Below, in pieces: positions 1-64,000 of a stretch of 64,000 nt of DNA. Location: positions 186,001 to 250,000 of the forward strand of contig NZ_ARWI01000001.1 in assembly GCF_000478585.1 (NCBI RefSeq), written 5' to 3'. The notes under the pieces are model-generated. The model ran no database searches. It was given only the letters and a program-made list of their open reading frames with translations, and had not been told where the DNA came from. This DNA is from Thiomicrorhabdus sp. Kp2 (GTDB lineage: Bacteria; Pseudomonadota; Gammaproteobacteria; Thiomicrospirales; Thiomicrospiraceae). Position numbers and translations under genes: made by a program. Positions within the stretch are counted from its first letter, which is position 1. Each line of letters starts with the position of its first letter.

Positions 1-92
1 AGAACCTTTAAATCAAGCTTAAACTGGCTTTGAATTGTGTGACAAATAATGAAATAGCGTATAATCCTCAATTAATTTTTTAGTGCTTAACT

Positions 93-728
93 TTGGAAAA
101 GATCGTGGCTTCAAGCAGTATTTACATCAGTGTTCACCCAGATAATCCTCAACCTAGATTATTACAGCAAGTTGTTGATATTTTAAATAAAGGTGGTGTT
201 ATCGCCTATCCAACCGAATCGGGTTATGCGCTAGGCTGCTTACTTGACAATAAAGACGGTTCAGACAGAATTCGTCAAATTCGTCGTTTAGATGAAAAAC
301 ATGAACTGACCTTAATGTGTCGAGATTTGAGTAATTTGTCAGAGTATGCAAAAGTTGGAAATACACAATTTCGCTACTTAAAAAATCACTTACCAGGTCC
401 TTATACCTTTATATTACCTGCAAGCAGAGAAGTGCCAAAACGTTTACAAGCCCCTAAACGTAAAACAATTGGTTTAAGAGTAACGCCAAATGTAGTGACC
501 AATGCCTTATTAGCTTATTTTGATAAGCCGCTATTAACGGCAACCTTAATTCAACCTGGTGAATCTCAGCCCATGACAGATGGTTGGAGCATTCAGGAAG
601 AGTTTTCTCACTGTTTAGATGCGGTTTTAGATGGCGGCTTTAGTGGGTTTGAACCAACGACTATTATTGACTTTACTGAGGAAGAACCTGTTTTAATTCG
701 ACAAGGCCAAGGAGAGTTCATTGACTGA
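93..728 (+). CDS. yciO: YciO family Sua5/YrdC-like protein
   Basis: The 211-residue protein matches YciO, the Sua5/YrdC-fold relative of threonylcarbamoyl-AMP synthase, along its whole length. Visible landmarks are HPDNPQPRLLQQ near the N-terminus, GGVIAYPTESGYALGC around residue 35, LTLMCRDLS around residue 73, PGPYTFILPA near 100, KRKTIGLRV near 120, and a C-terminal PTTIIDFTEEEPVLIRQG. The family binds RNA and ATP, but the exact role of YciO is not settled. The start is uncertain: TTG at 93 is used here, yet GTG at 105 is in frame and preceded by GGAAAAG. It overlaps the next gene by 8 bases, so the two are probably co-transcribed. Confidence 0.88.
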   Translation: MEKIVASSSIYISVHPDNPQPRLLQQVVDILNKGGVIAYPTESGYALGCLLDNKDGSDRIRQIRRLDEKHELTLMCRDLSNLSEYAKVGNTQFRYLKNHLPGPYTFILPASREVPKRLQAPKRKTIGLRVTPNVVTNALLAYFDKPLLTATLIQPGESQPMTDGWSIQEEFSHCLDAVLDGGFSGFEPTTIIDFTEEEPVLIRQGQGEFID

Positions 729-1374
729 ACTAAATATCATGCAGCAAATCGCTGTGTGGGCAATTCCTGTTATCTTTGCCATTACCTTGCACGAAGTCGC
801 TCACGGCTGGGCGGCTTCAAGATTAGGTGATAAAACCGCGTTGATGCTGGGACGGTTAACACTGAATCCGATTAAACACATTGACCCTATAGGTACGATT
901 GTGGTGCCTGTTGCATTATTGGTTATGGGTGGTTTTGTCTTTGGTTGGGCAAAAGCGGTTCCTGTTGATATGCGTAATTTTAAAAATCCAGCGCTAGATA
1001 TGGCAAAGGTGGCTGTTGCAGGACCTTTAGCAAACTTATTAATGGCTGTTTTTTGGGCCATTGTTGCCAAAACAGGTACTGTTTTACAGACATCAATTCC
1101 AGATATAGGTACCTATTTAATTTATACAGGGTTTGCTGGTGTGAGCATTAATTTAATCTTGCTAGTATTAAATTTACTGCCTATTCCTCCCCTAGATGGC
1201 AGCCGTGTTTTATCGGCTTTTTTACCCAAAAAACTGGCTTGGCAATATAATCAAATAGCGCCTTATGGTTTTTTTATTCTAATAGGTTTAATGGTTTTAG
1301 GTATGCTTAGCCCTTTATTAATAGGGCCTTACACTCTATTTAGAGATTTGATTTTTAGCATTATTGGTTTATAA
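721..1374 (+). CDS. Site-2 protease family (M50) zinc metallopeptidase
   Basis: This 217-residue integral membrane protein has the intramembrane zinc motif HEVAH (residues about 24-28, within TLHEVAHGW) and the second metal motif PPLDG near residue 158. It has four to five hydrophobic segments and no PDZ domain, so it is the short YwhC-like type rather than RseP. The TTG start at 721 sits about 5 bases after GGAGAG (711-716). An in-frame ATG at 739 is the alternative. It overlaps the yciO-like gene and ends 38 bases before rluB. The substrate is unknown. Confidence 0.88.
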   Translation: MTELNIMQQIAVWAIPVIFAITLHEVAHGWAASRLGDKTALMLGRLTLNPIKHIDPIGTIVVPVALLVMGGFVFGWAKAVPVDMRNFKNPALDMAKVAVAGPLANLLMAVFWAIVAKTGTVLQTSIPDIGTYLIYTGFAGVSINLILLVLNLLPIPPLDGSRVLSAFLPKKLAWQYNQIAPYGFFILIGLMVLGMLSPLLIGPYTLFRDLIFSIIGL

Positions 1375-1412
1375 AAAAACCTATTAGACAGTATCAATAC
1401 AAAGAGAAATAT

Positions 1413-2324
1413 ATGAATCAACCTGAAGGTGAAAAACTACAAAAAATCTTAGCTAGGGCGGGCTTTGGATCACGACGTTCTGTTGAGACATTGATTACCG
1501 AAGGTTTGGTCAAAATAAATGGTCGTACAGCACAGTTAGGTGATCGCGCTACAGCACTGGATAAAATCAAGGTGAGAGAGCAAGCGGTTAAAGAAACGCG
1601 TCTTCAAAAGCAACCTACAAAAGTCCTTCTCTACAATAAACCAGAAGGTCTTTTATGTACAAGAAGTGATGAAAAAGGGCGTAAAACCATTTTTGAACAG
1701 CTACCAAGAGTGATTAATGGTCGTTGGATTAGCATTGGTCGATTAGATTTGAATACCAGTGGCTTATTAATTCTTACCAACAACGGTGAATTAGCAAACC
1801 GTATGATGCACCCATCCTATGAGGTTGAGCGTGAATATACCGTGCGTGTATTTGGTGAGGTGAGTGATGAAGCCTTGAAACAGGTTGTTAAAGGTGTGCA
1901 ACTTGATGATGGTCCTGCACGCTTTAATAAAGTCTCAAAAATGCAAACCTCTATTGAAGGTGAATCCATTAATAAATGGTACAAAGTCACCATTAAAGAG
2001 GGACGTTACCGCGAAGTACGACGTATCTGGGAAGCCGTTGGTGTTCAAGTTAGCCGTTTACACCGTGTTCGTTACGGTCAGTTCACTATTCCTCGAAACT
2101 TACGCAAAGGTAAAACCGAAGAACTATCATGGAAGCAAGTTAATCAACTATTAAAGTCGGTTGATTTAAAAGAGGAAGCGCGCCCAGATTTAAGAAGCAC
2201 TAACCAAGCTGGCGATAAAAAGAAAAAGCGCATAAATTCAAATTCAAAACCTGTTGCCAGAAAACCTTCTTCAAAGCGTACTATTCATGATTTAAGTGAT
2301 GGTTTCAATAAACGAGGGCGTTAA
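1413..2324 (+). CDS. rluB: 23S rRNA pseudouridine synthase RluB
   Basis: The 303-residue enzyme has an N-terminal S4 RNA-binding domain (residues about 8-60, KILARAGFGSRRSVETLI) and a RsuA/RluB catalytic domain. Its active-site loop GRLDLNTSGLLILTNNG lies around residues 111-127 and contains the nucleophilic Asp. RluB makes pseudouridine 2605 in 23S rRNA in E. coli. The C-terminal 50 residues are a Lys/Arg/Ser-rich tail typical of RluB, which argues against the shorter RsuA and RluE. The gene follows the M50 gene and ends at a strong hairpin terminator. Confidence 0.9.
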   Translation: MNQPEGEKLQKILARAGFGSRRSVETLITEGLVKINGRTAQLGDRATALDKIKVREQAVKETRLQKQPTKVLLYNKPEGLLCTRSDEKGRKTIFEQLPRVINGRWISIGRLDLNTSGLLILTNNGELANRMMHPSYEVEREYTVRVFGEVSDEALKQVVKGVQLDDGPARFNKVSKMQTSIEGESINKWYKVTIKEGRYREVRRIWEAVGVQVSRLHRVRYGQFTIPRNLRKGKTEELSWKQVNQLLKSVDLKEEARPDLRSTNQAGDKKKKRINSNSKPVARKPSSKRTIHDLSDGFNKRGR

Positions 2325-2370
2325 TTTAATTTGCTATTCTATTGTTTATTAAGGCTTTATTGGAAACCGA

Positions 2371-2408
2371 AAACCCTAAATTACCAGGCCTGGTAACTTA
2401 GGGTTTTT
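2371..2408. terminator. Rho-independent terminator with the iterated palindrome at its tip
   Basis: AAACCCTAA (2371-2379) pairs with TTAGGGTTT (2398-2406), followed by T residues on the plus strand. The palindrome TTACCAGGCCTGGTAA occupies the apex, so it extends the stem instead of forming a loop. It lies between the convergent rluB and the minus-strand gene ending at 2442 and may serve both. Confidence 0.85.
2383..2394. repeat. Palindrome ACCAGGCCTGGT, copy 1 (intergenic)
   Basis: Perfect 12-mer forming the apex of the rluB terminator. The symmetry extends to 16 bp (2381-2396). Confidence 0.95.
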
Positions 2409-2441
2409 ATTAACTCAGAATATATGACTAATAATTTATGA

Positions 2442-3050
2442 TTAGTAGTAAAGTCGTTCATATGGGTTAATAATTTCAATTCTTTTAACATAGATAATTT
2501 CACAAGCGCCAGCGCCAGTATCGCTACGAGAGGTTGATGTTTTCCATTTCCAGCCCGTGTTTTTATGAACATCAACTAAATACCCTTGAATATTAACAAG
2601 GTCACCATTTCTTACTTTTTTTAATTCTGCCGCAACGACTTCATTGTCTGGAATCATGTGCATATTGGCACTGCTGTCGATAATTTCACTTTTAGCAATC
2701 GGCATGAGTTTTGATTCCCACTTATACCAACGGTTCTCTTGCCAAATATCAATATGTTGTAGAATCGATTCATCAGACATCTGCCCCCAGCCTAATGCGA
2801 AGTCAACTGGTGAAATGCGGGCTTCTTGGTCAAAATAGTATTTTGAGACCGATAACACTCTAGCTTCAATTTGAAAATTGGCACGAGGATAGTAGCTGTA
2901 GTCTCCTTTACGAAACTTGGCTACTGTTGTGGGATCTTGGTATGGCGCACCACCCGCCAAGATACCTGGCCCTAATTCTGGGGCTGAGCCAACATAATAG
3001 AAATGCTTCCAAGCAAAGAGCGCCAATATTAAGAATATAATTTTTTTCAT
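2442..3050 (-). CDS. Hypothetical membrane-anchored or secreted protein
   Basis: This 202-residue protein is not recognised by name. Residues 1-15 (MKKIIFLILALFAWK) form a short signal anchor or signal peptide. The rest is soluble and probably periplasmic. A C-terminal part resembles an OB-like fold by pattern only (VRNGDLVNIQGYLVDV around residue 150). A Trp-rich middle (WGQM, WQENRWYKWESK) and the ending SDTGAGACEIIYVKRIEIINPYERLYY are the most conserved-looking stretches. It converges on rluB across the shared terminator. No function is proposed. Confidence 0.7.
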   Translation of the reverse strand: MKKIIFLILALFAWKHFYYVGSAPELGPGILAGGAPYQDPTTVAKFRKGDYSYYPRANFQIEARVLSVSKYYFDQEARISPVDFALGWGQMSDESILQHIDIWQENRWYKWESKLMPIAKSEIIDSSANMHMIPDNEVVAAELKKVRNGDLVNIQGYLVDVHKNTGWKWKTSTSRSDTGAGACEIIYVKRIEIINPYERLYY

Positions 3051-3166
3051 GATGTTGATTCTATCACTAAAGTCTTAAGTTTAAGCTGACTAAACGTTCT
3101 CTACCAGACAACTGGATAAAATGGCTGAGTTATGTTGGAGTTTCAACAGTGGTTATTTAGCGAGTT

Positions 3167-3412
3167 TTAGTAGTGTGGAGGCGGTACTTCATCTTTTGGA
3201 TCTTTAATTATGTTTTGTTGCAGTGTTTTTAAGTAGTTCGAGAGTAAAGAGATTTTTCTCTCTAATAATTGTATCTCTTGATGTTGAGAGGCAATGGTCT
3301 TCTCTAATGCTTCAATGCTTTCATCATGAAAGCTTTGGTTCATTTCAACTCGATCAAGACGCTCTAAAGCGTTCTGTAACGTTGCAGAAGAGAGTTCTGT
3401 TTGTTTTGTCAT
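3167..3412 (-). CDS. slyX: SlyX family protein
   Basis: The 81-residue protein is almost entirely coiled coil (residues about 10-65) and ends in PPPHY, the hallmark C-terminus of SlyX. Its length matches the family (70-80 residues). The molecular role of SlyX is unknown. It sits just downstream of the M61 peptidase gene on the same strand with a 69-base gap. Confidence 0.88.
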   Translation of the reverse strand: MTKQTELSSATLQNALERLDRVEMNQSFHDESIEALEKTIASQHQEIQLLERKISLLSNYLKTLQQNIIKDPKDEVPPPHY

Positions 3413-3481
3413 AAGTTCGTTTCTTTTATTCTTTCTTTTTACTTTAAATCTATTTACTGTTTATCAAAACTTGCCTATAGA

Positions 3482-5302
3482 TTAAGTTAACCATTTTAAC
3501 TGTGGACGAGTCTCAGAAGCCTTTTCAATTAAGGAAACCCTATCTTTATTAGGTGTTTCAAGGAGAAGTTCGACTGTTCTTAATTCATCACGCCTAAAAT
3601 AGTGACAGGTTATATCTTTAGTCTTATCGTGACGTTTGAGTAAGGTATCCAACTCGGCTTTACTGCTCATTTTTAGACCATTCATGGCAATTATTTCATC
3701 GCCAGCAGAAAGACCTGCAAGACTTGCTGGTTGGTTATTCCATACATGGGTCACCTTTAATGTGCCTTGGGGAGTCTGGCTGATATTGGCTCCCAAATGA
3801 TTGGGTAATGTGAGCGTGGTTCCTGAATCTTCGGTGTGTTCTGCAACACCTACAATATGTCCACCAATATCATCAAGGCCTGTCAGCGCCCTGAGTGAAA
3901 ACTCGATTTCAAATTCAGCGAATAATTGTTCAAAAGGCAGATCTTCTGTTCCAAATAGATAACGATTAAAAAAGTCTTGTAAATCGATACCTGAAACATC
4001 AGAGCAAATTTCTTCTATTTGACCATCATCTATTCCAACGCCTTTTTGCCCAAAGTGTTGCCAAAGATAGAGCAAGATATCATCAAGTGATTTTTTACCC
4101 TGTGTTTGTGTTCTGATGGTTAAGTCTAAACCAAGAGCGATTAGACTCCCTTTGGTGTAATAGCTAATGATTGAATTTGGGGCGTTTTCATCTTGCTGAT
4201 AAAACTTTGTCCAAGTTAGCCAACTTGATTCCGCTACAGACTGCTTGAATCGTCCAGGCATTCTATATACACGAGTCATCTGTTTAGCCAGCAAGTCAAG
4301 ATACGTTTTAGTGTTAATGATGCCCGCACGATGTAAAATCAAAGCATCATAGTATGAAGTAACGCCTTCAAACCACCACAGTTGATTTGTATATACGGGC
4401 GTTTGTAAATCGCTCTCTTGGTAGACTTTTGGTTGTATACGTTTCACGTTCCAGGTGTGAAAATATTCATGACTACAGAGCTCTAAAAATTGTAAATAGC
4501 CGTCCGTAGCCTCTTTCATCCCTTTATAAGGCAAGTCATTTCGTGCACAAATTAAGGCGGTGGAATTACGGTGTTCAAGACCGCCGTAATCATTACCTGT
4601 GACCATAACTTGAAACAAATAATCTTTCATTGGCGCAGGTTCACCAAACAGCTTAATTTCGGTTTCACATATCTTAATCAAGTCTTGTTTTAAACGCTCA
4701 TCATCACATTCAAAAATGCCAGTAATGACCATTTTATGTGGAATACCGCAGGCGATAAAATCAATTTCATGAAAGCTCCCCATTTCAACGGGGTAGTCAA
4801 TCAGTTCGCTATAGCTCTCAGCCTGATAAAGACCAAACCCTTGGGAATCGACTTTTACGGAAGGCATTCCAGTTGCCACACGCCAGTTGTTTTGTTTGGT
4901 AACAGTAGAGGGCTCTATAACCACTTGGCAGGCCTGGTCTTGTTGATCAACCACTTCTAAAAAAACCGAAGTGCCATTAAAAAAGGCATGAGATTCATCA
5001 AAATGTGCGCCTCGTACCGATAAATCCCAAGCATAAATGGTGTAGTCAATAATGACAGGGCCATCGTGCTGAAATGACCAGCTTGATTTATCGAGCGTAT
5101 TCAGTGGAATCCATTCACCACTTTGTTTATAGGCGTTAATGCTATTAATGTGTTTTGCAAAATCACGGATTAAGTAACTACCTGGTATCCAGTTAGGTAA
5201 GCGTAGTACTTGGCTGGGTTGGGTTGGTTTTTCTATCGTTAATTGAATTTTAATTAGGTGTGAGTTGCTGTCATGTGCGCTTATTGTGTAGTGATTTGTC
5301 AT
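3482..5302 (-). CDS. M61 family metallopeptidase (glycyl aminopeptidase-like) with PDZ domain
   Basis: This 606-residue cytosolic-looking protein has no signal peptide. It has an N-terminal beta domain (residues 1-170), a gluzincin catalytic domain with HEYFHTWNVKRI around residues 278-289 (HExxH zinc motif), and a C-terminal PDZ domain around residues 500-575 (LAGLSAGDEIIAMNG). This is the architecture of the M61 glycyl aminopeptidase family. The substrate is not predictable from sequence. The gene appears monocistronic or co-transcribed with slyX. Confidence 0.9.
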   Translation of the reverse strand: MTNHYTISAHDSNSHLIKIQLTIEKPTQPSQVLRLPNWIPGSYLIRDFAKHINSINAYKQSGEWIPLNTLDKSSWSFQHDGPVIIDYTIYAWDLSVRGAHFDESHAFFNGTSVFLEVVDQQDQACQVVIEPSTVTKQNNWRVATGMPSVKVDSQGFGLYQAESYSELIDYPVEMGSFHEIDFIACGIPHKMVITGIFECDDERLKQDLIKICETEIKLFGEPAPMKDYLFQVMVTGNDYGGLEHRNSTALICARNDLPYKGMKEATDGYLQFLELCSHEYFHTWNVKRIQPKVYQESDLQTPVYTNQLWWFEGVTSYYDALILHRAGIINTKTYLDLLAKQMTRVYRMPGRFKQSVAESSWLTWTKFYQQDENAPNSIISYYTKGSLIALGLDLTIRTQTQGKKSLDDILLYLWQHFGQKGVGIDDGQIEEICSDVSGIDLQDFFNRYLFGTEDLPFEQLFAEFEIEFSLRALTGLDDIGGHIVGVAEHTEDSGTTLTLPNHLGANISQTPQGTLKVTHVWNNQPASLAGLSAGDEIIAMNGLKMSSKAELDTLLKRHDKTKDITCHYFRRDELRTVELLLETPNKDRVSLIEKASETRPQLKWLT

Positions 5303-5355
5303 TTCGTTTATCTATTTTTAACCGTTGTTATTTAAGAGCAAAATTTTATAGGTTT

Positions 5356-5367
5356 ACCAGGCCTGGT
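5356..5367. repeat. Palindrome ACCAGGCCTGGT, copy 2 (intergenic)
   Basis: Lies one base beyond the stop codon (5369-5371) of the minus-strand SLAC1-type gene, in the gap before the M61 gene. Confidence 0.95.
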
Positions 5368-5368
5368 A

Positions 5369-6403
5369 TTATTTACTGGATACTTCTGGGCTAGCCTGAG
5401 GTGCTTGCGGTGGAGCGCATAGTTTTTTATTTTTAACAGCGACCAATGTTTTAATGGTTAGGTGAAGAATTAATGCAAATAAAATGGCTAATACTAGACT
5501 GGCTAAATAACTAAAAAACAGGTGGTTTGATTGTTCGTACATCATATAACTAGCGAGCGAGAAGGCGGCTAACGGGAAGGTATAAGCCCACCAAGAGAGT
5601 GCAAAGGGGACTTTAATCAATCGTGGCATTTGGGTTGCAAGCATCACCATTAAAAAAAGTGCGATATAGTATAAAATTCGTGAGAATTCATTTAAACCAG
5701 CCATACCTATTAAGGTCATATAAGAGAGAAACCCAACGCTTGGCGGTGCAATCAAAATAAATAAGGTTGGCTCTAAAAGTTTCAGCATTGGTGGGTGAAA
5801 AAATAGGCGATACATAACAATACTATTTAAAATTATCCAAAATACCAGGCCAATACTAAAAAAGAACCAAGCAATCTCCATATTAACAAAGTGTACAGCA
5901 CCTAAAGGAACGACAATCGCGCCAACAACGGGTATAAACCAAGCTGGATTCATATGGGTTATTTGCCATTTATCATGGTGAATCCAATTATTTAAGATAT
6001 AGAGTAATAAACCAAACTGTAGAAGAGTTCCTAAGAGCCACATGATTCTGGCGATATCAAATGCCATATCGATATAGATTAAACTCAGTAGCAGTAAGCT
6101 AATACTAAAAGTTGGGAAAAAATGGAGAGTAATAGGGTGATTGAATTCTGCAATGACTGACTTAGGATGTTTAACCAACTTCATAAAGTAAATGATTGAA
6201 AATAAAATGAATAGTAAGGTGGTTAACAAAGCAAAAGCATAAAAAATGCTCTCTGAAACACCCAATAATCGGTTAGCCTGCTGTAAACCTAAAGTGAAGC
6301 CTGCATACCCCATGATTGCCCCAAAAATATTGACTGGAAAAAACGCAATACTGCGCTCATTAGGCATCGTATTGTTTTGAGGTATAGCTTGTTCTTTTGA
6401 CAT
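5369..6403 (-). CDS. SLAC1/TehA-type (voltage-dependent anion channel family) membrane protein
   Basis: The 344-residue protein has about ten transmembrane segments starting near residue 20 (FFPVNIFGAIMGYAGFTLGL). It has the SLAC1/TehA arrangement, with paired helices and an APPSVGFL motif around residue 220. It also carries a WWAYTFPLAAFSLASY segment around residue 270. Family members carry anions, C4-dicarboxylates or tellurite-related substrates. The substrate here is undetermined. It is divergent from, and paralogous to, the gene at 6607-7644. Confidence 0.82.
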   Translation of the reverse strand: MSKEQAIPQNNTMPNERSIAFFPVNIFGAIMGYAGFTLGLQQANRLLGVSESIFYAFALLTTLLFILFSIIYFMKLVKHPKSVIAEFNHPITLHFFPTFSISLLLLSLIYIDMAFDIARIMWLLGTLLQFGLLLYILNNWIHHDKWQITHMNPAWFIPVVGAIVVPLGAVHFVNMEIAWFFFSIGLVFWIILNSIVMYRLFFHPPMLKLLEPTLFILIAPPSVGFLSYMTLIGMAGLNEFSRILYYIALFLMVMLATQMPRLIKVPFALSWWAYTFPLAAFSLASYMMYEQSNHLFFSYLASLVLAILFALILHLTIKTLVAVKNKKLCAPPQAPQASPEVSSK

Positions 6404-6606
6404 GGTTATTCCTTAAAAGAGGTTATCGCGATATTCAATAATATTAGATATTTGGCCTGGTTCATGAAGCGTAATTGTCTTTATTATAAAGTAGTTGAAT
6501 TTAATTGCGGCTCAACAATATTATTTTTATTTATATCGTCAATATAGCCGTCACAATCATTTAATATAGTAAACAACCCTGATGTAAATATGAGTGATAA
6601 CAGCTA
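6404..6606. promoter_or_regulatory. Divergent promoter region between two SLAC1-type genes
   Basis: The 203-base AT-rich gap separates two divergently oriented paralogues, so it must hold promoters for both. A half copy of the iterated palindrome (TTGGCCTGGTT, near 6451) is present. No convincing -35/-10 pair or regulator operator was identified. Confidence 0.4.
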
Positions 6607-7644
6607 GTGCGAATCCAATTTCCTCCAAGTATTACCTATTTTGTTATGCCAATGGGGTTGATTGGTACTGGTTTAAATGCTCGACACTTAATGGAGGTTT
6701 TTAATCTTCAAATTGATATAGCTATTGAGTTGCTGATTTATGGCTGGCTGAGTTTTGTTATTCTTATGTTTCATTACCTCTGGAATCTTTCAAAACGCCA
6801 GCAACGAGGCGCTTTAATTGACGAATGGTATGATCCATTTAGGCGTTCATTTTTACCTGCTATTTCATTAACAACAATTCTGTTTATTGTGAGTATTGCG
6901 CAAGTTTTTGAATTTAATCATTATCCCAATCAATACTGGTTGCTGTTACCTTTACTGTTTGTCGCCAGTTTGCACTTCTTGCTGAATATTTTTTTGATTA
7001 ATGGTTGGTTGTTTGATGAAAAACTCACGTTAAACCAGCATAAACCCACTTGGTATATCTTGCTTTCAGGTAATTTTATTATTGTCATTGCGCTCAATAC
7101 CGAATTTATTGTTATGCAAGCGAGTTTACTTTATGAAATTTCAATGTTTTTCTACTCAATAAGCTTGTTTCTTTGGATTGTATTTTCAACTAGCTTGTTT
7201 TATCGATTAATTTTTAATACACATTTACAAATCAGTTTACGCCCAAGCTTATTCATCTTTTTAGCCCCATCTTCTCTAGCCTGTTTAGCCTCGCTATTGT
7301 TGTCAGAGGATTTTCTCACTGAAGGGGTGGTAACTCAGAGCTCTGTCGGTATTATTACCTGGATAAGCTTTTCATTTGCAACCATGATGCTAATGGCTTG
7401 GTTAATCAGTTATCGTTTTTTTATGAGCAGTGGTTTGAGCATGGCAGGGTGGTCGTTCGTTTACCCGCTTGCTGCCTACGGACTTGCTTTACAATATTTA
7501 GCCCAAGCATTGCATAGCTCTATATTGATGGCAATAAGTGTGATGGTTTTTTTAGCCATAATCTTATTGATTCTTCTGCTTACTTTTTGGTTAATCAAGT
7601 TAAGTCTTTATTCTGTCGCACCTAAGGTTCAGCGAGCAGAGTAA
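6607..7644 (+). CDS. SLAC1/TehA-type membrane protein (divergent paralogue)
   Basis: The 345-residue protein has about ten transmembrane helices. It aligns by eye with the product of 5369-6403: LFIFLAPSSLACLASLLL around residue 215 matches LFILIAPPSVGFL there, and MAGWSFVYPLAAYGLA around residue 279 matches the WWAYTFPLAAF segment. The start is GTG at 6607 without a clear Shine-Dalgarno; an in-frame ATG at 6646 would truncate the first helix. The pair most likely arose by duplication and inversion. Substrate unknown. Confidence 0.72.
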   Translation: MRIQFPPSITYFVMPMGLIGTGLNARHLMEVFNLQIDIAIELLIYGWLSFVILMFHYLWNLSKRQQRGALIDEWYDPFRRSFLPAISLTTILFIVSIAQVFEFNHYPNQYWLLLPLLFVASLHFLLNIFLINGWLFDEKLTLNQHKPTWYILLSGNFIIVIALNTEFIVMQASLLYEISMFFYSISLFLWIVFSTSLFYRLIFNTHLQISLRPSLFIFLAPSSLACLASLLLSEDFLTEGVVTQSSVGIITWISFSFATMMLMAWLISYRFFMSSGLSMAGWSFVYPLAAYGLALQYLAQALHSSILMAISVMVFLAIILLILLLTFWLIKLSLYSVAPKVQRAE

Positions 7645-7708
7645 GGGTTAATCATCACTATTTTTAACGAATCGCTAATTTTCAATTTTGTGCACCCTCT
7701 GCACGGTT

Positions 7709-7714
7709 TATAAT
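7709..7714 (+). promoter_or_regulatory. Probable gltX -10 box
   Basis: A perfect TATAAT lies 38 bases before the gltX start. The matching -35 (TTTTGT, 7686-7691) is weak. Confidence 0.4.
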
Positions 7715-7752
7715 ACTTCTTTTTTTGATTATCTAAATTTTGGAGTCTTCTT

Positions 7753-9165
7753 GTGATTCGTACTCGCTTTGCCCCTAGTCCAACTGGTTATTTACACATT
7801 GGTGGCGTTAGAACAGCCCTTTATTCTTGGCTATACGCTAAAAAGCAGGGTGGTGAATTTACACTTCGTATTGAAGATACCGACCTGGAACGTTCAACAG
7901 AAGAGTCTGTTAACGCCATTTTAGAAGGAATGAGTTGGTTAGGGTTAGATTATGACCATGGACCAATCTATCAAACACATCGTTTTGAGCGCTATAAAGA
8001 AGTCATTCAGCAACTATTTGATAAAGATTTAGCCTACTACTGCTATGCAACGCCTGAAGAGCTAGATGCTATGCGTGAAGCGCAGAAAGCAGCAGGTGAA
8101 AAACCACGCTATGATGGTCGCTATCGTGATTTTACTGGTGAACCACCAGCAGGGATTGATCCCGTTATTCGTTTTAAAAACCCAATTGACGGCGACGTAG
8201 TGATTGAAGACTTGGTAAAAGGCACGGTTGTTATTAATAACAAAGAGTTAGATGATCTTGTTATTGCACGTTCTGATGGTACGCCAACTTACAATCTTAC
8301 CGTTGTGGTAGATGATTGGGATATGGGCATGACTCATGTTATTCGAGGGGATGACCATTTAAACAATACACCACGCCAAATTAACTTATATAAAGCGATT
8401 GGTGCGGAAGTGCCCAAGTTTGCGCATATTCCAATGGTATTAGGCGAGGATGGCAGTCGATTATCTAAGCGTCATGGTGCGGTGAGTGTTTTACAATACA
8501 AAGAGCAAGGGTTCTTGCCTGAGGCGCTACTCAATTACCTGGTTCGATTAGGGTGGTCACACGGCGACCAAGAAGTCTTTTCAATGGATGAGATGGTTCA
8601 ATACTTTAACCTTGAAGCGGTTAACGGTTCACCTTCCACGTTTGACACAGCCAAATTAACCTGGATTAATGAACAGCACATTAAAAGCGCACCAGCAGAA
8701 CATTTGGCAACACATTTATCATCGTTTGTTGCCCAATTAGGGTGTGACCTGTCTCAAGGCCCAGCACTAAGTGACGTTGCAGACTTATTAAGAGAGCGCG
8801 CAAAAACATTAGTTGAAATGGCGGAAGGTGCAGTCTATTTTTATAGCGACTTTGAAACGTTTGAAGCGGGAGCGGCTAAAAAGCATTTACGACCTGTGGC
8901 CGAAGAAGCTCTACTGTTAGCCTATGCAAAATTTGAAGCGCTTGACAACTGGACTGCTGAACCCATTCACAATGCCATCAATGCAACAGCAGATGAGCTA
9001 GAAGTCGGTATGGGTAAAGTAGGGATGCCACTGCGCGTTGCTATTACAGGTGGAGGGCAATCACCAGCCATTGATGCAACAGCAGAGTTAATAGGTAAAG
9101 AACGTTGTTTACAACGCATTAAAATGGCACTGGCGTTTATTCAGAGTCGTAAAGAAGCGCAATAA
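7753..9165 (+). CDS. gltX: Glutamyl-tRNA synthetase
   Basis: This 470-residue class I synthetase charges tRNA-Glu. The HIGH-equivalent is in [14 protein letters not shown] (residues 5-18) and the KMSKS-equivalent is SRLSKRHG around residue 236. The family signatures [10 protein letters not shown] and [12 protein letters not shown] are intact. The length is typical. GTG at 7753 is the start, 7 bases after TGGAG (7741-7745). Downstream lie a terminator and a tRNA cluster with two tRNA-Glu genes, the enzyme's own substrates. Confidence 0.97.
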
Positions 9166-9201
9166 TCACCCTAACCATAGTGTATTGCCATTTATAGAGT
9201 T

Positions 9202-9213
9202 ACCAGGCCTGGT
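9202..9213. repeat. Palindrome ACCAGGCCTGGT, copy 3 (intergenic)
   Basis: Sits between the gltX stop and its terminator. Symmetry extends to 20 bp here (9198-9217). Confidence 0.95.
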
Positions 9214-9228
9214 AACTTTAAAAGAATC

Positions 9229-9267
9229 AAACCGCTTAAGAATTTTAATTTTTTAAGCGGTTTTTTT
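9229..9267 (+). terminator. gltX rho-independent terminator
   Basis: AAACCGCTTAA (9229-9239) pairs with TTAAGCGGTTT (9253-9263) and runs into seven Ts. Confidence 0.9.
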
Positions 9268-9415
9268 ATTGATGGTGAAAAAAACAATTCCATTTTTGGC
9301 TATCTAACTCATTAACGTCACCGCCTTATTCAGCACCTTAGTAACCAATTAACAAACACTTAGCTCTGCTCTGGAACAAAATTAAAAAAAGTGTCATCTT
9401 TTTTGCAATTTAAGC

Positions 9416-9443
9416 TTGACGCAAACCAGCAACTCTATATAAT
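9416..9443 (+). promoter_or_regulatory. Sigma-70 promoter of the tRNA cluster
   Basis: TTGACG (9416-9421) and a perfect TATAAT (9438-9443) are 16 bases apart. A GC-rich discriminator follows, and tRNA-Ala begins at 9462. This is the strongest promoter match in the window. Confidence 0.85.
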
Positions 9444-9461
9444 ACGCACCCATCAGCTCGA

Positions 9462-9537
9462 GGGGCTATAGCTCAGCTGGGAGAGCGCAACACTGGCAGT
9501 GTTGAGGTCAGCGGTTCGATCCCGCTTAGCTCCACCA
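9462..9537 (+). tRNA. tRNA-Ala (GGC)
   Basis: The 76-nt cloverleaf has acceptor GGGGCTA/TAGCTCC, anticodon loop CTGGCAG with anticodon GGC, T-loop GGTTCGATC, and encoded CCA. First gene of the cluster. Confidence 0.96.
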
Positions 9538-9630
9538 AGTTGATAACTTTAGTCCATTGGAAACCCACTAGGCCGGGTTTGTTAACTGATGGCAATACCG
9601 ATAAAGATTTTGATTTTTATCACCATGTGT

Positions 9631-9706
9631 GTCCCGTTCGTCTAGAGGCCTAGGACACGGCCCTTTCACGGCTGTAACAGGGGTTCGACTCCCCTACGGG
9701 ACGCCA
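9631..9706 (+). tRNA. tRNA-Glu (TTC), copy 1
   Basis: The acceptor stem GTCCCGT/ACGGGAC, anticodon loop CTTTCAC (TTC), T-arm and encoded CCA are all present. Identical to the copy at 9904-9979. Confidence 0.96.
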
Positions 9707-9710
9707 ATTT

Positions 9711-9785
9711 GCGGGAATAGCTCAGCGGTAGAGCACAACCTTGCCAAGGTTGGGGTCGCGAGTTCGATCCTCGTTTCCCGCTCCA
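9711..9785 (+). tRNA. tRNA-Gly (GCC)
   Basis: The 75-nt cloverleaf has acceptor GCGGGAA/TTCCCGC, anticodon GCC in TTGCCAA, and encoded CCA. Only four bases separate it from the preceding tRNA-Glu, so both come from one transcript. Confidence 0.96.
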
Positions 9786-9834
9786 GTTTTAAGTGTGTTG
9801 ATGACCTAGGCCATAATAATCATCAGCAGACTTT

Positions 9835-9866
9835 AATAGCTTTTTAAGTTTATTTAAAAAGCTATT
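9835..9866. other. Long perfect hairpin between tRNA-Gly and tRNA-Glu
   Basis: AATAGCTTTTTAA (9835-9847) and its exact complement (9854-9866) form a 13-bp stem with a short loop. No U-run follows, so it is more likely a processing or attenuation structure than a terminator. Confidence 0.5.
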
Positions 9867-9903
9867 AGAACAACCGTTAATTCGTCAGGATTAACAACAA
9901 TCT

Positions 9904-9979
9904 GTCCCGTTCGTCTAGAGGCCTAGGACACGGCCCTTTCACGGCTGTAACAGGGGTTCGACTCCCCTACGGGACGCCA
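9904..9979 (+). tRNA. tRNA-Glu (TTC), copy 2
   Basis: Identical in sequence to the tRNA at 9631-9706. Last gene of the cluster. Confidence 0.96.
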
Positions 9980-9985
9980 CATACT

Positions 9986-10020
9986 AAACCCGCAATGACT
10001 TGTCATTCGCGGGTTTTTTA
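9986..10020 (+). terminator. Terminator of the tRNA cluster
   Basis: AAACCCGC (9986-9993) pairs with GCGGGTTT (10009-10016). The intervening AATGAC/GTCATT extends the stem, and a T-run follows. Confidence 0.9.
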
Positions 10021-10209
10021 TTGTCTAAAATAAATCTCTAATTTACTAAACTACAAGCCCGATGAGTTAAAAACACTAATATCTGAAATTGTTAAAGTTG
10101 TGGTTAAAAAAAGAGATGGGCTTAAGGTTTTTTTGGGTTTTTGATTTTCAAATACAACCGTTTTGTAAACTCTGATTTTTGTACCACTAATAAATGGTAG
10201 CTCATACAT

Positions 10210-10233
10210 AAAACCACCTGAATAGGTGGTTTT
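10210..10233. terminator. Bidirectional hairpin, probable relA terminator
   Basis: AAAACCACCT (10210-10219) pairs with AGGTGGTTTT (10224-10233). It lies 32 bases beyond the relA stop on the minus strand. The T-tract is short, so termination strength is uncertain. Between this and 10020 I see no gene. Confidence 0.6.
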
Positions 10234-10265
10234 GCTTGGTTGTTTATAGACAAGGATAGGGTGAA

Positions 10266-12422
10266 CTATTCCGTTTTTATGGAGACCGATTCAACATTGG
10301 GAATAATTTCAATGTGGTCGAGTAGATCACCTAAGTTGGTTGTGTAGTCCAGTTCAAGCGTTAATCTCATTTCAACGCTATTTTCTTGAGTATTTGTTTG
10401 AGTGTTTGATGCTATGAGGTTAATATCCAGATCGGTTAGCATAGCCATAACATCACGTAATAAACCTTTTCGGTCAAAAGCAACCACTTGAAGCTCAGCG
10501 GTAAAACACGGCTGTTCGGCTTGTTTTTTATCCCAAGTTACTTCAATTAAGCGCCTTTGCTCGTCATGAGAAAGGTTGAGTATATTGGCACAATCGTGCT
10601 TGTGTACGGTTATGCCACGGCCACGAGTTACATAGCCCACAATGTCGTCATATGGTTTAGGTGAGCAGCAGGGCGCGATGTTGGTTGTAAGGTGTATTGC
10701 ACCAATAACATAGGCTTTTGCGTCTTCAATTGCATTAGATTCTGCGGAAAAGCTAAATGTTCTTTGCTGTTTAGACTGTGATTGCTCTGGCTTTAATTCA
10801 GCCTGAATAGCACTAGTTAATTGGCGCTCATTAATACGACCTTTACCAATGTCTTCGAAAAATGTCTCTTTATTTTCGTGTCTAAAACGCTTGGCGATAT
10901 TTGAGGTATCAATAGATTCTGCATGCAAGCGTTTGATTTCTCTATTAAAAAGCAATTCACCTGTTGATGTGTTTTCGCTTTTATTTTGTTTATTGAACCA
11001 GTTTCTAACTTTGTTTCGTGCGCTGGTACTCGTTAAATACCCTAGATTGGGGTTTAACCAGTTACGGCTAGGTTCGCCATTTTTAATGGTAAGTACTTCA
11101 ACCTTGTCTCCCGTTTTTAAAGTAAAACTGAGTGGCTGAATACGCCCGTTTACCTTTGCTCCGCGACATCTATGGCCAAGTTCTGTATGAATTTGATAGG
11201 CAAAATCTAGAGGCGTTGCACCTTGGCGTAGCGTAATGATCTCATTATTAGGTGTCATTACATAAATATGTTTACTCTGAAGCTCAGTACTGATCTCTTT
11301 AAATATATCGGGATCTTCTGAGTTTTCTAAAATCTGTCTTACGTTAGAAATGCTGCGCTCAAGATTTTCATCAAACCCCGTTTTATCGCCTTCTTTATAA
11401 CGCCAGTGTGCGGCAATACCATATTCTGCACTGTGGTGCATTTGATTGGTTCTGATTTGAATCTCTACGGTTTTGCCTTCAGGACCAATAATAACTGTAT
11501 GGATTGATTGGTATCCGTTCTCTTTGGGTGTCGCAACGTAATCGTCAAATTCATCACGAACATAATTCCAGCGACTATGAATTAACCCAAGCACTTCATA
11601 GCAAAGCTGAACACTATCGACATAGATGCGAACCGCACGTAAATCATATAATTCATCAATTGGTAGGTGTTTACGCTGCATTTTTTTCCAAATGCTGTAG
11701 ATGTGTTTTGGGCGTCCAGTAATTTTGGCTTTGATATTACTCTGTTCTAGCATACCTTCTAGTGTATGCAGGACGGTTTTAATGTACTCTTCACGTTCAG
11801 AGCGTTTTGACTGAAGTTGTTTGGCAATATCTTTGTATTGTTCAGGATGAAGATAACGAAATGATAAATCTTCTAACTCCCATTTTAATTGTGCAATACC
11901 TAATCGATTTGCTAAAGGTGAGAAGATGAGTTCTGTTTCTGCGGCAATTTTGTGGCGTATCTCTTCCGTCTCATTTTTTAACTGGCGAAGTCGTGCTACT
12001 CGGTAGGCAAGTTTCATTATCATAATGCGGATATCAGAGGTCATCGCTAACAGCATCTGCCTGAGGCGCTCGTTTTGAACCTCATTTGATTTCTTCTCGA
12101 CATCAAAATCTTTAAACTTATTGAGATTACGAATACCTTGTACCAGTTTAGCGGTGGATTTGCCAAAAAGTTCTATGATGTTTTCATGCGGATAGATCGG
12201 CTCTAAGTTACCGTCACTGAGTAAAGTGGCTAATAGGGTTTCATCATCAAGCTTTAGGTCTGCTAGAATTTCTGCGACAATCACGCTTCTAACAATGCTT
12301 TTTTCAGGAAGGTTTTCAGACTCTAGCGCCATTGCACACGCATGTTTGCAACGTTTTTCTTGTTCTTCCGAAAAAGTGAAGTCTGCAAAAATTTTTTGAT
12401 ATAAAGAATCGACTGTATACAT
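10266..12422 (-). CDS. relA: (p)ppGpp synthetase RelA
   Basis: This 718-residue RelA/SpoT homologue makes the stringent-response alarmone on starved ribosomes. Order: a degenerate HD domain (residues 1-190, lacking the catalytic His and HD pair), a synthetase domain with EFDDYVATPKENGYQSIHT around residue 292, a TGS domain (HIYVMTPNNEIITLRQGATP around 388), a conserved-Cys region (CCSPKPYDD around 592), and a C-terminal ACT domain. The EFDD motif (ExDD class) and the lost HD residues mark monofunctional RelA rather than bifunctional SpoT. Length is normal. Confidence 0.94.
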   Translation of the reverse strand: MYTVDSLYQKIFADFTFSEEQEKRCKHACAMALESENLPEKSIVRSVIVAEILADLKLDDETLLATLLSDGNLEPIYPHENIIELFGKSTAKLVQGIRNLNKFKDFDVEKKSNEVQNERLRQMLLAMTSDIRIMIMKLAYRVARLRQLKNETEEIRHKIAAETELIFSPLANRLGIAQLKWELEDLSFRYLHPEQYKDIAKQLQSKRSEREEYIKTVLHTLEGMLEQSNIKAKITGRPKHIYSIWKKMQRKHLPIDELYDLRAVRIYVDSVQLCYEVLGLIHSRWNYVRDEFDDYVATPKENGYQSIHTVIIGPEGKTVEIQIRTNQMHHSAEYGIAAHWRYKEGDKTGFDENLERSISNVRQILENSEDPDIFKEISTELQSKHIYVMTPNNEIITLRQGATPLDFAYQIHTELGHRCRGAKVNGRIQPLSFTLKTGDKVEVLTIKNGEPSRNWLNPNLGYLTSTSARNKVRNWFNKQNKSENTSTGELLFNREIKRLHAESIDTSNIAKRFRHENKETFFEDIGKGRINERQLTSAIQAELKPEQSQSKQQRTFSFSAESNAIEDAKAYVIGAIHLTTNIAPCCSPKPYDDIVGYVTRGRGITVHKHDCANILNLSHDEQRRLIEVTWDKKQAEQPCFTAELQVVAFDRKGLLRDVMAMLTDLDINLIASNTQTNTQENSVEMRLTLELDYTTNLGDLLDHIEIIPNVESVSIKTE

Positions 12423-12609
12423 CTACATAGACACTTGCTTTGTTGTTAATCGACATATTTTAGCGAGTTTTACACCGTAAAATTCAGTATTTGTTGTAAA
12501 AGATTTTATTGCTGAATAAGCAATCTTAAATCGTCTGGTTTAAAAAGGCATTGAATGCGATAATATCCGATTATTTTTTTAACCTAATATCTTTAGAGAT
12601 TAGTATATT

Positions 12610-13686
12610 TTGACTAAAAACGCCTCAAAAATCCTCTCAGAAAACGTGATTAATAAAAATCTAAAGCAGGCGAATAGCGCATGTGGCTTTAGTGTTGCCC
12701 CGATGTTGGATTGGACTGATAAGCATTGTCGATATTTTCATCGTCAGTTAACTAACCAGGCCTGGTTATATAGCGAGATGGTCACCACTGGGGCGATTAT
12801 TTATGGTGATAATTTACCGCGTTTCCTTGGTCATAACCCTTCAGAGGTGCCTGTAGTATTACAGCTGGGTGGCAGTCACTCACAAGACTTAGCTCGTTGT
12901 GCAAAGCTTGGTGAAGAGTGGGGTTATTCTGAAATAAACTTAAATGTAGGCTGCCCAAGTGACCGAGTACAAAATAATATGATTGGCGCTTGTCTATTGG
13001 GGCACCCTGAGTTGGTTGCCGAAAATATTGCGGCTATGAAGGCCGAGGTAAATATTCCTGTTACCGTGAAAACTCGAATAGGCATTGATGATCAAGAAGA
13101 TTTTGAAACCTTGCAGAATTTTGTAGAAGGTTTAGTGAAAGCGGGTGTGGATGGTGTGATTATTCATGCAAGAAAAGCTTGGTTGCAAGGGTTGTCTCCT
13201 AAAGAGAACCGTGAAATTCCTCCTTTAAAATACGATTGGGTTCATCGTATTAAAGCAGAATTTCCAGAATTAGATATTGCGGTTAATGGTGGAATCACCT
13301 CTCATAATCAAGCTTTACAACATTTTGAATCTTATGAAGGTATGCCTGCTCTTGATGGGGTGATGTTAGGTCGAGTCGCTTATGAGCAACCTTTTATACT
13401 GTCAGAGGTAGACTCCCTCTATTATGGTGCTGATATAACGAATGTTAGTAGATTGGATATTTTAGAAAAAATGTATCCCTATATTGATAATCACTTAACT
13501 CATGGTGGTAAGTTAATTCAAGTAACTCGCCATATGCTTGGGCTGTTTCATGGATTGCCTGGTGGTAGAATCTGGCGTAGACACCTGTCTGAAAATGCAT
13601 TTAAACAAACATCAGGTATTGAGGTTGTTCAGCAAGCCTATCAGATGGTTGCGGCAGAAATTCAAAGGATGGAAGATAGACAATGA
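12610..13686 (+). CDS. dusA: tRNA-dihydrouridine synthase A
   Basis: This 358-residue FMN enzyme reduces uridines 20/20a in the tRNA D-loop. Signature APMLDWTDKHCRYF (residues about 31-44), catalytic Cys in NVGCPSDRVQNN around 113, FMN-binding KTRIGID around 152, and HARKAWLQGLSPKENREIPPL typical of DusA. The start is uncertain: TTG at 12610 gives an N-terminus about 20 residues longer than usual with no good ribosome-binding site. The stop overlaps the xseA start (ATGA), so translation is coupled. Confidence 0.93.
   Translation: MTKNASKILSENVINKNLKQANSACGFSVAPMLDWTDKHCRYFHRQLTNQAWLYSEMVTTGAIIYGDNLPRFLGHNPSEVPVVLQLGGSHSQDLARCAKLGEEWGYSEINLNVGCPSDRVQNNMIGACLLGHPELVAENIAAMKAEVNIPVTVKTRIGIDDQEDFETLQNFVEGLVKAGVDGVIIHARKAWLQGLSPKENREIPPLKYDWVHRIKAEFPELDIAVNGGITSHNQALQHFESYEGMPALDGVMLGRVAYEQPFILSEVDSLYYGADITNVSRLDILEKMYPYIDNHLTHGGKLIQVTRHMLGLFHGLPGGRIWRRHLSENAFKQTSGIEVVQQAYQMVAAEIQRMEDRQ
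12755..12766. repeat. Palindrome ACCAGGCCTGGT, copy 4 (within dusA)
   Basis: Read in the frame that encodes N-Q-A-W (TNQAWLYSEM). Confidence 0.95.
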
Positions 13687-15317
13687 CCTTCTTGGATGTG
13701 CCTTTTAGAGAAAAAGAGCAGGCCAAAGCCCTTGGTGCGCGCTGGGATGCGGTCAGTAAACGCTGGTATGTGCCAGAGGCTTTGTCTGATGAGATCGATG
13801 CATTTCAAAAATGGTTACCTATTAAACAAAACACCGTCAATGGTGATTTAGCAGGTGATTTAGCAGGTGATTTAGACCCTTATTCTCAAACTCTTGATTT
13901 TGGTGCTTTAAAGACAGTAGAAGAGCAAAAGGGCACTAAGCTATCAGTGGTCTTAAATAACGTACAAGCCGTTTTAAGGCAGGGCTTTCCTGGTGGAGTT
14001 TGGGTCATTACGGAAATTGCAAACATTAATACGCGCCGTGGTCATGTCTATTTAGAACTTACTGAAACCAATGATTTTGGTCAAGCTATTGCAAACTGTC
14101 GTGGAATGATTTGGCAAAGCCAGGCCAGTCGTTTGCTTGAGCGTTTTCAAGTCACAACAGGTAGTGAATTAGCGATAGGTCAAAAAGTATTAATTCTGGC
14201 AGAGGTTAATTTTCATGAACAGTATGGATTTTCTTTTGTTATTCAGGATTTAGATCCGAGTTATACGCTCGGTGAACAAGAGCAGCGTTTAAATCAAATA
14301 AGAAAAAATCTAATTAAAAAGGGTATTTACCAGCAAAATAAAAACTATCAATTGCCTACCGATTATTTTCGTATTGCCGTTATTGCGCCTCCCGAAGCAG
14401 CTGGTTTGGGGGATTTTAGAGCAGATGCTGATGTTTTGCAAAAGAACCATATATGCCAGTTCAACTATTTTTACAGTAGTTTTCAAGGTGAGGCCGTTGA
14501 AACCGAGATGCTTGAGGCGTTGACAGCAGTTCATTCACTTCATCAGACCAAGCCATTTGACGCCTTAGTGATTATTAGAGGTGGTGGCGCAAAACTCGAC
14601 TTAAATATGCTAAATATTGAGAGCTTGGCAGAGGCATTTTGTTATGCGCAGCTACCCGTTTTTTCTGGAATTGGACATGAAAGAGATAACACCATCCTAG
14701 ATGAAGTTGCGCACAGTCGTTTTGATACACCGAGTAAGGTAATCGGTTTTATTAAAACTCAAATTGTTCATCAAGCAAAGAATGCTAATTTAAATTGGAT
14801 TAACATTGAGCAATCTAGCCGTCTTAAGGTTCAAGGTTTTAAGCATCAAATAAACGAAATGCATAATACAATGACTCGAAATAGCTTAAAAATAGTGCAT
14901 GGATGGCAACAAAAATTAGAGCCTCTTAGTTTTAATATACGCAGATTAAGTGAAACCAAAATTCGGCAAGTGGATTACAGTTTAGATGTATTAAACCAGC
15001 AAATACACTCACAAATTAATCAGCAAATGAAATTGATCCATCACGATGTTGAGCAGTTAAAAGAGCTGGTTTTTCAAGGAGCTAAACGCTCTGTAGCAAG
15101 CCAAAAACAGCAGATTATTCAGTCTATTTCCTTTATTTTGAGTTCAGGACCAAAGGCGCAATTAAACAGGGGGTTTAGTATTGCTAAACGCCCAGATGGC
15201 GTTCCAATTACCACGGCTAAAGAAGCATTAAAAAACCAGTGTATTGAACTTGAATTTTCCGATGGTGCCATACAAGCTGAAATACCAAAAAATCAAACCA
15301 TTAAAGAGGTGAAATAG
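13683..15317 (+). CDS. xseA: Exodeoxyribonuclease VII large subunit with N-terminal DUF5710-like domain
   Basis: This 544-residue protein is about 90 residues longer than standard XseA. Residues 1-50 (LDVPFREKEQAKALGARWD, then RWYVP) match the DUF5710 module often joined to primases and DNA-processing enzymes. A linker with a DLAGDLAGDLD repeat (residues about 55-66) follows. XseA proper begins near residue 78 with an OB-fold (GGVWVITEIANINTRRGHVYLEL) and continues with the nuclease domain (IIRGGGAKLDL, FSGIGHERDNTILDEVAH, ARFDTPS-like HSRFDTPSKV) and a long helical region. ExoVII degrades ssDNA in repair. It overlaps dusA by 4 bases and precedes xseB. Confidence 0.93.
   Translation: MTFLDVPFREKEQAKALGARWDAVSKRWYVPEALSDEIDAFQKWLPIKQNTVNGDLAGDLAGDLDPYSQTLDFGALKTVEEQKGTKLSVVLNNVQAVLRQGFPGGVWVITEIANINTRRGHVYLELTETNDFGQAIANCRGMIWQSQASRLLERFQVTTGSELAIGQKVLILAEVNFHEQYGFSFVIQDLDPSYTLGEQEQRLNQIRKNLIKKGIYQQNKNYQLPTDYFRIAVIAPPEAAGLGDFRADADVLQKNHICQFNYFYSSFQGEAVETEMLEALTAVHSLHQTKPFDALVIIRGGGAKLDLNMLNIESLAEAFCYAQLPVFSGIGHERDNTILDEVAHSRFDTPSKVIGFIKTQIVHQAKNANLNWINIEQSSRLKVQGFKHQINEMHNTMTRNSLKIVHGWQQKLEPLSFNIRRLSETKIRQVDYSLDVLNQQIHSQINQQMKLIHHDVEQLKELVFQGAKRSVASQKQQIIQSISFILSSGPKAQLNRGFSIAKRPDGVPITTAKEALKNQCIELEFSDGAIQAEIPKNQTIKEVK
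13842..13877 (+). repeat. 12-bp tandem repeat in the xseA linker
   Basis: GGTGATTTAGCA occurs twice in tandem followed by a third copy differing in the last two bases. It encodes the GDLA repeat of the linker and is a candidate length-variable site. Confidence 0.85.
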
Positions 15318-15362
15318 ACCCGTCTATTTCATATTATGAATAAAATTAAAGAGGCCTTTTAA

Positions 15363-15587
15363 ATGACACAGTCAGCAGAAAGTTTTAAAGAGAATTATCA
15401 AAAACTACAAGAGATTGCACAAAAATTAGCGAACAGCGGTGAAGTTGATATAGATGAGCTTGTACCCATGGTTGATGATGCCACGAGAGCTTACCAGCTA
15501 TGTAAATCTCGAATTGATGCGGTAGAAACAGCACTTAATACAAGGCTTGACATAGAGGCTGAACAAGATCAGTCAGAAGGAGTTTAA
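15363..15587 (+). CDS. xseB: Exodeoxyribonuclease VII small subunit
   Basis: This 74-residue helical protein has the XseB pattern FKENYQKLQEIAQKLANSGEVDIDELVPMVDDATRAY and an acidic tail. It lies 45 bases downstream of xseA, the partner subunit. The gap contains no terminator. Confidence 0.93.
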   Translation: MTQSAESFKENYQKLQEIAQKLANSGEVDIDELVPMVDDATRAYQLCKSRIDAVETALNTRLDIEAEQDQSEGV

Positions 15588-15588
15588 G

Positions 15589-15948
15589 ATGCAAAAAAAG
15601 GCTGTTATTTATCACAACCCACGGTGTTCAAAAAGCCGCAATAGTCTCATGATTTTAAAGGAACATGATATTTCCGTTGTTGAAATTCGATATTTAGAAA
15701 AGCCACCAACCAAACAAGTATTGGCGGAATTATGCCAAAAAATGTCCGTGACACCATTTGAAATAGTACGAACTGGCGAAGAGTTGTTTAAAGAGCTTGG
15801 GTTAAGCAAACAAGATCAAAAGTCAGATAATGAGTGGTTAGAGATTTTGGTTGCAAACCCTAAGTTAATTGAAAGACCAATTGTGCAAATTGGTAATAAA
15901 GTTGTTATGGGAAGACCGCCTGAAAATATTTTGTCTATTTTAAATTAA
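15589..15948 (+). CDS. ArsC/YfgD-family glutaredoxin-like reductase
   Basis: The 119-residue protein has the thioredoxin-like ArsC fold with the active-site HNPRCSKSRN (residues about 9-18, Cys13) and the conserved C-terminal LIERPIVQIGNKVVMGRPPE. These match glutaredoxin-dependent arsenate reductases. It starts one base after xseB and no ars genes are nearby, so housekeeping YfgD-like function is as likely as arsenate reduction. Confidence 0.85.
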   Translation: MQKKAVIYHNPRCSKSRNSLMILKEHDISVVEIRYLEKPPTKQVLAELCQKMSVTPFEIVRTGEELFKELGLSKQDQKSDNEWLEILVANPKLIERPIVQIGNKVVMGRPPENILSILN

Positions 15949-16485
15949 GAAAACTCCAAACAGCTAAAACTCTAAATATTACAAATTCATCATTTGTAGA
16001 AAATCGGACTTAAACTAACCAGGCCTGGTAATTTAATTAATAAAGGCCTGGTTATTCACCATTCAGTAAACTTCATAATCAAGTAATTCAAAATTCAATA
16101 ATTTTATTAATACTGGTTAATTTATAAAGCAGGGCAAAGGATAGAACCAAGTAAGTTTTATGCAATATTCAATTTAACATAATATATATTATACGAATAA
16201 CTGTTTTGCAAATCCATATTCTAATAAACGAAGAACAATTAGCTAACAAACTGATATTGCAGTGTTTTTATTCGAAATGGATTTAACCCCTTTAAATCTT
16301 AAAGCTTGTATATGTCGATTATTAAGGTAGAAATAAACACATAAAATACGGCATCGTTTTGATTATTACTTAATATAAAAATACAAACACGCTATAAATC
16401 ACTATGTTATTTTACTTTGTGCTTTAATCCTTGTTTTACATTAATCTACAGGTAATTTAATTTCTATTTCTAAGGAGCTTTATAT
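15949..16485. other. Gene-free AT-rich interval
   Basis: 537 bases without a credible ORF or structured RNA. It contains the palindrome at 16018-16029 and, 14 bases on, a half copy AGGCCTGGTT (near 16045-16054) that is complementary to the first arm. Together they could fold as an end-of-operon hairpin, but no T-run follows. Confidence 0.5.
16018..16029. repeat. Palindrome ACCAGGCCTGGT, copy 5 (intergenic)
   Basis: Lies 70 bases beyond the ArsC-family gene, with a half-site just downstream. Confidence 0.95.
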
Positions 16486-16767
16486 ATGGATTCTCATCTT
16501 AACTTTAAGCCAGGTGTTTATGAGGTAACTCATGGTGATTATCAGGGCGCGGCAATATTCTTAATCGAAGTGTCCGAACCAGAAGAAAGTGAGTTTGTTT
16601 ATATGACTATTTTTAACCCAGGCTCTGAAGAAAGCCATGAAATCTCTTTTGATGAGTGGGTTGTTATGGTTGATGAAGACGGGTTAATTTGGAGGTCTGA
16701 GATTCCTGACGAAATTAAAGACATGTATTTAGAAGGAAGTTTTTCTACGATAGATAATCTTAACTAG
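16486..16767 (+). CDS. Small acidic hypothetical protein
   Basis: The 93-residue acidic protein is rich in Glu/Asp (EPEESEF, DEDGLIWRSEIPDEIKD). It has no membrane segment or signal peptide and is not recognised. AAGGAGC about 8 bases before the ATG is a strong ribosome-binding site, which supports it as real. It stands alone between an AT-rich gap and a convergent gene. Confidence 0.7.
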   Translation: MDSHLNFKPGVYEVTHGDYQGAAIFLIEVSEPEESEFVYMTIFNPGSEESHEISFDEWVVMVDEDGLIWRSEIPDEIKDMYLEGSFSTIDNLN

Positions 16768-16811
16768 ATAAAATTCTCTTGTCTCGAGCTTTGCAATAAT
16801 TTTAGTTACAA

Positions 16812-16835
16812 AAAACCCGCAATTAAGCGGGTATT
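16812..16835. terminator. Terminator between convergent small genes
   Basis: ACCCGC (16815-16820) pairs with GCGGGT (16827-16832). The T-run is better on the minus strand, so it mainly serves the gene at 16896-17342. Confidence 0.75.
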
Positions 16836-16895
16836 CTTGTTTTAAGCTATGTAAATCAATTTACTTAGCCATATAGGGAGAAAACTAACAACCCC

Positions 16896-17342
16896 CTATC
16901 CTTCATGCAAACCTAATAAAATCATAACCATCGGTACGATTGACACTAAAGCTAGAAGTATTGGCACCCACGCTTTATCTTCATGTTTTTTAAGCCCTAT
17001 AATACCTGCAATAACAGCAATAGGTGCTGCAACCCATGCGATTGGTGGGAAGACAAAACTAAATAAGATGGCCACAACACCAGCCACCATTCCTAAAGTA
17101 GCTGAATCACCAGGCTGATATGTTTTGGTATTGCGCATATCGTCTGGTTGCGTACTTGCAGATTGTAATCGACCTATAATACCGTTGATATCTGACTCAG
17201 TTAATTCACTTTGAACAACTTCCAAGTCTGTCATACCTAGTGTGATTTTTTTATTCTTATATAATGCTTTGACTAAGTCATCCCAATTAGCATCATCCGA
17301 TAATTGATCAACAATAGTGTGTGCATCTTCTTTGATTGACAT
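16896..17342 (-). CDS. Membrane protein with antitoxin-like N-terminal module
   Basis: Using the ATG at 17342 (GAGG seven bases upstream) gives 148 residues; an upstream in-frame start at 17366 lacks a ribosome-binding site. Residues 1-50 (VDQLSDDANWDDLVKALYKNKKITLGMTD) resemble the short helical module of RelB/ParD-like addiction antitoxins. After a polar linker, residues about 82-148 form three hydrophobic segments (LGMVAGVVAILFSFVFPP, WVAAPIAVIAGIIGLKKH, WVPILLALVSIVPMVMILL) like DUF4190 membrane proteins. No toxin gene adjoins. Function unknown. Confidence 0.65.
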   Translation of the reverse strand: MSIKEDAHTIVDQLSDDANWDDLVKALYKNKKITLGMTDLEVVQSELTESDINGIIGRLQSASTQPDDMRNTKTYQPGDSATLGMVAGVVAILFSFVFPPIAWVAAPIAVIAGIIGLKKHEDKAWVPILLALVSIVPMVMILLGLHEG

Positions 17343-17560
17343 AAACCTTCCTCTGAACCATTTCAAATCATGGTATAAAATTACTATGATTTTTTTGCTT
17401 TATAATAAATTTGGTTTTCAAAACACATTTTAAACAACTTATTGGCATGAATTATGCCTAAATGTGCAGTATTTACCCTACGTTTTGTATTTATTTTAGA
17501 TTATTATATCTATAATACATTTGAATACTATTCTAAATTTTGTCAGGAGTTTCCTTAAAC

Positions 17561-19066
17561 ATGGCACTAATGCCCGGCTTGCAAATCAATATTGGTCAAC
17601 AACTAAAATTGACTCCTCAGTTACAGCAGTCTATTAAGATACTGCAGTACTCTGCTCTTGAAGTTCAGCAAACTATAGAAGCGACTTTAGAAACGAATTT
17701 TATGCTTGAGGTTGGAGAGGACCAAGATTTAGACGACGATTTGGATCAAGAACTTACTTCTAGTGACTCATCAGAAACGGATTCTGATAAACAGAGTGAG
17801 GCTCGTGACGAAACACCTTTAGATATTAATGACTCTGATGTTATTAAAGATGATTTAGAAGTCGATTATGATTGGGAGGATGTTTATACAGACCATACCC
17901 CTACTTCCTCCAGCCAAGGCCAAGAAGAATATGCGAGCGCAGAGACGTATACGGCATCAGAAGAGAGTTTGCATGATCATCTTTACTGGCAGTCTGATAT
18001 TTACCCTTGGAGTGATGAAGAAGCGGTAATCGCCTCTTACATTATTGATGATATCAATGATGAAGGTTATCTATCAAACTCACTTGGCGAGCTTCTCGAG
18101 AATATTCAATCTAATGAGCCTGGTTTAATAATATCTGATTCTGATTTGGAGAGTGTTTTAGCTGTTATTCAACAATTTGAACCAACAGGAGTCGGCGCAC
18201 GCTCGGTTCAGGAAAGTTTATTGTTACAACTTGCTAATATGAAAAAAACACCTTATGTAATGACGGCTATTCAGTTAATTACCGAGCATTTCGATTGGTT
18301 ATCTTTCCATGACTCTAAACGTATTAAAAAAATGTATGGTCTAGATGATGAGCAATTAAATCAACTATTAAGATTAATTCAATCATTAAACCCAAGACCA
18401 GGACGTGACTTTTCTAGTACCCAATCCAATATCGTTGTGCCAGACTTACGATTAAAACGCGTAAAAAATGGCTGGTTGGTTGAGCTAAATGCAAATGCTT
18501 TCCCTCGTCTATCGATTAACTCTGCCTACATTGATTTAGCCTCCAATCTTAAAAATGATGAACAATCTAAGCAGATTAAAGAACAATTAATTGAAGCAAA
18601 AGGTTTAATTAAAAGTATTCACAGCCGTGGCGAAACTCTATTAAGAGTGGGTAAATTTATTGTCGAAAAACAGGAGCGCTTTTTCGATGAAGGTGAACAT
18701 GCTATGCAGCCTCTTGTTTTAAGAGAAGTTGCAGAACATTTAGATTTACATGAATCGACCATATCTCGTGCTACAAATCAGAAATATATTCAAACACCAC
18801 GCGGAACATTTGAACTTAAATACTTCTTTTCTACGGGCGTAAGCCAGTACGGTAGTGCTGATCAATCAGCGATAGCGATCAAAGCACATATTAAAGAATT
18901 AATAGATGGCGAAGATCCTAAAAAACCGCTTAGTGACAGTAAGCTTATGGCACTTCTTGAAGACAAAGAGATTGTTGTTGCAAGAAGAACAATTGCTAAA
19001 TATCGTGAAGCACTGAAAATCCCGTCTTCTAGTGAGCGAAAAAAATACAATCAATTTAAATTATAA
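17561..19066 (+). CDS. rpoN: RNA polymerase sigma-54 factor
   Basis: The 501-residue protein starts at ATG 17561 (AGGAG at 17545-17549). An in-frame TTG at 17540 is too close to that ribosome-binding site to be the start. It has the Gln/Leu-rich activator region (LKLTPQLQQSIKILQYSALEVQQ), an acidic region II (residues about 60-120), the core-binding domain, and the RpoN box ARRTIAKYREAL near residue 480. Sigma-54 directs activator-dependent transcription. Unlike many proteobacteria, no lptB precedes it and no hpf or ptsN follows. Confidence 0.95.
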   Translation: MALMPGLQINIGQQLKLTPQLQQSIKILQYSALEVQQTIEATLETNFMLEVGEDQDLDDDLDQELTSSDSSETDSDKQSEARDETPLDINDSDVIKDDLEVDYDWEDVYTDHTPTSSSQGQEEYASAETYTASEESLHDHLYWQSDIYPWSDEEAVIASYIIDDINDEGYLSNSLGELLENIQSNEPGLIISDSDLESVLAVIQQFEPTGVGARSVQESLLLQLANMKKTPYVMTAIQLITEHFDWLSFHDSKRIKKMYGLDDEQLNQLLRLIQSLNPRPGRDFSSTQSNIVVPDLRLKRVKNGWLVELNANAFPRLSINSAYIDLASNLKNDEQSKQIKEQLIEAKGLIKSIHSRGETLLRVGKFIVEKQERFFDEGEHAMQPLVLREVAEHLDLHESTISRATNQKYIQTPRGTFELKYFFSTGVSQYGSADQSAIAIKAHIKELIDGEDPKKPLSDSKLMALLEDKEIVVARRTIAKYREALKIPSSSERKKYNQFKL

Positions 19067-19243
19067 CGTACTTAAATCCATACGCTTATCGTGGTTGTTT
19101 AATCTAAAATAACCACCCTTTTCCTCAATTATTTCAATATATTCATCACTTTTGAGAACCGAATGGTTAGAACCATAGTAATTTAAATATTTCGCTTTTA
19201 TAATAAGCCCAATAATTAAAATAAAGACGTTGGGTAATATATT

Positions 19244-20173
19244 ATGAATAGAGCACATGTAGAGAAAATCCAAGAAGCTGCTCAGCAGCAATGGGAGCAT
19301 CAAGCAGACGTTAAGGAATATATGTCTGCCGTAAATCCTCCAATGCCAAAAATCGATGTTATCGACTATCCGAGTGCTTTGCACAAGGATGGTGATACAA
19401 GAGTGATTCCTTTTGATTTATCAAAACAACTACAAACAGAATATGCGGCAACTTCGCCAAACTTAATGGCGAACTTCATTAAAATTTCTGCTGGTGACAT
19501 GCTTAGGACGGACGCCGCCGTTACATCACAGATGTTTTATGTCATACGTGGTTCAGGTCGTACACAGATGAAGCATGGAACAATTGGATGGAAACAAGGT
19601 GACTTATTTACTTTGCCATCTGTACCAGATGCTTTACACACTGCAGATACAGATACCGCGCTTTATTGGGTAAATGATGCCCCTCTTCTAAATTACCTTG
19701 GTGTTGAACCTGCAAAAGAACGTTTTCATCCTGTGCTCTACACAAAAGAAAGATTGTGCAGCAAATTGGAAGAAATCCGCAAGGAGGCTGAGGGTCGCAA
19801 TCGTACAGGTTTTTTACTTTCAAACCCAAACTTCCCACAAACAATGACCTTAACGCACACATTATGGGCTTTATACAATGTTTTACCAGCTGGTGTCGTT
19901 CAAAAGCCCCATAGACATAACTCTATCGCTTTAGATTTTTGTGTTAGTGCAGGGCCAGATACCTATACTTTAATTGGTAAAGAAGTCGATGAAAATGGCG
20001 AAATCATCAACCCTATTAAAGCTATGTGGACACCAGGTTCTGCATTTATAACCCCTCCAGGATGGTGGCACTCACATCATAATGATTCGGGTGAAGATGC
20101 TATTGTATTACCGATTCAGGATGCTGGAATCATTATGAATATGCAGGTTCTTGACTTCCAATACATTCGTTAA
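19244..20173 (+). CDS. Bicupin protein (gentisate dioxygenase-like fold)
   Basis: This 309-residue protein has two cupin barrels. The N-terminal cupin (residues about 85-150, YVIRGSGRTQMKHGTIGWKQGDLFTLPS) lacks the usual metal-binding His pair. The C-terminal cupin keeps it: KPHRHNSIALDF around 226 and PPGWWHSHHN around 272. This resembles gentisate 1,2-dioxygenase-type bicupins, but no aromatic-catabolism genes are nearby, so the substrate is unknown. It follows rpoN by 177 bases. Confidence 0.75.
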   Translation: MNRAHVEKIQEAAQQQWEHQADVKEYMSAVNPPMPKIDVIDYPSALHKDGDTRVIPFDLSKQLQTEYAATSPNLMANFIKISAGDMLRTDAAVTSQMFYVIRGSGRTQMKHGTIGWKQGDLFTLPSVPDALHTADTDTALYWVNDAPLLNYLGVEPAKERFHPVLYTKERLCSKLEEIRKEAEGRNRTGFLLSNPNFPQTMTLTHTLWALYNVLPAGVVQKPHRHNSIALDFCVSAGPDTYTLIGKEVDENGEIINPIKAMWTPGSAFITPPGWWHSHHNDSGEDAIVLPIQDAGIIMNMQVLDFQYIR

Positions 20174-20255
20174 TGTTGTTTGATAGTCAACATAGCCCAT
20201 CATCTATTTAAGTTTCACTAAGATGGGCACTTATTTACCGACCAGGAAATACGCT

Positions 20256-20963
20256 ATGCAAAATATGGATTACAAAATCACGGTTATTGAAGACGATGAA
20301 ATTCAACTTAATAGTTTAGTTGAGGCTCTTCAGCAGCAAGGGTTTACTGTTGACCCTTACACAAATAGAGAAGAGGCTGAAAAATCTTTTGCAAAAGCAC
20401 TACCCAATTTAGTGATATCTGACATTATTCTTGGTTCAGAAGTTGATGGTGGTTTTGATTTGGCCAAACACTTATTAAGTTACAACCAACCTATTCCAAT
20501 TATTTTTCTTTCTGAAAGACAGTCTGAATTTGATATTTATACTGGGCATGCACTTGGTGCTATTGATTACCTTCCAAAACCAATTAGCTTAAATGTATTA
20601 ATCGTAAAGGTTAAAAACCTTTTAAGAATTACAGGTGCGCCTAAAGTTACAGGCTCAAATGATGAACAGTCCAAAATACCTCACCTTGAATTAGCTCCAG
20701 AGCAATTTAAAGCTTACTGGCATGAAAAACCTTTAGACTTAACCGCTACAGAGTTTGAAATGCTAAAGCAATTTGCTACGGCTGGTGAAAGCAGTGTTAT
20801 CTCTTATGATGCTTTGCAATCTTCCACTCAAGGCGTGGTCGAACGCAATACTATCAACACGCATATATGTCGAATTCGCAATGCCTTTAAGAAAATCACT
20901 CCAGAATTTAACCTGATTCACAATGAGTACGGCCGAGGTTACAGCTGGCAAGATAAAAATTAA
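20256..20963 (+). CDS. OmpR-type response regulator
   Basis: From ATG 20256 (AGGA at 20243-20246) this is 235 residues; an upstream ATG at 20223 is less supported. The receiver domain has the acidic pair in VIEDDE, phospho-acceptor Asp in VISDIILG, and Lys in DYLPKPIS. The C-terminal winged helix contains DLTATEFEMLKQF and NTINTHICRIRNAFKK. The receiver sequence with the GSEVDGGF insertion resembles the regulator of the proteobacterial dedicated-sortase system. The partner kinase starts 8 bases downstream. Confidence 0.88.
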   Translation: MQNMDYKITVIEDDEIQLNSLVEALQQQGFTVDPYTNREEAEKSFAKALPNLVISDIILGSEVDGGFDLAKHLLSYNQPIPIIFLSERQSEFDIYTGHALGAIDYLPKPISLNVLIVKVKNLLRITGAPKVTGSNDEQSKIPHLELAPEQFKAYWHEKPLDLTATEFEMLKQFATAGESSVISYDALQSSTQGVVERNTINTHICRIRNAFKKITPEFNLIHNEYGRGYSWQDKN

Positions 20964-20971
20964 TCATTTAA

Positions 20972-22522
20972 ATGATGCTTAAAACACAGGAAACCTTGAG
21001 ACTTTCAATAAGAACAAGATTCTTTATCTTACTGCTGTTGTTAACCATACTGCCTTTTCTTGCTTATCGATTTGCTATCGATTTACATCGAATAATGTTA
21101 AACAATCAGGCTATTGTTCAAGAACAAACCGTTGAAAACTTAGCGCTGATTTTAGAAAACAGAACCGATTTATGGGCGCTACAAATTCAGTCAGGCATGC
21201 CAACTCGACTATCCCATTTAAACCTAACTAATTCTGTTCTATGGGTGGTAAATGAGAGTAGGCAAACAACTTATGTCGTTGGACAACTTCCTTCGCAAGA
21301 AAAACAAGAGCCGGTTGATTTTTTTACGACTACGGGTAAGGTTTTAATCAAAACGCTTGCCACATTTCTGCCCTATTCTTTGCCTTACCCTTACCCACAA
21401 AGTGCGACACCTGAACATAATTTAATCAGTAACTCTCTTAAAGGTAAGACCCACCAACAATATCGCATGGATGAAAACCAACAGCCTATCTCATTAATGT
21501 CCTCAACACCATTGATTGTTAAAGGCAAAATTATTGGCGCCATTGTATTAGAGCAACGCATGGAAACGTTGTTTAGTCATAACTTGAATTATTTTTATCG
21601 ATTAATAGGAATTGGGGCTTTAATATTTTTAATTGTGTTAATTGGCGCTGTGATTCACACTGCTTCTTTATCTAATAGAATCATAAGGTTAGATAATGAT
21701 GTTAAACGGACGTTTAATGCGCAAGGACGTATAACCGATTTAATCTTTCAAGATTCAATAAACCGTTTTTATCAAGATGAGCTCTCTGATTTACGCCACC
21801 ATATCCATGAAATGCTTAAACAATTAAGTGCCTATGAACGTTATTTAAAACAGCTGCCTAAAACCTTAAGACATGAAATTCACAATCCACTAAATCGTTT
21901 ATCTATGGCATTGTCACTTCTAGAGCAAGAAAATAATAGCAACCCTCAATTAGGCTATGCTCAGCATGCACTTGCACAACTCAAGCAGATTATTAGCTCT
22001 CTTTCAGAAGCTACCAGCATTGAAGACAGCCTACAAAGTCAAAAACCTGAAGATTTTCCAATCGGTTTAATGTTGAAGCACTATTTAGAAAATACGGCTG
22101 CCCTTCATACAGACTGGGATTTGGATTACGTTTGCAAGATACCACCAAGCATTCAAGTTTGTGGTGATGGCTTTATGATAGAACAACTTATGGATAAATT
22201 ACTGAGTAATGCCTCTGATTTTTCTGACCATAAATACCCCATTACGGTTCGTTGTAAAATCCTGGGTGAAATCATTCAAATTATTGTTGTCAACTCAGGG
22301 CCTAAACTACCACCTGGGTTAGAGCTCCAAGTTTTTGATGGCATGACTTCAGTAAGAACGCTTAATCAAGACAACCAAACACACCTAGGTTTAGGTCTTT
22401 ATATTGTTAAGTTAATTGCTGATTTTCATAAGGGCAAAGCTTATGCTGAAAATATTGACAGCTTTGAAGAAAAGCCGATTCATGGTGTTAAGTTTATTAT
22501 TGAGCTTCCATTTCATCGGTAA
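20972..22522 (+). CDS. Membrane sensor histidine kinase
   Basis: This 516-residue kinase has a first transmembrane helix at residues about 16-35 and a periplasmic sensor to about 210. The second helix (LIGIGALIFLIVLIGAVIH) is followed by a HAMP-like segment. The phospho-acceptor His is in LRHEIHNPLNRL around residue 309, with an N-box (KLLSNASDFS) and a G-box (LGLGLYIVKLIADFHKG). Co-transcribed with the regulator at 20256. The SLSNRIIRL...NAQGRI linker recalls PdsS-type kinases, but no sortase gene is present in the window. Confidence 0.88.
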   Translation: MMLKTQETLRLSIRTRFFILLLLLTILPFLAYRFAIDLHRIMLNNQAIVQEQTVENLALILENRTDLWALQIQSGMPTRLSHLNLTNSVLWVVNESRQTTYVVGQLPSQEKQEPVDFFTTTGKVLIKTLATFLPYSLPYPYPQSATPEHNLISNSLKGKTHQQYRMDENQQPISLMSSTPLIVKGKIIGAIVLEQRMETLFSHNLNYFYRLIGIGALIFLIVLIGAVIHTASLSNRIIRLDNDVKRTFNAQGRITDLIFQDSINRFYQDELSDLRHHIHEMLKQLSAYERYLKQLPKTLRHEIHNPLNRLSMALSLLEQENNSNPQLGYAQHALAQLKQIISSLSEATSIEDSLQSQKPEDFPIGLMLKHYLENTAALHTDWDLDYVCKIPPSIQVCGDGFMIEQLMDKLLSNASDFSDHKYPITVRCKILGEIIQIIVVNSGPKLPPGLELQVFDGMTSVRTLNQDNQTHLGLGLYIVKLIADFHKGKAYAENIDSFEEKPIHGVKFIIELPFHR

Positions 22523-22573
22523 GCGAACCGCTAAATAAATTATTTTGCCTAATTTAATCCATAGCCTAAAAGC

Positions 22574-22605
22574 CCAAAAAAAGGCCACTAACTTCGGTGG
22601 CCTTT
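22574..22605 (-). terminator. Terminator of the SPOR-domain gene
   Basis: AAAGGCCAC (22580-22588) pairs with GTGGCCTTT (22597-22605). The run of seven Ts is on the minus strand. Confidence 0.82.
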
Positions 22606-22633
22606 ACAAGGTATTTAGTCATAAAAATAACAT

Positions 22634-23827
22634 TTATTGAATTCTACCTGTTAGATCCTTCACTTTACGAATCCAAACTGAAATCCCATATTGAGATTTG
22701 ATTTCTTTTGCTCTGGCATCCGCATCACTTCGAGCAGCAAATGAACCTGTCACTAAAATATAGTTGGTTAACTTATTGCGAGTTTGAGGTAAAATTTTTG
22801 TCTCCTTTAACTGATTGGATTCAATAATTTTCTTTACTGCTGACTCGGTTGGCATGCTTGCAAGCTGCAAAATATAGTGTGCTTTAGGTTGAGCCATTAA
22901 CCAACGAACATCTGAACTGATATTTACTATAGGTGCATCTGGAGCAGCTGGAGCCTTAGGTTTAACAACTTCATCAACTAATTTCACTAAAGGTTCTTTT
23001 ACTTCTGGCGTGTTAACCGTCTCAACGACAGGCGTATCAATCTCTTTTGTATCTTGCTTATCATTAGAATCTTCCAGGCCTGGTAAAGTTTCAACGCCAG
23101 CTTTATTGGTTAAGTGTTGAAGAATTTTTTCTAATTTACGGTCAATTTTATTTTCAAGCTGCTCAGTATAGGATTTAAGCTTTTGATCTAGAACCGCTTC
23201 AGTAACCACTTTATTTGAAACGTTCTTAATTAGAGAAGTTTGACTCATTTCTTCACTTACAGTACTTTCTTCAGAACTTGAATTAAGACTTTGATTCAAA
23301 TCACTCAGCGGTTTACTCGCGATAATGCTTTTTAATTCATTAACTTCAGCTTGTAATGCAATGACTTTTAATTCAAGTTCATTGAAAAGCTCTGTTTTGC
23401 CGCCCGTTGTAACCGCTTGTTGAAGGCTTTTCATATCCGCCTGTAACAGCTTCATTTGTTCAATATTTTCATCTTTAATTACAAGAACATTTTGCAGTTC
23501 TTTATGAATACTGCTGTAAGCGATATACAGAACACCCAAAATGGTTAAAAATAGAGACAGCATAATGACAACACCAAAGAAAGATGTTTTGTTATTAGAT
23601 TTAGAGTTACTGAGTAACTTATTGCTATAACTCGATTTTTGAGTTGATTGTTGGACGGTATTCTTGGGATTCTCAGGCATAACTTTCTCAGCGGCATTTA
23701 ACCAATCATTAAGGGAAGGTGTTCCTTCATTAGAAGTGTTTGATGATGAAATTTTACCAGCCTTAGATTCAATCTCTTCAAGAATCTTAGCTCTTTGTTC
23801 TTCAAGCTCTGAAATAGTAAGTGACAT
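22634..23827 (-). CDS. SPOR-domain membrane protein
   Basis: This 397-residue protein has a cytoplasmic N-terminus and one transmembrane helix around residues 82-104 (FFGVVIMLSLFLTILGVLYIAY). Coiled coils span about 110-170 and 225-245, a Pro/Val-rich linker follows, and a C-terminal SPOR domain begins at about 315 (HYILQLASMPTESAVKKI, ILVTGSFAARSDADARAKEI). SPOR domains bind denuded septal peptidoglycan, so a cell-division or envelope role is likely. It is not FtsN by architecture, because the coiled coils are too long. Confidence 0.85.
   Translation of the reverse strand: MSLTISELEEQRAKILEEIESKAGKISSSNTSNEGTPSLNDWLNAAEKVMPENPKNTVQQSTQKSSYSNKLLSNSKSNNKTSFFGVVIMLSLFLTILGVLYIAYSSIHKELQNVLVIKDENIEQMKLLQADMKSLQQAVTTGGKTELFNELELKVIALQAEVNELKSIIASKPLSDLNQSLNSSSEESTVSEEMSQTSLIKNVSNKVVTEAVLDQKLKSYTEQLENKIDRKLEKILQHLTNKAGVETLPGLEDSNDKQDTKEIDTPVVETVNTPEVKEPLVKLVDEVVKPKAPAAPDAPIVNISSDVRWLMAQPKAHYILQLASMPTESAVKKIIESNQLKETKILPQTRNKLTNYILVTGSFAARSDADARAKEIKSQYGISVWIRKVKDLTGRIQ
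23074..23083. repeat. Palindrome core CCAGGCCTGG (within SPOR gene)
   Basis: 10-bp core, one flank changed (TCCAGGCCTGGT). Encodes L-P-G-L-E. Confidence 0.9.
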
Positions 23828-23934
23828 AGTATTTTACGTAATCTACCTAAAATGAAAGGGTTAATAAAAGTTGAATTTATTGTAAAATGCTTTGCTAGAA
23901 AAAGATACTTAAACATACCTTTGGAGTGATAAAT

Positions 23935-24060
23935 ATGCCTGATATGGAAAGCGTAGGTTCTGCGTTAATGATTACATTTGCAATGCTTGCCGTCAGTATT
24001 ACGGTTGTTGGAATTGCGATGTGGTTACTTTATAAATTTTTCAAAAACAAAGATGAATAA
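23935..24060 (+). CDS. 41-residue single-pass membrane peptide
   Basis: ATG at 23935 follows GGAG (23923-23926) at good spacing and opens a 42-codon frame ending TAA at 24060. The product starts MPDMESVGSALMITFAMLAV, has one hydrophobic helix (residues about 9-32), and ends KFFKNKDE, so topology would be N-out, C-in. It is divergent from the SPOR gene and converges on the YchJ gene. No family assignment. Confidence 0.62.
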   Translation: MPDMESVGSALMITFAMLAVSITVVGIAMWLLYKFFKNKDE

Positions 24061-24098
24061 ATCATTTTTGCTATTCTTTACTAAAGTTGTACCTTTAG

Positions 24099-24503
24099 CT
24101 ACTTTACATCTCCATCAACATACTTCCAATGATTTAATTCATCGCGCTTAAAGTAACTTTTTTCATGTAAATAAGCTTGCTCATTTCCATGCTCAAAATA
24201 AGCGATGAAGGTTACCCAGCCTTCTTGATCTTTTATACGCCCCTTCTTGCGTCCATTTATAACCAGTTTTATCCAGTGTAATCCTGGCGTAAATTCTAAG
24301 TTACCAGGCCTGGTAGATTGGTGCCAGGACTCTAAAAGGTAATTTTTCAAATGTAATTCAAAGGCCGAGAACCGTGAACGCATAAGTTTTTCTGCGGTTT
24401 CAGGAAAGGTTTGTTTAAGATGGTAAGGTTGACAGCATTCGTGATAAGCCTTCTCTGAACCACATAGACATTTCTGGTTAGCGAGTGTATTACTATTCTT
24501 CAT
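24099..24503 (-). CDS. YchJ family protein with SEC-C motif
   Basis: The 134-residue protein begins with a zinc-binding SEC-C motif (CLCGSEKAYHECC, residues about 13-25) and continues with the YchJ domain (AEKLMRSRFSAFELHLKNYLLESWH). One SEC-C is normally at each end of YchJ; here the C-terminal copy is absent, making it a short version. Function of the family is unknown. It is separated from the MATE gene by 5 bases. Confidence 0.85.
   Translation of the reverse strand: MKNSNTLANQKCLCGSEKAYHECCQPYHLKQTFPETAEKLMRSRFSAFELHLKNYLLESWHQSTRPGNLEFTPGLHWIKLVINGRKKGRIKDQEGWVTFIAYFEHGNEQAYLHEKSYFKRDELNHWKYVDGDVK
24303..24314. repeat. Palindrome ACCAGGCCTGGT, copy 6 (within YchJ gene)
   Basis: Read in the T-R-P-G frame (STRPGNLEF). 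Confidence 0.95.
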
Positions 24504-24508
24504 ATATC

Positions 24509-25891
24509 TTAATTGCTAAGCATCTGTTTACAGTACACAATGCGTAGTCTACTAGAAAGCAGTATCGAGGCAAGTACCAGCCCCAACACAATTCCAAGCC
24601 AAAAACCACTTACCCCCATTTGCGGAACAATAACGTCAGTAAAGGTAAATAGATAACCTAACCCCAGTCCTATACCCCAATAACTGATTAAAGTTACCCA
24701 CATAGTGACTTTAGTGTCATGAAACCCACGTAACGCACCTGCAGCATTCACCTGAATGGCATCAAATACTTGATACATTGATGCATATAAAATTAAGCCC
24801 GTTGCTATGGTTATGACGACTTCATCATTAGAGTAGAGTTGTGCTATGTCTATGCGCCAGTAAAAACTCAAGATAGCTAATGACATACCAATAACCAATG
24901 CCCAGGCAAACCCAGTTGCTAAAGTATTGAGCACTTTAGCTTGGTCTGACTCTCCAAAACCGTAACCTACACGAACGCTTAATGCCATGCCTAAACTGAG
25001 TGGAATCATAAAAGCAACGGAGGTAAAGCTAATGGCGATTTGATGGGCAGCAATAATTTCAGTACCTAAAGAGGCTATAAACAGTGCAATAAAACTAAAT
25101 AAACTTATTTCAAAAAGTAATGCTAATGAATTGGGTATGCCAAGTGCAAGTATCGGTTTAATACCTTGCTGCCAATTAAGGCTATACTCTTTGAATGGCT
25201 TTAGAGTGAGCGGTTTAATATATTGCGCTAAGGATTGGTTTTTAATCACATAAAGTAAACCAATAAAAAACATTGACCACATCACTAGACTACTGGCAAT
25301 ACCACACCCAGCCGCACCTCTTGCTTCAATTGGTCCATAGCCATAGATAAAAAGTGCATTGAGCGGTATGTTAAATAACAGGGCTAAAAAACTAATCCAC
25401 ATGGTGGGCAGTGTTTTACCCAGCCCTTCCCAAAAAAATCGTAAAGCTTGATAAAGCGCAACCCCAGGCATTCCAAAAGCAATAAAGTATAGATAGTCTT
25501 CGGTTAACTGAAAAACAGCGGGGTTTAAGCCAAGCAACTCAAGGAGCCACGTTAAGTTCATTAGAATAATGAGCGATAGCAGCCCTAACGGAACTGAAAG
25601 CCATAAACTTTGAATTAAAAACAGTCGAATATCGGCCTTGTTATTACGACCATTGGCTTTGGAAATAATAGGGGTAATAGCCAGTAAAATTCCAGTTGTA
25701 AACATAAAGACTGGTAACATAATATTGGTTCCAAGACCAATAGCCGCTAAATCATTGGTACCAACTCTACCAGACATAATGGTATCAACGACCCCCAAGC
25801 CTGTAAGCGCAAGCTGTGCAAATAAAATGGGCAATGCCAACTTCATTAACTGCTTTGACTCACCCAAAAAAGCCGACGAGAGTAGAAACAT
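24509..25891 (-). CDS. MATE family efflux transporter (NorM-like)
   Basis: This protein of about 460 residues has twelve transmembrane segments and two pseudo-symmetric halves, starting KQLMKLALPILFAQLALTGLGVVDTIMSGRVG, the family's typical N-terminus. MATE pumps export cationic drugs using Na+ or H+ gradients. ATG at 25891 is preferred over TTG at 25897, which directly abuts the TAA of the upstream gene; either way translation is probably coupled. Confidence 0.92.
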   Translation of the reverse strand: MFLLSSAFLGESKQLMKLALPILFAQLALTGLGVVDTIMSGRVGTNDLAAIGLGTNIMLPVFMFTTGILLAITPIISKANGRNNKADIRLFLIQSLWLSVPLGLLSLIILMNLTWLLELLGLNPAVFQLTEDYLYFIAFGMPGVALYQALRFFWEGLGKTLPTMWISFLALLFNIPLNALFIYGYGPIEARGAAGCGIASSLVMWSMFFIGLLYVIKNQSLAQYIKPLTLKPFKEYSLNWQQGIKPILALGIPNSLALLFEISLFSFIALFIASLGTEIIAAHQIAISFTSVAFMIPLSLGMALSVRVGYGFGESDQAKVLNTLATGFAWALVIGMSLAILSFYWRIDIAQLYSNDEVVITIATGLILYASMYQVFDAIQVNAAGALRGFHDTKVTMWVTLISYWGIGLGLGYLFTFTDVIVPQMGVSGFWLGIVLGLVLASILLSSRLRIVYCKQMLSN

Positions 25892-25897
25892 GCTCAA

Positions 25898-26326
25898 TTA
25901 GAATTCTTTACTTGAAGACGACTTGTCTTCAGTGGTTGCTTGCTTTTTTTCAGAATTATCGCTGTTCTGTTCTACATTCCAATAGTCTTTTCCATGCTGC
26001 TCTTCAAGCTCTGATAGATCATCTTGATTACTTGCTTGTTGATTTTCTTCAGGGTCAATATGAACAACAAACTGTGGCAACAACAGGATAATAATAAGTT
26101 TGAATGTCCAAAATACGGTGGCGTAAACCACAATGGCCAAAGCTAAAACCAGAGGTAATCCAAAGACTAAATCGACAATAAGTGCCTGTCCTTCAAAGAG
26201 CATTTGCATGAGGTTTTTGTGTATAAACGTGAAATATAGCCAACCAATAACAGAAGCAAGGCTAACAATAATCGCCATTAAATTAAGAGCTGGGTGAAGT
26301 TTGGTGTTTCTAAATAAACAAAGCAT
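25898..26326 (-). CDS. Hypothetical two-helix membrane protein
   Basis: The 142-residue protein has transmembrane segments at about 16-36 and 52-84, then a highly polar Asp/Glu/Gln/Ser tail (residues 92-142) predicted to be disordered. It is not recognised. It directly abuts the MATE gene, so it belongs to the same transcript. Confidence 0.68.
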
Positions 26327-26391
26327 AAAATCTCATAGGGTAATATGGGTTGAATTAAAGGGTAATCGCTACACGAGTTGAGTAAAAGAGA

Positions 26392-27009
26392 CTAGCGTTG
26401 ATTATTACGGTCTGCTAACTTTTGAAAAAATAACCACTGTAACGCCATATAGGTAGTGGCAACATTAAAGCGCCCTGCTAATAATCTGTTTTTGGCCTCT
26501 TCAAATGAGAGAATTAAAACACGAATATCTTCATTTTCTGCATCTAGTCCTGCATGACGATCTACTTTGTTGCTATCTATATTGCTCGCATAAAGATGTA
26601 AAATTTCATCGCAAGCGCCTGGGCTTGGATAAAACTGATTGATATATTCAAGCTCATAAACGTCAGCCCCTGTCTCCTCCTTAGCTTCTCTAATGCAAGC
26701 TTGGGTAGGTTCTTCGCCAAAATCAATCATTCCAGCTACAGGTTCAATTAACCAGGCCTGGTTAATATCATTTTTTTTAATGGCATTTTCAATGGCGCCA
26801 GCTCGGCATTGTTCAACCAACACAACTTTCTGATTGGCTAAATCATAAAGCAAAACAACAACGGCCTCGCCACGACAAAAGACCTCTCTCTCAACTACAC
26901 CACTTTGACCACCTTGATATAAAGAGTGTGTAAATTTAATGTTTTTAAGTTGAAAATAACCTTGAAAGACCGTATTAGTAGCTTGAACTGTAAGCTGTTT
27001 TGAACTCAC
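26392..27009 (-). CDS. nudF: ADP-ribose pyrophosphatase (Nudix)
   Basis: This 205-residue Nudix hydrolase carries the box GMIDFGEEPTQACIREAKEETGA, which fits Gx5Ex7REUxEExGU (residues about 93-115). Flanking sequence (LVEQCRAGAI, IEPVAG) matches NudF, which splits ADP-ribose to AMP and ribose 5-phosphate. It sits two bases downstream of alr. Confidence 0.9.
   Translation of the reverse strand: MSSKQLTVQATNTVFQGYFQLKNIKFTHSLYQGGQSGVVEREVFCRGEAVVVLLYDLANQKVVLVEQCRAGAIENAIKKNDINQAWLIEPVAGMIDFGEEPTQACIREAKEETGADVYELEYINQFYPSPGACDEILHLYASNIDSNKVDRHAGLDAENEDIRVLILSFEEAKNRLLAGRFNVATTYMALQWLFFQKLADRNNQR
26751..26762. repeat. Palindrome ACCAGGCCTGGT, copy 7 (within nudF)
   Basis: Encodes N-Q-A-W-L in the segment just before the Nudix box. 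Confidence 0.95.
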
Positions 27010-27011
27010 CG

Positions 27012-28094
27012 TTACTGCACCTCAATCATCGGTATGCGCTTGGTAACACCACATAATAATTCATAGCCAATGGTGCCTGCGTGTTCCGCAATAAGATCTA
27101 CCGATAAATCTTGCCCCCATAAAATAGCTTTTTCACCAATGGCCACTTCTGAGCGACACTCTGTTAAATCAACTGTAATCATATCCATAGAGACTCGACC
27201 AATTAAAGGCACTTGTTGACCTTTAATGAGCACAGGGGTACCCGTTGGTGCATGTCTTGGATAACCGTCACCATAACCAATAGCAATAACGGCTACTTTA
27301 CTTTTACGTGTTGCTGTCCAGGTGTTTCCGTACCCCACCGATTCACCAATTTGAATGGTCTTAATCGCAATTATTTCTGATTCAAGCTGCATTACCGCTT
27401 GTTTGGTTGATTTGTCTCCTGGAATGTTACCTGCACCATAGAGTGAGATTCCTGGACGAACCCAGTCATGATGACTTTGCGGAAATCGAATTAACCCCGC
27501 AGAATTGGCAAGACTTTTTGCATAAGGGTAAACGTCTGTCGTCTCTGAAAACTTCTGTATCTGCTTAGCGGTAAAGACTTCGGCTTGAGGGTTATCTTCA
27601 TCGGCGGATGAAAAATGCGACATGAGATGAATACAAAACTCATTGCTAGAACGTTCTAATTTAGCAATGACAGACGCAAGTTGTTGGGTATCAAACCCTA
27701 AGCGATGCATGCCAGTGTCGATTTTTATCCAAACACTCAGTTGAACTGGAATTTTGTAGTTAAGTAGCCAGTTTAATTGGTATTCAGAGTGAATAACAAC
27801 ATCAAGTCTATTTTGAATAATAACAGGGATTTCTGCTTCAGAAAACAATCCTTCAAGCAGTAAAATACGGTGCAAAAAGCCTTTTTGTCTCAACAATAAA
27901 GCCTCATCAATTGAAGCAACGCCAAAGCCATCAGCACCACTTAATTGGTGTGCTACACGTTCAATGCCATGACCATAACCATTTGCTTTAATAACGGCAA
28001 GAACTTTACTGTTAGGAGCAAGTAACTGCGCGTTTTGTAGATTGTGCTTTAACGCTTGAAGGTAAATATAGGCTTTGGCAGGTCGATACATCAT
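27012..28094 (-). CDS. alr: Alanine racemase
   Basis: The 360-residue PLP enzyme interconverts L- and D-alanine for peptidoglycan. The PLP-binding Lys is residue 36 in VLAVIKANGYGHG. The second catalytic base is the Tyr in AIGYGDGYPRHAP around residue 250, and LIGRVSMDMITVDL is conserved. The start could be either of two consecutive Met codons. It lies 15 bases after dnaB in the same operon. Confidence 0.95.
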   Translation of the reverse strand: MMYRPAKAYIYLQALKHNLQNAQLLAPNSKVLAVIKANGYGHGIERVAHQLSGADGFGVASIDEALLLRQKGFLHRILLLEGLFSEAEIPVIIQNRLDVVIHSEYQLNWLLNYKIPVQLSVWIKIDTGMHRLGFDTQQLASVIAKLERSSNEFCIHLMSHFSSADEDNPQAEVFTAKQIQKFSETTDVYPYAKSLANSAGLIRFPQSHHDWVRPGISLYGAGNIPGDKSTKQAVMQLESEIIAIKTIQIGESVGYGNTWTATRKSKVAVIAIGYGDGYPRHAPTGTPVLIKGQQVPLIGRVSMDMITVDLTECRSEVAIGEKAILWGQDLSVDLIAEHAGTIGYELLCGVTKRIPMIEVQ

Positions 28095-28109
28095 TACGGG
28101 TTACAATTC

Positions 28110-29558
28110 CTAATACTGCTCGTTTGGGATATCAAAACTTGCATGGTTTTCAAAGCGGGTATATTCACCAATAAAGGTTAACGGCACCGTTCCAAGTGAA
28201 CCATTACGATGTTTTCCTAAAATAATTTCAGCAATCCCCTTGTCTTCGGTTTCAGGGTTATAGACCTCATCACGATAGATAAAGATAATTAAATCGGCAT
28301 CCTGCTCTATCGCTCCAGATTCACGTAAGTCAGACATAACGGGGCGTTTATTGGGACGTTGCTCAAGGCTACGGTTTAACTGAGACAGAGCAATAACGGG
28401 AATATTAAGCTCTTTAGCCAAAGCTTTTAAACCACGAGAAATTTCTGAGATCTCATTTACACGGTTTTCTGCATTGGCGGATCCACGCATTAGTTGCAGG
28501 TAATCCACCACAACCAGCCCTAGGCCTGTTACAAATTTATCAGGCTCTTCTTTACCCGCTTCAATCGCTTCTTTACGCTGGATATCGCGGACATCTTTAT
28601 CAATACGGCGTGCTCTAGCACGTAACTCGGTAATCATTAAGGCGGGGGTATCATCAATGTACACTTTGGCTTGCGAGAGGATATTGATTGCCTTATTGAG
28701 TTTAGGCCAATCATCCTGAGCCAATTTACCAGTACGCATGCGCCCAGCGTCAATTCGACCAATAGAGCTAATCATACGCATAGCCAAAGATTCACCAGGC
28801 ATCTCCATACTAAAAACCGCTACTGGCGTACCATTTTTAGTGGCGATGTTTTCAGCCATATTCATCGAGAAAGTGGTTTTACCCATCGATGGACGCCCTG
28901 CAACGATGATTAAGTCGCCATTTTGTAGACCTGCGGTAATATCATCAAATTTAGTGAGATGCGTTTCTTGACCCGTAATCGTACCTTCAGAATTAAAGAG
29001 TTCGTCAATTTTATTAATGGCCGACTCAAGTAACATATCCATCGATTTATAGAGACGCTCTTTACCTTCACCATGTTCGGCAATGCCCATGATTTTGGCT
29101 TCTGCAATATCTAAAATATCTCGAATATCTTTACCCTGCGGAAAATAAGCGGCTTCTGCCACTTCATTACTGGCTTGAATCAATTTTCTTAAAATCGATT
29201 TATCTCTCACTAACTGAGAGTAATAAAGAATATTGGCCGAACCTGGCGTGTTTTTGACCAATTCCGCAAGGTAAGGCTTTTCACCAGCGGTTTCTAACTG
29301 GCCTGTGTTACCTAGGTAAGCGACTACTGAAACTAAATCAAAAGGTTTATTGTTACGATTAAGTTCAAAAATGGCTTCAAAAATCACCTGGTGCTGTTTG
29401 GTATAAAAATCACCAGAATTCACAATGACGCTGACATCGTCAAGCACATCATCCGACAACATCAAACCACCAAGAACCGATTGTTCGGCTTCAATGGAGT
29501 GTGGTGGGACCTTAAAGAGTTCTTCAGCCGTATTTTTTGAGGGAGTTCTTTGAGCCAT
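28110..29558 (-). CDS. dnaB: Replicative DNA helicase
   Basis: This 482-residue helicase has an N-terminal DnaG-interacting domain (PPHSIEAEQSVLGGLML) and a RecA-like domain with Walker A GRPSMGKTT around residue 217. Walker B is in VVVDYLQLM around 351, followed by QLNRSLEQRPNKRPVMSDLRESGAIEQDAD. No intein is present. Order rplI-dnaB-alr is conserved in gammaproteobacteria. Confidence 0.97.
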   Translation of the reverse strand: MAQRTPSKNTAEELFKVPPHSIEAEQSVLGGLMLSDDVLDDVSVIVNSGDFYTKQHQVIFEAIFELNRNNKPFDLVSVVAYLGNTGQLETAGEKPYLAELVKNTPGSANILYYSQLVRDKSILRKLIQASNEVAEAAYFPQGKDIRDILDIAEAKIMGIAEHGEGKERLYKSMDMLLESAINKIDELFNSEGTITGQETHLTKFDDITAGLQNGDLIIVAGRPSMGKTTFSMNMAENIATKNGTPVAVFSMEMPGESLAMRMISSIGRIDAGRMRTGKLAQDDWPKLNKAINILSQAKVYIDDTPALMITELRARARRIDKDVRDIQRKEAIEAGKEEPDKFVTGLGLVVVDYLQLMRGSANAENRVNEISEISRGLKALAKELNIPVIALSQLNRSLEQRPNKRPVMSDLRESGAIEQDADLIIFIYRDEVYNPETEDKGIAEIILGKHRNGSLGTVPLTFIGEYTRFENHASFDIPNEQY

Positions 29559-29673
29559 AATAGAAATTAACGGTATCGAGTAAAATTAACAAGAAACGTA
29601 TTATAACGTGTTTTATAAAACAAAAGAGCAACGTCGGATTAATTATTGATTAACGGGAATAGATTTTTTGCTA

Positions 29674-29713
29674 TAAAAAAAGCGAGGGCATTCTTGTGAA
29701 TGCACCCCGCTTT
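29674..29713 (-). terminator. rplI operon terminator
   Basis: A long stem (AAAGCG-rich arms around GTGCATTC/GAATGC) is followed by seven Ts on the minus strand. It lies between the rplI stop and dnaB, so dnaB has its own promoter or depends on readthrough. Confidence 0.85.
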
Positions 29714-29738
29714 CTAAAGTGAATCTTTAAATTAAAGA

Positions 29739-30191
29739 TTACTCAGCAGAAGCCTTAACTTCAACTGTAATTGAAGCAACTACATCAGAGTGTAATTGAA
29801 CATCAATTTCATAAGTACCTACGTGACGTAGAGCACCTTCAGGCATACGAATGTCACGACGCTCAACATCAAAACCTGATGCTTTAACTGCGTCTGCAAT
29901 ATCCTGAGTTCCGATAGAACCGAATAATTTACCTTCGTCACCCGCTACTGACTCAATAGTAACAACTTGACCGTTTAGGTTTTCGAAGACACCTTGAGCA
30001 ACAGCTAATTCAGCTGCCGCAGCTTTTTCTAATTCAGCGCGAATTTTTTCAAATTCTGCAACGTTTTCTTTTGTTGCCGCTTTTGCTTTACCCTGAGGAA
30101 TCAAGAAGTTACGTGCATAACCAGACTTAACTGAAACTTGATCACCTAAAGATCCTAGATTTTGTACTTTTTCAAGCAGAATAACATTCAT
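29739..30191 (-). CDS. rplI: 50S ribosomal protein L9
   Basis: The 150-residue protein begins [19 protein letters not shown] and contains the L9 signature [13 protein letters not shown]. The two-domain form with a long connecting helix is of normal length. Last gene of the rpsF-rpsR-DUF2232-rplI operon. Confidence 0.97.
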
Positions 30192-30202
30192 AGCTTAAAC
30201 CT

Positions 30203-31099
30203 CTATAGTTCTTTATTTTCCCATCGGTTTCTAAAATCGACCCAAGTGTCAACTAAACCAATGGTTGCTAAAATCAACATCGCTTGCGGAAACAAGAATA
30301 ACAAAACATATAACCCCACTAACCAAGCAGAACTTAACTGCTTAATTGCCACGGTTTGATGTGCAATGGCGATGCCTTGAAACATCAAACCCGCAATGAT
30401 AATGCCTGAGAGGTCATAGACCAGGCCTGGTTGTGCGCCACTTACCAACCCTATTACTGCAAGAACAATCGCCATATAAGCCGTTGTTCTTGGTAAAGAA
30501 AGCTGATAAAAATCGCTCTTAAACTGACCAGGGTTGTATAGCTCACTCTGCCACCAACGTGCAATGACTAAAATGGAGAACCATAAAATAATCATAAACA
30601 CGGCCATCAACATCGTAACCATTTCAGCAAGATTTGGAATTAATTCCTTGTCATAACTAATTTGTGACGTTTCTAGCATTGGGGCAACATACTGATTAAA
30701 CAGTGCTAACCACCACTCTGCTGGACTAGGTACTGTCAAATAAAACAAGACCACACCTAAACCAACTAAAATCATTGCAAACTGAAGTGCTATAGCTAAT
30801 GAATTGGTTTGTCTTAAGATAACCGCCATTAACCAAACGGGAAGCATATACTCGATAACCGAAATGATGGCAGGAAAATAACTTCCTGAAATCATTAAAG
30901 TTAGAGCGCTATGACTTACCACACTCCAAGCAAGAGTTTTAAAGCCTTCGGTCACATCAATTCTTAATGTAACCAAGGCGATAATCGCACCAACTAAAAT
31001 ACCGAATGGTGCTAAAAAGACACTCAACGCTGAAAACAGAACAGCGGCAATTGTGGCCTGCATAGGGCCTTTCATTGCATAATTGGCTATTGCTAGCAT
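30203..31099 (-). CDS. DUF2232 multi-pass membrane protein
   Basis: The 298-residue protein has about eight transmembrane helices and the placement between rpsR and rplI that is typical of the YybS-like DUF2232 family in gammaproteobacteria. No catalytic motif is visible. The biochemical role is unknown. Confidence 0.82.
   Translation of the reverse strand: MLAIANYAMKGPMQATIAAVLFSALSVFLAPFGILVGAIIALVTLRIDVTEGFKTLAWSVVSHSALTLMISGSYFPAIISVIEYMLPVWLMAVILRQTNSLAIALQFAMILVGLGVVLFYLTVPSPAEWWLALFNQYVAPMLETSQISYDKELIPNLAEMVTMLMAVFMIILWFSILVIARWWQSELYNPGQFKSDFYQLSLPRTTAYMAIVLAVIGLVSGAQPGLVYDLSGIIIAGLMFQGIAIAHQTVAIKQLSSAWLVGLYVLLFLFPQAMLILATIGLVDTWVDFRNRWENKEL
30420..30431. repeat. Palindrome ACCAGGCCTGGT, copy 8 (within DUF2232 gene)
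   Basis: Encodes Q-P-G-L-V. Confidence 0.95.
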
Positions 31100-31137
31100 C
31101 GTGTCCCTGTTACTTCTTATTTACCGTCAAACAAAAA

Positions 31138-31368
31138 TTATTTGTGTTGATCAGTATATGGCAGTAACGCAATATAACGAGCACGTTTAATTGCAGTTGC
31201 TAATTGACGCTGATACTTAGCGCTTGTTCCAGTAATACGACTAGGAACAATTTTACCTGTTTCAGTAATGTATGCTTTTAAAGTATCTAAGTCTTTGTAA
31301 TCAATTTGTGTAACGCCGTCTGCAGTAAAACGACAGAATTTTTTTCTACCAAATCCTCTAGACATCAC
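31138..31368 (-). CDS. rpsR: 30S ribosomal protein S18
   Basis: The 76-residue protein contains [27 protein letters not shown], the S18 signature, and [21 protein letters not shown]. Its ATG overlaps or abuts the rpsF stop, its assembly partner. Confidence 0.97.
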
Positions 31369-31725
31369 TTACTCCTTGTTATCACGACGTTTGTCGTGTC
31401 TTTCATCTTTCTTAGCTGTCATTACTGAAGGTTCAGTAATCGCAGCTTTTTGCTTAGTAACCATGCTACGTAAAACAGCATCGTTATAATAGAAAGCGTT
31501 TTCAAGTTCATCTAATGCTTCTTGATTACATTCAATGTTTAGCATGATGTAGTGAGCTTTGTGTACCTTATTAATAAGGTAAGCAAGTTGACGGCGACCC
31601 CAGTCTTCTAAACGGTGAATTTGACCACCAGACTGTTCGATAAGGGCACGGTAACGTTCTAGCATTGCAGGAACCTGTTCAGATTGATCAGGGTGCACTA
31701 GAAATACGACTTCATAATGACGCAT
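31369..31725 (-). CDS. rpsF: 30S ribosomal protein S6
   Basis: The 118-residue protein begins [19 protein letters not shown] and includes [21 protein letters not shown], typical of S6. The C-terminus is Lys/Asp/Arg-rich, as in many proteobacterial S6 proteins. First gene of the operon, preceded by AAGGAG. Confidence 0.97.
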
Positions 31726-31804
31726 TCATTTTTCTCCTTATGGATGATAAAACAGTCTCCTGACACATAAATCATAATTGGTTTATATTGCAGTGAGACA
31801 AGGA

Positions 31805-31827
31805 TTTCTCAGGCAACAGGCCTGAAA
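31805..31827 (-). promoter_or_regulatory. 5'-UTR hairpin upstream of rpsF
   Basis: TTTCAGG and CCTGAGAAA on the minus strand form a stem at the predicted transcript start. Operons encoding S6 and S18 often have an autoregulatory leader, but the expected CCG bulge was not identified, so this is only a candidate. Confidence 0.35.
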
Positions 31828-31834
31828 GACGCGG

Positions 31835-31863
31835 ATTATAAACGATATTAAGTAACAAAACAA
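31835..31863 (-). promoter_or_regulatory. rpsF operon promoter
   Basis: On the minus strand TTGTTT (31863-31858) and a perfect TATAAT (31840-31835) are 17 bases apart, giving a leader of about 100 nt. Confidence 0.65.
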
Positions 31864-31926
31864 ATTATTATAGATAAATAACTGTTTTATAAAGAAATTG
31901 ATTGAGACAGTGATTTTTTTGAAGTT

Positions 31927-31938
31927 ACCAGGCCTGGT
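31927..31938. repeat. Palindrome ACCAGGCCTGGT, copy 9 (intergenic)
   Basis: First of a closely spaced pair between pyrF and rpsF. Confidence 0.95.
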
Positions 31939-31955
31939 ATTATGATTTACTCTTT

Positions 31956-31967
31956 ACCAGGCCTGGT
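31956..31967. repeat. Palindrome ACCAGGCCTGGT, copy 10 (intergenic)
   Basis: Second of the pair, 29 bases from copy 9 centre to centre (close to three helical turns) and 8 bases from the pyrF stop. Confidence 0.95.
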
Positions 31968-31975
31968 AAATTAGT

Positions 31976-32698
31976 TTAAAGCGACTCTAAACTCTGATTG
32001 ATTTGTTCCAATACTTGCAATGGATTATCTGATTGAGTAATTGGGCGCCCTACCACCAAATAACTAGAGCCAGCTTGCATCGCTTCAGCAGGCGTCATAA
32101 TACGTTTTTGGTCGTTAACATCAGAGCCTGCAGGTCTTATTCCTGGTGTGACTAAACAAAAGTCATTACCAATTTCTGAGCGAATATCAGCCGCTTCTTG
32201 TGCAGAACAAACGACACCATCTAAACCAGAATCTTTTGCCAATTTGGCAAAACGTAAAACATTATCACGTGGTGTCCCTGGCAAACCAAGCTCTTCAAGA
32301 TCAGATTGCTCCATACTCGTTAAAACCGTAACCGCAATCAGTAAAGGCTTGTTTTCAGACTCTTCAATCGCTTGTTTAGCTGCTTGCATCATTTTACGAC
32401 CACCTAATGCATGCACATTGACCATCCAAACCCCCATTCGAGCAGCGGCTTGAACTGCCTTTGCAACGGTATTAGGAATATCATGATATTTAAGGTCTAA
32501 AAAAACATCAAACCCTTGTTTAACTAAGCTTTTAACTAATTCAGGGCCAGCAACCGCAAAAAGCTCTTTACCCACTTTTAAACGACAAGCCTTACTGTCA
32601 AAATTCTTAACAAAATTTAATGCGTCTTCTGCATTAGCAAAATCTAAAGCAACCAGTACTTTAGGGTCTTTAGGAATCGTGGTTAATTGTGAATTCAT
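31976..32698 (-). CDS. pyrF: Orotidine 5'-phosphate decarboxylase
   Basis: This 240-residue TIM-barrel enzyme makes UMP. The catalytic DxKxxD is in FLDLKYHDIPNT around residues 62-73. LVALDFA at the start and VVGRPITQSDNP at the end are family signatures. It is 8 bases after lapA, the usual neighbour. Confidence 0.96.
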   Translation of the reverse strand: MNSQLTTIPKDPKVLVALDFANAEDALNFVKNFDSKACRLKVGKELFAVAGPELVKSLVKQGFDVFLDLKYHDIPNTVAKAVQAAARMGVWMVNVHALGGRKMMQAAKQAIEESENKPLLIAVTVLTSMEQSDLEELGLPGTPRDNVLRFAKLAKDSGLDGVVCSAQEAADIRSEIGNDFCLVTPGIRPAGSDVNDQKRIMTPAEAMQAGSSYLVVGRPITQSDNPLQVLEQINQSLESL

Positions 32699-32706
32699 TT
32701 TAAACT

Positions 32707-33042
32707 CTATTTTTCTATTGAAACCAATACATTAGACTCTTTTTTTAAAGTCTCATTAACTTGTGCATTAGTTTTTCTAAGTTGAATAATTTGATTAGAA
32801 AGCTTTTGATTTTCTTTATTCTTTTTACGAATAATCCAACGCAAACGGATGACTTGCATAAAAATAATTACGGCTCCAATAACCATTCCAAAAATAAGAA
32901 GAACCGCCATAATAACGCTTAAAGGAAGTGAAAGCTTTATGATAAAAAGATCCAGTACAACCGACGTGGGATTAAGAACACCTAAAGTTACCCCTGTAAT
33001 GATAAATATTAAGGTAATAAGGATAGAAACCAATTTGAACAT
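32707..33042 (-). CDS. lapA: LapA family (DUF1049) inner-membrane protein
   Basis: The 111-residue protein has two N-terminal helices (residues about 4-22 and 41-66, with NPTSVVLDLF between) and a C-terminal coiled coil. This is the LapA/YciS architecture, which in E. coli works with LapB on LPS assembly through LpxC turnover. Here lapB does not follow; pyrF does. Confidence 0.82.
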   Translation of the reverse strand: MFKLVSILITLIFIITGVTLGVLNPTSVVLDLFIIKLSLPLSVIMAVLLIFGMVIGAVIIFMQVIRLRWIIRKKNKENQKLSNQIIQLRKTNAQVNETLKKESNVLVSIEK

Positions 33043-33248
33043 GTGAGAACTCTCTATCAGAAGATATAGAGATTATAGTAGATGAGAAGCCTTTACACGA
33101 GGTTATAAGCAAATAAAAATAGTGAAAAATCACTGGTTATTGTTCGATAGCTTATCAATAGTTAGCTATAAACAGCATTTACAGCCACAACTAGCAATTT
33201 TTTATATATTTCTAATACTCTAGAACCTAAGTAAGGATTTCTAAAATA

Positions 33249-33277
33249 AAAAAAGGGGTGAAAAATCACCCCTTTTT
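33249..33277. terminator. ihfB terminator
   Basis: AAAAAGGGGTG pairs with CACCCCTTTTT around a short AT loop, with T-runs on both strands. It lies just beyond ihfB on the minus strand, so lapA-pyrF probably has a separate promoter in 33043-33248. Confidence 0.9.
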
Positions 33278-33281
33278 AATA

Positions 33282-33587
33282 TTATTGCAAAATATCGGTA
33301 TGCTCTTTGGATTCATCAACACGTTCTCTTAAAGCTTTTCCAGGCTTAAAGTGTGGAACACGTTTATCATCCAGCTTGACCGTTTCCCCAGTTTTAGGGT
33401 TACGACCGACTCTTGCCTTTCTGTGATGTAAGCTAAAGCTACCAAAGCCGCGTATTTCAATACGTTCGCCTTGTGATAATGTATCAATCATAGAATCAAC
33501 AATTTGATTCACTGCAATCTCAACGTCCTTTTGGGCAAATTGAGTTTGTTTTCTTGCAATGAGTTCGATAAGTTCAGACTTGGTCAT
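33282..33587 (-). CDS. ihfB: Integration host factor subunit beta
   Basis: The 101-residue DNA-bending protein has the HU/IHF signature [22 protein letters not shown] around residues 46-67. [11 protein letters not shown] at the start and position next to rpsA identify the beta subunit. Confidence 0.94.
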
Positions 33588-33731
33588 TTGATATTGCTCT
33601 TATTTATCTCTCATCAGAGAGTTTCAATAAACTAATACAAAATATCCATTTTGTATTAGAGACCAAGGTGTAGCCTGCTAGTTGGGTAACAAGCAAGCCA
33701 CCCTCTTATAAAGATTGCCTGTAATCAAAGA

Positions 33732-35390
33732 TTACATTTTATCTTTAAAAAGGTCACCTAAAGTCGTACCAGCAACAACTTGTTGTTCTGAATACCCTTT
33801 GATTGCTTCAGCTTCTTCTGCTGCTTCTTTAGCTTTAACAGAAAGAGATAAAGAGCGATTCTTACGGTCGATGTTCGTAATCTTCGCAGACACTTTATCA
33901 CCTTCTTTAAGAACACTTGAAGCATCACGAGTATCTTCTAATAATTCAGATGCACGTAAATAACCTTCAACTTCAGGAGCAACATCAATAACCGCACCTT
34001 TTTCATCAACAGATTTAACAACACCTTCAACAATAGAACCTTTACCATTGTCAGCAACAAATTGACCGAATGGGTCTTGCTCTAACTGCTTAAGACCTAA
34101 AGAGATACGCTCACGATCTGGATCGATTGAAAGAATAACTGTTTCTAGCTCATCACCTTTTTTGAAGTCACGAATCGCTTCTTCACCAGGCTGATTCCAA
34201 GAGATATCAGTTAGGTGTACAAGACCATCAATACCACCATCTAAACCGATGAAGATACCAAAGTCTGTAATTGACTTGATGCTACCAGAGATTTTGTCAT
34301 TCTTAGCATGAGTTGCTGAGAATCCTTCCCAAGGGTTAACAGTACACTGTTTGATCGATAGAGAGATACGACGACGCTCTTGATCAACATCAAGAATCTT
34401 AACGCGAACTTCTTGACCTAAGTGAACCACTTTAGATGGGTGGATGTTACGGTTAGTCCAATCAAGTTCAGACGTGTGAACTAGACCTTCAATACCATCT
34501 TCGATTTCGATGAATGCACCGTAATCAGTGATGTTTGCAACTTTACCAGCCACTTCTGCACCCATTGGGTAACGAGAAACCATATCTGCCCAAGGATCTT
34601 CTTCAAGCTGCTTAAGACCAAGAGATACACGGTTACGTTCTTTGTCAAACTTAAGAACTTTAACATCAATCTCATCACCAACTTGTACGATTTCAGATGG
34701 GTGATTAACACGACGCCAAGCCATGTCAGTGATGTGTAGAAGACCGTCAACACCACCAAGGTCAATAAATGCACCGTAGTCAGTAAGGTTTTTAACGATA
34801 CCTTTAAGTGATGCACCTTCTTCCATGTTAGCAAGAATCGCTTCACGCTCAGCTGAGCTTTCTTGTTCAATAACGGCACGACGAGAAACAACCACGTTGT
34901 TACGCTTACGATCAAGCTTAACAAGTTTCATTTCTACTTCTTTCCCTTCTAGGAAACCAAAGTCGCGAATTGGACGGATATCCACAAGTGAACCAGGTAG
35001 GAAACCACGAACGCCTTCAACGTCAACAGTTAAACCACCTTTAACTTTACCAGTAACAAGACCGATAACAACTTCACCTTCTTCCATAGCGGTTTCTAGG
35101 CGGTCCCAAGTCTTAGCACGCTTCGCTTTCTCACGTGATAAACGAGTTTCACCCAAACCATCTTCTAAGGTTTCTAGGTAAACTTCTACTTCATCACCAA
35201 CAGCAACTTCTAATTGACCGTTTGCGTCTAAAAATTGTGACTTTGGAACAGCAGATTCAGACTTCATGCCTGCGTCTACAAGTACAGTTTCTTTATCAAT
35301 ACCTACAACGGTACCGATGATTAAAGAGCCTGTGTTAAATTTTTCTTGAAATGATTCTTCAAATAATTCAGCGAAAGATAATTCACTCAT
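33732..35390 (-). CDS. rpsA: 30S ribosomal protein S1
   Basis: From ATG 35390 this is 552 residues ([14 protein letters not shown]), matching the usual S1 start; an upstream in-frame ATG at 35414 is not supported. Six S1 RNA-binding repeats run through the protein, with repeat signatures such as [21 protein letters not shown] and [19 protein letters not shown]. The ribosome-binding site is weak, as for rpsA in other gammaproteobacteria. Confidence 0.96.
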
Positions 35391-35501
35391 GGATAGTATT
35401 ACCAATATTTTCATACCGTTTATTTATCGCAAATGGGATATAAATAAAAAAACGGGTCAGTTAATAATTGCCAGCGCCCCAGTTGCCAGCTAAAAATACA
35501 A

Positions 35502-35530
35502 ATCCCCAGCCTTTAAAAAAGACCAGGGAT
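35502..35530 (-). promoter_or_regulatory. Hairpin in the rpsA leader
   Basis: ATCCCTGG and CTGGGGAT on the minus strand form an 8-bp stem with two wobbles, about 110 bases before rpsA. It could contribute to S1 autoregulation or end the cmk transcript; a GCTGGC direct repeat follows. Confidence 0.35.
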
Positions 35531-35592
35531 CTAAAATAATTTTTAAAATCAATTAGTTAAAATTAATTTTATAACTTTTTAAGATTAGAGAA

Positions 35593-36261
35593 CTACTTCA
35601 TAATTCCTTTATCCCACAACAAAGACTCTGCTTTTTTACATACTTCTTGGATATCTAAATCCGAAGTATCAATCACAATAGCGTCATCCGCTGGTTTGAG
35701 TGGAGCCGTCTTTCGACCAGTATCTCGCTCATCCCTTTCTTTGATGTCTTGAGTTATCTGAGTAATATTAGCATCAACTCCTTGATTTTTCAACTGTTTA
35801 ACACGCCTTTCTGCCCGTACTTCTGCAGATGCGGTTAAATACAGCTTTACAGGTGACTCTGGAAAGACGACTGTTCCCATATCTCGACCATCGGCAATTA
35901 AACCTGGTGCTTGTGCAAAATCTTTTTGGCGCTGTAATAAAGCAGCCCTAACTTCAGGAATTACCGCAACTGTAGAGGCCACACCCGCAACCTCTTCTGT
36001 TCTTACTTTTGAGGTAACATCTACGCCTTCATAGAGAATACTAGTGGCTTTAAATTCAACGGGCAGTTTTTCTGCCAGTGTTACCAGGCCTGGTAAATCA
36101 TCTAAAGCTAAGCCATTTTTTACAGCACCGTAAGCTAAAGCGCGATAAATAGCGCCACTATCTAATAAGTGAAACCCTGTTTTGCAAGTGAGATATTGAG
36201 CTAACGTACCCTTTCCTACGCCACTTGGGCCATCAATTGTAATTACGGGAGTATTTTGCAT
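35593..36261 (-). CDS. cmk: Cytidylate kinase
   Basis: The 222-residue P-loop kinase phosphorylates CMP/dCMP. P-loop GPSGVGKGTLAQYL lies at residues 12-25, with LLDSGAIYRALA and DGRDMGTVVFP downstream. The ATG directly abuts the aroA stop. Confidence 0.95.
   Translation of the reverse strand: MQNTPVITIDGPSGVGKGTLAQYLTCKTGFHLLDSGAIYRALAYGAVKNGLALDDLPGLVTLAEKLPVEFKATSILYEGVDVTSKVRTEEVAGVASTVAVIPEVRAALLQRQKDFAQAPGLIADGRDMGTVVFPESPVKLYLTASAEVRAERRVKQLKNQGVDANITQITQDIKERDERDTGRKTAPLKPADDAIVIDTSDLDIQEVCKKAESLLWDKGIMK
36083..36094. repeat. Palindrome ACCAGGCCTGGT, copy 11 (within cmk)
   Basis: Encodes L-P-G-L-V (DDLPGLVTL). Confidence 0.95.
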
Positions 36262-37602
36262 TTAAGCTTCCTCAGCTGCTGTAACAGACATTCCCACTTC
36301 ATTAATTAATGAAAGAAATGTTGGAAAAGAAGTATTTACGTTTGCACAATCATCAATCACAATTTCTGAGACAGCATTAATGCCAGCGATAGTCATCGCC
36401 ATAGAAATACGGTGATCGTGATGGCTTTGAATTTCAGCACTTTGAACAGACTGCACACCACCGTTAATAATCATTCCATCAGGCGTTGGTAAAGCATCAA
36501 TACCCACCGCTACAAGTGCATCAGCCATAACTTGAATACGGTCAGATTCTTTAACACGAAGTTCTTCTGCACCAGTTAATACCGTTTGCCCTTGAGCCGT
36601 TGAGGCAACCACAAACAATACTGGAAACTCATCAATAGCCAAAGCAACTAACTCTTCTGGAATCTCAATACCTTTTAATGGTGCGTATTGAATATGTATA
36701 TCCGCTACAGGCTCACCACCTACTTCATGGTGGTTTTCTAGCGTAATATTGGCACCCATCAACTTAAGAATATCAACAACACCAACACGAGTTGGATTCA
36801 TACCAACGTGCTCAATCACCAAATCAGAATCTTTAGAAACTGCTGCTGCGGCCATAAAAAATGCAGCCGAAGAGATATCCGATGGCACATCAATATGACG
36901 AGCAGTTAATTTACCGCCACCTTGCAAGCAGGCTTTCATTTGCTGTGCATCAATTTTAGTGGATTCTACTTTATAACCAAAACCATTTAACATGCGTTCT
37001 GTGTGGTCACGAGTGGGTGCTGGTTCTAATGCACAGGTTTGACCATCTGCAAATAATCCCGCTAATAAAACACACGACTTAACCTGAGCACTCGCCATTG
37101 GTAAAGTGTAGTCAATTGCTTTTAAAGCTTGGCCTTTACCTCGAATAATCATTGGTAAGGTTCCACCTTCTGCTGTTTCTAGTTCAGCACCCATCTCTCT
37201 TAAAGGGTCTGTCACTCGTTTCATTGGACGTTTAGATAAGGAGGCGTCACCAATCAGTTCGCAATCAAAATCTTGCCCAGCTAAAATCCCAGCCAACAAA
37301 CGTGTAGACGTTCCTGAGTTTCCCATATCAAGTGGTTTATTTGGTTTTTTAAGACCTCGCAAGCCAACCCCGTGAATGGTCACATTTCCGTCATTCGGCC
37401 CTTCAATTTTTACACCCATTTCGCGGAATGCTTGTAATGTAGCCAATGCATCATCACCTTCTAGAAACCCTGTAACAGTGGTTGTTCCTTCCGCTAATGC
37501 ACCTAGCATTATACTTCTGTGAGAGATGGATTTATCGCCAGGAACACGTACACGACCTTTAATAGTGCCACCAGGTTGAACTTTGAATTTTACGTTTGCC
37601 AT
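36262..37602 (-). CDS. aroA: EPSP synthase (3-phosphoshikimate 1-carboxyvinyltransferase)
   Basis: This 446-residue shikimate-pathway enzyme has the motifs GDKSISHRSIMLGALAEG (residues about 23-40), DMGNSGTSTRLLAG, IGDASLSKRPMKRV, and a late RVKESDRI-type VKESDRIQVM. By eye the active-site segment is closer to the class II than to the E. coli type I form. It is in the standard aromatic-biosynthesis run with tyrA and cmk. Confidence 0.95.
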   Translation of the reverse strand: MANVKFKVQPGGTIKGRVRVPGDKSISHRSIMLGALAEGTTTVTGFLEGDDALATLQAFREMGVKIEGPNDGNVTIHGVGLRGLKKPNKPLDMGNSGTSTRLLAGILAGQDFDCELIGDASLSKRPMKRVTDPLREMGAELETAEGGTLPMIIRGKGQALKAIDYTLPMASAQVKSCVLLAGLFADGQTCALEPAPTRDHTERMLNGFGYKVESTKIDAQQMKACLQGGGKLTARHIDVPSDISSAAFFMAAAAVSKDSDLVIEHVGMNPTRVGVVDILKLMGANITLENHHEVGGEPVADIHIQYAPLKGIEIPEELVALAIDEFPVLFVVASTAQGQTVLTGAEELRVKESDRIQVMADALVAVGIDALPTPDGMIINGGVQSVQSAEIQSHHDHRISMAMTIAGINAVSEIVIDDCANVNTSFPTFLSLINEVGMSVTAAEEA

Positions 37603-37666
37603 AGTATTTAGTATCTTTTAGCGTTTAATTTGAATTGGATTTATTTTAAGCGTAATGACTGTATCA

Positions 37667-38539
37667 TTAGCTTTTATTTACGATGTGTTTATCACGCGCT
37701 CTTTTTGCTTCATCAAACAATTGATAAAGGGCATTAGCATCTTTAGCTTCTACAAGCTTGGTTAATTGCTCAATGGCAACACCATAATTTTTAAGCCATT
37801 TTACAATGGCTTCTGAGTTGTATATTGCAATATCTCGCCACATCACTGCATCACTCGATGCAATACGGGTAAAGTCTCTAAAACCACCCGCGGTGTATTG
37901 AAACACATCACCCAACTCTTCATGCTCGTTCAACATATCTACGAGAGAAAAAGCCAGAAGATGCGGCAGGTGGCTGGTTGCTGCAAATATTTCATCGTGC
38001 TGTTGAGCACTCATAACTTCAACTTTAGCCCCTAAAGCTTGCCATAAAGCCTGCACGGTTTCCACAGACGCTTTAGCGGTGTTTTGGTTTGGCGTTAAAA
38101 TCACACGATGATCTATGTATAAATCTTCATCAGCCGCGGTTACACCACTTTTTTCTTTACCCGCAATAGGGTGACCAGGCACAAAGTTAACAGGTAATTC
38201 ACCAAACACTTCTAAAGCGGATAAGATCACACTGCTTTTGGCGCTGCCACCATCAGTAATAATGGTGTGTTCAGACAAGTACGGCTTCATTAATTCAAGT
38301 GAACTTTTCATTGCACCCAACGGGACAGCCAGAAACACTAAATCACTGTTTTCTACGGCTTCAGCCATATCCAAAGAAAAAGAGTCAATAACACCTAGTT
38401 CAATCGCTGTTTGTAAGTTTTGCGGATTCTGACCAAAGCCCATAACCTCGTCTACCAGGCCTGCCTTTTTCAATCCCTTTGCAAAGGAACCGCCTATTAA
38501 ACCTACGCCAACAATGGTTATTTTCTTTAATGTTTTCAA
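37667..38539 (-). CDS. tyrA: Prephenate dehydrogenase
   Basis: The 290-residue NAD(P)-dependent enzyme has the Rossmann motif GVGLIGGSFAKGL (residues about 11-23), the His region VPGHPIAGKEKSGV, and the helical C-terminal domain (AATSHLPHLLAFSL). It converts prephenate to 4-hydroxyphenylpyruvate for tyrosine. No chorismate mutase domain is attached. Confidence 0.93.
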   Translation of the reverse strand: MKTLKKITIVGVGLIGGSFAKGLKKAGLVDEVMGFGQNPQNLQTAIELGVIDSFSLDMAEAVENSDLVFLAVPLGAMKSSLELMKPYLSEHTIITDGGSAKSSVILSALEVFGELPVNFVPGHPIAGKEKSGVTAADEDLYIDHRVILTPNQNTAKASVETVQALWQALGAKVEVMSAQQHDEIFAATSHLPHLLAFSLVDMLNEHEELGDVFQYTAGGFRDFTRIASSDAVMWRDIAIYNSEAIVKWLKNYGVAIEQLTKLVEAKDANALYQLFDEAKRARDKHIVNKS

Positions 38540-38550
38540 TTTATATCTAC

Positions 38551-39681
38551 TTATGATTGGTCAGCTAGAACAGTTTTTAAAGCGTCTATGAAATGAGCAT
38601 TTTCAATCTGTGTGCCAATTGATACTCTTAAATACTGCATAATTCCGTAATTGGCGACTGGTCTTACAATTACACCTTGTTCAAGTAAGCTTTGGTTATA
38701 GTGCAAAGCGTCTTCACCTAAGTCGATACACACAAAATTTCCAACTGACGGTATGTGTTTTATTTCTAATTCATCAAGCGCATCAATAATTTGACGCATT
38801 CCCTGCTGATTGACCTTAACTGCTTCTGCAACAAATTCTTGGTCTTGTAAAGCAGCAATGGCAGCCACTTGCGCAAACTGATTCACATTAAAAGGTTCGC
38901 GTACCTGGTTGATATATTGAATGGTTTCTACATTCCCCACCATATAACCTAAACGTAATGAAGCTAAACCATAGGCTTTTGAAAAAGTACGTGAAATCAA
39001 TAGGTTTGGGTACATTTTTAAATAATCAATACCATCAAAATATTCATTTTCATCCATAAAAGATTGTGCATACTCAACATAAGCTTCATCTAACACCACA
39101 ATCACTTTTTGGGGAACTTGGCTAATAAAGTCCTGCCACTCTGTACGAGTAAAAAATGTGCCTGTTGGATTGTTTGGGTTAGCAATATAGATAATTTTAG
39201 TTTTATCAGTAATCGCCGCTAACATGGCTGTTAAATCATGCCCCCAATTTTTTGCGGGCACTTCAACCCCAGTTGCACCCACCACCTGAGCAGAGATTGG
39301 GTAAACCGCAAATGCGTATTGTGAATAGATAATCTCATCACCAGGCCCAGCAAAAACGCGTGCAACCAATTCCAGCAATTCATTTGAACCGTTACCCACA
39401 GCAATTTGTTCTTTTTGCACCTTTAAAAATTCAGCTAAACGGGCTTTTAAATCATAAGCACTACCATCTGGATAACGAGCAATGTTTTGTAGCTCATTTT
39501 CAATCGCCTTAAGAGCGTGTTCACTGCACCCTAAAGGGTTTTCATTTGACGCTAGCTTAGTTATAGAGTCTAAGCCTAGCTCTCTTTGTAGTTCACTCAC
39601 TGGTTTACCAGGAATATAAGGGTGAATTCCTAAAACCTGTGGTTGAACCTGATCACAAAAAGACGTGGAATGTGTTGTCAT
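38551..39681 (-). CDS. hisC: Histidinol-phosphate/aromatic aminotransferase
   Basis: This 376-residue fold-type I aminotransferase has substrate-binding LASNENPLGCS, PLP-contacting IANPNNPTGTFF, Asp in VVLDEAYVEY, and the PLP Lys in SRTFSKAYGLASLRLGY around residue 232. Placement between pheA and tyrA suggests that aromatic transamination is at least part of its job, with a second hisC possibly elsewhere. Confidence 0.93.
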   Translation of the reverse strand: MTTHSTSFCDQVQPQVLGIHPYIPGKPVSELQRELGLDSITKLASNENPLGCSEHALKAIENELQNIARYPDGSAYDLKARLAEFLKVQKEQIAVGNGSNELLELVARVFAGPGDEIIYSQYAFAVYPISAQVVGATGVEVPAKNWGHDLTAMLAAITDKTKIIYIANPNNPTGTFFTRTEWQDFISQVPQKVIVVLDEAYVEYAQSFMDENEYFDGIDYLKMYPNLLISRTFSKAYGLASLRLGYMVGNVETIQYINQVREPFNVNQFAQVAAIAALQDQEFVAEAVKVNQQGMRQIIDALDELEIKHIPSVGNFVCIDLGEDALHYNQSLLEQGVIVRPVANYGIMQYLRVSIGTQIENAHFIDALKTVLADQS

Positions 39682-39725
39682 ATATAAACCTAATTAAAGA
39701 GGTAAAAGATATTCAGATAGAGAAA

Positions 39726-40817
39726 CTAAAGAGGAGAAACGGGAAATGACCCAAGTAACTTGTAAAAAGCGGCATTTTGCTCAACTTCCGCTAAAGCACT
39801 TTTTACATTGTCATCCTCTTTGTGTCCTAATACATCAATAAAGAAAATATAGTCCCATTTTTTATCGGTTGATGGACGAGAGATAATGCGGGTCATATTA
39901 ATATTGCGTTTACTAAAACAACTTAAAACATCCAATAAAGCCCCAGCTTTATTATGAATCGACAAAATTAACGCCGTTTTATCTTCACCGCTTGGCTGAG
40001 TTGATTCTTTGCCAATCACCCAAAACTTGGTGGTGTTATCTTTAAAGTCTTCAATATTCGATTCTAAAATATTTAACTGATAAAGCTGAGCAGCTTGGTC
40101 AGAAGCAATCGCGGCTAAAGACGAATCACTCTGTGCCATTTTTGCCGCTAAGGCGTTTGAGTCTACCGCTTCAATCTCTGCCCAAGGTAGGTTGTTTTTT
40201 AACCACTGCTCACACTGCCCCAAGGCTTGTTGATGTGCCACCACTTTTTTAATCGACTCATGCGATTGCGCTTTGGACATTAAACAGTGATGAATCGGTA
40301 AATCGACCTCACCAGAAATTTGAAGTTTGGTTTTCATTAACTCATTTTGGGTTGACTTAACCACACCTTCTGATGAATTTTCTACTGGCACAATACCGTA
40401 ATTAGCTTCACCTTTTTCAACGGCTGTAAAAACATCTTCAATGGTAGAAACCGCAACCGCATGAGCAGAAGAACCAAATTGTTTAACCACACTTGCATGA
40501 GAATAACTGCCTTCTGGCCCAAGATAAGCCACAGAAACAGGCTGTTCTAATGCCAAACAGGCCGACATAATTTCTCTAAACAGTTTAGCCATCTCAACAT
40601 CAGGCAATAAGCTAGTATTACGCTCTTTTACCGCACGTAATACCTGTGCTTCACGCTCTGGTCGGTAAAACACTGCATTAACATTTCCACCCTGGGTTTT
40701 AATGTCCGCCACTTTTTGAGCACACGCAGCTCGTTGGCCAATGAGCTCTTGAATTTGTGCATCAATCGCATCAATCTGGTTACGAATTTCGGTTAATTGT
40801 GCCTGTTCCGTTGTCAT
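39726..40817 (-). CDS. pheA: Bifunctional chorismate mutase/prephenate dehydratase
   Basis: The 363-residue protein has an N-terminal AroQ-type chorismate mutase (residues about 8-88). The dehydratase domain starts at VAYLGPEGSYSHASV near 97, with the conserved ENSSEGVV segment. A C-terminal ACT domain (LILSIHNKAGALLDVLSCF, ISRPS) gives phenylalanine feedback control. No leader peptide with Phe codons was found upstream. Confidence 0.95.
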   Translation of the reverse strand: MTTEQAQLTEIRNQIDAIDAQIQELIGQRAACAQKVADIKTQGGNVNAVFYRPEREAQVLRAVKERNTSLLPDVEMAKLFREIMSACLALEQPVSVAYLGPEGSYSHASVVKQFGSSAHAVAVSTIEDVFTAVEKGEANYGIVPVENSSEGVVKSTQNELMKTKLQISGEVDLPIHHCLMSKAQSHESIKKVVAHQQALGQCEQWLKNNLPWAEIEAVDSNALAAKMAQSDSSLAAIASDQAAQLYQLNILESNIEDFKDNTTKFWVIGKESTQPSGEDKTALILSIHNKAGALLDVLSCFSKRNINMTRIISRPSTDKKWDYIFFIDVLGHKEDDNVKSALAEVEQNAAFYKLLGSFPVSPL

Positions 40818-40872
40818 TAAAAAGCCTGCTGTAAATTTAAATTTCTCTGGATTTTAAGGTGTCTATCTTAAG

Positions 40873-41967
40873 CTATGCGTTTTCAGCTGCAAATCGTTTC
40901 ATAAAATCAATCAAGGCATCAATACCCTCTTCTGGCATAGCATTATAGATACTTGCTCGCATACCGCCAAATGCTTTATGCCCTTTTAAACTTAACAGGC
41001 CTGCTGCTTTTGACTGCTCTAAAAAAGCAGAATCAAATTCAGCATTACTTAAGTTGAAGGTTACATTCATCCAAGAGCGCTCAGAAACTTTGATGTTATT
41101 TGAATAAAAGCTTGAGGCATCAATGTAGTCATACAGTTTTTGCGCTTTACGTTCATTGATTTGAGAGATTGCGTGTACACCGCCAATGTCTTTAAGCCAC
41201 TCAAATACCAGGCCTGCTAAGTACCAAGCATAGGTTGCGGGTGTATTAAACATAGACTCATTATTAGCATACACATCCCAGTTCATTAGGGTTGGGGTAT
41301 CACTACGTGCATTACCTAATAAATCTTCACGCACAATCACAATGGCTAAACCAGCTGGCCCAATATTCTTTTGAGCACCCGCGTAAATCATGGCGTATTT
41401 ACTTACATCAATTTCACGACACATGATATTCGATGACATGTCCGCAATAACAGGTTTGCCTTGAGCAAAAATCGTTTCTAAATGCTCATCTTTTAGTTCT
41501 AAACCAGTGATCGTTTCATTAACACAAATATGAATATACTTAGCATCTGCAGAAAACTTCCACTCACTCTGTGCTGGTACTTCCGTAGGGTTATCTTCTT
41601 GCCCACCCGCCACTACATTTACATTCGCGTAACGACTGGCTTCTTTAATCGCTTTGGTTGACCAAACACCCGTATTTAAGTAATCAACCGTGTCGTTTTG
41701 TTCAGCTAAATTCATTGGAATCGCCGCAAACTGTAACGAAGCGCCACCGTGCGTAAAAATCACTTTATAGTTATCTGGAATTTGCATGACATCGCGTAAA
41801 TTCGCTTCCATCTTGTGCGCAACTTCCATGTACTCTTTACTGCGATGACTCATTTCCATGACTGACATACCCGTAGATTGCCAATCTAAAAACTCAGCGG
41901 CCGCTTTGCGCATTACCGCTTCAGGTAACATTGCGGGGCCCGCACTAAAATTAAATGCTCTTGACAT
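40873..41967 (-). CDS. serC: Phosphoserine aminotransferase
   Basis: The 364-residue PLP enzyme begins FNFSAGPAMLPEAV and carries the PLP Lys in IYAGAQKNIGPAGLA around residue 198. It makes 3-phosphoserine and also serves pyridoxal phosphate synthesis. The ribosome-binding site GAGGAA lies between the ATG and an upstream iterated palindrome. Confidence 0.96.
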   Translation of the reverse strand: MSRAFNFSAGPAMLPEAVMRKAAAEFLDWQSTGMSVMEMSHRSKEYMEVAHKMEANLRDVMQIPDNYKVIFTHGGASLQFAAIPMNLAEQNDTVDYLNTGVWSTKAIKEASRYANVNVVAGGQEDNPTEVPAQSEWKFSADAKYIHICVNETITGLELKDEHLETIFAQGKPVIADMSSNIMCREIDVSKYAMIYAGAQKNIGPAGLAIVIVREDLLGNARSDTPTLMNWDVYANNESMFNTPATYAWYLAGLVFEWLKDIGGVHAISQINERKAQKLYDYIDASSFYSNNIKVSERSWMNVTFNLSNAEFDSAFLEQSKAAGLLSLKGHKAFGGMRASIYNAMPEEGIDALIDFMKRFAAENA

Positions 41968-41984
41968 TTTATTTCCTCAAATAT

Positions 41985-41996
41985 ACCAGGCCTGGT
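41985..41996. repeat. Palindrome ACCAGGCCTGGT, copy 12 (5' of serC)
   Basis: Only 18 bases before the serC ATG, one of two copies placed at a gene's 5' end. Confidence 0.95.
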
Positions 41997-42051
41997 AAGT
42001 TTATAAATATCTTTATAAATATCATACTGTTACTTACCAGACCTATAACGC

Positions 42052-42087
42052 AAAAAGAACTCAATACCCAAGGATATTAAGCTCTTT
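42052..42087 (-). terminator. gyrA terminator
   Basis: A 16-bp stem with three G-U wobbles (AAAGAGCTTAATATCC with its partner at 42054-42069) is followed by TTTTTG on the minus strand. serC therefore probably has its own promoter in the 85 bases that follow. Confidence 0.75.
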
Positions 42088-42104
42088 ATGGTTTCATTGA
42101 TTAT

Positions 42105-44759
42105 TTATTCAGCTGAATTTTTATCAGCAGATTGTTCATTTTCTGGATCAGCTACGTTGCCTTCTTCAGTTTGAGTGGTTGCTACTACTTCACCCTCAAT
42201 GACGCCATCCATTTCAACTTCCATCTCTTCATCAATATCATCTTCGATATCAACTACGGCTAGGCCAACAACCTGCTCTCCCTTACCAACATTGATAAGT
42301 TTAACACCTTGAGTATTACGACCTACCACCGAGATTTCAGATACACGTGTTCTAACTAAAGTGGCTTTATTGGTGATAAGCACAATTTCTTGCTCTGGCG
42401 AAACCGACACCGCTGAAACCACAGGACCATTACGATCAGTTGTTTTAATAGAGATAACACCTTGACCACCACGATTAATAGTTGAGTAGTCTTCAACTGG
42501 TGTACATTTACCAAAACCATGCTCCGTTGCCGTTAAGATTAATGCATCAGGTTTAGCGACTTGCATGCTAATCACCTTAGCATCCACCAGTTTCATACCT
42601 CTTACACCGCGTGCCGTACGTCCCATAACACGCACATCACTCTCTTTAAAGCGAATCGCTTTACCGATATCACTGAACAACATAATCTCTTGTTCACCAT
42701 CCGTAAGAGCTGTTCCAACTAATTCATCATCATCTAATAAGTCAACCGCAATAATACCGTTGGCACGTGGGCGAGAGAAGTCTTTAAGAGCAACACGCTT
42801 AACAATTGAGTTACGAGTGGCCATAAAGACCACACGTTCATCAAATTCGTTTACTGGTAGAACAGAAGTAATAACTTCATTTTCTTCAAGCGGCAAAACA
42901 TTCACAATTGGTTTACCACGGCTACCACGGCTCGCTAAAGGTAACTGCCATGTTTTTTGCCAGTAAAGTTTACCTTTGTTTGAGAAGCAAAGCAGCATGT
43001 CATGGGTACTCGCCACAAACAATTGACCAACTTCATCTTCTTCTTTCATAGCCGTTGCCGACTTACCACGCCCACCACGTTTTTGTGCACGGTAATCACT
43101 CAATGGTTGAGTTTTAATATAGCCATCTTGAGACAGCGTCACAATACGATCTTCAACCGCAATTAAATCTTCTGCATCAAGGTCTTGGTAGCTGTAGTCA
43201 ATTTCTGTTCTACGTGCATCACCAAAATTTTCAATAACTTCTAGTAACTCTTCTTTTACCACCTCAGTTAAGCGGTCTGGATTTCTTAAAATCTCTAAGA
43301 ACTCGGCTATTTTAAGAATTAAGCCTTTGTACTCTTCAATGATTTTATCTTGTTCTAAACCCGTTAAACGGTGTAGACGCATCTCTAAAATTGCTTGAGC
43401 TTGAGTCGGTGATAATTTATAGGTTGCGCCGTCTGCACCAAACCCTTCTGGTAGGTCTTCAGGGCGAACGTCTTTCATCTCAACATTTTCAAGCAGATCA
43501 ACCACTGCACCAATAGCCCACGCTTTTTCAAGCATGCGTTCTTTAGCCACAGCAGGGCTTGGAGACGCCTTGATAAGCTCGATCATCTCATCAATATTAT
43601 TCAGCGCAACCGCCAAGCCTTCTAAGATATGCGCTTTTTCACGTGCTTTACGCAAATCAAAAATGGTACGACGAGTAACCACTTCACGACGATGTTTAAC
43701 AAACGCTTCTACCACTTGTTTTAAGTTAAGTAGTTTTGGCTGACCATCAATCAGTGCCACCATATTCACGCCAAACACCGTTTGCATTGATGTTTGTTTA
43801 AATAGGTTGTTAATCACGACTTCAGGTACTTCACCACGACGAAGTTCGATAACGATTCGCATACCATCTTTATCGGACTCATCTCTTAAGCCAGTAATGC
43901 CTTCAATCTTTTTCTCTTTAACCAATTCAGCAATACGCTCAATCAATTTAGCTTTATTCACTTGGTAAGGAAGTTCATTCACAATAATTTGTGATTTACC
44001 TGACTTATCCGTTTCAACGGCTGTTTTAGAACGAATTTTTACTCGACCACGCCCTGTTTCATAGGCTTCGCGAATCCCAGAGGTACCATTGATTAATCCG
44101 TGGGTTGGGAAGTCTGGGCCTGGGATATGCTCCATTAGACCTGCAACATCAATTTCAGGGTTTTCAATGTAAGCCAAACACGCATTCACGGTTTCAGTAA
44201 TGTTGTGTGGCGGAATATTGGTCGCCATACCCACCGCGATACCAGAAGAACCATTCACTAATAGGTTTGGAATACGAGTAGGTAATACGTTCGGTTCAGA
44301 TTCAGAACCATCATAGTTTTCAGAGAAATTAACCGTCTCTTTCTCAAGATCCGCTAACAGCTGATGCGCAATCTTTGACATACGTATTTCTGTATAACGC
44401 ATCGCCGCAGGCGAATCACCATCTACCGAACCGAAGTTACCTTGACCATCAACCAGCATATAACGTAATGAGAAAGGCTGTGCCATACGTACAATCGTGT
44501 CATATACAGCCGTATCACCATGAGGGTGATATTTACCGATTACGTCACCGACAATACGTGCCGATTTCTTGTAAGGCTTATTAAAGTCATTACTAAGCTC
44601 ATTCATCGCATATAAAACACGACGATGAACAGGTTTCAAACCATCTCTTACATCTGGAAGTGCTCGCCCAACAATTACGCTCATGGCATAACTTAAATAG
44701 GACTGCTCCATCTCATCTTCTAGAGCAATAGGAATAATTTCGCGTGCAAACTCTGACAT
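42105..44759 (-). CDS. gyrA: DNA gyrase subunit A
   Basis: This 884-residue topoisomerase subunit has the DNA-breakage Tyr in [11 protein letters not shown] around residue 122. The QRDR segment [10 protein letters not shown] has Thr at the position of E. coli Ser83, a natural variant in several gammaproteobacteria. The C-terminal beta-pinwheel carries the GyrA box QKRGGRGK around residue 560. The acidic C-terminal tail is long. Confidence 0.97.
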
Positions 44760-44840
44760 TTAATATCCATCTATTAAGTGAAAACTATAAAAAAACCTGA
44801 TTATATAGCAAATAAAGCCCGTCTGGCGACAATATTATTA

Positions 44841-44861
44841 TTCTCGACCCCCTGTCGAGAA
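44841..44861. other. Hairpin in the gyrA-ubiG divergent region
   Basis: TTCTCGAC and GTCGAGAA form a perfect 8-bp inverted repeat around CCCCT. With the flanking divergent promoters (a TATAAT lies at 44966-44971 for ubiG) it could be an operator or leader structure. Confidence 0.4.
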
Positions 44862-45017
44862 TTAAAGAAAATCCCGTGAAGGCTACTAAAATTAAAAATA
44901 AGCGGTTTTTCGTCTGTTTTTTTGACAATTTAAGATTTAAGCTCAATCAAAATTACATAATCTCGTATAATTTTGTGTTCAAAACTCAAAAACCACCCTT
45001 AATCTTTAGAGAACAGC

Positions 45018-45737
45018 ATGGCATTAGAAGAAACAATGACAAGTAACGCAGATCAAAATGAACTCAATAACTTTAATCGTTTATCCAATACCTGGTGGGA
45101 TTTAGAAGGTGAATTTGCTGCCTTACATAAAATCAATCCATTCCGTGTGGAATTTATAGAAAAGCACCATTCAATCGCAGGTCAAAGCATTGTTGATATT
45201 GGCTGTGGTGGCGGAATACTATCAGAATCTCTTGCCAAAGCTGGCGCTGATGTAACAGGGATTGATTTAGCTAAAGACGTATTAACGGTTGCTAAACTTC
45301 ATGGTTTAGACAGCGGCGTTAAAGTGAATTATCAATTGATTGCCGCAGAACAGTATGCTGAAGAAAACCCTACAAAACACGATATGGTTACTTGCATGGA
45401 AATGCTTGAACACGTTCCAGACCCCGCTTCAATTATTCAAGCGGCTGCTAAATGCGTAAAACCTGGTGGCTGGGTGTTTTTCTCAACCTTAAACCGAAAT
45501 TATAAATCGTATTTACTGGCCATATTTGCCGCTGAACAAGTTTTAAACTTGGTGCCAAAAGGCACGCACACCCATGAAAAATTCATCACCCCTGCCGAGA
45601 TGGATGCCATGGCTCGTAATGCTGATTTATATTTAAGGGATTCCGCTGGTATTGAATTCAACCCTCTGTTAAATCGTTATGGATTAAACAAAGACGTAAG
45701 TGTCAACTACTTGCTTGCCTATCAAAAAGCGTTGTAA
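45018..45737 (+). CDS. ubiG: Ubiquinone biosynthesis O-methyltransferase
   Basis: The 239-residue SAM-dependent enzyme carries out both O-methylations of ubiquinone synthesis. Substrate-side WWDLEGEFAALHKINPFR (residues about 28-45) and SAM motif I VDIGCGGGILSESLAKAGA are diagnostic. First gene of a plus-strand run with a HAD phosphatase and an SDR, a conserved grouping. Confidence 0.95.
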   Translation: MALEETMTSNADQNELNNFNRLSNTWWDLEGEFAALHKINPFRVEFIEKHHSIAGQSIVDIGCGGGILSESLAKAGADVTGIDLAKDVLTVAKLHGLDSGVKVNYQLIAAEQYAEENPTKHDMVTCMEMLEHVPDPASIIQAAAKCVKPGGWVFFSTLNRNYKSYLLAIFAAEQVLNLVPKGTHTHEKFITPAEMDAMARNADLYLRDSAGIEFNPLLNRYGLNKDVSVNYLLAYQKAL

Positions 45738-45791
45738 TTCAATGCACCTAAACCCAACTATTCAATAAATTCAGAAAAATAGAGAAACTCA

Positions 45792-46448
45792 ATGTCCATA
45801 AAATGCGTTCTATTTGATTTAGACGGCACCCTGCTAGATACCTCATACGATTTTACTCACGCCCTTAAATTAACTTGTGAAGAGTTCAATCAACCTGTAC
45901 TGAATTATCAGGATATTAGAAGTACCGTTTCTAAAGGTGGTTTAGCCATGACTCAACTTGCTTTTCCTGGTATTGAAGGTGAAGAGCTAGAAAGTCGTAG
46001 ACAAATCTTTTTAAAACATTATTTTGAGAACATCAATCATCACACTCAAATCTTTCCAGGCCTGGTAGCTGGCCTAGATGCGCTGGCAGCCAAAAATATT
46101 CCCTGGGGGATTGTGACAAACAAGCCAACACATTTGACCGAAGCGTTATTGAAAAACTTTTCATTTAAAAGTAAGCCAAAATCTATCGTATGCGGGGACA
46201 CGCTTGCAACAAGAAAACCAAGTCCAGCCCCTATGTATTTAGCGGCCGATCAATGTGGTGTAGCCGCATCTGATTGTATTTATATTGGTGACCACCCTCG
46301 TGATATTGAGGCGGGCATTAATGCCAAAATGAAAACAGCCGCCGCTATGTATGGTTATTTACCAGCCGAAGCAACTGAAAAAGATTGGCCTGCAGACTAC
46401 TTCTTTCACACCCCTTTTGAATTAAGTCAGTTTATTCAAACGCTTTAA
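45792..46448 (+). CDS. HAD phosphatase (Gph/MupP-like)
   Basis: The 218-residue HAD hydrolase has motif I FDLDGTLLDTSYDF, motif II Thr in GIVTNKPTH, Lys in TRKPSPAP and motif IV GDHPRDIEAG. The order ubiG-HAD-SDR matches the mupP locus of Pseudomonas (MurNAc-6-phosphate recycling), so MupP activity is as likely as phosphoglycolate phosphatase. Confidence 0.88.
   Translation: MSIKCVLFDLDGTLLDTSYDFTHALKLTCEEFNQPVLNYQDIRSTVSKGGLAMTQLAFPGIEGEELESRRQIFLKHYFENINHHTQIFPGLVAGLDALAAKNIPWGIVTNKPTHLTEALLKNFSFKSKPKSIVCGDTLATRKPSPAPMYLAADQCGVAASDCIYIGDHPRDIEAGINAKMKTAAAMYGYLPAEATEKDWPADYFFHTPFELSQFIQTL
46056..46065. repeat. Palindrome core CCAGGCCTGG (within HAD phosphatase gene)
   Basis: Encodes F-P-G-L-V; left flank T instead of A. 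Confidence 0.9.
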
Positions 46449-46463
46449 TTAAAGGAATCAAAG

Positions 46464-47180
46464 ATGAAAACCTATTTAATTACTGGTGCCGCACAAGGTT
46501 TAGGCAAAGCCCTAGCTTTAAAACTTATTGCAGAAAACAACCAAGTTATCTTATTAGATAAAGAGTTAAAACGCCTTAATGCCTTCTATGATGAAATTGA
46601 ACAGTCGCCTCTCAATATTGATTTGGTTGCGCTATACCCAATGGATTTGTTAGGTGCAAATATTGATAACTATCAAGAGTTTAAAGAAAATATCTCCAAA
46701 GAGTATAGTGTATTAGACGGTGTCTTTTTAAACGCGGCGACCTTGCCCGCATTTACACCCATTGAACATTTTGACTATATGCAATGGTATGAAGTATTGC
46801 ACACTAACTTAAATGCCAACTTTCATCTTATTCAACAAACCCTACCGCTATTAGCCAACGCTAAAGAAGGTAAGCTTGTTGCCATCACGGATAACAATGT
46901 AAAACAACATCCAGCTTATTATGGTGCTTATGGTGTGGCTAAGGCGGGTTTAGAACAGCTATTAAAAACGGTAGCACAAGAGATAAAACAGAGCACAACA
47001 CACTGTTATTTAGCCAACCTAGAAACCTTTGCAACCGAATCGCGTGGGCGATTATTTCCTGGCGAAAACCCAACCGAACTCACCTCAGCAGAGGATATGG
47101 CCAGCTTTGTTATCGATTCAGTCTTTGATAAACCAATAATGACAACCACAGCCGATTTTGGAACAATAGAAAAACTGTAA
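46464..47180 (+). CDS. SDR family oxidoreductase (YciK-like)
   Basis: The 238-residue Rossmann protein has the dinucleotide motif TGAAQGLGKALAL (residues about 7-19), NAATLPAF near 92 in place of NNAG, and the catalytic YxxxK in YGAYGVAKAGLEQ around residue 155. Its locus is that of YciK in pseudomonads. The catalytic Ser position reads Thr/Asp (AITDNN), so activity may be altered. Substrate unknown. Confidence 0.8.
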   Translation: MKTYLITGAAQGLGKALALKLIAENNQVILLDKELKRLNAFYDEIEQSPLNIDLVALYPMDLLGANIDNYQEFKENISKEYSVLDGVFLNAATLPAFTPIEHFDYMQWYEVLHTNLNANFHLIQQTLPLLANAKEGKLVAITDNNVKQHPAYYGAYGVAKAGLEQLLKTVAQEIKQSTTHCYLANLETFATESRGRLFPGENPTELTSAEDMASFVIDSVFDKPIMTTTADFGTIEKL

Positions 47181-47190
47181 TTTAAGAGTT

Positions 47191-47202
47191 ACCAGGCCTG
47201 GT
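47191..47202. repeat. Palindrome ACCAGGCCTGGT, copy 13 (intergenic)
   Basis: Eleven bases past the SDR stop at the end of the ubiG run. No other terminator-like structure is seen there. Confidence 0.95.
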
Positions 47203-47307
47203 AAGATTTACTTGAAATAAATAAAGCGAACACATAAGTTTCAAGAAATAGAACCATGCCTTTTGCCTTGGCTAGCCACTTTACTAAAAAAGATTTATTT
47301 CAAAACC

Positions 47308-47937
47308 TTATAAAGGTGACTTACCGCCTTTTATAAGAAGCCAAATAGCAAACGACATCTCACCCAAAATGCTTGGGACGGCCACTAGTGCCAAGAAAAC
47401 CGAAGCATAAGTCTCATAATTTAGCAGCATAAAATGAGCAGCTGTATCTAGCATATACATCACGCCAGCAATCACCAAAAAGGTGGCAATGATTTTAGGT
47501 TTACCTATTATTTTGCCTAGCAAGATAAGATGAATTCCAAAAAAGAAGAGTCCAATAAGCCAAATAGTATTAAAAGTATCAACTTGCTTTAAAATCTCTT
47601 CACTTGTCGTTTAAGCAAGCGTCATGGGAAGCGCGAAAATGGCAATCCCCATAATTACCGCGTGCATCATTCTAAACAATAGACTTAATAACGATAATGA
47701 ATGGCGCTTAAACAACTCATAAAGCGCCCATGCGATAATGACATCACAAACAACCGTTATCATAAAAGCTAAAATGCCTACTCGTACAAAAACGGGGTTT
47801 TGCTGAACCGTGACTAAGGGGGTGTTTATCAAAGATTCAATCACAAAAAAGTTAGCAAATATGGCGGTAAAGAAAATAATTAAATAACTTACTCCCACAG
47901 CCAAAGAGAGTGTTCTTTGATCAATTGTTGAATTCAT
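47308..47937 (-). pseudogene. DUF4386 membrane protein gene interrupted by one in-frame TAA
   Basis: Reading the minus strand from ATG 47937, 108 codons run to a TAA at 47613-47611. The same frame then stays open for another 100 codons to 47308. The segment after the stop (for example FNTIWLIGLFFFGIHLILLG) is the expected continuation of a DUF4386 integral membrane protein, whose usual length is 210-230 residues. So this is one gene split by a single nonsense codon, not two genes. Six hydrophobic helices are recognisable. A C-to-T change from CAA would create the stop. The rest of the frame is undamaged, so the mutation looks recent. Readthrough or a sequencing error cannot be excluded. Confidence 0.82.
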
Positions 47938-48020
47938 ACTTTACCCCCATCCGTATCATTCATAAACGGCATTAAATCTAGCGTAATCAAATGAAATCTT
48001 GCTCATAAAGTAAAAGTGCT

Positions 48021-49040
48021 CTAAGCACTCGCTATAACCACACTCAATGCAATAACATAAACACTCAAAATAAGCGCGCTTTCAAATCCAATTCGGCCAA
48101 TACCATAGGTCTCACGCCGCACCATACCCAACAATAATATCGCCGTCATTAAAATACTGACCAGACCCCATGTCATCTGAACAGGTGCCATATCATGATA
48201 GATAGACCCTTCAGAATAGCCCGCATCCGCTGCCGCAACCACCAACATATTAAAACAATTTGTTCCAAATATATTGCTTACCGCAAGGGTTAGCGCGCCA
48301 ATACGTATGGCAGCAATCGTGGTTACCAACTCTGGTGTAGAGGTTGCAAAGGCGGTAAACAAACCACCCACTAAAGTTTCTGACATTCCTGTCTGATCGG
48401 CAATATTTTTAGCAGCTTCCATCAATATCCACCCCGCTACCCCCGTTAAAATAGCCATACTAAAAAAGCCAAACCATACGCCATTAAGCTTTTTATTTGG
48501 GTGTTTGCCAGGTTCATCGGTAACGGTTTGATGAGTCTGCTTTGGAAACCACATTGGTTTAGTTTGTGTTCGGTGAACCAAATGCAAACCAAACAGATAG
48601 GCTGCAATAATCACTGGAGTAACGGGATGCATATTCCAATAAGTGACTGGTGGAGTAAATACCGCTAGCAATGGCAAAGTTAATAATACAATCAATAACC
48701 CCGCTAACATCAAATTAACCGTAGAGGCCGCCGCATGTTCTAAATTCGCCTTACGGTAAAAGATGTCGGCCACCCCAAGAAAGACCAAATTTACCGCCAT
48801 ACTCCCCATCACGTTACTCATGGCTAAATCGGGTCTGGAATCTACTGCGGCACTTAAGGTTGCCGCAAAGTCAGGCAAAGACGTTACGCCCGCTAACAGC
48901 AAGACCCCAAACAACGCTTCACCCAATCCTGTTTGATCGGCTAGGGTGTCAGCCTGTTTAGCCAGTTTGCTACCCGCAATCACAATCACTAGGGCTGCAA
49001 TGCTAAAAGCGATAATACTCATGGTTAGGGAAGTAAGCAT
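48021..49040 (-). CDS. Sodium/calcium exchanger family (CaCA) protein
   Basis: The 339-residue protein has about ten transmembrane helices in two inverted halves. Each half carries a family alpha-repeat: GEALFGVLLLAGVTSLPDFAATLSAA with SNVMGSMAVNLVFLG, and ETLVGGLFTAFATSTPELVTTIAAI with SNIFGTNCFNMLVV. These bind the cations. A cytosolic loop (residues about 155-190) separates the halves. Confidence 0.9.
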   Translation of the reverse strand: MLTSLTMSIIAFSIAALVIVIAGSKLAKQADTLADQTGLGEALFGVLLLAGVTSLPDFAATLSAAVDSRPDLAMSNVMGSMAVNLVFLGVADIFYRKANLEHAAASTVNLMLAGLLIVLLTLPLLAVFTPPVTYWNMHPVTPVIIAAYLFGLHLVHRTQTKPMWFPKQTHQTVTDEPGKHPNKKLNGVWFGFFSMAILTGVAGWILMEAAKNIADQTGMSETLVGGLFTAFATSTPELVTTIAAIRIGALTLAVSNIFGTNCFNMLVVAAADAGYSEGSIYHDMAPVQMTWGLVSILMTAILLLGMVRRETYGIGRIGFESALILSVYVIALSVVIASA

Positions 49041-49221
49041 AACAATCTCATTCAGTTAGAAGGTACTATTAATTTCTTGTAACATTTTATTGTTTAAATG
49101 GGCTGAGTAATATTCATAAATACTAGAGCATATTCTTGATCTATATATGAATTGATAATAGCATTATTGGTCATAAAAGGTTAGCGTGCCTTTTAAAACC
49201 ATAATCAAGAACTGGCTTCAT

Positions 49222-49260
49222 AATTTATCTGTTACCAGGCCTGGTAACTCCAGATAAATT
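49222..49260. terminator. Long hairpin centred on the palindrome
   Basis: AATTTATCTG (49222-49231) and CAGATAAATT (49251-49260) are exact complements flanking TTACCAGGCCTGGTAA, giving a stem of roughly 17 bp. There is no T-run, but the placement 3' of the island's last gene suggests an end-of-transcript or boundary role. Confidence 0.55.
49234..49245. repeat. Palindrome ACCAGGCCTGGT, copy 14 (intergenic)
   Basis: Core of the hairpin at 49222-49260. Confidence 0.95.
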
Positions 49261-49452
49261 CAGATATTAACCTGTCAACAATGTCTTCTCTTGAAAATGA
49301 ATTTGAAGCAAATCTCTTAGAGAATTTAACAAAATAACTCTGCCTAACAGACTGAAAATTTCTTGAAAATTGGTCTTGGTTAAAACTCATGCTCTCAGAC
49401 CAAACGTTTAAGATGTACGGTGCAAATGCGCACCTTGTTATGTTTGTTACTT

Positions 49453-49989
49453 TTACCAATATATAGGATCATTGAATGCCTTAACGCATGTGGGGCGTTC
49501 TTTTATGGTTGGAATCGCGCCCTCCACCAAGGATTGACCTAACCAACCTTCTGGCATTGAAAGTTTAAGGGGAGCTTGGATAACACTTTCTGGGAGTGCC
49601 TGAAAACCAACTTTGGAATAGAAAGATGGGTCACCATAGGTGATAGCAACATCCACAGAACGGCTTTTCAATTCATTAAGCCCAAAGTTTATTAGTGATT
49701 GTCCAATGCCTTTTCCCTGATATTCAGCGCTCACAGCAACCGGAGCAAGCATGTAAACCTGGATTGGTTTATCAAACCGAAGGCGTGTAAAGAAAATAGA
49801 ACCAATAAGTGATTCACTTTCATATGCTCCAATACAAATTATTTCTTCATTATCGATATCTGAAGATAACGCTGAGACTAAATTACCAATTAGCTGGCCT
49901 TCATCCTCACCTTCAGATGAAGTGAAAACAGACGTAAAAAGGCTCGTCACTTGATTATGACTATTTTTATCGAGGATTTTGTAATTCAT
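49453..49989 (-). CDS. GNAT acetyltransferase, cassette copy 1
   Basis: From the ATG at 49989 this is 178 residues, starting MNYKILDKNSHNQV; an upstream frame-start at 50034 would run into the attC site. The GNAT acetyl-CoA motif is VAVSAEYQGKGIGQSLINFGL (Q/RxxGxG/A). The protein is clearly paralogous to the cassette gene at 54464-55000, about two thirds identical by eye. Its substrate is unknown; relatives act on small molecules or peptides. Cassette-type location. Confidence 0.85.
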   Translation of the reverse strand: MNYKILDKNSHNQVTSLFTSVFTSSEGEDEGQLIGNLVSALSSDIDNEEIICIGAYESESLIGSIFFTRLRFDKPIQVYMLAPVAVSAEYQGKGIGQSLINFGLNELKSRSVDVAITYGDPSFYSKVGFQALPESVIQAPLKLSMPEGWLGQSLVEGAIPTIKERPTCVKAFNDPIYW

Positions 49990-50030
49990 TCTTTTATCTT
50001 TTGAATAGACTTTGTAAGCAATTTTTAGAA

Positions 50031-50108
50031 ACATAACGTTGTAAATTAACCAGCGGCATAAATCGGAACGGAGTTTGATTCCGTCTGAGTTAACTTGGCC
50101 AGTTATGA
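50031..50108 (-). repeat. attC-like recombination site 1
   Basis: CATAAC (50032-50037) and GTTATG (50102-50107) are the outer arms. Inside, AAATTAACCAGCGG pairs with the strand containing CCGTCTGAGTTAACTT, leaving one or two extrahelical bases, and a second hairpin forms the tip. This is the folded-attC pattern. It lies 3' of the MmcQ-like gene on its strand. Confidence 0.72.
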
Positions 50109-50112
50109 GTTT

Positions 50113-50469
50113 TCACTGTTGTTCTAGTTTACCTCTATTAACTTTGGTTAGTTTACTGACCACTAACTTATATGAACCATTCGCTAAATCAATTAACATA
50201 TCCTCAGACAATTCACCAGTAAGTGAAATCGTTATCCAGTGCTTTTTATTCATATAGTAACCTGGCACGACTGATTCGAATTGACTTACCAAAACCTCAT
50301 TATCGGCTGGAGCACATTTAAGCGTTACTCGTGGAATATCCTCTTGCTGCGATACCAAAGCAAACATTTTTCCCATAACTTTAAATACTAAAGCTTCCGG
50401 GCCAAATGGATAACTAGCCTCTGAGCCTTTTAGCGTTGATAGATATTTTTCAAGTTTATCTTTATTCAT
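50113..50469 (-). CDS. MmcQ/YjbR family protein
   Basis: From the second ATG (50469, with AAGG eight bases upstream) this is 118 residues, MNKDKLEKYLSTLKGSEASYPFGPEALVFKVMGKMFALV. Motifs typical of MmcQ/YjbR include the F/YPFGPE segment and VVPGYYMNKKHWITI. The fold is related to CyaY and suggests DNA binding; function unknown. The longer frame upstream is sequence of the inserted RAYT element. Confidence 0.85.
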   Translation of the reverse strand: MNKDKLEKYLSTLKGSEASYPFGPEALVFKVMGKMFALVSQQEDIPRVTLKCAPADNEVLVSQFESVVPGYYMNKKHWITISLTGELSEDMLIDLANGSYKLVVSKLTKVNRGKLEQQ

Positions 50470-50515
50470 TTCGGACATCCTTGCTACTAATAGTTCATTA
50501 GGGTCAATCTTATTA

Positions 50516-51407
50516 GGGTCAGGTCTTGCCTTTTGCCTTAACAATACGACTAACACGTGAATAATGTAACCCAAAATGATTCCCTATCGCCTTCATACTA
50601 AAAGCCCCTGTTTCATAGGCTTTACATATTGCGACATCTCTATCAATATACTGGCTTTCAAAGTAGGTAATCGGTTTTGCTACTTTTCGTGTTTGTGCAG
50701 ATGGGCTTTCTTCTAGGCTTGTTTTTGAAGATATTTTGCTTTGCATATTTTTGATAAAAGATTCATCACCAAGATATATTTGATTTTTTAATTCATCCCA
50801 TATCTTAGGTTGATTCATCCCCTCCGAAACAAACTCTCGATACACCTTTGCAGCATTAATCTTTTGGTCTGAAAAAGAAGATAAAATCCAGTCTACAGTT
50901 AGCCAGTTTTCAACTGAGGTAAAGCCTGCTGTTGAACGATAACTACTCCATGGCCAATCTTGAGCCGTAAGCACCTTGTTTGCTCTTACAGGATTCAATA
51001 CAATATAGCGTGCTAATTCCAATAAATATGAATCTTTTTGAACCAAAATAGCTTTGTATCGCCCTTGAAAGACATGGCCAACTCTATTATGTGTGCGATT
51101 AAATCGTTGAGTGTACACTCCGTTTAAATGTCGCATACCTTTAGATAAGTTACCATCGGGAGTTTCAACCAAGAGATGATAATGGTTGGACATTAAACAA
51201 TAAGCATGAATAACCCAATTAAAGCGTTCACACACTTCTTTTAGTATCTCAAGAAACATTGTTCTATCTTTATCATCACGATAGATATCTTCTTGGGCAT
51301 TACCCCTTGATGTCACATGATATAAAGCACCTGCAAATTCTATTCTTAATGGTCTTGTCATAAAAACAACTTAACACGACAGAATAGCAAAAGGCAAGAC
51401 CTGACCC
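50516..51407 (-). mobile_element. RAYT (Y1 transposase) element with 21-bp inverted repeats
   Basis: A 21-bp sequence beginning GGGTCAGGTCTTG (50516-50536) recurs as an exact inverted copy ending CAAGACCTGACCC (51387-51407). Between them lies one gene, a REP-associated tyrosine transposase, whose TGA stop falls inside the left repeat. The element sits between the MmcQ-like gene and the 102-residue gene, where an attC would be expected, so it probably disrupted one. Size 892 bp. Confidence 0.85.
50519..51361 (-). CDS. REP-associated tyrosine transposase (Y1_Tnp)
   Basis: The 280-residue protein has the RAYT start MTRPLRIEFAGALYHVTSRGN, the HUH motif in YCLMSNHYHLLVETPDG (HYHL, residues about 63-66), and the catalytic Tyr in HLNGVYTQRFNRTHNRVGHVFQGRYKA. 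A C-terminal helix-turn-helix (AIGNHFGLHYSRVSRIVKA) is of the kind used to bind hairpins. It is full length and apparently intact. RAYTs move or maintain palindromic repeats. Confidence 0.93.
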   Translation of the reverse strand: MTRPLRIEFAGALYHVTSRGNAQEDIYRDDKDRTMFLEILKEVCERFNWVIHAYCLMSNHYHLLVETPDGNLSKGMRHLNGVYTQRFNRTHNRVGHVFQGRYKAILVQKDSYLLELARYIVLNPVRANKVLTAQDWPWSSYRSTAGFTSVENWLTVDWILSSFSDQKINAAKVYREFVSEGMNQPKIWDELKNQIYLGDESFIKNMQSKISSKTSLEESPSAQTRKVAKPITYFESQYIDRDVAICKAYETGAFSMKAIGNHFGLHYSRVSRIVKAKGKT

Positions 51408-51427
51408 CGTAGTCTCTTTTTTCGCCG

Positions 51428-51736
51428 TTACTGGTTGCCCCCATCTTTGTATTGTCGAATACACCTCTCCACTTCCTTTTTCAATATGCCGTGCTGAGAA
51501 ATAGGAAAGGCAGTCCAACGGAATACCGTGCCATCTTTGAATTTAAAGCACACAGGAATAGCACCTATTTTTGCATGGAAATACACCAACTCAGAAATGT
51601 GTTTTGGCGTTCTACTGAAAAAGGGCCAAACCTTAAAGTGAATATAGCCATTAACAATCTTCACTTTCGCAGGGATACAAAAAACGAAAATCGTAAAAAA
51701 AATCGCTAAAACACCAATAACATCAAGAAAACTCAT
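51428..51736 (-). CDS. Hypothetical membrane-anchored cassette protein
   Basis: This 102-residue protein has one N-terminal helix (LDVIGVLAIFFTIFVFCIPA) and a C-terminal basic domain (FKFKDGTVFRWTAFPI, KKEVERCIRQYKDG) with a PH-like look. No family name is assigned. It ends just outside the RAYT inverted repeat and has lost the attC expected at its 3' side. Confidence 0.6.
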   Translation of the reverse strand: MSFLDVIGVLAIFFTIFVFCIPAKVKIVNGYIHFKVWPFFSRTPKHISELVYFHAKIGAIPVCFKFKDGTVFRWTAFPISQHGILKKEVERCIRQYKDGGNQ

Positions 51737-51774
51737 GTTTTTACTACTCTGCCCCTCTTTTCCCTGAACTCAAA

Positions 51775-51855
51775 CTAACATACCGTAAACACTTAACCTA
51801 CCGTTATTACTAAACTCGCTTAGCGTAGTTTGTCCCAGTTTAAGTACTTGTTATA
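51775..51855 (-). repeat. attC-like site 2
   Basis: On the minus strand TATAACAAGTACTTAAAC opens the site and TATGTTAG closes it, with a central AAACT...AGTTT stem. The inner arms match through ACTTAA only, so it is a weaker match than sites 1 and 4. It is 3' of the ASCH gene. Confidence 0.5.
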
Positions 51856-51858
51856 TTA

Positions 51859-52323
51859 TTAAGGATATACGGTTTTGAACTGCTCCAAAACAAGCAACAT
51901 ATCCTCAGATGGCGCAATATTTAGCTCTTCACATTCTTTCGAAAAGAAATTCCAATGCGCGTTTTTCCACCACTCAAGACTCTTGTCGCCCTCACCTTCC
52001 AAGGCTGCAAACTCTGCGTTTACTTCATTGTATTTGCATTTAGTCACAGAGGTTACTTCAATAATACAAACGGGAGCACCATCCCAGTTTGTCACCACTT
52101 GAAGATGACCAACTTTTGGCAAGGTTTCGCCTTGTTCGCTATACCAAACATTTAAACTACACGATGCTCGCTTTTCACCACGTAATATTAAGTCAGCACA
52201 AACATTTGCGTTGTATTCATCAGCGCAAAAATAATCAGCGCTAAATGAGCTGTACTTCGATGCAGCCGCATCGGACAAGCTATTAAGGTATTGTTCTAAA
52301 TATGATTTGCTTTTTTCATCCAT
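51859..52323 (-). CDS. ASCH domain protein
   Basis: From ATG 52323 this is 154 residues (MDEKSKSYLEQYLNSL). The ASCH fold (PUA-like) is indicated by CADLILRGEKRASCSLNVWY, GHLQVVTNWDGAPVCIIEVTSV, and the ending EGEGDKSLEWWKNAHWNFF. ASCH proteins bind RNA or hydrolyse modified nucleosides (YqfB-type amidohydrolases). Common in integron cassettes. A longer frame to 52380 has no clear ribosome-binding site. Confidence 0.85.
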   Translation of the reverse strand: MDEKSKSYLEQYLNSLSDAAASKYSSFSADYFCADEYNANVCADLILRGEKRASCSLNVWYSEQGETLPKVGHLQVVTNWDGAPVCIIEVTSVTKCKYNEVNAEFAALEGEGDKSLEWWKNAHWNFFSKECEELNIAPSEDMLLVLEQFKTVYP

Positions 52324-52350
52324 GATATTAGCTCGATACTTGTTTAAAAT

Positions 52351-52380
52351 ATATAACGCCACGTTCAGCGACTTGTTCAC
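52351..52380 (-). repeat. Possible truncated attC
   Basis: On the minus strand GAACAAGTCGC and GGCGTTATAT lie close together (about 30 bp), resembling the two ends of an attC with the middle deleted. It is 3' of the Vat-like gene. Confidence 0.35.
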
Positions 52381-52392
52381 TAGAATTTTTTA

Positions 52393-53031
52393 CTAAAAAT
52401 CACTTGCGTACCGAAGAGCAACTAGATCACTGCCAACTATCGCTTCAAGGTTTTCAGTGATTTTTTCTTCACTCCAATCCCACCAAGCTATTTCTAATAG
52501 TTCATTAATTGTACTTTCATCAAATCGATATTTAATGACTTTGGCAGGATTACCGCCTACAACGCAGTAAGATGGGACATCAGATACCACGACAGACTTA
52601 CTCGCTATTATTGCACCATTGCCAATTTTGATTCCCGGCATAATTGTAGCTTCATATCCAATCCAAACATCATTCCCTATTTCTGTATCACCTTTGTGGG
52701 GTAGATCACCCTCTTTGGGCATGACCTTCTCCCAACCGTTACCGAATATTTGGAATGGGTATGTAGAAAAACCAGAAATTTTATGATTAGCGCCATTCAT
52801 GATGAATTTTACGTCTTTTGCGATAGCGCAGAATTTCCCTATTAAAAGCTTATCCCCTATAAATGGAAAATGATAAAGCACGTTGCTCTCAAATCGCTCA
52901 GGGCCTTCAGGGTCATCGTAGTAGGTGTAGTCACCAACAACGATATTTTTAGACGAAATGTAGTTCTTCAAATATCCTACTTGAGGGAAACCCTTCATAG
53001 GTTCTTTATCTTCAGGATTTGGACCTTTCAA
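52393..53031 (-). CDS. Vat-type hexapeptide-repeat acetyltransferase
   Basis: The 212-residue left-handed beta-helix enzyme aligns closely with streptogramin A acetyltransferases: N-terminal GPNPEDKEPMKGF, then VGDYTYYDDPEGPERFE, KLLIGKFCAIAKDVKFIMNGANHK, FGNGWEKVMPKEGDLPHKGDTEIGNDVW, and GGNPAKVIKYRFDE. The TTG start at 53031 follows GGAGG and matches the family N-terminus, so it is preferred over ATG at codon 12. It likely O-acetylates a small xenobiotic; resistance to streptogramin is an inference. Confidence 0.87.
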   Translation of the reverse strand: MKGPNPEDKEPMKGFPQVGYLKNYISSKNIVVGDYTYYDDPEGPERFESNVLYHFPFIGDKLLIGKFCAIAKDVKFIMNGANHKISGFSTYPFQIFGNGWEKVMPKEGDLPHKGDTEIGNDVWIGYEATIMPGIKIGNGAIIASKSVVVSDVPSYCVVGGNPAKVIKYRFDESTINELLEIAWWDWSEEKITENLEAIVGSDLVALRYASDF

Positions 53032-53065
53032 AATGCCTCCGATGTGTACGTGACTTTTAATCTCT

Positions 53066-53145
53066 TAATAACCAGCGAAAAATGGTGGGCAAAAATCGCG
53101 AAGCGTTAGCCCACTGTTTTAGGATCAGTTGATTAACTTGTTATA
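53066..53145 (-). repeat. attC-like site 3
   Basis: On the minus strand it begins TATAACAAGTTAATC and ends GGTTATTA. TTAAT...AAC arms and an internal GTGGGC/GCCCAC stem form an imperfect hairpin with extrahelical bases. It is 3' of the TrpRS cassette gene. Confidence 0.65.
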
Positions 53146-53164
53146 CCTACCATATTGATTTTTT

Positions 53165-54190
53165 CTAATTAATTAAGTTAAGACCAAATGCACATTTAAC
53201 GTTATTTAACACTTGATTCGTTTCTTCTTGCGACTTTTGGCTACCAATTCGAAGAATATCTATTAATTGAGCTTTATCTGACATAAACATTTCCCTACGT
53301 TCTCTAATTGGCCTTAATATATCTTGCAAGCACTCTTCTAGAATTTTTTTGGTTGTTCCGTCACCTAAACCACCGTTTTGGTATCTTTCCTTCAGCTCAT
53401 CAATATAAACTGAGTCAGGGTGAAATGCATCTAAATAGGTAAAAACAACATTACCCCTAATTTGCCCAGGGTCTTCAACACTTAAATGATTAGGATCGGT
53501 GTACATCGACTTTACGGCTTTCGATATCTCTTTTTCACTGGAGCTCAAAAAAATACAGTTGCCCATTGATTTTGACATTTTATTTTTACCATCTGAACTT
53601 GGTAAGCGAGGCACTTTACTTAATAACGGTCGACACTCCACTAGAATATCATCTTGTGCAATATGATTTAATTTTCTCACTATCTCATTCGTTTGCTCAA
53701 TCATTGGTAATTGGTCATCACCAACAGGAATTAAAGTGGCTCTAAATGCGGTAATATCCGCGGCTTGGCTAATCGGGTATGTTAAAAAACCTGTTGGAAT
53801 TGAGCTACCAAATGATTTAGCTGAAATTTCACTTTTCACAGTGGGGTTTCTCTGTAATCTAGCAACAGAAACTAAGTTTGAATAATACATTGTCAATTCA
53901 GATAACGCGGGAATAGCTGACTGCAAACAAATAGTTGTTTTTAGAGGTTCAATGCCAACAGCCAAATAATCAGCGACAACATTCAAAATATTGGACGATA
54001 CCTTGTGTGGATTATGACCGTTATCAGTTAAGCCTTGTAAATCTGCAACTAAAATGGTCTGTTCGTGATCATGTTGTAGCTTAACTCGTTGCTGAAGCGA
54101 ACCAACAAAATGTCCGAGATGAAGCTGACCTGTTGCTCTATCTCCAGTTAATATTTTTTCTTTTTTTAAGTTTTTTCTTGGATTGTGCAT
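53165..54190 (-). CDS. trpS: Auxiliary tryptophanyl-tRNA synthetase
   Basis: From ATG 54190 (AGGAG seven bases upstream) this is 341 residues, MHNPRKNLKKEKILTGDR. The HIGH-equivalent is GQLHLGHFVGSL and the KMSKS loop is GKNKMSKSMGN. The class I core and anticodon-binding helices are complete, so it should charge tRNA-Trp. It belongs to a compact TrpRS type found as a second copy in some bacteria; auxiliary TrpRS enzymes can confer resistance to indolmycin-like inhibitors. A cassette location and a Trp-codon leader upstream support an accessory, inducible gene. A housekeeping trpS is not in the window. Confidence 0.88.
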   Translation of the reverse strand: MHNPRKNLKKEKILTGDRATGQLHLGHFVGSLQQRVKLQHDHEQTILVADLQGLTDNGHNPHKVSSNILNVVADYLAVGIEPLKTTICLQSAIPALSELTMYYSNLVSVARLQRNPTVKSEISAKSFGSSIPTGFLTYPISQAADITAFRATLIPVGDDQLPMIEQTNEIVRKLNHIAQDDILVECRPLLSKVPRLPSSDGKNKMSKSMGNCIFLSSSEKEISKAVKSMYTDPNHLSVEDPGQIRGNVVFTYLDAFHPDSVYIDELKERYQNGGLGDGTTKKILEECLQDILRPIRERREMFMSDKAQLIDILRIGSQKSQEETNQVLNNVKCAFGLNLIN

Positions 54191-54210
54191 AATATGACTC
54201 CTAATTTTTA

Positions 54211-54299
54211 CCATCGGAGACATAAATGAGGTTATTCATAAGCGGTCTTCCGACGGCTTTGAATAAATGTGATTCAGCGCCGCTCTATAAAATAGAGCG
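54211..54299 (-). promoter_or_regulatory. Candidate attenuation region upstream of trpS
   Basis: On the minus strand a stem-loop (54281-54299, CGCTCTAT/ATAGAGCG) begins right after the tandem Trp codons of the leader. Next comes AAGCCGTCGGAAGACCGCTT (54259-54240), which can fold on itself or pair with GTCTCCGATGG (54221-54211) just before the trpS ribosome-binding site. Mutually exclusive pairings of this kind are expected in ribosome-mediated attenuation. No U-run is visible, so whether control is transcriptional or translational is open. Confidence 0.5.
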
Positions 54300-54344
54300 C
54301 CACCATGAAATTGAGAATAAGTTGTATGTAGTGTTTGTTTGCAT
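54285..54344 (-). CDS. Putative Trp leader peptide (19 residues)
   Basis: ATG 54344 opens MQTNTTYNLFSISWWRSIL and stops at TAG 54287-54285. Tandem Trp codons (54305-54300) followed by Arg and Ser closely resemble the WWR core of enterobacterial TrpL. The second half sits on the stem-loop at 54281-54299. No Shine-Dalgarno is apparent, and the -10 box is so close that the mRNA could be leaderless. Confidence 0.55.
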   Translation of the reverse strand: MQTNTTYNLFSISWWRSIL

Positions 54345-54350
54345 GGATTT

Positions 54351-54379
54351 ACAATATCATTCATCAAAAAATGATTCAA
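54351..54379 (-). promoter_or_regulatory. Candidate promoter of the trpS leader
   Basis: TTGAAT (54379-54374) and TATTGT (54356-54351) on the minus strand are 17 bases apart, each 4/6 to consensus. The predicted start falls at or near the leader ATG. A cassette with its own promoter is unusual. Confidence 0.4.
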
Positions 54380-54395
54380 GGAATTTAGCTTAGTG

Positions 54396-54454
54396 GATAA
54401 CGCCTAGCTAAGCGGCGTGCATATTTGGCGCGTCCGCTGTAGCTAATTGTTATG
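54396..54454 (-). repeat. attC-like site 4
   Basis: The best attC in the window. Outer ATAAC/GTTAT arms; inner AGCTAAGCGG faces CCGCTGTAGCT with extrahelical bases, around a 15-20 base variable tip. On the minus strand it reads CATAACAATTAGC...GCTAGGCGTTATC, the expected R''-L''-L'-R' polarity, 3' of the second GNAT gene. Confidence 0.8.
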
Positions 54455-54463
54455 TTTTGGTTG

Positions 54464-55000
54464 TTACCACAAGGCAGGGTCATTGAATTCCTCAACACAT
54501 ATAGGTCGTTCTTTAATTATTGGAATTGGTTTACCTGTTAAAGACTGACCTAACCAACCTTCTGGCATTGAAATCTTTAACGGAGCCTGGATAACTTGCT
54601 CTGATAAGCTTTTAAACCCAACTTTGGAATAGAAAGAGGGATCTCCATATGTGACAGCAATATTAACAGAGCGTTTTTTGAGTTCATTAAGCCCATAATT
54701 TATGAGTGCTTGTCCAATCCCCATTCCCTGATGCTTAGTGCTAACTGCAACAGGAGCGAGCATGTAAACCGAAATGGGTTCATTAAAGCTTAGACGAGTA
54801 AAGAAAATTGCTCCGATAATTGACTCATTTTTATATGCACCGACGGCTATTATTTCTTTATTGTTTATATTAGTTGATAGTTTAGATACTAGATTACCAA
54901 TTATTCTGCCTTCTCCCTCCCCTTCGGATGAAGAGAAGGTTTCCGTAAACAGAGTTACTACTTCTTGCTTATTCTTTTTGTCGAGAATTTTAAAGTTCAT
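54464..55000 (-). CDS. GNAT acetyltransferase, cassette copy 2
   Basis: 178 residues, MNFKILDKKNKQEV at the start and VAVSTKHQGMGIGQALINYGL as the acetyl-CoA site. Paralogue of the gene at 49453-49989, with identical length and matching C-terminal block (SMPEGWLGQSL, FNDP). Two related cassettes in one array indicate either duplication or repeated capture from the same pool. Confidence 0.85.
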   Translation of the reverse strand: MNFKILDKKNKQEVVTLFTETFSSSEGEGEGRIIGNLVSKLSTNINNKEIIAVGAYKNESIIGAIFFTRLSFNEPISVYMLAPVAVSTKHQGMGIGQALINYGLNELKKRSVNIAVTYGDPSFYSKVGFKSLSEQVIQAPLKISMPEGWLGQSLTGKPIPIIKERPICVEEFNDPALW

Positions 55001-55026
55001 GCCTTACTCTGATAATTTATTTTGAA

Positions 55027-55098
55027 ACATAACGTCGCGCTCATCGGCAATTTAGGAGCGCAGCGAGTAATTTTTCCGCGTGTTGCAACTCGTTATGT
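55027..55098 (-). repeat. attC-like site 5
   Basis: ACATAACG (55027-55034) and CGTTATGT (55091-55098) are perfect 8-bp outer arms. GTTGC/GCGAC (one wobble) forms the next stem segment; the centre is imperfect. 3' of the SnoaL-like gene. Confidence 0.65.
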
Positions 55099-55124
55099 CT
55101 CTTTTCGAACGGTTAGATAATGCA

Positions 55125-55538
55125 TTAGGAGAGTTCAGGGACAACCCCAAGCTGTTGAAAAAAGCTCAAGTTATCGAGAATCTCCCAATCCTCGAAGATC
55201 TTGTTGTCTTTAAATCGGCTCATTACCATTCCTCGGACTTCCACTGACTTTTTAGTTGCCGGAATCCCCATGAAATCGTCCTCGTGAGTGCCACTAAGTG
55301 TAAAGGCAGTACACGAGCGGTCATTTGACGCAAACAGATCATCTATCTGAAGGTTAAGATCAGGAAAGGCTTTGCGGAACGCCTGAATAAATTCTGTCAA
55401 TTGACCTATACCTTTTAGTTGGCTGTTGTCAGGACTCAAATATTGGTACTCAGTATGAATTACATCCTCGAGTATCGAAAGATTCCCCTTGTTGAACGCT
55501 TCATCAATGAAGGTACGAATTAAGACTTCTGGTTGCAT
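55125..55538 (-). CDS. SnoaL-like ester cyclase-type protein
   Basis: The 137-residue NTF2-fold protein has the pattern FIDEAFNKGNLSILEDVIHTEYQYLSPDNSQLKG near the start, FRKAFPDLNLQIDDLFA in the middle, and FMGIPATKKSVEVRGMVMSRFKDNKIFEDWEILD near the end, all typical of SnoaL-like polyketide cyclases and their environmental relatives. The substrate is unknown. First recognisable cassette of the array; the ribosome-binding site AAAGGAG precedes ATG. Confidence 0.85.
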   Translation of the reverse strand: MQPEVLIRTFIDEAFNKGNLSILEDVIHTEYQYLSPDNSQLKGIGQLTEFIQAFRKAFPDLNLQIDDLFASNDRSCTAFTLSGTHEDDFMGIPATKKSVEVRGMVMSRFKDNKIFEDWEILDNLSFFQQLGVVPELS

Positions 55539-55912
55539 ACTTTTCTCCTTTAGTGAGCAGATTCATAGCGACATAACATTTAGTATAAGGCACAAACGCC
55601 CTAATATATTGTATTGAAGTAATAAGCATATCCTTTTGTTCTAATATTCTGCTGGCCTGGCAATAGGTTAGGTTATGAAATATTATCAAGATAATCTGTT
55701 TTAAATACGGTAATTAGTTATGAATACTACAACAAATGAACTTATCTTTGTAGAATAAATACGTACACTTTAGAGCATGAACACGACATTATTAACCACA
55801 ATTTACCCTATGCTCACAGAACAACGATAGCCACAGAGAATATCAGGCCTGGTAAAACTGGATTTGAAACCACTTAATAAAAAAACTTCGTGCCTTCGTG
55901 GTAAACCTGTTT
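55539..55912. other. Gene-free interval at the start of the array
   Basis: No convincing gene. It contains ACATAAC (near 55574) and GTTATG (near 55672), which might delimit one more, degenerate attC or attI-like site. A near copy of the iterated palindrome (TCAGGCCTGGT, near 55843-55853) and the CTTCGTGCCTTCGTGGT repeat are also present. No integrase gene is present. Confidence 0.4.
55886..55902. repeat. CTTCGTGCCTTCGTGGT repeat, copy 1
   Basis: Exact 17-mer shared with 63391-63407. Lies 10 bases from the end of the ABC ATPase gene. Confidence 0.85.
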
Positions 55913-57547
55913 TTAAGCAAACATAACCTTACGAATTAATTCAGGTGCGGAGTTAAGCAGTTGTTTTGTGTAGTCTTGTTGCGGGTTGTGCATGATTTGT
56001 TCTACGGTTCCGTGTTCTACTACTTTGCCGTTTTGCATGACCGCTACTTTGTGGGCAATGGTTGGAATAATGGATAGATCATGGGTAATAAACAGGTAGG
56101 AAAGTTGGTACTTTTTCTGTAAATCTTCTAATAGTTCTAAAACTTGTGCTCGCACGGTGACATCTAATGCGCTAGTCGGTTCATCACAAATAATGAGCTC
56201 GGGTTCTACGGCTAAGGCTCTGGCAATACCGATACGTTGACGTTGACCGCCTGAGAATTCATGTGGGTAGCGGTGTTTAAACTCTGTTTCTAGGCCAACT
56301 TGTTCAAGCAGTTCATCGATTCGGTTATCTTGATCTTGTCTGTTTTGACTGCCTACTTTTAAACTGACCATGCCTTCACGAATGATTTCGCTAATGGTCA
56401 TACGTGGGTTAAGTGCTGAGAATGGATCTTGAAAGATAACCTGTATTTTTTTACGCAGCGGTTTCATCTGCTTTTCAGTCAGTTTGGTGAGTTGAATCTC
56501 TTGATTGTCTGATACATAAGAAACCGCACCATCGGTGGCGTTAACCAGTTTTAAAATGGCTTGGCCAATGGTGCTTTTGCCTGAACCTGATTCACCCACC
56601 AGGGCTAATGTTTGCCCTTTTTCGATACTTAAACTGACACCGTCAACCGCTTTTACCATACCCACAGTTCGTTGAAACAGACCTTTTTTAATAGGAAAAT
56701 GTACTTTTAAATCAGTAAGTTCGAGTAGTTTTTCAGAATCTTTAGCAGGTTTTAAGATTTGCTTGGGCACGGCGTCTTGCAGTAGTTTTTTTGTATAAGG
56801 ATGTGTGGCGTTGTTAAAGAAGGTCTCTTTTTCGGCTTGTTCTAAAATTTGCCCTTGTTTCATAACCGCTACGGTATCGGCCATTTCATACACCACACCC
56901 ATGTCGTGTGTAATAAACAGAATAGACAGGCCTCGTTTACTACGAATCTCTTTGAGCAGTTGCAGCACCTGTGCTTGAATAGTGACATCTAATGCCGTAG
57001 TGGGTTCATCGGCAATCAGTAAATCAGGTTCACAGGCTAGAGCCATGGCGATCATCACACGCTGTTTTTGACCACCCGACAGCTGATGCGGATACCAGTC
57101 ATAACGGTCTTTTGATTCAGGAATGCCCACTTCTTCAAACAAAGAAACCACTTTGGCTCTGGCCTGTTTGTTATTTAAACCTAAATGCAAACGTAGAACC
57201 TCTGCGACTTGATCGCCTACTTTCATAACAGGGTTAAGCGAGGTCATCGGTTCTTGAAAGATCATCGCGACTTGTTTACCACGCACTTTTTGCATTTGAT
57301 ATTCAGGCAGTTCAAATAGGTTTTGCTGATGTAAAGTAATCTGTCCACCACCAATTGTTAACACCTCTGGCAATAAGCGCATAATGGCTAAGCTGGTTAG
57401 GGATTTACCACTGCCCGACTCGCCCACTAGAGCAAAGATTTGACCCGCTTTTATATCAAAACTAATATCATTAATTAAGCGTTGTTCACCAATGTTTAAG
57501 ACTAGGTTTTTAACACTTAATACGGTCGATACGGTTGATTGAGACAT
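55913..57547 (-). CDS. Oligopeptide ABC transporter dual ATPase (YejF-like)
   Basis: The 544-residue protein joins two ATPase domains. Walker A GESGSGKS occurs near residues 41 and 316, and signature motifs LSGGQKQR and FSGGQRQR near 157 and 437. Each Walker B reads LLIADEP or LIICDEP, and each half carries a Dpp/Opp-type C-terminal extension ([16 protein letters not shown]). Single-chain DppDF-type ATPases of this kind energise peptide import as in YejABEF. Last gene of its operon. Confidence 0.93.
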
Positions 57548-57555
57548 TTGGATTC

Positions 57556-58938
57556 CTATTTCTCTGATCTTGGGTTAAGTACCCATTGAACTCGGTCGGC
57601 AAAAAGGTTTGCGGCTAACACTAAAATAAACATAAAACAAAATGCAGAAAGCAGTGACCACCAAACCATGGGTTCACGCGCCATCTCTAACCTGGCTTGG
57701 TTAATCATATTACCCCAGCTTGGCATGGTTGGATCTACCCCAACCCCAACGTAGGATAATACGGCTTCGGCCAATACTAACCCACTAAAATCGAGTACTA
57801 AAGCGATTAAGATGAGGTGCACCAGATTCGGTAAAATGTGTTTTCTAATAATAGTAAAAGGTTTTAAGCCAAACGCTTTGGCGGCGGTAACATATTCTAT
57901 TTGGCTGATTTTAAGGGTTTCTGCACGCAGTAAACGGCACAGGCCTGTCCAACTGGTCATGCCTAGAATTAAAATTAAAAATAGTAGACGCATATCAGCG
58001 CGCTCTTCGGTACTGCCAAACCATTCGGCATGCGTGCTCATAATAGATTGCATAACCAATACGGCGGCGGCAATTAATAATACGCCAGGTATGGAGTTTA
58101 AGGTGGTGTAAAAGTATTGAATGAGATCATCAATCCAACCTTTAAAATACCCTGCACTAATCCCTAGAACTAACGCTAATGGCAGCATTACTACAGTGGT
58201 TAAACCACCAATTAACACCCCTGTTCTAATGCTTTTGAGTGAGTTGTAAAAGACGTCTTCACCCACTTTATTGGTGCCCAATACATGATAGTTAAAACTG
58301 AGGTTATAAAGGGTGATACCCACTAATAGTAAAATAAACAGTGTGAGATATGCTGAACGCCAAGGAAGCGCTTTATTGTTTGACAATACTCTATTTTGTG
58401 CCAAGGCTTTTAGGTAAAAATATCCGTGAAAAGCGAAAAAAACCAATAACACAAGCAGTGTAATCATTAACGACCAGGTAAATTGGCTGAATAGATCAAA
58501 CGCAATGCGGTCAGCATCCATATTGATGTGTTGCGCAACGTGTTTTAGCGGTAAATATACCTGTTTAACCTGCCCTATCTCATCATAAACAATACTGGAA
58601 CTGTATTCCGTTAAGGCAAATGGAGCTGAATAGGTGCGTTCTGTATTTGCTATAAGGTGATTTAAACCCAGATCTAAAACACTGACCAGCTCTTTGTGAT
58701 GACCGCTCTTCTCAGAGGGATCGATTTTAAAATGGGTTGAATCAAGCAAGGCGATAACAAAATAAACCATTAACACCATAATAGAGGCCATGGCGGTTTT
58801 AGACTGAAAAACGGCGCGCCACTGCGCTCTTTTTTGGGGGTCTTTAATGATTTGGCGTATACCTATCACCAGGAGAACAAAAAGCCCCCAAATCATGATA
58901 TCAGTCCATAAAAATACGGGTGTCATTGTTTGTATCAT
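57556..58938 (-). CDS. Peptide ABC transporter permease (YejE/DppC-like)
   Basis: The 460-residue permease is longer than DppC-type proteins because of an N-terminal extension with extra helices and a periplasmic segment (residues about 75-165). The BPD permease core with the EAA-like loop EYVTAAKAFGLKPFTIIRKHILPN lies around residue 353. Its ATG overlaps the upstream permease stop by 4 bases. Confidence 0.9.
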   Translation of the reverse strand: MIQTMTPVFLWTDIMIWGLFVLLVIGIRQIIKDPQKRAQWRAVFQSKTAMASIMVLMVYFVIALLDSTHFKIDPSEKSGHHKELVSVLDLGLNHLIANTERTYSAPFALTEYSSSIVYDEIGQVKQVYLPLKHVAQHINMDADRIAFDLFSQFTWSLMITLLVLLVFFAFHGYFYLKALAQNRVLSNNKALPWRSAYLTLFILLLVGITLYNLSFNYHVLGTNKVGEDVFYNSLKSIRTGVLIGGLTTVVMLPLALVLGISAGYFKGWIDDLIQYFYTTLNSIPGVLLIAAAVLVMQSIMSTHAEWFGSTEERADMRLLFLILILGMTSWTGLCRLLRAETLKISQIEYVTAAKAFGLKPFTIIRKHILPNLVHLILIALVLDFSGLVLAEAVLSYVGVGVDPTMPSWGNMINQARLEMAREPMVWWSLLSAFCFMFILVLAANLFADRVQWVLNPRSEK

Positions 58939-59912
58939 GACAACTTCACTCTTGGGTCAAAATAAGTGTAAGAGATATCGGTGAGAATTAAGCCGATGAT
59001 ATAGAGTACCGAGCCTAAAAAGACCATGGCTTTAACAATACCAAAATCTTGAGATTGAATAGCATCAATGGTGTAACTTCCCAGGCCTGGTATACCAAAG
59101 AAAGATTCCATAATTAAACTGCCCATAAACAGGGTTGGAATCACCACCACAACGCCAGTAAGTATGGGTAATAAACCATTTTGTAAAACATGCCCAAAGA
59201 GCACCTTAATTTCTGAAAGCCCTTTTGCTCGGGCTGTTCTTACGTAGTCCTTATTGATTTCTTCTAAAAAGATACTGCGATACCAACGAATCCCTGCTCC
59301 AATACCAGCAAAGACTCCTATTAACACAGGTAAAATTAGAAACTTAATGCCCTCTAAACCCTCCGCATAGCCCGATATCGGCACCCAATGCCAAGTTTTA
59401 CTAAAGAGAACTTGACCTGCAATGATATAGAAAAGTCCAGAAATAGACATAATGGCAACCGCAATGCCCATGGTTACGCTATCGAGGGTTGAGCCTCTAA
59501 AAAGCACAATCAACAAGGCAATGGCAATATTGGTAACTAAACCAATCATAAACGTTGGTAGAGCAATGGCTAAACTTGGCCACATTCGTTCGTAAATATC
59601 AGCGGAGATTTGTCGGCCAGAATCGGACTGACCAAAATCAAAACTGAATAATTTTAGAGACTCTTGCACAAATAAAGTATCTGAAATTTGCTGTAAACCA
59701 CTTTGCTCTATATTAATAAACAGGGGCTTGTCATAACCATTACTCGCTTTCCAGGCCTGTATCATCTCAGGTGTAGTTTGTTTTGCGCCTAATTGCGCTC
59801 GTGCCATATCATCTGGCGTATTCACCATAAAAAACAGGGCAAAAGTAATTAGATTAACACCCAATAAAATGGGTACAGCAAACAGTAAACGTCTCACAAT
59901 ATAGGCAAACAT
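58935..59912 (-). CDS. Peptide ABC transporter permease (YejB/DppB-like)
   Basis: The 325-residue permease begins FAYIVRRLLFAVPILLGVNLITF, the DppB-type start. It has six helices and the EAA loop DYVRTARAKGLSEIKVLFGHVLQNGLLPI around residue 230. The stop and start overlap the flanking genes, so translation is coupled across the operon. Confidence 0.93.
   Translation of the reverse strand: MFAYIVRRLLFAVPILLGVNLITFALFFMVNTPDDMARAQLGAKQTTPEMIQAWKASNGYDKPLFINIEQSGLQQISDTLFVQESLKLFSFDFGQSDSGRQISADIYERMWPSLAIALPTFMIGLVTNIAIALLIVLFRGSTLDSVTMGIAVAIMSISGLFYIIAGQVLFSKTWHWVPISGYAEGLEGIKFLILPVLIGVFAGIGAGIRWYRSIFLEEINKDYVRTARAKGLSEIKVLFGHVLQNGLLPILTGVVVVIPTLFMGSLIMESFFGIPGLGSYTIDAIQSQDFGIVKAMVFLGSVLYIIGLILTDISYTYFDPRVKLS
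59081..59090. repeat. Palindrome core CCAGGCCTGG (within permease gene)
   Basis: Encodes I-P-G-L-G; left flank C instead of A. Confidence 0.9.
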
Positions 59913-62128
59913 TAAACATTACCCTCTTTTGCATTTGTTTTAGATGTCATTACTGAGCTTTGACGTTTTTTATAGGCGCGTGTTAGTGGCCAAATAGAGA
60001 GCAATAAAATCAATACAACCAAAATTAAAGGCCAAATAATCGGTTTATTCCAGGCCTGTTGTTTGTTGTAACGATCTTGCACATCAATACGTCTGTATTT
60101 TGTAGTGTTATTTGCCAGCGCATTAGGGTACACATTTTTTAACCAGCTATGGTACAACGCCAAAGATTTTGGGTTAAAGCCCCAAATCCACGGTGCATCT
60201 TGTTGGGCAATTTTAACCATTTTCTGAATAATAGCTAATCGTTCAGGGCCATTAGGCATGGTTTTCATCTGTTTGAAGAGTTGATTAAATTTAGGGTTGT
60301 CATAGTTAGCGCTATTGATTCCAGTGCCTTTAGTATTAATCACGGCATTGCCACCAAACAGCAAAAACAAAAAGTTTTCAGGGTCGGGGTAATCGGCATT
60401 CCAACCCCAAGAGAACATCTGAACTTTGGCTTGTCTTACCTTATCTTGAAAACGATTATAGTCAGTAGCTCGAATAATCAAATTAATACCAAGCTTGGCA
60501 AACTGTTTACGATACCAATTTAACTCTGACTGACTGTCTGGACCCGTGGCCGCAGTATCATAATAAAGTGACAAAGCCTCCCCATTTGGTTTGCGTCCAT
60601 CAGGGTAACCCGCTTCAGCCAGCAGTTTCTTGGCATATTCAATAGACTTACGTTTAAGTTGATTGTTTTCTTGTTGATAAACAAACGGGTTTATTAACTC
60701 TTTTTGATGCCCATAAATACCAGGCGGAATTGGGCTTTGGGCGACCACGCCTCGTCCATTCATAAATATGGAAATATACTCTTCAAAATTGACGGCAATA
60801 CTGATGGCTTGACGCAACTTTTGCTGTTTTTTTGAGTAGCCTCCAATCACAGGGTCGGCCATATTAAAACCAAAATAATAGATAGTGGGTTGAACATGAC
60901 TTAAAAACTGAATACCACGCTCTTTCATCTCTGGGGTTAAACTCATATTGCCAGAACCCGAAATAGAAACCGCTTGATCAAAACTATCTGAACTCACACC
61001 TGAAGCATCGTAATAACCTTGCAAGAATTTGTTCCATAAAGGCACGCTCTCTTTTTCAAGCGTATAAACGACCTCTTTAATAAAGGGTAGCTGTTTACCA
61101 GCATCGTCTAAAAGCGCTGGATTAGCCTCTTCAGGCAAACCTGTACTGGGATAAAACACTTGATGATAGTTTTCATTGGCCACTAAACGCATTCTACGGT
61201 TAGGATTATTTTCTGCCAAATAATAAGGACCTGTACCAATTGGCGAAGTATCTATGGTGATATTACGTTCTACCAGGCCTGGTTGTTTATAAAACTTGTC
61301 AGCCTCCCAGGGAATTGGGGCAAAAAAGTTCATGGATAACCAGTATAAAAACTGCGGATAGCGACCATTTATTTTAATTTTAAAACGATATTTATCAATT
61401 AGTTGAACACCACCAATATCAAACTGGTTTAAGTCATAATAAGTTGTTTTATCCGAAGCATCTTGTTTTTTTAATTGCTCTTCAAACGCTTTAGTAACTT
61501 GTTGTGAATACGCTTTTAAACCAACAATATAAGGTGTCATAGAATCTAAAATAGGCGAGTGATTCTGACGTAATGCCATTCTTTTTATGGCGTAAATATA
61601 GTCACTCGCTGATAATTCTCGATTGGCTTGGTTTTTAAAATCATATATTGATTTAATTGCCGTGAGCTCGGATGCTTTTAACGTATGGTAGCTAAAGTCA
61701 CCCTCTTTATTTTTAACAAAAGCGGGATGATGATGAAAATAGATGCCCTTCTTTATTTCAAAAAGGTATTCAGTAAAGGCAATATCCTGACTTTTTTCAG
61801 AGACTTTTTTACCCGCAGAATTTAAATACTGAATTTTAGGTAGTTCAGTGAGCGTTAGCGGCTCAACCGTATAAGGTCGTTTTAAATAATGATATTGTAG
61901 AGGAGGTTCATAGATTTGAGAGAGAATAGCCCACTCATTAGAATTATAAGAGACAACAGGGTCTAAATGCTTGGGCGGTGAACCAAAAGCACTGAACAGC
62001 GTTTGTTGCTTAACTTGATTTTCACTATAGGGTGCGTTCCAGTTATTTGCAGAAACCGTATAAGATAAAAAGAATAATCCCATTAATAACAGTATCTTGA
62101 ACGGTTTTATAAGTACTCTATTTAGCAT
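59912..62128 (-). CDS. Extracellular solute-binding protein family 5, C-terminally membrane anchored
   Basis: From ATG 62128 (AAGGG five bases upstream) this is 738 residues. Signal peptide residues 1-28 (IKPFKILLLMGLFFLSYTVSA) precede a large family 5 substrate-binding domain of the YejA/OppA class, with LRQAISIAVNFEEYISIFMNGRGVVAQSPIPPG mid-protein. A second hydrophobic helix near the C-terminus (PIIWPLILVVLILLLSIWPLTRAY, before a basic tail) would anchor the protein at the outer face of the membrane, unlike soluble E. coli OppA. It starts the four-gene importer operon. A longer start at 62182 adds nothing typical. Confidence 0.88.
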   Translation of the reverse strand: MLNRVLIKPFKILLLMGLFFLSYTVSANNWNAPYSENQVKQQTLFSAFGSPPKHLDPVVSYNSNEWAILSQIYEPPLQYHYLKRPYTVEPLTLTELPKIQYLNSAGKKVSEKSQDIAFTEYLFEIKKGIYFHHHPAFVKNKEGDFSYHTLKASELTAIKSIYDFKNQANRELSASDYIYAIKRMALRQNHSPILDSMTPYIVGLKAYSQQVTKAFEEQLKKQDASDKTTYYDLNQFDIGGVQLIDKYRFKIKINGRYPQFLYWLSMNFFAPIPWEADKFYKQPGLVERNITIDTSPIGTGPYYLAENNPNRRMRLVANENYHQVFYPSTGLPEEANPALLDDAGKQLPFIKEVVYTLEKESVPLWNKFLQGYYDASGVSSDSFDQAVSISGSGNMSLTPEMKERGIQFLSHVQPTIYYFGFNMADPVIGGYSKKQQKLRQAISIAVNFEEYISIFMNGRGVVAQSPIPPGIYGHQKELINPFVYQQENNQLKRKSIEYAKKLLAEAGYPDGRKPNGEALSLYYDTAATGPDSQSELNWYRKQFAKLGINLIIRATDYNRFQDKVRQAKVQMFSWGWNADYPDPENFLFLLFGGNAVINTKGTGINSANYDNPKFNQLFKQMKTMPNGPERLAIIQKMVKIAQQDAPWIWGFNPKSLALYHSWLKNVYPNALANNTTKYRRIDVQDRYNKQQAWNKPIIWPLILVVLILLLSIWPLTRAYKKRQSSVMTSKTNAKEGNV
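61272..61283. repeat. Palindrome ACCAGGCCTGGT, copy 15 (within solute-binding protein gene)
   Basis: Encodes Q-P-G-L-V (KQPGLVERN). Confidence 0.95.
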
Positions 62129-62202
62129 ATGCCCTTGCAAACAAAATTTGTTAAAAATAATGAATCCTAACAATACATTCAAAAAATCATCTTTAAATAC
62201 TT

Positions 62203-62214
62203 ACCAGGCCTGGT
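62203..62214. repeat. Palindrome ACCAGGCCTGGT, copy 16 (divergent intergenic)
   Basis: Between the ABC importer operon and fabI, 75 bases before the solute-binding protein start. Like copy 12 it is at a 5' end. Confidence 0.95.
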
Positions 62215-62408
62215 CAAACCGTTTAAGGAAACAAATCGCCTAGAACAAAATTGAACCTGATTTTAGCAACTTCAAGCATTATAACCAATATTTTAACGTT
62301 ATAATGCGTATAAATTTTAAATGATAGACATCCAAAACGTGATAGCGAATCGCAAACGTGTTTATGAATGATTGTCACCTTCTACTTAATCAAATATTGG
62401 AGAACAAT

Positions 62409-63188
62409 ATGGGATTCCTTTCAGGAAAAAAAGCCTTAATCATTGGTGTAGCAAATAACAAGTCAATAGCCTACGGAATTGCTAAACAAATGCATGAACA
62501 AGGCGCAGAGATTGCCCTTACTTACCAAAACGAAAAACTTAAAGGTCGCGTAGAAAAAATTGCTGAAGAACTCGGTTCTTCAATTGTATTGCCTTTAGAT
62601 GTAGCCAGTGATGCTGAAATTGATGCCACTTTTGCAGAACTATCAAAACAGTGGACTGATGGTTTAGATATTTTAGTTCACTCAGTAGCCTTTGCACCGC
62701 GTGAAGAGCTTGAAGGCCGAATGATTGACGCTTCTACCCGCACAGGATTTAGCATTGCACATGACATTAGTGCATACAGCTTAACGGCCTGTACTAAAGC
62801 CGCTCATGAAATGCTAAAAGCCAAAAATGGTTCCGTTATGACTGTTTCTTACTTAGGTGCTGAGCGAGCGGTCCCTAACTATAACGTTATGGGTATTGCT
62901 AAAGCATCGTTAGAAGCCACTGTTCGTTACTTAGCCGCAGATCTTGGTCAGGAAGGCATTCGTGTTAACGCCGTTTCTGCAGGTCCAATTCGTACTTTAG
63001 CGGCTGCTGGAATTAAAGATTTCAGAACCATGCTTGATAAAGCCGCTCAAGCCACACCGTTACGTCGCAATGTCACAATTGAAGAAGTGGGTAATACAGC
63101 GGCTTTCTTATGCTCTGATTTAGCTTCAGGGATTACAGGAGAAATCACTTATGTTGATGGCGGTTACAACGTAACAGCTTCAACCTAG
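62409..63188 (+). CDS. fabI: Enoyl-[acyl-carrier-protein] reductase (NADH)
   Basis: From ATG 62409 (GGAGA at 62399-62403) this is 259 residues, [27 protein letters not shown]; the in-frame ATG at 62358 is an unsupported extension. It has the FabI nucleotide site [13 protein letters not shown], catalytic Tyr/Lys in [12 protein letters not shown] around residue 155, and [12 protein letters not shown], the FabI substrate-loop signature. It catalyses the last step of fatty acid elongation. Confidence 0.95.
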
Positions 63189-63209
63189 TTGAAATAGCTT
63201 TGGCCTTTC

Positions 63210-63221
63210 ACCAGGCCTGGT
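63210..63221. repeat. Palindrome ACCAGGCCTGGT, copy 17 (intergenic)
   Basis: Between the fabI stop and its terminator, the same arrangement as gltX copy 3. Confidence 0.95.
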
Positions 63222-63228
63222 AATCTTC

Positions 63229-63253
63229 AAAACCGCAGCAATGCGGTTTTTTT
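63229..63253 (+). terminator. fabI terminator
   Basis: AAAACCGCA (63229-63237) pairs with TGCGGTTTT (63242-63250), with Ts continuing to 63253. Confidence 0.9.
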
Positions 63254-63276
63254 ATGTCTAAAATCTAATTAAATAA

Positions 63277-63407
63277 ACCACGAAGAGAGGAAGGCACGAA
63301 AAACTCTAAAACCTAACACCAGTTTTTTTGATTCAATAACTATGAATGAATAATCTATGTTTATCTAATCGTTATACTCATTTCACAAATCTTCGTGCCT
63401 TCGTGGT
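63277..63407. repeat. MITE-like element with terminal inverted repeats
   Basis: The left end ACCACGAAG...AAGGCACGAA (63277-63300, with a six-base insertion) and the right end TTCGTGCCTTCGTGGT (63392-63407) are inverted copies enclosing about 90 bp of AT-rich non-coding DNA. The right end matches the repeat at 55886-55902. No transposase is encoded. Confidence 0.5.
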
Positions 63408-63464
63408 GAAAACTTTTTATCAATTATAAATTGCGTTTACACATAAAAACAAAGTATAGAAATG

Positions 63465-63507
63465 AAAAAAGCCACTACAAATGAAATTTGTAATGGCTTT
63501 CTTTTTT
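63465..63507 (-). terminator. Terminator of the downstream tRNA-Val/Asp unit
   Basis: AAAGCCATTACAAAT pairs with ATTTGTAGTGGCTTT on the minus strand, followed by a T-run. It lies directly past tRNA-Asp copy 1. Confidence 0.88.
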
Positions 63508-63510
63508 AAC

Positions 63511-63587
63511 TGGCGGAGCGGACGGGATTCGAACCCGCGACCCCCTGCGTGACAGGCAGGTATTCTAACCAGCTGAACTACCGCTCC
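63511..63587 (-). tRNA. tRNA-Asp (GTC), copy 1
   Basis: The 77-nt cloverleaf has acceptor GGAGCGG/CCGCTCC, anticodon GTC in CTGTCAC, and encoded CCA. Identical to the copy at 63786-63862. Confidence 0.96.
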
Positions 63588-63595
63588 TAATTGTA

Positions 63596-63671
63596 TGGTG
63601 GGTGATACTGGGCTCGAACCAGTGACCCTCGCCTTGTAAGGGCGATGCTCTCCCAACTGAGCTAATCACCC
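63596..63671 (-). tRNA. tRNA-Val (TAC), copy 1
   Basis: The 76-nt cloverleaf has acceptor GGGTGAT/ATCACCC, anticodon TAC in CTTACAA, and encoded CCA. It lies eight bases upstream of tRNA-Asp copy 1. Confidence 0.96.
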
Positions 63672-63753
63672 AGGATAGACAAAAAAGTTTTACATTCAAA
63701 ATATGAACAACTTCTCTGTTTTGTATTACTGCAAACTCCTGAAGATTTGCAAT

Positions 63754-63780
63754 AAAAAAGCTAGTTTATAACTAGCTTTT
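63754..63780 (-). terminator. Terminator between the two tRNA-Val/Asp units
   Basis: AAAAGCTAGTT and AACTAGCTTTT flank a four-base loop, with a T-run on the minus strand. It ends the upstream Val-Asp unit and so separates the two copies transcriptionally. Confidence 0.82.
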
Positions 63781-63785
63781 AAATA

Positions 63786-63862
63786 TGGCGGAGCGGACGG
63801 GATTCGAACCCGCGACCCCCTGCGTGACAGGCAGGTATTCTAACCAGCTGAACTACCGCTCC
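63786..63862 (-). tRNA. tRNA-Asp (GTC), copy 2
   Basis: Same sequence as copy 1, with GTC anticodon and encoded CCA. One base separates it from tRNA-Val copy 2. Confidence 0.96.
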
Positions 63863-63863
63863 G

Positions 63864-63939
63864 TGGTGGGTGATACTGGGCTCGAACCAGTGACCCTCGC
63901 CTTGTAAGGGCGATGCTCTCCCAACTGAGCTAATCACCC
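63864..63939 (-). tRNA. tRNA-Val (TAC), copy 2
   Basis: Same sequence as copy 1. It is the 5' gene of the tandemly duplicated Val-Asp unit; the remaining 61 bases of the window presumably carry its promoter region. Confidence 0.96.
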
Positions 63940-64000
63940 AATCAAACTTGCTCTACGTCCCTGTTGGTCTGTGTTGCTGTGCTTAATTGATGTGGCGTAT

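Follow-up and report, generated by a model that had tools for sequence, protein, structure and literature searches.

A DUF5710 domain fused to a plasmid-associated branch of the exonuclease VII large subunit in Thiomicrorhabdus sp. Kp2

The window analysed here, a stretch of 64,000 nucleotides from Thiomicrorhabdus sp. Kp2, carries a gene for the large subunit of exonuclease VII (ExoVII) between dusA and xseB (Table 1). The xseA ATG overlaps the dusA stop codon in the tetranucleotide ATGA (13683–13686), which supports this ATG as the true start and, by inference, makes it probable that dusA and xseA are translated as a coupled pair. All 34 same-family loci that were tested (the window's own locus counted) have dusA adjacent to xseA, and an xseB relative lies next to xseA in 45 of 46 loci. 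Promoter-like sites are rarer than in shuffled sequences (8 observed, shuffle mean 13.6), and terminator-like sites number 4, with 2.7 in shuffles (sd 1.4).

Table 1. Features of the dusA-xseA-xseB locus; positions are those of the window, and row L050 is omitted from the residue counts at catalytic positions, giving 39 branch rows.
Feature	Position	Strand	Evidence
dusA (tRNA dihydrouridine synthase A), upstream of xseA	12610..13686	+	ORF; NF008774 DusA 491.9 bits
xseA (exonuclease VII large subunit, variant branch)	13683..15317	+	544 aa, ATG start; ORF, Pfam and NCBIfam
DUF5710 domain, aa 1-46	13683..13820	+	PF18974 66.7 bits, cut-off 26.5, profile 1-44 fully covered
Linker, aa 47-82, predicted disordered	13821..13928	+	pLDDT <50 for residues 44-82
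12-bp perfect tandem repeat GGTGATTTAGCA x 2.8, inside linker	13842..13875	+	TRF score 68, period 12, 100% match
OB-fold nucleic-acid-binding domain (tRNA_anti_2), aa 87-190	13941..14252	+	PF13742 56.4 bits
Exonuclease VII catalytic domain, coiled coil and C-terminal part, aa 217-533	14331..15281	+	PF02601 Exonuc_VII_L 187.4 bits, cut-off 35.9
Asp244, candidate catalytic residue	14412..14414	+	D in 39/39 branch and 11/11 canonical rows
Arg299 of RGGG motif, candidate catalytic residue	14577..14579	+	R in 39/39 branch and 11/11 canonical rows
His332-Glu-Arg-Asp335 (GHxxD motif), candidate catalytic residues	14676..14687	+	H and D in 39/39 branch and 11/11 canonical rows
xseB (exonuclease VII small subunit, variant type)	15363..15587	+	NF045605 xseB_Acin_var 93.6 bits vs TIGR01280 xseB 42.7 bits

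The first-pass annotation had described this gene as a complete XseA behind a DUF5710-like N-terminal domain, and the domain search bears out both parts. The OB-fold precedes the catalytic domain (Pfam), and the TIGR00237 xseA match (NCBIfam; 246.6 bits, cut-off 180) places the 544-aa ORF in the XseA family; it holds the sole Exonuc_VII_L match of the 2.73-Mb, one-contig genome and is thus the only XseA detected. Its N-terminus is likewise the genome's single DUF5710 match. The structure model predicts a beta-alpha-beta-beta-alpha topology for this domain (mean pLDDT 80.3, pTM 0.55), and a long helix spans residues 350–487 in the predicted XseA structure. The conserved D, R, H and D positions are those that we take to be the catalytic residues, and the variant-branch enzyme is predicted to be active as an exonuclease.

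Among 30 family rows, mean pairwise identity is 65% for DUF5710, 70% for the OB-fold and 72% for the catalytic part, whereas the linker averages only 13% and varies in length from 16 to 47 aa. The DUF5710 head is therefore nearly as conserved as the enzyme core, which, at the level of sequence, hints at selection on the head and at a tethering role for the linker. The 12-bp repeat previously noted within the linker is real, but the end assigned to it, 13877, extends over the final two bases of the third copy, which are mismatched. Its TRF score is the top of 22 rows for the window, where no other perfect tandem array reaches 34 bases (period 4–40), and 15 dinucleotide shuffles yielded none; the repeat scan otherwise returned a few weak pairs. 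Read in frame, the 36 repeat bases encode GDLAGDLAGDLD. The repeat appears incidental, and a functional or phase-variable element, like the suggested variation of copy number between strains, is unsupported, since the array is in frame, is absent from the other 30 printed linkers and lies in a linker free to vary. The nearest genome found shares 74% identity in the DUF5710-XseA protein, and none from the same species turned up.

The fusion is the rule throughout the host family, where it was found in all 59 genomes with an XseA match (62 sampled); one host-family locus bears the name Thiomicrospira. A genome-contig scan for relatives gave one locus, and a viral-contig scan with query A1 gave none. 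Within the Gammaproteobacteria, the homologue survey found the fusion in one ORF in 10 of 369 sampled genomes and interrupted in two more, of which G378 has a frame change and G258 an in-frame stop, so that a universal gammaproteobacterial trait is ruled out. DUF5710 was also absent from 14 control genomes, E. coli and B. subtilis among them, in keeping with the earlier statement that E. coli XseA lacks the extension. E. coli XseA (PDB 8txr) shares the OB-fold, catalytic domain, coiled coil, C-terminal part and xseB partner with the Kp2 protein, but it has neither DUF5710 nor linker, aligns only from Kp2 residue 91, and matches at only 91 bits.

The XseA tree was built from 51 rows (16 from host-family loci, 24 from elsewhere in the branch and 11 canonical), with the incomplete G176 row, canonical loci L081, L083 and L087, L171 and 25 viral-contig loci kept outside it. 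The fusion sits on a deeply separate branch, apart from the canonical gammaproteobacterial rows (support 100/100), and OB columns 137, 155 and 159 hold residues in branch rows where the 11 canonical rows have gaps. Branch members occur on plasmids of Polaromonas, Variovorax, Vibrio and Pseudomonas. Judged by sequence, the XseA at this locus thus belongs to a separate branch that is found on plasmids as well, and is not an E. coli-type XseA with an added module; the first-pass annotation was right about the fusion itself, but its framing missed both the family-wide rule and this plasmid-associated branch.

Several known loci share features with that of Kp2. The variant type of XseB is the usual partner within the branch, and its NCBI model, xseB_Acin_var, is that of Acinetobacter-type ExoVII; A. 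baumannii XseA (L124) falls within the branch, although it and the A. johnsonii protein lack DUF5710. The loci on Polaromonas pPNAP03 and on Variovorax plasmids combine DUF5710, linker and XseA with an adjoining xseB (NF045605 104.9, 103.9 and 98.5 bits); unlike the Kp2 locus, they lie on plasmids and have no dusA within the stretches shown. Kp2 XseA is 34.0% (L121), 32.6% (L122) and 43.2% (L127; query 3–361 only) identical to plasmid forms.

DUF5710 is missing from 12 of the 40 branch rows, for example Acinetobacter, Pseudomonas megaplasmids and f50, and in no frame of the DNA examined at these 12 loci was it found. DUF5710 is therefore an accessory domain, and the ExoVII of this branch can exist without it. 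Its presence changes 6 times on the XseA tree, and a single clean gain with no loss was rejected (p-AU 0.004, one clade constraint on the XseA tree). The DUF5710 domain tree, built on 49 columns and with stars on 4 of its 73 inner branches, does not separate one fusion from several.

With regard to the history of the branch, which is compatible with any functional reading, it is unlikely that this is an ancient paralogue inherited vertically, with losses in most Gammaproteobacteria and no horizontal spread. Such a course would fit the grouping in the rpoB tree of f1 and f48, both with branch XseA and dusA upstream, as well as the uniformity of f103 (3 of 3 sampled genomes). It is at odds with the plasmids that carry the branch and with same-genus pairs that disagree in XseA type (G258 vs G128, G366 vs G138). 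A further point against it is the scatter of carriers across the rpoB tree, which shows 7 changes, with starred branches forcing at least 6 of them, or 5 changes when the two genomes that lack an XseA match are disregarded. This is weak evidence, the tree being that of a single gene with long branches and hand-picked genomes. This tree covers 33 of 38 genomes, with G176 scored as a branch carrier, and is without G081, G355, G292 (no match), G071 (two pieces) and G361.

The company DUF5710 keeps elsewhere bears on its role. On plasmids, it occurs with ArdC-N, MPTase and a Toprim primase (L198, L199), with Toprim (L200), and fused to a HerA/TrwB-like ATPase (L204); in viral-contig proteins, it accompanies a UvrD helicase (L096) and an FtsK-like domain (L119), and a passage in one paper places it also in Rep_3 plasmid initiators (PMC11233732). 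Of 10 viral-contig proteins, 7 have no Pfam domain besides DUF5710, and the same holds for 4 of 8 plasmid proteins; one viral-contig protein fuses it to DUF2213, which is no obvious DNA enzyme. Ten positions are invariant or nearly so in 23 DUF5710 rows, six of them basic or aromatic (K11, K15, R20, W21, W28 and W44), the remaining four being P7, L17, G18 and A19.

Structural comparison gave a lead in the HARP domain (PF07443), found in SMARCAL1, where it binds forks, and in phage proteins. DUF5710 shares with HARP an RW(D/N)xxxKxW(Y/I)VP-like motif, its predicted order of strands and helices is compatible, and the hhalign local score against HARP is 22.3, compared with 12.2 for the best of 71 controls; the alignment has a probability of 43% (P 2.5e-4) over only 15 columns, and the global mode is not significant (probability 1.0, score 11.8). 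Among Foldseek matches, the solved HARP domain 4o66 appears at rank 18 (E 5.6, TMq 0.46) and again at rank 30 (E 6.9, TMq 0.45), and it is absent among the VIA-align matches listed with Z>=2. The 23 DUF5710 members have no Pfam HARP match at E<=10, a search in which HMMER filters drop most matches above ~0.1. No solved DUF5710 structure was found by sequence search, and the model gave no PDB match at E<=0.001 with Foldseek and no significant fold match with VIA-align (best Z 2.5). In a PDB profile search, Ika8 came up at E 6.1e-05, no individual stretch of it passing, alongside three weaker matches. Against BFVD, none reached E<=0.001; the top matches were DUF5710 proteins, after which came DnaQ-type epsilon subunits (ranks 10, 15 and 18) amid unnamed ones, followed by two HepA/HARP-named proteins (ranks 33 and 35) and one SWI/SNF-named protein (34) at E 1.5–1.6. 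HARP itself was found in none of 299 Pseudomonadota genomes, and a viral-contig scan with a phage HARP protein found no relatives. The resemblance is thus an unproven lead from a weak signal. A broader scenario, in which DUF5710 would be a prokaryotic and phage HARP relative fused by mobile elements to primases, helicases, Rep proteins and, at this locus, to ExoVII, giving a junction-directed ExoVII, and in which a plasmid-borne ExoVII displaced the ordinary one on host-family chromosomes, is at present doubtful.

The earlier proposal of a targeting role for the N-terminal module is plausible, and the extra domain probably steers ExoVII toward particular DNA structures, a hypothetical role of which we lean slightly towards one form: a DNA-docking module on a tether, which would bring ExoVII to single-stranded DNA or single-/double-stranded junctions. 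Tethered to XseA by about 35 disordered residues, with one copy per XseA in the XseA-XseB assembly, DUF5710 would capture such DNA and raise the local substrate concentration for the OB-fold and nuclease; it may thereby direct ExoVII to forks and gaps, and on plasmids to transfer or replication intermediates, while being dispensable for cleavage itself. The sequence itself shows the order of domains, the conserved catalytic positions, the gene layout, the conserved head on its variable linker and the absence of DUF5710 from part of the branch. The docking role is favoured by the conservation of the head, its retention in all XseA-matching host-family genomes, its basic and aromatic positions, the DNA-handling proteins in which it recurs, the plasmid location of the branch with ssb genes close to two plasmid xseA genes and, weakly, the HARP-like signal. 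Against it count the searches that gave neither a solved structure nor a significant PDB fold match, the 12 branch rows that lack the domain, and the proteins in which DUF5710 stands alone or with DUF2213.

A protein-protein adaptor without DNA contact of its own, recruiting ExoVII to forks through, e.g., SSB or a replisome part, seems a less likely function. It would suit the ssb genes close to xseA on pPNAP03 and on an 882-kb Vibrio plasmid, and a passage in one report describes B. subtilis XseA as an SSB partner, with Tap-tag recovery with SSB and GFP foci dependent on the SSB tail (PMC3000357). B. subtilis has no DUF5710 match, and therefore SSB alone recruits XseA there, the domain not being involved. 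The basic or aromatic character of six of the ten conserved positions and the several partner domains that are DNA enzymes point away from an adaptor, though both are compatible with one all the same. It is improbable that DUF5710 is instead a leftover of plasmid origin, a hitchhiking mobile-element domain with little chromosomal function: its scattered, repeated loss or gain on the XseA tree would agree with that, but it has been kept in every XseA-matching host-family genome and conserved about as well as the enzyme core.

In the literature searched, a single paper names the domain. A DUF5710 copy fused to the simply assayed ExoVII offers an easy route to its role. The fusion also marks a second, mobile ExoVII branch, whose genes annotation labels as plain xseA and which supplies the only ExoVII detected in the host family. 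Plasmids commonly carry DUF5710: among 72,556 plasmid records, 1233 match the Kp2 copy at E<=0.01, and 1023 of these are typed conjugative.

The DUF5710-XseA protein is a genuine variant of a known enzyme; it is conserved and has drawn little attention. The first-pass annotation had proposed that a complete XseA is fused here to an N-terminal DUF5710-like domain, and the Pfam and NCBIfam matches collected in the table bear this out. D244, R299, H332 and D335, whose E. coli ExoVII counterparts we take to be catalytic, are kept in 39 of 39 rows of the XseA branch that includes this protein and in the equivalent columns of all 11 canonical gammaproteobacterial rows, and from its sequence the enzyme looks intact; at the expected H, the alignment places an A in the E. 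coli chain 8txr, presumably a dead mutant. Exonuc_VII_L and DUF5710 each match once in the Kp2 genome (a single contig of 2.73 Mb, completeness given as 100), both in this protein.

Coordinates and model scores of xseA, its domains and xseB
Feature	Position	Strand	Description
xseA	13683-15317	+	ORF, 544 aa; NCBIfam xseA 246.6 bits
DUF5710	aa 1-46 of XseA	+	Pfam 66.7 bits, cut-off 26.5
OB-fold	aa 87-190 of XseA	+	Pfam
Exonuc_VII_L	aa 217-533 of XseA	+	Pfam
xseB	15363-15587	+	3' of xseA; xseB_Acin_var 93.6 bits

The start codon of xseA overlaps the stop of dusA (ATGA), and dusA lies 5' of xseA in 34 of 34 loci from the family Thiomicrospiraceae. Because G108, a genome of another family (f48), clusters with this family on the rpoB tree and also has dusA upstream of xseA (33.5% identical), this arrangement may be older than the family. 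The downstream xseB scores far higher with the NCBI xseB_Acin_var model (NF045605) than with the general xseB model (42.7 bits). Since an xseB relative adjoins xseA in 45 of 46 loci (none was found in L070) and the small ORFs adjoining plasmid xseA reach the NF045605 cut-off in seven of ten loci, missing it in L123 (27.2 bits), L125 (21.6) and L126 (14.4), the two subunits for the most part travel together as a matched pair.

Among the 62 family genomes sampled (seven genera; the order sample comprises the same 62), 60 have DUF5710 and 59 match the DUF5710-XseA protein, the match starting within residues 1-4 in all 59 and falling into two pieces of one frame in G027. The extension is, as the first-pass annotation implied, not universal in gammaproteobacterial XseA: 336 of 369 class-sample genomes have an XseA-type match, 22 have any DUF5710, and 10 carry it in the same ORF. 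Scores against the family profile split this sample: 15 genomes reach at least 313 bits and all others stay at or below 146 bits, except for a truncated gene (G176) that scores 180 bits. The 15 comprise the ten with one fused ORF (G000, G017, G042, G053, G081, G108, G163, G279, G312 and G366), two in which DUF5710 is interrupted (in G378 the frame changes within the linker, and in G258 71 codons are followed by an in-frame stop) and three without it (G110, G248 and G352). A second XseA was not detected in these last three or in eight of the fused ten (G000, G017, G042, G053, G108, G163, G279 and G312), with three of five candidates scored in G017 and three of four in G042. In the phylum sample (398 genomes, E<=1e-60) the carriers are G000, G489 and G719, the XseA of the latter two being without DUF5710. 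On the minus strand of G378 (L069), DUF5710 and XseA occupy two overlapping open frames of 116 and 473 aa, the frame change lying near a run of seven C; this is either a split gene or the product of sequencing error or slippage. In G258, DUF5710 occurs on three contigs (L050, L058 and L060), followed in two cases by XseA sequence, in frames that are short or stop-interrupted; set beside the lack of an XseA match in G128 of the same genus, these copies have the look of a mobile gene that arrived recently and is now decaying.

A plasmid tblastn search returned 750 records, many of them probably matched through DUF5710 alone, and in 82 the match spans 80% or more of the query. The fusion is found on Polaromonas pPNAP03, Variovorax plasmids and an 882-kb Vibrio plasmid, and also at locus L171; branch relatives without DUF5710 are carried by Pseudomonas megaplasmids, Burkholderia pBVIE01, a Stutzerimonas plasmid, an Acinetobacter plasmid and an A. 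baumannii chromosome (L124, NZ_CP104448.1, labelled 'plasmid unnamed1' and taken to be a chromosome because the record measures 4.09 Mb). A tree of the XseA core, built from 51 rows without the N-terminal part, sets the branch apart from the 11 canonical rows, and the split has 100/100 support. The presence of DUF5710 requires six changes on this tree, at least four forced by starred branches, and a single clade of DUF5710 rows is rejected (p-AU 0.004); on these grounds the domain appears to have been lost, or gained, more than once. No DUF5710 was found in any frame of the DNA retrieved for the 12 branch rows that lack it. Several rows of the XseA tree sit on long branches and its inner forks are tentative; a single clade made up of the family's own rows is not rejected there (p-AU 0.506).

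On an rpoB tree that covers 33 of 38 genomes selected by hand, carriers of the branch are scattered, with seven label changes, at least six forced by starred branches, or five changes when the two genomes that show no XseA match are left uncounted. Same-genus pairs also differ (G258/G128, where G128 has no XseA match, and G366/G138), and for these two reasons we take the branch to have probably spread horizontally, displacing the native xseA. An old paralogy retains some probability, being compatible with one long-branched gene tree. Branch XseA also occurs in sequences catalogued as viral (L170, Moraxella phage Mcat6; L172-L196, IMG/VR contigs), DUF5710 being present in none of these 26 loci; 22 of them (L173-L194) are 69-80% identical to A. 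baumannii XseA, and all are either prophage cargo or host flanks taken in by prediction. On pBVIE01 (L129, 6580-7551), an annotated 5'-3' exonuclease gene directly follows the xseA-xseB pair, possibly forming a plasmid ssDNA-processing cluster.

The 12-bp tandem repeat pointed out earlier proved genuine and unlike chance (13842-13875), and lies in a freely changing linker. The 435 pairs formed by 30 family rows (a further aligned row, from a MAG, was excluded) have a mean identity of 72% in the catalytic part, 70% in the OB-fold, 65% in DUF5710, 39% in the coil and 13% in the linker. Linker length ranges from 16 to 47 aa in these rows, and the Kp2 repeat is absent from each of the 30 other linkers compared; we read it as an incidental, neutral duplication within a tether. 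In the full-length AlphaFold model, residues 44-82 have pLDDT below 50, and DUF5710 is poorly placed (block means 49-66) because most alignment rows lack it. Modelled alone, the domain is predicted as beta-alpha-beta-beta-alpha (pLDDT 80.3).

A putative role of DUF5710 in targeting ExoVII is plausible. Its plasmid partners include ArdC-N with MPTase-PolyVal and a Toprim primase, Toprim alone, and a HerA/TrwB-like ATPase, and those on viral contigs include UvrD helicase and FtsK-like domains; annotated TraC primases are among the plasmid proteins, and Rep_3 initiators carry the domain according to PMC11233732. Ten positions are invariant or nearly so, six of them basic or aromatic (K11, K15, R20, W21, W28 and W44) and the others P7, L17, G18 and A19. 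Given these DNA-handling partners and conserved residues, we lean slightly towards a DNA-docking module on a tether. On the other side, one viral-contig protein joins DUF5710 to DUF2213, and seven of ten viral-contig and four of eight plasmid DUF5710 proteins scanned lack any other Pfam domain. The main rival is a protein adaptor. There is a precedent for bringing ExoVII to forks: B. subtilis XseA partners SSB there (PMC3000357).

A further lead is kinship with HARP (PF07443), the fork-binding domain of SMARCAL1, which was suspected from motif reading prior to the fold search. HARP is described as a sheet of five strands plus two helices that matters for fork reversal and is found also in T4 UvsW (PMC4666394), and fused HARP domains confer annealing activity on other SNF2 proteins (PMC4035279). 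Foldseek placed the HARP structure 4o66 at ranks 18 and 30 of 75, and the BFVD search put two phage proteins named HepA/HARP and one named SWI/SNF at ranks 33-35, none significant; 4o66 is missing from the VIA-align rows at Z>=2. For profile comparison, four HARP-repeat pieces from Bacillus phages were used; the whole L207 protein reaches 44.4 bits with Pfam HARP, and three pieces scanned singly score 15.0, 24.4 and 28.5 bits, where the cut-off is 25. With hhalign, DUF5710 matches these pieces at 43% probability (P 2.5e-4) over 15 columns only; its score, 22.3, lies above that of every one of 71 controls (best 12.2), which were 60-column windows of the XseA and XseB alignments together with HARP columns in reversed or shuffled order, and global alignment is not significant. 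That DUF5710 is related to HARP and that a plasmid ExoVII bearing it displaced the native one is, taken jointly, a doubtful reading.

No report of the fusion was found in the literature searched, where DUF5710 is named in a single paper and the one hit for plasmid- or megaplasmid-encoded xseA concerns Yersinia in plasma. By term count PMC5512222, on polyvalent proteins, mentions neither HARP, ExoVII nor exonuclease VII. The architecture may already be catalogued in domain databases. One very large protein from a plasmid (L203, 1-6383), with the annotation strawberry notch-like NTP hydrolase, contains two DUF5710 copies, and a nearly identical pair occurs in a protein of genome G308 (L059).
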